From: Candidatus Bathyarchaeota archaeon
GTDB taxonomy: Archaea > Thermoproteota > Bathyarchaeia > Bathyarchaeales > B26-1
Assembly (NCBI GenBank): GCA_018396795.1
Contig: JAGTRH010000055.1
Location: 759 to 8,198, forward strand
DNA: 7,440 nucleotides
Reading direction: 5' to 3'
Of the stretch, positions 1 through 7,440 are shown piece after piece. The stretch's first letter is position 1, and the number at the start of each line of letters is the position of its first letter. The notes under the pieces were generated by a model. The model was given only the letters and a program-made list of their open reading frames with translations, was not told where the DNA came from and did not search any database. The position numbers and the translations under genes are program-made.

Positions 1-49
1 GGTCATGGTTGAAATCAAAGCCACTTGCCTCGTATTCATATCTATCCAT
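1..49 (-). CDS. 5' end of an unidentified protein gene, cut by the window edge
   Basis: On the minus strand an ATG at 49-47 opens a frame that stays open to the window edge and reads MDRYEYEASGFDFNHD. It begins 17 bases after the stop codon of the CitG-like gene on the same strand, so the two could form an operon. The upstream spacer has only a weak purine stretch (AAGAG) as a possible ribosome binding site. Sixteen residues are too few to name a family. The acidic and aromatic residues look protein-like, but a chance frame cannot be excluded. Confidence 0.4.
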   Translation of the reverse strand, partial: MDRYEYEASGFDFNHD

Positions 50-66
50 CTCTTAGACCAATATAA

Positions 67-1071
67 CTAGAACCGTAAGTTATTGAGGAGGGCTAGCATC
101 AGGGAGGCTGCTGTTAAGTCAGCGGTTGTACCGGGATTCAGCTTCCTCGTTTTTAATTCTTCATCGAATTTGAAGAGCGCTCCTCGTCCTTCTGAAGTTT
201 TAAGACCGCCGAGTTGAAGTATTTCACGGGCTTTCTCCGAGACTTCTTCAGCGGTTTTCATGCCTATTTTCACGGCTTCGGATACGTTGGAGGTATGCTT
301 CAATCCGACGTTTCTAGCTATGAAACTATCTGGATAGATGGATAGCAGTTTTAAGTACGCGTGGACTATTGCAATATTTATGTCGCGGGTTTCAAGATAC
401 AGGGTTTGAAGGGTTGGAAAACCTACGTTGCAAGTTATCTGTAAAGCTGTAACAAGCTCTTTAGCTACGGTATCCCATTCTGACGCAACTTTCATAACGT
501 CGTAAAGCGTTAAGTTTTCCTCCAGAAGAACCCCTTTCGCTTCATCACTCGTTAAATCCGGCGCCTTCTCGCCCACGACTTTACCCATTCCTCCCGGACT
601 TGCCAGAGCAATGGCGTCATAAGTTTCAGCAGCATCTTCGCATGTTGTAGACTTCATGACTCTTGCGAAGTTTTCACGTAAATCAGCCATATCCAGATTG
701 TTGCTTGTTGCAAGCGTCATCCCAACCGCAGCAGCCATCGGCACGAATAGAAGTATTACACCTAAATGCGTGTTTCCACCCCTATGCCAAGCTTTCACGT
801 TTAGAACTGCTTGTTTAATTAGTCTTCCAATCCCCAATCCACATACTTCACAGGGCTTTAGGGAGGATGCTTTAAACGTAGCTTCCCAAAGAACTGGTCC
901 AAGCGATATTGAACCTGCTATGAAGTGTTCAAACCTGGTATCTGGAAAATCAGAGGTTCTATGAACATTCCCAGGCTTAGGCCAACCGCAGACTTCAAGC
1001 GCCGCCGCTAATTGCCCCGCAATCATTATATGATCAGCCAATTCGATTCTACGTCTCCGAGCTAGAGACAT
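67..1071 (-). CDS. CitG-like triphosphoribosyl-dephospho-CoA synthase family protein
   Basis: This is a 334-residue member of the CitG/MdcB family (PF01874, COG1767). Characterised bacterial members join ATP and dephospho-CoA to make the prosthetic-group precursor of citrate or malonate lyase. Visible family marks are CGWPKPGNVHR near residues 28-38, DFPDTRFEHFI near 41-51, a GGNTHLG motif near 98-104 and NPGTTADLTAASL near 312-324, so both ends are intact. I chose the ATG at 1071. An in-frame TTG at 1080 would add three residues. A TATA element at 1106-1113 puts the transcript start around 1083, giving a very short leader either way. The stop is TAG. No citrate lyase, malonate decarboxylase or acyl-carrier gene is nearby, so the bacterial role should not be assumed; a different nucleotide or CoA-related substrate is possible. 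The family call is firm and the substrate is unknown. Confidence 0.88.
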   Translation of the reverse strand: MSLARRRRIELADHIMIAGQLAAALEVCGWPKPGNVHRTSDFPDTRFEHFIAGSISLGPVLWEATFKASSLKPCEVCGLGIGRLIKQAVLNVKAWHRGGNTHLGVILLFVPMAAAVGMTLATSNNLDMADLRENFARVMKSTTCEDAAETYDAIALASPGGMGKVVGEKAPDLTSDEAKGVLLEENLTLYDVMKVASEWDTVAKELVTALQITCNVGFPTLQTLYLETRDINIAIVHAYLKLLSIYPDSFIARNVGLKHTSNVSEAVKIGMKTAEEVSEKAREILQLGGLKTSEGRGALFKFDEELKTRKLNPGTTADLTAASLMLALLNNLRF

Positions 1072-1105
1072 ATTAGTCAAACCCGAAACAGTTCCTTCTA
1101 AATGC

Positions 1106-1113
1106 TTTTAAAA
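1106..1113 (-). promoter_or_regulatory. TATA box of the CitG-like gene
   Basis: The minus strand reads TTTTAAAA here. Its centre lies about 26 bases before position 1083, just ahead of the TTG (1080) and ATG (1071) start candidates. The spacing fits an archaeal box A with a leader of about 12 bases for the ATG. The element is seen in the sequence; its use as a promoter is inferred. Confidence 0.5.
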
Positions 1114-1191
1114 CTATAACGCTCTACTTAACATTTAAAGAATTACCTACAGTCAAAATACCTGAAAATCTATCTAAAACGATAGTAAAAG

Positions 1192-1198
1192 TTTATTC
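1192..1198 (+). promoter_or_regulatory. TATA-like element of the nitroreductase gene
   Basis: TTTATTC sits with its centre about 27 bases before the GTG at 1222, the distance expected between an archaeal TATA box and the transcript start. If used, the mRNA would begin at or near the start codon and be leaderless. The match to a consensus TATA box is only fair. Confidence 0.35.
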
Positions 1199-1221
1199 TT
1201 CATTGAAGGATTGTAATGTAG

Positions 1222-1752
1222 GTGGCAGATGTGGATTTTTACGAAGTTATCAGAACACGTAGGAGTATAAGGTCCTATAAGCCTAATCCAATACCAGAAG
1301 ATGTTTTAACGAGGGTTTTGGAGGCAGCTAGAATAGCTCCTTCAGGCTCAAACCGCCAGCCGTGGAAGTTCATAGTAGTGAGAAATGAAGGGTTGAAAAG
1401 AAGACTAGCGGTCGCATGTCATGATCAGATGTTCATCGCCGAGGCTCCTGTCATCATAGTAGCCTGCGGATATAATATCCACTGGAATAGAGGTGGATAC
1501 ATGGGTGATCTAAGCATGCTTGTCGACGTCTCCATAGCATTCACACATTTGATTCTAGCCGCTAGAGCGGAGGGTTTAGGGACATGTTGGATAGGTTCTT
1601 TCAGCAATGAAAAAGTTAAGGAAATCCTTGGAATACCGAAGGACATCAATGTCGTTGCAATAACGCCACTGGGCTATCCTAAGGATGAGGGTTTTGAAGA
1701 ACCTGGACCAAGAAAACCGCTATCGGAGATTGTGTCCGTAGATAAATTCTAA
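1222..1752 (+). CDS. Nitroreductase family FMN-dependent oxidoreductase
   Basis: This 176-residue protein belongs to the nitroreductase family (PF00881), usually dimeric cytoplasmic flavoenzymes that reduce nitro, quinone or other electrophilic compounds with NAD(P)H. The N-terminal RTRRSIRSYKP (residues 11-21) supplies the FMN-phosphate arginines. APSGSNRQPWKF (39-50) is the classic flavin loop, VDVSIAFTHLILAA (101-114) is the core helix, GLGTCWIG (118-125) follows, and the tail PLGYP...RKPLSEIV (149-171) is typical. Length and ends are complete. The start could be the GTG at 1222, leaderless from the TATA-like element, or the GTG at 1231, for which GGTG at 1221-1224 would be a short Shine-Dalgarno. 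The gene is divergent from the CitG-like gene and converges with a small Cys-protein gene. Its last codons recur in a diverged copy near 6492. The substrate cannot be told from sequence. Confidence 0.93.
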   Translation: MADVDFYEVIRTRRSIRSYKPNPIPEDVLTRVLEAARIAPSGSNRQPWKFIVVRNEGLKRRLAVACHDQMFIAEAPVIIVACGYNIHWNRGGYMGDLSMLVDVSIAFTHLILAARAEGLGTCWIGSFSNEKVKEILGIPKDINVVAITPLGYPKDEGFEEPGPRKPLSEIVSVDKF

Positions 1753-1870
1753 AGACTTTTCTGTTTGCTGTGATTTCTAGGCGGAAGCAACATCTCCACA
1801 GAAGGATACGGTTCGTATAAAAAAGAGGGTATATGTATTAGCTTTCAGATTTAGACTTGGCGTAGAAGCA
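1732..1870 (+). repeat. Direct repeat, copy A (convergent gene junction)
   Basis: This stretch covers the last codons of the nitroreductase (VSVDKF plus stop), the 85-base intergenic gap and the last ten codons plus stop of the small minus-strand gene. A diverged copy in the same orientation lies at 6492-6641. Shared blocks include TAGATAAATTCTAAA, GATTTCTAG followed by CGGAA, TATATGTATTAG and TTTAGACTTGGC followed by TAGAAGCA. Small insertions separate the blocks. The order of blocks is the same in both copies, which argues against chance. Confidence 0.75.
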
Positions 1871-2050
1871 TTCTCCGTTGCGGCATTCTCCAGCTAAATT
1901 ACATGTCCAGCTTAATGTGAAGCTTCCACCTTCCATTCTAATCTTTACAGGAGCTAACACTATAGATCTACGTTTACGTTCACCACCGCCATCTGTAAAG
2001 CCTTCACATATACCCGTATTAGGTTGGATTGTTATTGAAATAGATACCAC
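1838..2050 (-). CDS. Small four-cysteine protein of unknown function
   Basis: This is a 70-residue frame beginning with GTG at 2050. I do not recognise the family. The N-terminal half is beta-strand-like (VSISITIQP), followed by a Gly- and Arg-rich turn (DGGGERKRR, 20-28) and a second strand-rich part. Cys15, Cys50, Cys56 and Cys61 (WTCNLAGECRNGECFYA) could bind a metal or form disulfides. There is no signal peptide or membrane segment. The GTG lies inside the string GGGAGGTG, so this purine run is either the ribosome binding site of a slightly later non-ATG start or simply overlaps the start. It begins 34 bases after the transporter stop on the same strand. A TATA-like run (2061-2072) sits between them, so co-transcription and a separate promoter are both possible. 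A C-terminal relic of a second copy at 6609-6641 differs mainly at silent positions, which supports this being a real gene. Confidence 0.6.
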   Translation of the reverse strand: MVSISITIQPNTGICEGFTDGGGERKRRSIVLAPVKIRMEGGSFTLSWTCNLAGECRNGECFYAKSKSES

Positions 2051-2084
2051 CTCCCGTTCATCTTTATAAAAATAAATTGGGAGT

Positions 2085-4091
2085 TTAGAATGGTATGAAG
2101 AACCTTACCACGCTGATGACTATTCCTGTGAATATTACGGCTAGTGTTCCAGCTAATGCTCCTCCTATGAATGCTACTCCATGCTCCTCGTAGAGTTTGC
2201 TTCCACCTATTCTAAGCGTTAGCCACTTAGCTATCCAAGCTACTAAGAAGGCCGTCCATGTTCCAGTCCATATCTCTCTAGCTGCTCCACTCAGGAGGAA
2301 CCCTACCGGATGTATTGGCCACCATATAAACCTCATCCTCAGAAGGTCTAAGGCAGCCACCACTATGAAGCCTGCTAAGAGGAAAATGGCTATTAGATCT
2401 GGACCGGGTATATTGTTATCCCAGTTGTCGGCGCCTATCCATGCGCAGTCCCATGAAGAGCTACAAGTTCCAGCTCGTCCCCCCATTATATTGAACCACC
2501 ATACTCTTATAACCATAGATATCGGCAATCCTATGAATATCGTTAAAACCATTAAGTAGAAGACTGTTCTATAATTGATTTTTGTGCGACTTGCCAATGC
2601 AAAACCATGCATCGACGCCTCACCCCACGTGTGTACACCGGCACCAGCCGTATTAACCCCGTTTATCAGGATCTCACCGGACCAGAAGTAGTCGTTTGTA
2701 TATGGTCTCGGAGCCTTAGGCCAGATGAATTTTAAGGACCAAGCCGGCCACATAGCTCTCTCCTGCTGGTATGCGTATCCTGTTAAGCCCCGAACATAGG
2801 ACTCGCCTATTATATAGATTATACTTGTGATCAGAACGATGAATCCAGGTATTGCGGTAACCCCCATACTGCCTAGAAACGCTAAAAATACTAGACAAGA
2901 CCCTATAATGTAGAAGTATACCGTTCTATAGCTGAATGGTTCTTCAGATGGCTTCTCAGCTGTTTTTCCAAAAGCCATTCTAAGAGTTTCAGAGAGGTCT
3001 GTTCTCGCACGCCATATCATCATGACTACTAGCGCTACGCCGCCTCCTACGTGGCAAAGCCAGCTCCAATAATACGGTGGACCCCAAGTGGGAGACATTA
3101 GGTATCCAGCCCAACCTAAAACCCTGCAGCAGCCTCCCAATTGAAATATTCCGCTATAGTAGCCCATGTAGTATGCTATTTGAGCCAATATCATTAGTAA
3201 AAGCGTTAAACTCCACATGCTGAAGCTTATGTCTAGTGGGACTAGGTAGGCTATGAGGAAGTTGAGCGGCTGCATATTCCACCTCATGAAAGCCACTAAA
3301 GTCGAGCCTATTTGCCATGCGATGGGGTTTCCCCAGCTTGCTACTACGGCGCATCCATTTGGGCTTACATTGTGCGCACGCCACCCTATTATATCAGGCC
3401 ACCATGGAAATAGATATGTTAAAAGTATCTGAAGATTTATAAAGAATCCGATCGCCAGTCCTAGGACAAAAGCCGTGTTAAAACGTTTTTCATTTACACG
3501 GCTTACACCCTCCCACATACCTATCATAAAGGGGAAGGGTAGCTTTTCAACGTCGATCCATCTTTTTCTAAAAAGCAACATTAGGCTTGAGCTTAAGAGG
3601 AAGTATGCGAAGTGGTAGATTGTCCAGAATGCTATTGCAGGCACCCAAGCACCCCAATTTATGTCCCAAGTTCCAGCCCCCTTAACAACCATGATGACTT
3701 CTCTTGGGACAGTCCACCAATTCCCCATAAGGGTCCTCTGAACGTCTTCACTACTAAACCAAATCCTACAACTGTAGCCTACTGGTAAAGCCATCCAACC
3801 GCTCATACCACCCGCGTTAGCCATAAACATGCTTGTAATTAAGCCTACGAGGTATAGGCGGGCGAGTGATTGAGTATTTTTTGTGAATCTACCTGTTAGA
3901 GAAGCGGCTAGAGGTAGTAGCATGGCTAGGACAGGCATTGTAGCGGGTATGCATACTGTTCCAAGACCATAGATACATGCTATGCCGGATACGTAGAGAA
4001 CGCCGTTGACAATGTTTACAATGATTGATAGCAGTATTATAAGGGCGATCCACAGCGGCCAGTTAACTTTTTCAACGATCTCCCTTGCCAT
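2085..4091 (-). CDS. DUF6785/DUF6784 (OPT-like) multi-spanning membrane transporter
   Basis: This 668-residue membrane protein has many hydrophobic segments, for example near residues 11-33, 48-66, 77-94, 148-174, 205-226, 291-310, 390-410, 413-431, 510-530, 564-582, 608-625 and 636-661. It matches the pattern I know for the DUF6785 plus DUF6784 family of oligopeptide-transporter-like proteins. RKRWIDVEKLPFPF (175-188) is the N-domain signature after a helix pair, and MRFIWWPIHPVGF (586-598) with LRIGGSKLYEE (626-636) marks the C-terminal domain. The substrate is unknown. Cysteines in probable extracytoplasmic loops (38/47, 321/322, 543/549) could form disulfides. The ATG at 4091 is preceded by GGGTG about ten bases upstream and by a TATA box at 4131-4140. 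The gene is full length and the first of a possible two-gene unit with the small Cys-protein gene. Family confidence is good; direction and substrate of transport are not inferable. Confidence 0.85.
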   Translation of the reverse strand: MAREIVEKVNWPLWIALIILLSIIVNIVNGVLYVSGIACIYGLGTVCIPATMPVLAMLLPLAASLTGRFTKNTQSLARLYLVGLITSMFMANAGGMSGWMALPVGYSCRIWFSSEDVQRTLMGNWWTVPREVIMVVKGAGTWDINWGAWVPAIAFWTIYHFAYFLLSSSLMLLFRKRWIDVEKLPFPFMIGMWEGVSRVNEKRFNTAFVLGLAIGFFINLQILLTYLFPWWPDIIGWRAHNVSPNGCAVVASWGNPIAWQIGSTLVAFMRWNMQPLNFLIAYLVPLDISFSMWSLTLLLMILAQIAYYMGYYSGIFQLGGCCRVLGWAGYLMSPTWGPPYYWSWLCHVGGGVALVVMMIWRARTDLSETLRMAFGKTAEKPSEEPFSYRTVYFYIIGSCLVFLAFLGSMGVTAIPGFIVLITSIIYIIGESYVRGLTGYAYQQERAMWPAWSLKFIWPKAPRPYTNDYFWSGEILINGVNTAGAGVHTWGEASMHGFALASRTKINYRTVFYLMVLTIFIGLPISMVIRVWWFNIMGGRAGTCSSSWDCAWIGADNWDNNIPGPDLIAIFLLAGFIVVAALDLLRMRFIWWPIHPVGFLLSGAAREIWTGTWTAFLVAWIAKWLTLRIGGSKLYEEHGVAFIGGALAGTLAVIFTGIVISVVRFFIPF

Positions 4092-4130
4092 TTTACATTA
4101 CACCCATTATTTTATTTTTTCTCTGAAAGT

Positions 4131-4140
4131 ATATATATTT
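4131..4140 (-). promoter_or_regulatory. TATA box of the transporter gene
   Basis: The minus strand reads AAATATATAT here, a strong archaeal box A. Transcription would start near 4110, leaving a leader of about 19 bases that contains a GGGTG Shine-Dalgarno-like run ahead of the ATG at 4091. Confidence 0.6.
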
Positions 4141-4210
4141 AACCACTACTCTGCATTTTCCCCACGTACGATGTACTGACTCTTTCAGTATAATGCGAAA
4201 AATAGTCTAA

Positions 4211-4516
4211 AGAACCCGAGGAGTCTACTCGAAAATCCATAAAATATCATGGAAAGTCAACGTTGGAAACGCTTATCTAATCCGTAAAATCGTAAATGGT
4301 TTAATCAAATATTATGGATTAAAATACTGGTCTTGAAGCCAAAAATGGTTGGGCTTTAAAGAGCTTGTGAACATGCCGTTTGATACGTGGGAAGCTTTGC
4401 AGACTCTAACTCCGATATGCTGGAAAACCTATAAATTTCGTCTAGCAAAAGAATTTCCTAGATTTAGTGCCAATGCTTCTACCAAGTCTCAATACTTTAT
4501 CCAGTTACTCTCCTGA
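4211..4516 (+). pseudogene. Decayed open frame of unknown origin with an internal TGA
   Basis: One plus-strand frame stays open for 41 codons, meets TGA at 4334-4336 and continues open for 59 more codons to TGA at 4514. The translation looks protein-like on both sides of the stop, with segments such as GNAYLIRKIVNGLIKYYGLKYWS before it and WLGFKELVNMPFDTWEALQTL, then TPICWKTYKFRLAKEFPRF, after it. A further in-frame ATG at 4193 is followed by a TAA at 4208, so there may be two nonsense mutations. I do not recognise the family. The last 20 bases overlap the 3' end of vapC on the other strand. A shorter real gene starting at ATG 4373 (MPFDTW...) is possible but has no convincing ribosome site. 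The rest of the 4141-4496 gap holds only a small inverted repeat, TACTGA/TCAGTA, at 4174-4190. Confidence 0.4.
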
Positions 4517-4886
4517 AGTGTAAGTGTTCTACATTCCCCGTTACCAATGTATATCCATTAACTAGAATTATTCCAGCAATCATAGCATCTCTCAAATCGA
4601 TGGGTAGCCGTATGCTAATTAGTCTTGAGAGGATCTCACCGGATTTTCTCGAGCTCTCTAAAGTTAGACTAGGGATTTTTATTGAATTTAGTAAGCCGTC
4701 AGCTTGCTTAACTTTTTTCTCCACCTCTCTAGACTTAAAAGCATCCAAGTATATTTCAAAGGCATTTATCGACGTCGTCGAAATTTCTGCACCGATAGAA
4801 TCGTATTCTTCAGCCTTCTCAAAGGCTTCTTTACGACCCCTCAATAACGCTACTAGAAAGTCAGTACCTAAACAAATCTTTTTCAT
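4497..4886 (-). CDS. vapC: VapC-type PIN-domain toxin, first catalytic Asp replaced
   Basis: This is a 129-residue PIN-domain protein of the VapC type; the family are Mg-dependent ribonucleases that cleave tRNA or rRNA. Family marks are KKICLGTDFLVALLRG at 2-17, STTSINAFEIY at 36-46 with acidic Glu44, PIDLRDAMIAGIIL at 95-108 with Asp100, and TLVTGNVEHLHF at 113-124. In the family the first motif normally reads LDTDFLI, and the Asp before Thr is the first metal ligand. Here that position (7) is Gly, from codon GGT, one base from GAT. Activity is therefore doubtful unless Asp9 substitutes. I start the gene at ATG 4886; the same frame extends upstream to 4988, but there the antitoxin frame carries the family signal. 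The start overlaps the antitoxin end by 26 bases, the usual vapBC layout. Confidence 0.82.
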   Translation of the reverse strand: MKKICLGTDFLVALLRGRKEAFEKAEEYDSIGAEISTTSINAFEIYLDAFKSREVEKKVKQADGLLNSIKIPSLTLESSRKSGEILSRLISIRLPIDLRDAMIAGIILVNGYTLVTGNVEHLHFRRVTG

Positions 4887-5031
4887 ATCTCTTCCACAGC
4901 TCCGAGATTCCACCGAAGATCTCCTTTTCTTCTTGGCCATCCATAATTCAAGCCCCTGCGAAACTCGCCAAGGATTTCTCGGAGACACTAAAGCAGAGTC
5001 TGAGGATTACATCTGTGAAGGATTCACCCAT
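4861..5031 (-). pseudogene. vapB: Disrupted VapB-type antitoxin (in-frame TGA, N-terminus missing)
   Basis: Read in one frame from ATG 5031 to TGA 4863-4861, this gives a COG1753 (DUF217)-type antitoxin. It reads GESFTDVILRL at residues 2-12, KSLASFAGA at 19-27, then an in-frame TGA (4950-4948), then IMDGQEEKEIFGGISELWKR at 29-48 and YEKDLFRY. The family has Trp after FAGA, so the TGA is most simply a TGG-to-TGA change. The usual first 20 or so residues, which carry the DNA-binding beta strand before GESF, are absent: upstream codons do not encode them. Yet ATG 5031 has a GGGGGT ribosome site (5043-5038) and a TATA box at a suitable distance. ATG 4944 after the stop could restart a 27-residue toxin-binding tail (MDGQEEKE...). 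The DNA-binding half is certainly compromised; whether the tail still neutralises VapC is open. Confidence 0.75.
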
Positions 5032-5054
5032 TTCTCTACCCCCTAGACAAATAC

Positions 5055-5072
5055 TTTCGAAAATTATCGAAA
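5055..5072. promoter_or_regulatory. Inverted-repeat operator candidate between divergent toxin-antitoxin genes
   Basis: TTTCGA and TCGAAA flank a six-base AT spacer, forming a perfect 6+6 dyad. It lies directly next to the shared TATA element. For the minus-strand vapBC it sits between TATA box and predicted start site, and for the plus-strand operon it sits where a BRE or upstream repressor site would be. The winged-helix protein encoded from 5086 is the obvious candidate binder, by analogy with autoregulating antitoxins. Binding is inferred. Confidence 0.45.
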
Positions 5073-5082
5073 TATTTATAAG
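5073..5082. promoter_or_regulatory. Bidirectional TATA element for vapBC and the winged-helix/nucleotidyltransferase operon
   Basis: TATTTATAAG reads as a TATA box on both strands (minus: CTTATAAATA). On the minus strand it predicts a start near 5051, 20 bases before the vapB ATG. On the plus strand it predicts a start near 5103-5105, which is inside the longest reading frame and just before the GTG at 5107. This suggests leaderless initiation at that GTG. Confidence 0.5.
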
Positions 5083-5085
5083 TAA

Positions 5086-5694
5086 ATGAATTCTAAAATA
5101 GAAAATGTGAAACTGGAGCGTGTATACAGAGAAGTCCTATATGGAGTGTTGGAGAATAATACAAGAGATTTTAAGCAACTCAAGCTCAGCAGATCTTGCA
5201 AGCTATCTTTGAGTACGGTAAACTATGCTCTAACTCCTTTAGTAAGTATGAACGCGATAGAGAAGAAGAGGTTTGGGTTTTCTGTCTTAGATGCAAGGAA
5301 GATTTTACTCTATTGGGCTTCGATCAGAAGGTTGGAAAAAGATGTTGTTTATCAAACGCACTTGAATAAGTCTGTGGAAAAGATTGAAAGCGAGGTTCCA
5401 GCAGATTCGATCTTCACTGCATACTCGGCGTTTAAATTTAAGTTTAAAAAAATTCCCTCAGAATATGATGAGGTTATTGTTTATGGAAGGAGGGAAGATT
5501 TTGAGAGAAGATTCGGAGGAGAGAATCTCAAATTAAAACCTAATTTGACAGTCTTAAACCTTGATGAACATTTGCTTAAATTTAAAATCGCTCCGATTGC
5601 GCAAATTTACGTTGACCTTTGGAATTTGAGATCTTGGTATGCCAGAGACTTCCTGAAAAAAATGGAGGAGATTCTCAGTGGAGTTTTGGAATGA
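5086..5694 (+). CDS. Winged-helix protein, probable antitoxin/regulator of a type IV-like (AbiE-like) pair
   Basis: This protein of up to 202 residues appears to have an N-terminal winged-helix domain. KLERVYREVLYGVLE (9-23), a second helix near 27-35, the recognition-helix-like SRSCKLSLSTVNYALTPLV (35-53) and a wing ending IEKKRFGFSVLD (58-69) fit that fold. The C-terminal half (ADSIFTAYSAFKFKFKKIP near 106-124, then YDEVIVYGRREDF) and the tail APIAQIYVDLWNL...WYARDFLKK (169-192) resemble the AbiEi-like layout of DNA-binding domain plus effector-binding domain. Its stop overlaps the next gene by 17 bases, and that gene is a nucleotidyltransferase, the hallmark of this system type. The ATG at 5086 has no ribosome site and lies upstream of the predicted transcript start, so the GTG at 5107 (195 residues) is a serious alternative. 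The gene is AT-rich compared with the transporter. Assignment to AbiEi is by analogy; a general transcription regulator is possible. Confidence 0.7.
   Translation: MNSKIENVKLERVYREVLYGVLENNTRDFKQLKLSRSCKLSLSTVNYALTPLVSMNAIEKKRFGFSVLDARKILLYWASIRRLEKDVVYQTHLNKSVEKIESEVPADSIFTAYSAFKFKFKKIPSEYDEVIVYGRREDFERRFGGENLKLKPNLTVLNLDEHLLKFKIAPIAQIYVDLWNLRSWYARDFLKKMEEILSGVLE
5664..5670 (+). promoter_or_regulatory. Ribosome binding site fixing the nucleotidyltransferase GTG start
   Basis: GGAGGAG lies inside the end of the winged-helix gene, seven bases before the GTG at 5678. It is the best Shine-Dalgarno match seen in the window. It shows that the downstream gene starts within the upstream one, giving tight translational coupling. 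Confidence 0.7.
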
Positions 5695-6298
5695 AATAAT
5701 TATAGATAGAAGCTTTAGAGTTTTGCAAGAATTAAGGAAGAAGATTGATTTTATTTTGATAGGTGGTTGGGCGGTCTACTTCCTAACAAAAGCGTTAAAA
5801 TCAAAAGATATTGACATTATAGTTGACTTCGAAAATTTAGCGAAGATTAGATTAGAACTAGACGTTAAAAAAACGGGGTTCTTAAAGAAGTATGAGGCTG
5901 AGGTGGAAGGTACTTCAATCGATATATACGTTCCATACTACTCGGAGTTTGCTGTTCCTATAGAGGAGATTTTTAGAAATTTCTTAGTTGTTGAAAATTT
6001 TAAAATTCCAAAGCCGGAAATTCTACTGATATTGAAGCAACAAGCAGAAATGCAAAGAAGGAATAGCGTAAAGGGCCAGAAGGATAGAGTGGACATAATC
6101 TGCTTGGCAATTAGTGGAAAGATTGATTGGAAATATTACAAACAGCTTGTGGAAAAATTCGACTTGAAAGAGTATGAAAGTGAAATGGAGAAAATCGTAA
6201 GAATAGCGAGAGTTGAGTTTGAATACCTTGGCATAACAAGCTTAAGAGAGGTCAAGAAGATGAAGGAGAAGATTTTGAAGGAGTTAAAGGTGGATTAA
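5678..6298 (+). CDS. AbiEii-like nucleotidyltransferase, probable toxin of the type IV-like pair
   Basis: This 206-residue protein carries the nucleotidyltransferase fold signature: DFILIGGWAVYFL (24-36) with the GG motif, then KSKDIDIIVDF (41-51) with metal ligands Asp44 and Asp46, and a third acidic residue Asp82 in TSIDIYVPY. A later KGQKDRVDIICLAI (132-145) matches the Lys/Asp motif typical of AbiEii/MenA-like and related DUF1814-type enzymes, which transfer nucleotides to RNA or other targets. All catalytic residues appear present and length is normal, so the gene looks functional. The start is GTG at 5678, set by the GGAGGAG site at 5664. It overlaps the winged-helix gene by 17 bases and the pair forms an operon ending in TAA. 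The C-terminal 60 residues are Lys/Glu-rich helices. It could be a resistance-type or housekeeping nucleotidyltransferase, but the partner gene favours toxin-antitoxin. Confidence 0.82.
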   Translation: MEFWNEIIIDRSFRVLQELRKKIDFILIGGWAVYFLTKALKSKDIDIIVDFENLAKIRLELDVKKTGFLKKYEAEVEGTSIDIYVPYYSEFAVPIEEIFRNFLVVENFKIPKPEILLILKQQAEMQRRNSVKGQKDRVDIICLAISGKIDWKYYKQLVEKFDLKEYESEMEKIVRIARVEFEYLGITSLREVKKMKEKILKELKVD

Positions 6299-6488
6299 TC
6301 AATCGGTTAAAGCGGAGATACATGTTAAAATCTCCCAGGACTTTATTCAATACCATATCCTCCATGATCGTAAACTTATTAAAACTTAAAGAAATTAAAA
6401 GAGTGAAGGTTATTCTTCTCTCGGTTTCCCATAATTTCGCTCTCCACTTCTCAGATAGGCTTACATTTGCCTTAAATTCCGTTTTTAA
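6299..6488 (-). other. Gene-free stretch with a weak minus-strand open frame
   Basis: No gene with a start signal is visible here. A minus-strand frame is open from 6488 leftward past 6299, giving a mixed charged/hydrophobic translation that includes LSEKWRAKLWETERR and later MEDMVLNKVLGDF, with an ATG near 6363. It runs on into sequence antisense to the nucleotidyltransferase, where it becomes low-complexity Ser/Pro-rich before its stop at 6254-6252. That is typical of a shadow there. It has no ribosome site. It could be the relic of a gene whose end was cut off when the toxin-antitoxin operon arrived, or a chance frame in AT-rich DNA. Confidence 0.25.
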
Positions 6489-6491
6489 TCA

Positions 6492-6641
6492 GTATCTATA
6501 GATAAATTCTAAATACTTTTCCATTTGATGATTGCCGCGATTTCTAGACGGAAAAGTATCTCTATAAAAGAGTGTAATTCGAGTAAAATAGGCGTATATA
6601 TGTATTAGTTAGCCTTCGGATTTAGACTTGGCATAGAAGCA
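6492..6641 (+). repeat. Direct repeat, copy B (relic of a duplicated gene junction)
   Basis: This is a diverged copy of 1732-1870 in the same orientation, about ten bases longer. On the plus strand it still ends a coding frame with VSIDKF and stop (nitroreductase copy: VSVDKF), with silent differences in the Val and Ser codons. At its right end it carries the C-terminal tail of the small Cys-protein gene on the minus strand. Upstream of VSIDKF the frame is closed by a TAA two codons earlier, so the gene body is gone. It lies within 75 bases of the tRNA-Val gene. Confidence 0.75.
6609..6641 (-). pseudogene. C-terminal relic of a second small Cys-protein gene
   Basis: Ten codons plus stop read CFYAKSKSEG, against CFYAKSKSES at the end of the 1838-2050 gene. 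Of three base differences two are silent (TAC/TAT, TCT/TCC) and one changes the last residue. An in-frame TAA lies one codon before the Cys, so nothing else of the gene remains. The pattern suggests the copy diverged under coding constraint before it was lost. Confidence 0.6.
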
Positions 6642-6673
6642 AGTTTAAATAGATATGCCCAGCAGAGTAATGC

Positions 6674-6681
6674 TTTTTAAA
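6674..6681 (+). promoter_or_regulatory. TATA box of the tRNA-Val gene
   Basis: TTTTTAAA is centred about 27 bases before 6704-6705, giving a start site 7-8 bases ahead of the mature tRNA 5' end. A second TATA-like run, TTTAAATA at 6644-6651, is too far upstream to be the main box. Confidence 0.55.
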
Positions 6682-6711
6682 AAGAGGAACTAACTAAATA
6701 GTAAGCACCTA

Positions 6712-6785
6712 GGGCCGGTCGTCTAGTCTGGTAGGATACCACCCTTACGAGGTGGTGGTCGTCGGTTCAAGTCCGACCCGGCCCA
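6712..6785 (+). tRNA. tRNA-Val (anticodon UAC)
   Basis: A complete 74-base cloverleaf can be folded by eye. The acceptor stem is GGGCCGG with CCGGCCC, followed by discriminator A. The D arm has GTCT/GGAT with the GG of the loop, and the anticodon stem is CCACC/GGTGG around the loop CTTACGA. The anticodon TAC is at positions 34-36. The variable loop has five bases, and the T arm is GTCGG/CCGAC around TTCAAGT. There is no intron and CCA is not encoded, as is common in archaea. The loop uridine at position 34 implies reading of GUA and probably other Val codons. Relics lie on both sides, and tRNA genes are common insertion targets, but no copy of the tRNA 3' end is seen elsewhere in the window. 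Confidence 0.97.
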
Positions 6786-6807
6786 CTCTTTTACCATACT
6801 TCTTCTA
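6786..6807 (+). terminator. T-rich terminator candidate after tRNA-Val
   Basis: Immediately after the discriminator base the plus strand is pyrimidine-rich with several T runs (CTCTTTT, then CTTCTTCTATT). Archaeal RNA polymerase commonly stops at such tracts without a hairpin. No hairpin is seen. Confidence 0.4.
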
Positions 6808-6912
6808 TTAACTAGAAGAGAGTGGATTCCTTCTAGAGTTGGTAGGACAGTCCTCTTTAAGAAGGTCTTCAAGAAATTGGTTTAAACGCAATGTCTTCTC
6901 CTTCGCCATCAT
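6808..6912 (-). other. Short minus-strand open frame, possible gene relic
   Basis: From ATG 6912 to TAA 6810-6808 the minus strand encodes 34 residues starting MMAKEKTLRLNQFLEDLL. The frame is open further upstream to a TGA at 6978-6976, adding a helix-like stretch (LKVEVAKLIK). The translation looks amphipathic and more natural than the plus-strand frame over the same bases, but there is no ribosome site and no TATA box at the right distance. It may be the C-terminal end of a lost gene. I recognise no family. Confidence 0.25.
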
Positions 6913-7132
6913 TTTAATAAGCTTGGCAACTTCGACTTTAAGAGTCGAAAAGCCGAAAAGTGCGGCTCTGTTAGCTCAAAATAACTCATCCAAACGTATA
7001 AGACTTCTAGGATCCTATAACGATGAAGTCGTCTGTGAATTATGCAGTAAGACAACTTATGGCTATAATAAGCTCGAGCTTAATGAAAAAATAATGGTTG
7101 TTTGCGAAAAAGACCAGGAGCCCATTATGTAA
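6839..7132 (+). CDS. Zinc-ribbon-like fragment, start uncertain
   Basis: The frame from TTG 6839 gives 97 residues, of which only the last 45 or so look like a genuine protein: IRLLGSYNDEVVCELCSKT, then YGYNKLELNEKIMVVCEKD. Cys66, Cys69 and Cys89 suggest half or more of a small metal-binding ribbon with a fourth ligand missing or lying beyond the stop. The first 50 residues are Ser/Arg-rich and lie opposite the minus-strand frame at 6808-6975, so they are probably not coding. No ATG, ribosome site or TATA box supports any start. After the stop at 7130-7132 a different frame continues with KKHFEEHHADIYVLKQFNEK, which could be the original continuation after a frameshift. I regard it as a probable gene fragment. 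Confidence 0.35.
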   Translation: MVGQSSLRRSSRNWFKRNVFSFAIILISLATSTLRVEKPKSAALLAQNNSSKRIRLLGSYNDEVVCELCSKTTYGYNKLELNEKIMVVCEKDQEPIM

Positions 7133-7440
7133 ATAAAAAGCATTTTGAGGAACATCATGCTGATATTTATGTTTTAAAACAGTTTAATGAGAAATCTATC
7201 AAGAGCATGTATATTTGACTGGCTTACAAGAAATAAGATTTCTGAAAACTCATCAAAAACCTGAAGTATACTGAAGCATACGAAATACCGTTGAAAGAAT
7301 CAAATCCGATTGTTACACTCTTAAAGCGTTAGAATGCTGACGAAACAATATTAAGCCTCTATTTTTGAAAATGACTGAGAGGGGTCTGAGCCTCCATACT
7401 GAATCGTTTGATAAAAGTCCATAGTCTGGAAGAGAAAACA
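7133..7440 (+). other. Coding debris without an intact gene
   Basis: No complete gene is visible on either strand. Short protein-like pieces appear in different plus-strand frames: KHFEEHHADIYVLKQFNEK (7138 on), FDWLTRNKISENSSKT near 7215-7262 and LKYTEAYEIPLKESNPIVTL near 7263-7322, each closed by stops. The order and common strand suggest one gene broken by small insertions or deletions, possibly continuous with the zinc-ribbon fragment before it. The family is unknown. No terminal inverted repeats, insertion-sequence ends or RNA gene were seen. Confidence 0.3.

Follow-up and report, generated by a model that had tools for sequence, protein, structure and literature searches.

Among the described systems to which the locus analyzed here can be compared is the genomic island bounded by att direct repeats at a tRNA gene. 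The window (the whole stretch of DNA that was analyzed, 7,440 bases) resembles such islands in its direct repeats, in the accessory genes that these repeats enclose and in a nearby tRNA gene, but its proteins give no integrase family match, the repeat lies outside the tRNA gene and is younger than the transporter gene of the enclosed block, and genes of that block are found elsewhere without the repeat. A different comparison is with the remnant of a mostly deleted tandem (segmental) duplication, which the second repeat copy, J2, resembles in its direct orientation, short spacing, truncation and junction at short shared sequence, although a second remnant of the duplicated unit beside J2 is not significant in comparisons of its right flank with four targets. 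As a short, nearby-derived copy that ends at short shared sequence, J2 is also like a templated insertion at a repaired break.

We find that J2 copies a gene junction located at the other end of the block, is absent from the corresponding spacer of a relative, groups with the first copy, J1, and encloses with it a transporter gene that is old. The direct repeats are probably explained by a local duplication, of which little is left. Taken alone, J2 is an ordinary event and the finding matters little. More broadly, direct repeats around accessory genes by a tRNA gene can mimic an integration scar yet be the relic of a later, independent duplication.

Genes of the window

The nearest matches to the window are MAGs labelled Candidatus Bathyarchaeota (locus L001) and uncultured archaeon (locus L002). 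One flank holds a gene for a CitG-like triphosphoribosyl-dephospho-CoA synthase (67–1080, minus strand; profile match), which is kept in both L001 and L002, followed by a nitroreductase-family gene (1222–1752, plus strand) assigned by profile match and locus comparison. Convergent with the latter is the gene for a small Cys-containing protein of 70 aa, Cys70 (1838–2050, minus strand), which has no family match in Pfam or NCBIfam and is encoded on the same strand as the adjoining gene (2085–4091, minus strand). By Pfam match, this adjoining gene encodes a DUF6785/DUF6784 membrane transporter-like protein, a member of a large family; ‘transporter’ is a putative name, as the Pfam families themselves are of unknown function. 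The next gene, for a PIN-domain (VapC-like) protein (4497–4988, minus strand; profile match), has no counterpart in L001 or the other compared loci. Upstream of it, a minus-strand frame (4861–5075) has by eye the look of a VapB-type antitoxin and contains an in-frame stop. The tRNA-Val gene (anticodon TAC; 6712–6786, plus strand) stands beside J2.

Between the PIN gene and J2 lie two overlapping plus-strand genes, one for a possible winged-helix protein of 202 aa (5086–5694), the candidate antitoxin, and one for a DUF6036 nucleotidyltransferase (5678–6298), the candidate toxin. This arrangement could correspond to an AbiE-like type IV toxin–antitoxin pair, in which a wHTH antitoxin gene overlaps a nucleotidyltransferase gene, but the DUF6036 match reaches 24.6 bits against a cut-off of 23.6, and the HTH matches of the winged-helix protein are weak and all below cut-off. 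PADLOC matched nothing for the PIN, winged-helix or nucleotidyltransferase proteins, and the pair at 5086–6298 has no PDB relative below E 0.5; the toxin–antitoxin label is accordingly used here as a putative one.

A second, truncated copy of the junction

J1 (1732–1870, plus strand), defined by alignment and reading, is the convergent junction itself, made up of the nitroreductase 3′ end, a spacer and the 3′ end of the Cys gene, and it is attached to whole genes. Local alignment of 1700–1900 with 6450–6700 pairs J1, in the same orientation and with a score of 63, with a second, truncated copy, J2 (6492–6641, plus strand; certain from about 6499), whereas 1,000 dinucleotide shuffles of the second stretch gave a mean score of 12.3 (s.d. 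2.0) and a maximum of 25. When the window is compared with itself by blastn, the J1/J2 match (E 1e-16, 73% over 144 columns) is the sole non-self match below E 0.5, the next having an E of 0.57. The copies are separated by 4,621 bases (1871–6491), and a further 70 bases lie between the end of J2 and the tRNA-Val gene, the 3′ end of which is outside the repeat.

The initial annotation had reported this recurrence from the letters alone, and the alignment bears it out. Its further claim, that both copies keep their coding ends with mostly silent differences, stands in part. The residues are as it gave them, with VSVDKF in J1 and VSIDKF in J2 on the plus strand and CFYAKSKSES in J1 and CFYAKSKSEG in J2 on the minus strand, and four of the six coding differences are silent by manual count. 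There are only six changes, however, two of which fall in the doubtful left end of J2, and such a pattern does not show J2 to be a former working gene end. Elsewhere in the repeat, two stretches, one of seven bases and one of four, are missing from J1 but kept in J2, L001 and L002, which indicates that J1 was altered after copying and that J2 is the more original copy at these positions.

The left breakpoint of J2 falls in a short shared stretch (6492–6499, plus strand) that reads GTATCTAT in the window and has counterparts both downstream of the L001 nucleotidyltransferase gene (GCATCTAT) and at the end of the L001 nitroreductase gene (GTGTCCAT). In blastn comparisons, the window ceases to match the L001 region behind the nucleotidyltransferase gene at 6476, and the J1/J2 match begins near 6499–6500, the safe start of J2. 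An alignment anchored at 6477 and extended to 6499 against the region downstream of the L001 nucleotidyltransferase gene beats shuffles (share 0.0032; 0.021 without the last eight bases), and leftward extension of the nitroreductase homology at J2 is not better than shuffles (share 0.52). These shares make it more likely that the first eight bases of J2, read as the VS codons and the beginning of another, are old flank and place the left end of J2 within a short stretch with likeness to both sides. A free local search with 6477–6498 over four targets, the L001 spacer included, gave shares of 0.53 to 1.0, none above shuffles. On the other side, the right flank of J2 (6642–6664, plus strand) leads to the tRNA-Val upstream region, which is common to the window and L001 from 6665 and to the window and L002 from 6659. 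This flank has no clear source among four targets and shows no significant remnant of a duplicated unit (shuffle shares 0.086, 0.132, 0.961 and 0.045); its best match, 11 of 12 bases with the share of 0.045, is to the 5′ part of the Cys70 gene.

J2 also contains a perfect 10-bp stem (6513–6522 with 6550–6559) right behind the old stop codon, the window's only inverted repeat that combines exact arms of 10 with a loop of at most 40. It is nevertheless very unlikely that J2 has been retained for a transcription-terminating stem-loop between the nucleotidyltransferase gene and tRNA-Val. A stem of this kind occurs in 31% of 200 resampled windows and in 1.3% of 2,000 resampled J2 spacers, the test having been devised after the fact. 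The stem is poorly kept in J1, L001 and L002, the consensus fold of the four junctions is only −0.7 kcal/mol with six of eight pairs broken in at least one sequence, and the single-strand folds of the four junctions are close to those of shuffles (z −1.0 to 1.1). On the resampling frequency, the weak consensus fold and the shuffle-like single folds, we reject a functional hairpin, and a function of J2 is unlikely.

Relatives sharing the locus

A scan of species genomes gave 207 nitroreductase relatives, from which 80 loci were kept and 23 of these compared with the window. Two of the 23, L001 and L002, share the locus; the remaining 21 match in nitroreductase genes alone at E 1e-3. Four genomes in the genome collection belong to the family of G001, the genome of L001, and in G007 and G008, which belong to the same family, nothing except the nitroreductase genes matched the window in 19- and 20-kb stretches around theirs.

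In L001 (JAGTQM010000005.1) the order is CitG, nitroreductase, junction, decayed Cys gene, anchor-like gene, transporter, split gene, winged-helix, nucleotidyltransferase and tRNA-Val; the counterpart of J1 occupies the same place after the nitroreductase gene as in the window, and does so in L002 as well. The anchor-like gene (L001 9336–9971, minus strand; 211 aa), which we so name by eye from its reading, has only about 35 bases in its place in the window, and the split gene, which looks similar to it and runs over two frames, stands where the window has the PIN gene. The L001 transporter match (9983–11989) includes one in-frame TAG near its start, pointing to a later start or a broken gene. 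At the place of J2, the nucleotidyltransferase gene and the tRNA of L001 are separated by sequence that differs from the window over about 650–680 bases and in which a 102-aa frame looks to us, by eye, like part of an aldo/keto reductase. Direct alignment of J2 with this spacer (L001 14269–14919) scores 12, no better than shuffles (share 0.64). Local scores against the L001 and L002 junctions are 37 and 44 for J2 (shuffle maxima 21 and 20) and 28 and 37 for J1. Across L001's genome, J2 matches 46 bases beside that genome's own nitroreductase gene, the tRNA upstream region and short pieces.

L002 (CALKCG010000069.1, a 3.8-kb contig) carries CitG, nitroreductase, junction, decayed Cys gene, the last part of the anchor-like gene and the tRNA-Val upstream region, and its match to L001 stops at L001 9457 and restarts at 14920. 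Since the anchor-like gene, intact in L001, survives in L002 only as its end, the simplest account of L002 is a deletion and not an original empty site; the direct junction between this gene end and the tRNA upstream region led us to reject L002 as a clean empty site. The comparison with related genomes that the initial annotation had proposed therefore turned up no clean absence of the segment, which L001 has and L002 lost by deletion. Further deletions or replacements in the nitroreductase–tRNA-Val interval set L001 and L002 apart both from the window and from one another, and the interval has a different build in each of these three genomes.

Ages of the copy and of the block

Between the window and L001, differences at 4-fold sites number 46/149 in CitG, 23/68 in the nitroreductase, 97/285 in the transporter, 7/63 in the winged-helix gene and 12/44 in the nucleotidyltransferase gene. 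The transporter (0.34) is as diverged as the flanking genes (0.31 and 0.34), and the transporter part of the block is therefore old. Compared with CitG, nitroreductase and transporter combined (166/502), the winged-helix gene has diverged less (p 0.0002), and its protein is 95% identical between the window and L001; the nucleotidyltransferase gene gives p 0.50 against the same three genes, and the two together give p 0.0017. Low winged-helix divergence from L001 hints at later exchange or constraint, and a later exchange of the winged-helix/nucleotidyltransferase pair is possible. The conclusion that the block is older than J2 is thus firm as regards the transporter but weaker as regards this pair.

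In the spacer, 13 informative sites group J1 and J2 against L001 and L002, as against 4 and 3 for the other splits, with the grouping in 1,967 of 2,000 bootstraps dependent on the four-way alignment and on J1–J2 being the top-scoring pair. K2P distances from this alignment are 0.36 (0.22–0.57) between J1 and J2, 0.74–0.89 from either copy to L001 or L002 and 0.64 between L001 and L002; the J1–J2 distance is smaller than the mean distance to the relatives in 0.999 of 2,000 bootstraps and smaller than the L001–L002 distance in 0.97. Changes private to one sequence fall at 7 sites in J2, 6 in J1, 10 in L001 and 13 in L002. With the freer gaps of pairwise global alignments, spacer identities are nearly even (0.66 to 0.77), and the scores against L001 and L002 are 20.0 and 23.2 for J2 and 6.5 and 14.2 for J1, compared with 29.0 for J1–J2. 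By score, J1 is the more changed copy, which fits its two deletions but is unexpected under a simple picture of J2 decaying.

Most likely, J2 arose in the window's lineage with the transporter already in place. An origin of J2 before the split from L001 and L002 is not favored, given its few changes of its own and its position nearest to J1. If J1 and J2 had undergone gene conversion, J2 would seem younger than it really is, which offers an alternative to a young J2.

The copies differ at 3 of 33 positions in the Cys end and 24 of 88 in the spacer (p 0.048). Low divergence of the Cys end fits selection on J1 alone and also some selection on J2. Selection on J1 only predicts coding ends about half as different as the spacer, so that low coding divergence is no proof of a second gene pair.

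Origin of J2

We propose that a local duplication, likely a tandem duplication with later deletion, took place in the window's lineage after its split from L001 and L002, and that J2 is what remains of it and is now neutral; this reading seems to us the probable one. It covers the two relatives that have the locus, with the spacer corresponding to J2 present in L001 and deleted in L002: the copy stands above chance and, against these two, is specific to its lineage and groups with its source. Before copying, the transporter and probably the winged-helix and nucleotidyltransferase genes would already have stood beside tRNA-Val. In a tandem duplication, sequence immediately behind the nucleotidyltransferase gene could then have become fused, via a few shared bases, to the final codons of the nitroreductase gene. 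Subsequent deletion of nearly all of the second copy, from inside the Cys gene to the tRNA promoter region, would have left about 140–150 bases, which at present are presumably neutral DNA. The initial annotation had surmised that a second nitroreductase/Cys pair once stood here and that only the junction survives. J2 does copy the window's own junction, and only this junction survives, but a full second pair is unseen in L001 and L002. Its other suggestion, that tandem duplication or insertion between the repeats gave rise to the block, is at odds with L001, which has the block in place but no detectable J2 and in which the divergence of the transporter matches that of the flanking genes. It was right to argue against recent integration, as J2 is old and not a recent integration scar.

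A local duplication could also have taken a one-step path, in which the chromosome broke between the nucleotidyltransferase gene and tRNA-Val and repair copied in about 140 junction bases from 4.8 kb away, the ends being joined and the original spacer lost. A single event of this type would yield a short copy truncated at both ends, and the left end of J2 in short shared sequence and the bases unlike the window that L001 holds at its place are both in keeping with such templated insertion. On these sequences, it is indistinguishable from duplication plus deletion, from which it differs in molecular path alone; we consider it the unlikelier path, and its probability is a share of that given to duplication, not an addition to it. 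Recombination with DNA from another, closely related species whose junction had evolved between intact genes is improbable. It would account for the silence of four of the six coding differences, for coding ends less different than the spacer and for a J2 less changed than J1 with respect to L001 and L002, and the low winged-helix divergence (7/63), which its partner gene (12/44) does not match, makes exchange at the locus possible. Against this, a sample of six changes is too small, the doubtful left end accounts for two of the silent ones, and a selected J1 with a neutral J2 yields the same pattern.

Readings in which the repeats are mobile or dispersed fare worse. Direct repeats around a 4.6-kb block with toxin–antitoxin-like genes, adjoined by a tRNA gene, would suit an integrated element that carries the block between attachment-site-like ends; in that case the block should be absent where a single repeat is found. 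Instead, L001 combines a single junction copy with the transporter, winged-helix and nucleotidyltransferase genes. In addition, J2 is younger than the transporter, Pfam and NCBIfam reveal no integrase or recombinase family among eight window proteins, the two proteins tried have no viral-contig relatives, and the tRNA is outside the repeat. With the block genes present in L001 without a second copy, we reject integration through the repeats, to which we attach almost no probability. Slighter still is the chance that J1 and J2 belong to a dispersed repeat family. Relatives of the Cys-protein part of the junction do occur elsewhere in G001 and in G002, the genome of L002, but the best of these are protein genes beside transporter paralogs, and a J2 search of both genomes matched spacer plus gene ends only at the nitroreductase locus, the other matches being short. 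A repeat scattered genome-wide, against which the initial annotation had weighed its own account, is thus absent from G001 and G002, and within these two genomes we reject it. Local duplication followed by loss is the origin that we prefer for J2.

The Cys protein and the transporter family

Cys-protein matches away from the locus number six in G001 and G002 at E 1e-4 or better, and at E 1e-5 the protein has a match in two of the seven genomes of the order, again G001 and G002. The three best relatives (78%, 66% and 68% identity; L081, L082 and L090) lie directly after a transporter paralog on the same strand, and another match (G002:C201) lies about 580 bases before a transporter gene; for two more (G002:C109 and C98), no transporter match is listed on the contig. 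The Cys gene therefore more likely goes with the transporter than with the nitroreductase, next to which it is seen at this locus alone. The earlier view of nitroreductase and Cys gene as a pair gives way to this association, as its three best relatives directly follow DUF6785 transporter genes.

The DUF6785/DUF6784 transporter-like family itself is strongly expanded in G001 and G002, with matches at 41 and 27 places, respectively, fragments included; a literature search for the family name DUF6785 found no paper on it. G002 carries a transporter gene (79% protein identity) and an anchor-like gene on a contig other than that of L002. At 4-fold sites this transporter differs by 0.49 from that of L001 and by 0.53 from that of the window, as against 0.34 for the window–L001 pair, and is thus most likely a paralog. 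On the plus strand, L001 9336–12807 reads anchor-like gene, transporter and second (split) gene, whereas another locus, L125 4080–7554, reads second gene, anchor-like gene and transporter. The two orders are circularly permuted and could have originated by tandem duplication and loss.
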